In this document: positions 1 through 6,501 of the stretch, one piece after another
Layout of the letters: each line of letters opens with the position of its first letter
Numbering within the stretch: position 1 is the first letter of the stretch
Source: Bryobacterales bacterium
Lineage (GTDB): Bacteria > Acidobacteriota > Terriglobia > Bryobacterales > Bryobacteraceae
Length of the DNA stretch: 6,501 nucleotides
Direction of reading: 5' to 3'
NCBI GenBank assembly: GCA_003132865.1
Contig: PKYZ01000758.1
Location: forward strand, 1 to 6,501
Made by a program: the position numbers and the translations under genes
The notes under the pieces: model-generated
What the model saw: only the letters and a program-made list of their open reading frames with translations
Told to the model about the DNA's origin: nothing
Databases searched by the model: none

Positions 1-99
1 TTCCTTGGCGGAATCGGGGATGTAAAGGCCACCCTGCATGGTTTCCTTCTCCTCGATCCGTTTGACCACGATGCGGTCGTAAAGCGGACGAATCTTCAT
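1..99 (-). CDS. groES: Co-chaperonin GroES, N-terminal part (runs off the window)
   Basis: The first 33 codons of GroES, the 10-kDa lid of the GroEL folding chamber in the cytoplasm; the rest lies beyond base 1. The translation opens [14 protein letters not shown] and continues through [19 protein letters not shown], matching the GroES N-terminus: the (K/N)(I/L)RPL.DR(I/V).VKR strand, then the segment that enters the mobile loop (usually GGI.LP..A.E). The start is the ATG at 99-97, preceded by GGAGGT at 114-109 with 9 nt between. A CIRCE operator and promoter lie upstream, as expected for a groESL operon repressed by HrcA. groEL would be expected to follow outside the window, which cannot be seen. 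Identification is by motif and by the matching regulation. Confidence 0.93.
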
Positions 100-108
100 T
101 ACGGTACA

Positions 109-114
109 ACCTCC
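109..114 (-). promoter_or_regulatory. groES ribosome binding site
   Basis: GGAGGT on the minus strand, a near-perfect Shine-Dalgarno sequence, with 9 nt between it and the groES ATG. It fixes the groES start codon. Confidence 0.85.
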
Positions 115-172
115 ATGTTTCGGTTTCTGTGTTTGGGGTCTGTCGGATTCCGGTTAACGGAGTCCGAAGACC

Positions 173-203
173 ATTATTAGCACACTCGGGCGGCGAGTGA
201 CAA
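173..203 (-). promoter_or_regulatory. Predicted sigma-70-type promoter of groES, overlapping CIRCE
   Basis: On the minus strand TTGTCA (203-198, 5/6 to the -35 consensus) is followed, 19 nt later, by AATAAT (178-173, 5/6 to the -10 consensus); with an 18-nt spacer the -10 would be TAATAA (3/6). The CIRCE element sits across the promoter, so HrcA binding would block RNA polymerase. The hexamer choice and long spacer are uncertain. The location between operator and gene is what makes it credible. Confidence 0.5.
177..203 (-). promoter_or_regulatory. CIRCE operator (HrcA binding site) upstream of groES
   Basis: Read on the plus strand, the site is TTAGCACAC, then 9 spacer bases, then GAGTGACAA. 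The CIRCE consensus is TTAGCACTC-N9-GAGTGCTAA, so 15 of 18 arm positions match and the spacing is exactly 9. CIRCE is bound by the heat-shock repressor HrcA and is typical upstream of groESL and dnaK. Its position 78 nt before the groES start and inside the predicted promoter fits repression at normal temperature. The right arm is weaker (7/9), so binding may be reduced. Confidence 0.82.
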
Positions 204-307
204 TATCTGGCTGTAAAATGCTGAATCTATGGGTTAATTATCTGCTTGACGACAAATGCCGCCAGCGCCCCAAAACGCCACGGTTTCCGCGGTCGGGCCA
301 ATGCCGC

Positions 308-313
308 TATAAT
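308..313 (+). promoter_or_regulatory. -10 hexamer of the tRNA-Ser fragment
   Basis: A perfect TATAAT whose last base is 7 nt before the first base of the tRNA-Ser fragment, which places the transcription start almost on the tRNA 5' end, as is common for stable RNA genes. No convincing -35 is visible (weak TTTCCG at 284-289, 18 nt upstream). Confidence 0.5.
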
Positions 314-320
314 TGGGAGT

Positions 321-363
321 GGAGGAATGGCCGAGTGGTTGAAGGCGGCGGTCTTGAAAACCC
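321..363 (+). tRNA. tRNA-Ser(UGA), truncated: 5' half only
   Basis: The sequence follows a bacterial tRNA-Ser(UGA) from its first base: acceptor strand GGAGGAA (321-327), TG, D-stem GCC (330-332) pairing with GGC (344-346) around a GAGTGGTTGAA loop, then the anticodon arm with loop CTTGAAA (353-359) and anticodon TGA at 355-357. The 5' strand of the anticodon stem is GCGGT (348-352). The 3' strand should read ACCGC but is ACCCA, so pairing stops after three pairs. No variable arm, no GTTCGAATC T-loop and no TTCCTCC acceptor strand follow. The gene therefore breaks at about 362/363 and cannot give a working tRNA. Breaks at the anticodon stem suggest integrase crossover or a later deletion. Another serine tRNA copy must serve the cell. 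Confidence 0.8.
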
Positions 364-776
364 ATTCGGCCCGTTCCGGCAGGTTGCACAAAATACAAGA
401 TAATCTCTTGCCAGCCAAAGACTTGCAGACGTTTTCGATCTCACCCGATTGCACTCGATTTCACGGGCTTTGACCGGCCGTAGTGACAAAATAGTGACAG
501 TCGGCTCCGTCGATATACCTAGATATCTTAGTGTCACTATGCCGTCTCGTAACACAATTAGATTCAGTCGGTTGTCGGCATTTTTTCTGCATCCTTGGGG
601 CGCAACAATGGTCTGACCGAATTAAATCGCGTGGTGATGATGAATCATGATGCCGAGTCCTGGAAAAACCATAGTCCATCTGCGGCCAACGGTTCCGTGT
701 GTCCCACTCCCGAGTCGGACCCGCCAACATGCCTGCGGCAGCCGGCAATGCCAAGGGGCGCGGCGGCAAGGAAGAC
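364..776. other. Region without a recognisable gene, downstream of the broken tRNA
   Basis: About 400 bases in which every frame gives low-complexity or unfamiliar translations rich in Arg, Pro and Ser, without a ribosome binding site or known motif. The only structure noticed is the octamer cluster at 481-539. It may be what remains of an element inserted at the tRNA, but no integrase or transposase sequence is readable. Confidence 0.5.
481..539. repeat. Cluster of TAGTGACA octamers (two direct, one inverted)
   Basis: TAGTGACA occurs at 481-488 and 492-499, and its reverse complement TGTCACTA at 532-539, which also forms the small palindrome TAGTG-T-CACTA (529-539). Between them is the AT-rich segment around GATATACCTAGATATC (511-526). 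Short direct and inverted repeats flanking an AT-rich core resemble recombinase arm sites or an operator, and the cluster lies about 120 bases past the tRNA break. No function can be shown from sequence alone. Confidence 0.4.
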
Positions 777-2441
777 TCAAGCCAAGTGGCGCACCGGGAA
801 CGCGGAGTATGCTGCGAGCCACCCCATGCAGTAGCGCGCCGCACGAACGGCCGCCGGGACCCCTGCGTTTGCCCGCTCCTTTGATCCGACCTCACGAGAG
901 ACGAGTTCGGACGGAAAGGCCTTGAATTTATTGGACTTCCGGTGCGCTCCGTGAAAAACCGGTTCCGCGCGCATGTCCTTGATCCCACGAGAGTTTCCGG
1001 TACATTTCCCTTGCGGCCGGGAAAGAACCAGATCCCGCCCGCCCCGCACTGAATCCTGGTGCGACAGAGCGGGGAGCTTCACAAACTCGAGTCGGCGCTG
1101 GGAGCCACTACCTACGGCTGCGACACCCAACAAGGCAACGGCCTGGGGCGGACGGTGATCATCAAAAGCCATGCGCAGTTGAGCCAGGAGCGATTCGAAC
1201 TCGCGTGACCCGGAGGACAGGCCCGGTCCGCAGAGATGCCAGCTACCGAGATGTTGGGCCAGAAACGGCAGGTCGCGCTTGCCCCGGAAGCGGTGCGGGC
1301 CGTCGAAAACTTCCTGCTCGGCCAACGCTCCCGCGCCGAAGACTTCGTAGATCCTCTTCACGCGCTCAAAGCTGGCGCGGCTGCCTGAAGTGGGAAAGAT
1401 AACGTCCTTCTCTCCCGATTCCGCGAAGAACGCGCGCGGCGCGGTGAGACCGGCCACGTCGTACATCTCGGCCCAGTTCAGAATCCCCGGCACGTAACAG
1501 TCGATGCAGTGGATATAGCTCATGATGCTGTCGCGGAAGGTGTTCAAGGAGCCACTGGCGAAGGCCGCGCGGATGCGCGTCTCGATCGCCGCCGCCCAGA
1601 TCGTGCATTCGCCGCCGTTGGAGATGCCCATGCAGCCCACACGTGCAGGGTCGAGCTCCTTGCGGGTCTCGATCCAATCGATGGTGCGGGAAACATCGTA
1701 GACGCGCCAGCCCATCGTCGTCTGGCCGAACAGCAGCGCGGCGCTGGCCCAAGGGTAGCAGGCAAATTGGTCCAGCCCATTTCTGGCCGGTCCATCTCGT
1801 TCCCGAGGATCGCGGCGGCAGCCGAACCCTATTGGCTCGATGGCCACGGCGGCCATTCCGTGCTCCACAACTTGGACGGCGTAATCATACTGGTAGTCCA
1901 CTTTGACCGTGCGGTCGCGGCCCATCCGGTCGATTCCCACTAGGTCGTCCACGCCCCGGCCGTGCCCAGGAAGGGCGATCACCGGTGCGTACGGTGGCTC
2001 GGCGTCTTTCGGAGCGAGCAGATAACCGAGCACAGTGAGGTCCGGCCGGCTCTGGAACACGAACTTCTCGCGCCGGTAGCCGGGGAAATCGCGCACTTCC
2101 AGCGTCTGCGGCTGAAGCGGCGAGCGTTTCTCGGGGAAGCCGCCTACCAACTCCAGCACTTTGGCACGCAGCGACCTTTGCCACTGTTCGGCTTCTGCGC
2201 GGGTCTTCGCCCGGAAGGTCATGCGGAGCGGCGCGCTTTCCTGCAACTTGCGCGTGTGCAGCATGGGGTTGAAGGCGGCGGTATCGACTTTGTCGTTGAA
2301 GCCATTTAGCGCTCCCGTGTATTTCTGCCGCGGCGAGCGCCTGCACGCTTCCATGGCGGTGATGGACGCCAACGCGACTCCAAGATCCCGCCGCGTGACC
2401 CGGCGGACGCCGATTTTCGAGGTTTCGGACATGATTTCCAT
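777..2441 (-). CDS. Secreted alpha/beta hydrolase (Abhydrolase_7 / acetyl-xylan-esterase-like) with unexplained C-terminal extension
   Basis: A 554-residue frame. Residues 1-33 carry a Tat-type leader, T16-R-R-D-L-G then a short hydrophobic stretch ending AMEAC (C33); the lipobox is poor, so lipid attachment is doubtful. The alpha/beta-hydrolase core follows: PGHGR at 158-162 near the oxyanion hole, the nucleophile elbow GISNGG with S274, the acid D346 in GEKDVIFP, and H383 in DGPHRF. The fold and triad indicate a periplasmic or exported carboxyl-ester hydrolase, perhaps acting on acetylated or lignocellulose-type carbohydrate esters; the substrate is inferred from related families. Family resemblance ends near residue 399 (base 1245). 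The remaining ~155 residues are Arg/Ser/Gly-rich, match nothing I know, and overlap a possible remnant on the other strand, so the original stop codon was probably lost. The start chosen is ATG 2441-2439 because GGAG lies 5 nt upstream and a TATAAT just before that; an in-frame start at 2555 lies upstream of this promoter. Confidence 0.75.
   Translation of the reverse strand: MEIMSETSKIGVRRVTRRDLGVALASITAMEACRRSPRQKYTGALNGFNDKVDTAAFNPMLHTRKLQESAPLRMTFRAKTRAEAEQWQRSLRAKVLELVGGFPEKRSPLQPQTLEVRDFPGYRREKFVFQSRPDLTVLGYLLAPKDAEPPYAPVIALPGHGRGVDDLVGIDRMGRDRTVKVDYQYDYAVQVVEHGMAAVAIEPIGFGCRRDPRERDGPARNGLDQFACYPWASAALLFGQTTMGWRVYDVSRTIDWIETRKELDPARVGCMGISNGGECTIWAAAIETRIRAAFASGSLNTFRDSIMSYIHCIDCYVPGILNWAEMYDVAGLTAPRAFFAESGEKDVIFPTSGSRASFERVKRIYEVFGAGALAEQEVFDGPHRFRGKRDLPFLAQHLGSWHLCGPGLSSGSREFESLLAQLRMAFDDHRPPQAVALLGVAAVGSGSQRRLEFVKLPALSHQDSVRGGRDLVLSRPQGKCTGNSRGIKDMRAEPVFHGAHRKSNKFKAFPSELVSREVGSKERANAGVPAAVRAARYCMGWLAAYSAFPVRHLA
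885..1208 (+). pseudogene. Possible C-terminal remnant of an unidentified protein
   Basis: One plus-strand frame gives protein-like sequence interrupted by a single TGA (1050-1052). Before it are segments such as EFIGLPVRSVKNRFRAHVLD (924-983) and GTFPLRPGKNQIPPAPH. After it comes a 51-residue end containing LVRQSGELHKLESALGATTY and GNGLGRTVIIKSHAQL, stopping at TGA 1206-1208. The residue mix (few runs, regular alternation of charged and hydrophobic residues) looks more natural than the opposing minus-strand translation. I do not recognise the family. There is no start codon with a ribosome binding site, so if real it is a 5'-truncated gene with one nonsense codon, converging on the hydrolase gene. 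The alternative is a chance open frame in GC-rich DNA. Confidence 0.3.
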
Positions 2442-2446
2442 TTTGG

Positions 2447-2468
2447 CTCCAGTTTCCTTAGCATTATA
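2447..2468 (-). promoter_or_regulatory. Promoter -10 and ribosome binding site of the hydrolase gene
   Basis: On the minus strand TATAAT (2468-2463) lies 22 bp upstream of the ATG at 2441, and GGAG (2450-2447) lies 5 nt before that ATG. No good -35 is found at the usual distance (GATCAA at 17 nt). If transcription begins near 2455 the leader is only about 14 nt. The pair decides the start codon in favour of 2441 over the upstream in-frame ATG. Confidence 0.45.
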
Positions 2469-2470
2469 TA

Positions 2471-2760
2471 ACCAGTCGCCGACTCTTGATCCTCCGAAAG
2501 ACTCCGGCTCAAATTGACGGGGCCGGGGAAGAACAACTCCTCTCTGAGAGAGCACGGGCAGGGGCTGCCAGTGGGCAATACCGGGCGTAGGCTCGGCATT
2601 GATGGCAATTACGGCATGGTGGCAACCTGTAATCTATTGCTTGCGGATTCTACGGGCCAGTCGGCGTTTGGGATTCCACACTCGCCCGGAGGAGAAACGA
2701 GACGATGGAACGAAATGATGCCCTCCTCCCCAATTTTCCCCAATTACAAAAACTCTTGAC
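2471..2760. other. Intergenic region upstream of the hydrolase, with a short CCCCAATT repeat
   Basis: No credible gene. The minus-strand frames here give Arg/Pro-rich or short unfamiliar peptides. CCCCAATT occurs twice in the same orientation at 2728-2735 and 2738-2745 (10-bp period, one helical turn), a possible but unproven protein binding site. The region separates the hydrolase from the IstA scrap, and may include non-coding remains of the same insertion sequence, though no terminal inverted repeat was seen. Confidence 0.4.
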
Positions 2761-2949
2761 TCAAGGGGGGAACTTGCAGCGCGGCGGCCGCTCCGCCGAG
2801 CCGTAGTTGTCGTAACGCACGTCCAGGTATCGGCGCACAAAGCGGTAATCGAAGACGCCGACTTCCAGGGCGGCGGCGCAGGCCGCCTCGACACTGGCGG
2901 CGCCGTACTTCTTGGCCAACGACTGAGCGCCTTGAGTCCGGCGCACCAT
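2761..2949 (-). pseudogene. istA: IS21-family transposase IstA, C-terminal remnant
   Basis: The frame carries AQSLAKKYGAASVEAACAAA followed by LEVGVFDYRFVRRYLD (about 2933-2820). This closely resembles the end of IstA in IS21 elements: a helical segment of the form L..LA.(R/K)YG...LEAAC..AL..G...Y..V..(I/Y)L that sits after the DDE core. Intact IstA is roughly 350-500 residues; here only about 45 are recognisable, with no DDE catalytic domain, no helix-turn-helix and no start. The sequence past VRYDN (about 2809) diverges from the family and reaches a TGA at 2763-2761. The helper ATPase gene istB, which normally follows directly, is not seen downstream (toward lower coordinates). This is an inert scrap of an old insertion and marks a probable rearrangement point beside the oxidoreductase pseudogene. 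Confidence 0.68.
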
Positions 2950-3059
2950 GCACTGGGGCCAGGATTGTGCGTGCGCGATACAACCTCGCCCATGCCCGAA
3001 ACCATGGAACAAGGCTAACTACCGGATTTGATTCCCAATCTGGTACGATTTGATAGCTC

Positions 3060-4120
3060 ATGACTTCCGGGGACCAGGAACGCGCTATCATCATCGGAGC
3101 AGGTCCGGCTGGACTGACGGCCGCGTTCGAGCTGCTTACGCGGACGGGGATCAAACCCATCGTCCTCGAGAAGAGCGACTACATTGGAGGCATCGCCCGG
3201 ATGGTGAACTACAAGGGCAAACCGCATCGACATCGGAGGGCATCGCTTCTTCTCAAAATCCGACCGTGTCATGGATTGGTGGCTGAAGATTCTTCCCCTG
3301 CAAACGTCTGAAAAGAGTCCGGTTACGATCCAGTACCACGGTATGGAGCAAGCCGTCACCCCCTCAGCATCCGTTCCCGACACCGATTCGGAGGACCGCG
3401 TGATGCTGTTGCGACGTCGCAAGTCCCGCATCTATTACATGCGCCACTTCTTCGAATACCCAATCTCGTTCAACTGGGATGCTCTCGTCAAAATCGGCTT
3501 CTGGCGGGCCTGCAAAATGGGCTTGAGCTATATCCGTAGCGCGCTATTCCCACTGAAGCAGCAAGACACCCGGGAGCAGTTCCTGATCAACCGGTTCGGC
3601 AGGGAACTGTACCGATGGTTCTTTAAGTCGTATAAAGTCGTATACGGAAAAGATCTGGGGCGTTCCGTGCACTCAGATCAGCGCCGAGTGGGGCACCCAA
3701 CGCATTAAGGGCCTGTCCATCTGGTCGACCCACCGCCACGCTTTGCGGAAGGCGACGCAGCTCAATAGTCGCGACATCCGGCAGAAAGGTACTGAGACGT
3801 CAGTGATCGAGCAGTTTCTGTACCCCAAGTTCGGCCCCGGGCAAATGTGGGAAGAAGTCGCGCGCCGCATCCGTGAAATGGGAGGCGAGATTCATACTGG
3901 CTGCCGCGCCGAGCGGATCGTGCCCGATGGCTGGTGCGTGAAGGCGATCGAGGCCACTCGCTCTGAAACCGGCCAGAGATAGACCTTCGAGGGCAAATAC
4001 TTTTTCTCGACGGCTCCGGTGAAGGAGATCATCCGGTCGTTAGACGTTGTGCCTCCGAAGAATATGTTGGAAGTTTCCGACGGCCTTGTTTACAGGGACT
4101 TTATCACGGTCGGTCTCCTG
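3060..4120 (+). pseudogene. FAD-dependent oxidoreductase (UDP-galactopyranose mutase / protoporphyrinogen oxidase-like), pseudogene
   Basis: Joining three frames restores one flavoprotein. It begins [19 protein letters not shown], a Rossmann GxGxxG FAD-binding motif (G13, G15, G18), then E37 in VLEKS and [14 protein letters not shown] second frame continues [20 protein letters not shown] and [10 protein letters not shown], and a third continues [20 protein letters not shown] through FFSTAPVKEIIRSLD to DGLVYRDFITVGLL. Such proteins (about 480-510 residues) are common in exopolysaccharide loci. Lesions: one extra A at about 3219-3221 (AAACCGC for AACCGC); a 10-bp tandem duplication at 3625-3644; TAG at 3980-3982; and loss of the C-terminal ~130-150 residues at 4120, where the sequence joins the end of wzz. 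About 350 residues can be reconstructed. The start is ATG 3060, with no clear ribosome binding site. The exact substrate is unknown. The family call is by motif and confident at fold level. Confidence 0.85.
3625..3644 (+). repeat. 10-bp tandem duplication that breaks the oxidoreductase frame
   Basis: AAGTCGTATA occurs twice, back to back (3625-3634 and 3635-3644). With one copy the codons read [13 protein letters not shown], as expected for this family. With two copies the frame moves by +1 and ends at a stop near 3708. Typical of replication slippage. Confidence 0.9.
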
Positions 4121-5511
4121 GCGACGTCGGCTTTTCCGGTACCCGCGCGACATCCAGCATCACGAAGCGTTCCGCCTTCTGCCACCGTTCCATGTTCGCC
4201 GCCATTTCCGCGGCCAGCGTCTTGTCGAGCAGAGACTTGTAGTTCGCCTTACTGGCTTCATAATCGCGGGTAAGGCTCGCCAGTTGTTGCTCCCTCATGG
4301 GCAGCTTGTCCATCCGGCTCTGGACGGCGCCGACATCGCGCAGCACCCTTTCCCGCCGCTTCTCGAGGTCTCCGATTTCACGGTCAGTCAGGGCGATCTG
4401 CGACTTAAGACTTGCGACCTTCTCTTTCTCAGTCACGAGGGTAGGGTCGCTGTTCGTCACAGCCATGGCAGTCGACACTCTCTTGTCATTAGACGCCGGG
4501 GTATCGCCCGCGCTCGCGGCCGCTTCTTCGGTTACAGCCTTCTCCAGCGCGGCCTGTTTCCGCAGCAGAGCCTGGATTTCCGAGTAGCCATCGCGGTAGC
4601 GCAGCCGGAGAGTGCCGATCTCCGCGCGAACGCGCTGCAGCTCCGCGCGCGGCCCCTGCTGGGCAGGCTGCCCTGGCTCGACCGCCGCACTGGAAGACGA
4701 ATCCTGCGCCGCGCTCCGCCGGGCCAGATCTTGCAGCCGGCTCACGCTGTCCTCGGCCATCGCCAGCGAACTCGTTAGGATGAGCTTGTTCTGTTGCCCT
4801 CCCGATCGAGTCCTGAATGCCCAATAACTCCGCTTTGTTCTGCCCGTTCGCCGCCAACATGCCCAGCTCCTGCTCGGGCAATTCGCCGTTGTAAGTCACC
4901 TTGAACTCACGGAGCTTGGCTTCCTGCTCCTGCAAATTCGTCTTGGCGGTTTCGATCTGGCTCTCCAGGAACTGCGAAGTGCCGTTGGCTTCTTGCTCGC
5001 GCTCGCGCAGATTCTCAGTGATGAAGAAGTTGCCGACCCGGTTCGCCACCTGGGCGGCGATATTCGGCGAAAACGCGCGATACGATACCCGGAAGGCGCC
5101 CGGCCGGTTGGCGCTTCAGCCCCGCTCCAGACCGATGGTGATATCGTGGCGCATCGCCTCCAGAACTTCTTCCCTGGTCCGTTTATTCCGCAGCGTGGGA
5201 TAGAGGTTCAATTCCTGGATCAGAGTCCAGAGACGCTCGCGGCTCAGTGCCTGATGTTTGAGTTGATCGAGCCGCGCTTCCAGTCCGGTCTGGACTGTCG
5301 GCGTTACGAAGTTCTCGGGGATCTTCTGCGATTCCACCAGAATCAGCGCGTCGGAGGTGTAGACCCGCGGCAGACTGAAGAGGACCACCATGCTCGCCAC
5401 GATGCCAGCCGCCCACAGAACGGCAATGAGCGCCTTCCACTTCCACAGCGCGCGTATCACCGAGCGCGCCGGCATCGCGAAACCACTAACTTGCATTTGA
5501 AGAACGCTCAC
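4121..5511 (-). pseudogene. Wzz/GNVR polysaccharide chain-length determinant, pseudogene
   Basis: An inner-membrane polysaccharide co-polymerase controlling exopolysaccharide chain length or export. Segments in order: a transmembrane helix at about residues 27-47 (ALIAVLWAAGIVASMVVLF); the Wzz domain with YTSDALILVESQKIPENFV; SPNIAAQVANRVGNFFITEN; a long Gln/Glu/Lys/Leu-rich coiled coil; then the GNVR-type segment LTRDYEASKANYKSLLDK; and RVPEKPTSP, the proline motif just before the second transmembrane helix. That helix is missing because the sequence breaks at 4120/4121. Other lesions: TGA at 5118-5116 between ITIGLERG and SANRPGAFRVSYRAF, and one extra A (minus strand) at 4794-4795, after which NKLILTSSLAMAEDSVSRLQ resumes in another frame. 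About 463 residues are recoverable, shorter than the family's usual 500-700. The start is GTG 5511-5509, with GAGGAG 9 nt upstream. It is third in an operon, 44 nt after the nusG-like gene. Confidence 0.88.
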
Positions 5512-5520
5512 AACGATTCA

Positions 5521-5526
5521 CTCCTC
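5521..5526 (-). promoter_or_regulatory. Ribosome binding site of the wzz pseudogene
   Basis: GAGGAG on the minus strand with 9 nt to the GTG at 5511-5509. It selects this GTG over the in-frame ATG codons a few residues later, which have no such signal. Confidence 0.65.
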
Positions 5527-5555
5527 ACAGTCGTTCTTTTTCCGCCCGCCGGCTG

Positions 5556-6087
5556 TCACGCAGCCGCACGCTCTCTGCTTGTCGAGTAGGCCGGTTTGCT
5601 AGGCTCCGCCCAATCGTACTCGATTTCCACCGTAACGGAGCGCCGTAGCATCTCCACCGATACGACAAGCCGGCTGCGATTCTTGGAGGCGATTACAATA
5701 CCCTCCACCCCAGCCAACGGCCCGTGATTGATGTAAACGAACTGACCGGCCTTGAGGAACGGCCAGGACCGGCAAACCCGATTCGACAATTCTTTGGATA
5801 GCCGCAATCTCACCGTCCTGCACCGCAACTGCGCACTTGCCGACACCGACGATCGACGCCACGCCCAGCGTGTTCAACAAAGGCACGCGCTGCTGCAAGT
5901 CCATCCGGCAGAACAAATAGCCCGGGAAGAGGGCGCACTCGACGACCTTGGTGCGATCCGACCAGCGGCGCTTCGCCAAGTACGTCGGCAAGAAAACCTC
6001 GTAGTCCTTTTGGCGCAAGCTCTGGGCCACGATCCGTTCGAAGTTACTTCGCACCGCCACTGCATACCACGCGGCATTAAGCATCAT
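5556..6087 (-). pseudogene. NusG/RfaH-like transcription antitermination factor, frameshifted
   Basis: A specialised NusG paralog (UpxY/LoaP/RfaH type) of the kind that binds RNA polymerase and lets it read through long polysaccharide operons. The NGN domain covers residues 6 to about 105: AAWYAVAVRSNFERIVAQSL, then EVFLPTYLAKRRWSDRTKVV, and ALFPGYLFCRMD, the (L/F)FPGY(L/V)F strand typical of NGN. The KOW half follows in another frame: PFLKAGQFVYINHGPLAGVE, then NRSRLVVSVEMLRRSVTVEI and EYDW. The frame changes at about 5764-5770, where GTCCTGGCCGTTCC has a net +1 (or -2) relative to an expected (P)WPFLK. Reconstructed length is 176 residues, normal for the family. Start is ATG 6087 or the adjacent ATG 6084; AGAGG lies 5 nt before the first. 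The upstream gene's stop is only 8 nt away. As written, the protein would have an NGN domain but no KOW domain. Confidence 0.87.
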
Positions 6088-6095
6088 GGGTGCCT

Positions 6096-6386
6096 CTAAA
6101 GTTCCTTTTCCGGCGCGGCGCCAAGCTTCTGGTTGCTCACGACTTCAGTGAGGCCTTGGATTGTTCCGGACAACCCCGAAATCAACCCGCTCAATGCAGT
6201 CACTCGCTCGGTCAAACCGGAAAGCGTATATCCGCGTTCTTCGGCGACGAGGATCTCCAATCCAGCGCGTGCCAAATCGGAGATGCTTCGTACTCCTTGC
6301 GACCGGCAGAATGCCATGTACCTTTCAAACTCCGCTTCGCTAACGCGAAAATAGACGACTTTCGTCCTGCTCCGAATTAAAGTCAT
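6096..6386 (-). CDS. Small ribbon-helix-helix-like protein with coiled-coil tail
   Basis: A 96-residue intact frame. The N-terminal half (TLIRSRTKVVYFRVSEAEFE, then RYMAFCRSQGVRSISDLARA and GLEIL) has the shape of a MetJ/Arc ribbon-helix-helix DNA-binding unit: a short strand, then two helices with SISDLARAG in the second. The C-terminal half (LTERVTALSGLISGLSGTIQ onward) has hydrophobic residues every three to four positions and should form a coiled coil. The gene ends 8 nt before the nusG-like gene, so the two are co-transcribed. Placement as first gene of a polysaccharide operon suggests an operon regulator; that role is inference. The start chosen is ATG 6386-6384, with a purine-rich GCGGGG 4 nt upstream. 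An in-frame GTG at 6440 would add 18 residues with four cysteines and has no good ribosome binding site. Confidence 0.68.
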   Translation of the reverse strand: MTLIRSRTKVVYFRVSEAEFERYMAFCRSQGVRSISDLARAGLEILVAEERGYTLSGLTERVTALSGLISGLSGTIQGLTEVVSNQKLGAAPEKEL

Positions 6387-6501
6387 TGCAGCCCCGCAAA
6401 TACACATGATGGAATTACAGGACTCGCACACCGGAGACACGAGATCTTTAGGATCCGCTCAAGCGAGTTTTCATTTATTATCACTGCTGTCCGGTTAGAA
6501 G
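6387..6501 (-). promoter_or_regulatory. Upstream region of the exopolysaccharide operon head
   Basis: No other gene is seen. On the minus strand TGTAAT (6419-6414, 5/6 to the -10 consensus) would start transcription close to 6405, giving a short leader before ATG 6386; no matching -35 is evident. A small inverted repeat CGCT-CA-AGCG lies at 6457-6466, a possible operator half. The promoter call is tentative. Confidence 0.3.

Follow-up and report, generated by a model that had tools for sequence, protein, structure and literature searches.

The window analysed here (the whole stretch of DNA, 6,501 nucleotides) very probably contains a junction formed by non-homologous rearrangement, at which two pseudogenes of a decaying exopolysaccharide locus meet. 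Sequence resembling the FAD-dependent oxidoreductase family NF005546 on the plus strand and sequence resembling the polysaccharide chain-length determinant family TIGR03007 on the minus strand, otherwise unrelated, abut tail to tail at a single base, as judged from profiles and from relatives on both sides. The two profile matches end at one and the same base, which excludes chance. Both genes carry frameshifts and stops besides their truncation and were classed as pseudogenes. The original prediction treated the genes as truncated by the join; each bears separate frameshifts and stops, which makes the join one lesion among several and not necessarily the one that inactivated them.

Two broken genes and their neighbours

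The oxidoreductase remnant (3060..4120, plus strand) consists of the 5' two thirds of the gene and was recovered as four open reading frame (ORF) pieces (3060-3311, 3271-3708, 3743-3982 and 4019-4273), which matched positions 4-52, 69-193, 227-297 and 312-347 of the 527-position NCBIfam NF005546 profile in that order. Like proteins of this family (PRK07208.1-2 type), the window copy has a Rossmann region at its N-terminus and the middle of the protein as far as profile position 347, but it lacks the C-terminal third and carries two frameshifts and one stop. The best-scoring piece reached 133.1 bits, below the cut-off of 418 for a functional oxidoreductase of this type. By tblastn, the oxidoreductase of locus L005 matched the window in three frames (3066-3218, 3214-3633 and 3632-4126), and the frame switch between the first two adjoining matches places one frameshift approximately at 3214..3218. 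The other frameshift is a perfect 10-bp tandem duplication, AAGTCGTATA twice (3625..3644, located by script), inside which the tblastn frame changes; it is the only perfect tandem duplication in the window with a unit of 7-39 bp. The stop is an in-frame TAG at 3980..3982, found by script and in the ORF list. Six plasmid records were found to encode oxidoreductases, all of them distant (<60% identity).

The remnant on the minus strand (4119..5511) is a broken Wzz/XrtA-type polysaccharide chain-length determinant (NCBIfam TIGR03007, Pfam PF02706). The PF02706 match sits at the start of Wzz, and the TIGR03007 profile was matched in three pieces (positions 5-119, 143-213 and 245-411 of 498). The window copy thus shares with this Wzz/PCP family the Wzz domain at the start and the coiled region as far as position 411, but it is without the second transmembrane helix (TM2) and the C-terminal tail, and has one stop and one frameshift upstream. 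With TM2 absent, the best piece scored 66.2 bits against a cut-off of 278.85 for a functional member. The stop is an in-frame TGA at 5116..5118 (located by script), across which the tblastn frame of the L003 Wzz protein is unchanged (5592-4786). The frameshift lies somewhere within 4670..4824, where the profile match passes from ORF 4489-5049 into the frame of ORF 4104-4760; by eye, it was placed near 4797-4805.

Upstream of wzz on the same strand lies a frameshifted gene for an UpxY/NusG-type antiterminator (5556..6087), of which the N part (5599-6087) matched PF02357 and positions 1-103 of NF033644, and the C-terminal part (5556-5846) matched positions 114-160 of NF033644 in a different frame. 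A 114-codon open frame upstream of UpxY (6096-6440, minus strand) gave no match in Pfam or PHROGs. Toward the other end of the window, an uninterrupted 592-codon open frame (777..2555, minus strand) was used as a local control of sequence quality, which strictly is valid for its family-matched part only (Pfam Abhydrolase_7 at residues 112-330, with a match to an acetyl xylan esterase in PDB reaching residue 367). Window positions 1-99 (minus strand) carry the start of groES (family ...00166, 34.4 bits), a housekeeping gene next to the decayed locus. Two further candidates were rejected. Positions 321-361 on the plus strand resemble what we take to be a serine tRNA of which the 5' half is present, ending behind the anticodon stem; neither ARAGORN nor Rfam gave a match there. 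Positions 2761-3012 on the minus strand presumably resemble, by motif, the end of an IS21-type transposase (IstA); no remnant is claimed, nothing convincing having been found in Pfam, NCBIfam, PHROGs, PDB sequences or plasmid tblastn.

The frameshifts may be read instead as sequencing or assembly errors, with both genes intact up to the join. One of the oxidoreductase shifts does lie beside a run of A and the wzz shift probably beside runs of G, places typical of indel errors, but neither the two in-frame stops nor a tandem duplication of 10 bp without mismatch is the usual type of error. A general sequencing or indel error is moreover a poor explanation while the nearby 592-codon frame stays open, and P0001, a relative described below, begins at the same internal methionine as the window frame. 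We consider this reading improbable; lesions in the oxidoreductase, wzz and UpxY next to an uninterrupted 592-codon frame point to decay.

The join and the proteins that span it

The join was located by codon bookkeeping against the oxidoreductase relative P0040 and the Wzz relatives. The dinucleotide TG at 4119..4120 is attributable to either gene, with oxidoreductase sequence to its left and antisense wzz sequence to its right. The last possible oxidoreductase codon is CTG (4118-4120), and CCA (4121-4119) is the final codon of Wzz, followed by GGA GAC CGA CCG, which is the antisense of the oxidoreductase; given ancestral CCA and CTG codons, T4119 and G4120 fit either side. P0040, the only match among three candidates, reads YRDFITVGLLLRSLRVNDETPQ where the window reads YRDFITVGLLATSAFP; the two are the same as far as GLL, after which P0040 continues as LRSLRVNDETPQ and the window as ATSAFP. 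On the other strand, the Wzz relatives read VPEKPTSPNRPVFMTGG and the window reads VPEKPTSPGDRP followed by a stop: the relatives go on as PTSPNRPVFMTGG through TM2, and the window as PTSPGDRP with the stop at 4106-4104. Ends of tblastn matches fell at 4126 for the L005 oxidoreductase, at 4119 for the relative P0002 and at 4107 for the Wzz relative P0003, the last of which overruns the join by way of the look-alike residues RP.

These results bear out most of what had been proposed for the join. The oxidoreductase had been said to read in family to 4120, and the end of the NF005546 match and the comparison with P0040 agree; Wzz, proposed to do so to about 4121, is recognisable to 4119 by TIGR03007 and by its relatives, within a base or two of that position. 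The bookkeeping also upholds the statement that each gene runs on into the antisense of the other, and gene annotation should pass over the frames that read antisense in this way near 4120 (plus-strand frame 4047-4778, for example). The Wzz TM2 and the oxidoreductase C-terminus are gone from this place, as had been claimed: tblastn with relatives found the missing 3' part of neither gene in the window, and the TM2 tail of P0003 alone had no match in the window at E <= 1.

The overlap had been put at a few bases at most and attributed to illegitimate recombination. Judged from protein relatives, the shared bases would number two to three at most, which makes homologous recombination unlikely and end-joining or replication slippage likely, in keeping with the proposal of joining without homology. 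Among repeats, the join is touched only by an inverted pair of 12 nt (4118-4129 and 3412-3423). Nine pairs of this kind occur in 3.9 kb, in our judgement no more than chance level.

Mobile and viral DNA was searched as well. Nothing in plasmid and phage DNA matched window positions 3900-4300, and neither the Wzz alignment nor an oxidoreductase piece had relatives in viral contigs, in which a 22-base oxidoreductase pattern had 0 matches. A 17-base join pattern occurred in three viral stretches; these were taken as chance, and 11 protein pieces of the window had no match there at E <= 1e-3. A search of the literature returned nothing on this locus and, judged by titles and the openings of abstracts, nothing on point about such junctions.

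Wzz relatives were collected as a set of 39, with lengths of 0.55-1.75 times that of the 218-residue query, so that full-length Wzz proteins were excluded. Sequence extends beyond the join in 37 of them: 34 have at least 60 residues counted from the KPxP motif, P0037 being one of these with a tail that soon diverges from the family, and the other three lack the motif and have the LGEWEL tail. The two short ones are P0001, which has 19 residues counted in this way, and P0005, which has 9, the join itself.

P0005 ends in PTSPGDRP, identical to the joined end of the window, and agrees with the end of the window frame at 109 of 112 residues, including the four residues that are antisense oxidoreductase; one of the three differences is at the extreme edge. 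Its residues 1-52 show no relation to the window (best E 0.5), and the only other protein found for them was P0041 (87% identical over the 52 residues), for which there was no Pfam match. The profile matches of P0005 were coiled-coil-like and below cut-off. Both P0005 and P0041 carry the source label 'src'. According to a passage in one paper, a soil reference catalogue assembled by Plass is one source of the BFD database (PMC10864179), and the label of P0005 presumably denotes that catalogue. The N-terminal 52 residues of P0005 may derive from a second rearrangement or from an assembly chimera. If 'src' stands for protein-level assembly of reads, this N-terminal part may be chimeric; the end of P0005 would still require reads with the join sequence, and it is difficult to account for if no reads contain the join.

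In the 214 residues that precede the join, P0001 has two substitutions relative to the window, and it starts at the same internal methionine as window frame 4104-4760. It is without the join and continues as PTSPNRPVFMTGGAARLH, with VFMTGGAARLH at residues 218-228, where TM2 usually stands; this odd tail is perhaps the product of a frameshift or of another breakpoint. P0001 represents a cluster of 19 sequences at the 90% level, whose members may differ from the representative. The internal methionine start fits an upstream frameshift common to P0001 and the window, and may also have another cause. The P0001 sequence suggests a population in which wzz may already have been shifted upstream while the join was absent. 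Provided that P0001 really starts at this methionine, wzz would have been broken first and the join would be a recent event within one species.

These two proteins bear in opposite directions on the objection that an assembler fused two unrelated stretches at 4119/4120. An assembly chimera would fit the sharing of no more than about 2 bp at the join, and also the lack of the join in P0001, which is near-identical before it. Against this, P0005 is a separate protein with the same four residues after the join and the same end, and the only repeat at the join is the short inverted pair. A chimera confined to a single contig is made unlikely by P0005, and overall we regard this explanation as very improbable. 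As P0005 has the same join under a different upstream sequence, common to P0041, it is conceivable that the join-bearing piece was re-used. That the truncated wzz with its join spreads or persists as a unit, re-used in a second rearrangement, for instance by way of a mobile element, is however a highly doubtful extension.

Deletion or inversion

Non-homologous joining could have arisen here in two main ways. A deletion requires that the genes were convergent, and an inversion that they were co-directional. A deletion, for which the genes would have been convergent at the time, is slightly favoured, on the ground that deletions dominate in decaying bacterial DNA. Weighed across all mechanisms, we give deletion about an even chance and regard inversion between co-directional genes as a tentative possibility and any other process as unlikely. 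Had an inversion broken each of two co-directional genes once, their 5' parts would lie tail to tail, as seen here, and the 3' parts would now be joined elsewhere. The original prediction held that both 3' ends were lost in a single event. The single join stands; the loss does not follow, since an inversion would relocate the 3' ends.

Gene order was sought in relatives. Genes within one polysaccharide locus usually point the same way, which we count on general grounds in favour of inversion. Nine genomes, all distant relatives, were searched for both families (in one of them with the oxidoreductase piece of the window, not the family profile). In two of the nine, weak Wzz-family and oxidoreductase matches were found on the same contig and strand, leaning slightly toward inversion: in G010 a Wzz-family match of 17.9 bits lies about 1 kb from an oxidoreductase match of 50.3 bits, and in G017 Wzz-family matches of 20.2 and 18.1 bits lie about 17 kb from an oxidoreductase match of 160.3 bits, both oxidoreductase matches being under the family cut-off. 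Against inversion, the strong Wzz and strong oxidoreductase matches in the nine genomes were on separate contigs. In G012 and G018, oxidoreductase-like scraps of about 19 bits occurred far off on a Wzz contig. The Wzz N-terminal piece matched only three loci among the genome contigs, all from Nitrospira/Nitrospirae (33-42% identity), and one of the three genomes carrying these loci also had a match to the oxidoreductase piece. In 295 genomes of the Nitrospira/Nitrospirae phylum, P0003 had a single match at E <= 1e-30, and its 36% identity indicates that no close relative of the window is present among those 295.

Probable decay of the locus

A sequence of events consistent with the lesions can be outlined. 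The oxidoreductase gene and wzz would first have gathered stops and shifts of frame; breakage of both DNA strands or a replication error would then have linked the interior of one to the interior of the other, with about 2 bp of chance identity used at the joining, and each remnant would thereafter have read into the antisense strand of the other gene. The lesions thus presumably preceded or accompanied the join, and the join itself is probably without function. The closest known systems are bacterial pseudogene fusions at illegitimate (microhomology) deletion or inversion breakpoints, with which the window has in common two truncated genes that meet at one base and share about 2 bp, with other inactivating lesions nearby.

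The host is probably an uncultured bacterium of soil origin. The window would accordingly be a view of a polysaccharide locus under dismantling, probably in an environmental bacterium, in which the same rearrangement is found in two separate sequences and is missing from a near-identical third. Otherwise, the junction is an ordinary scar of gene decay.
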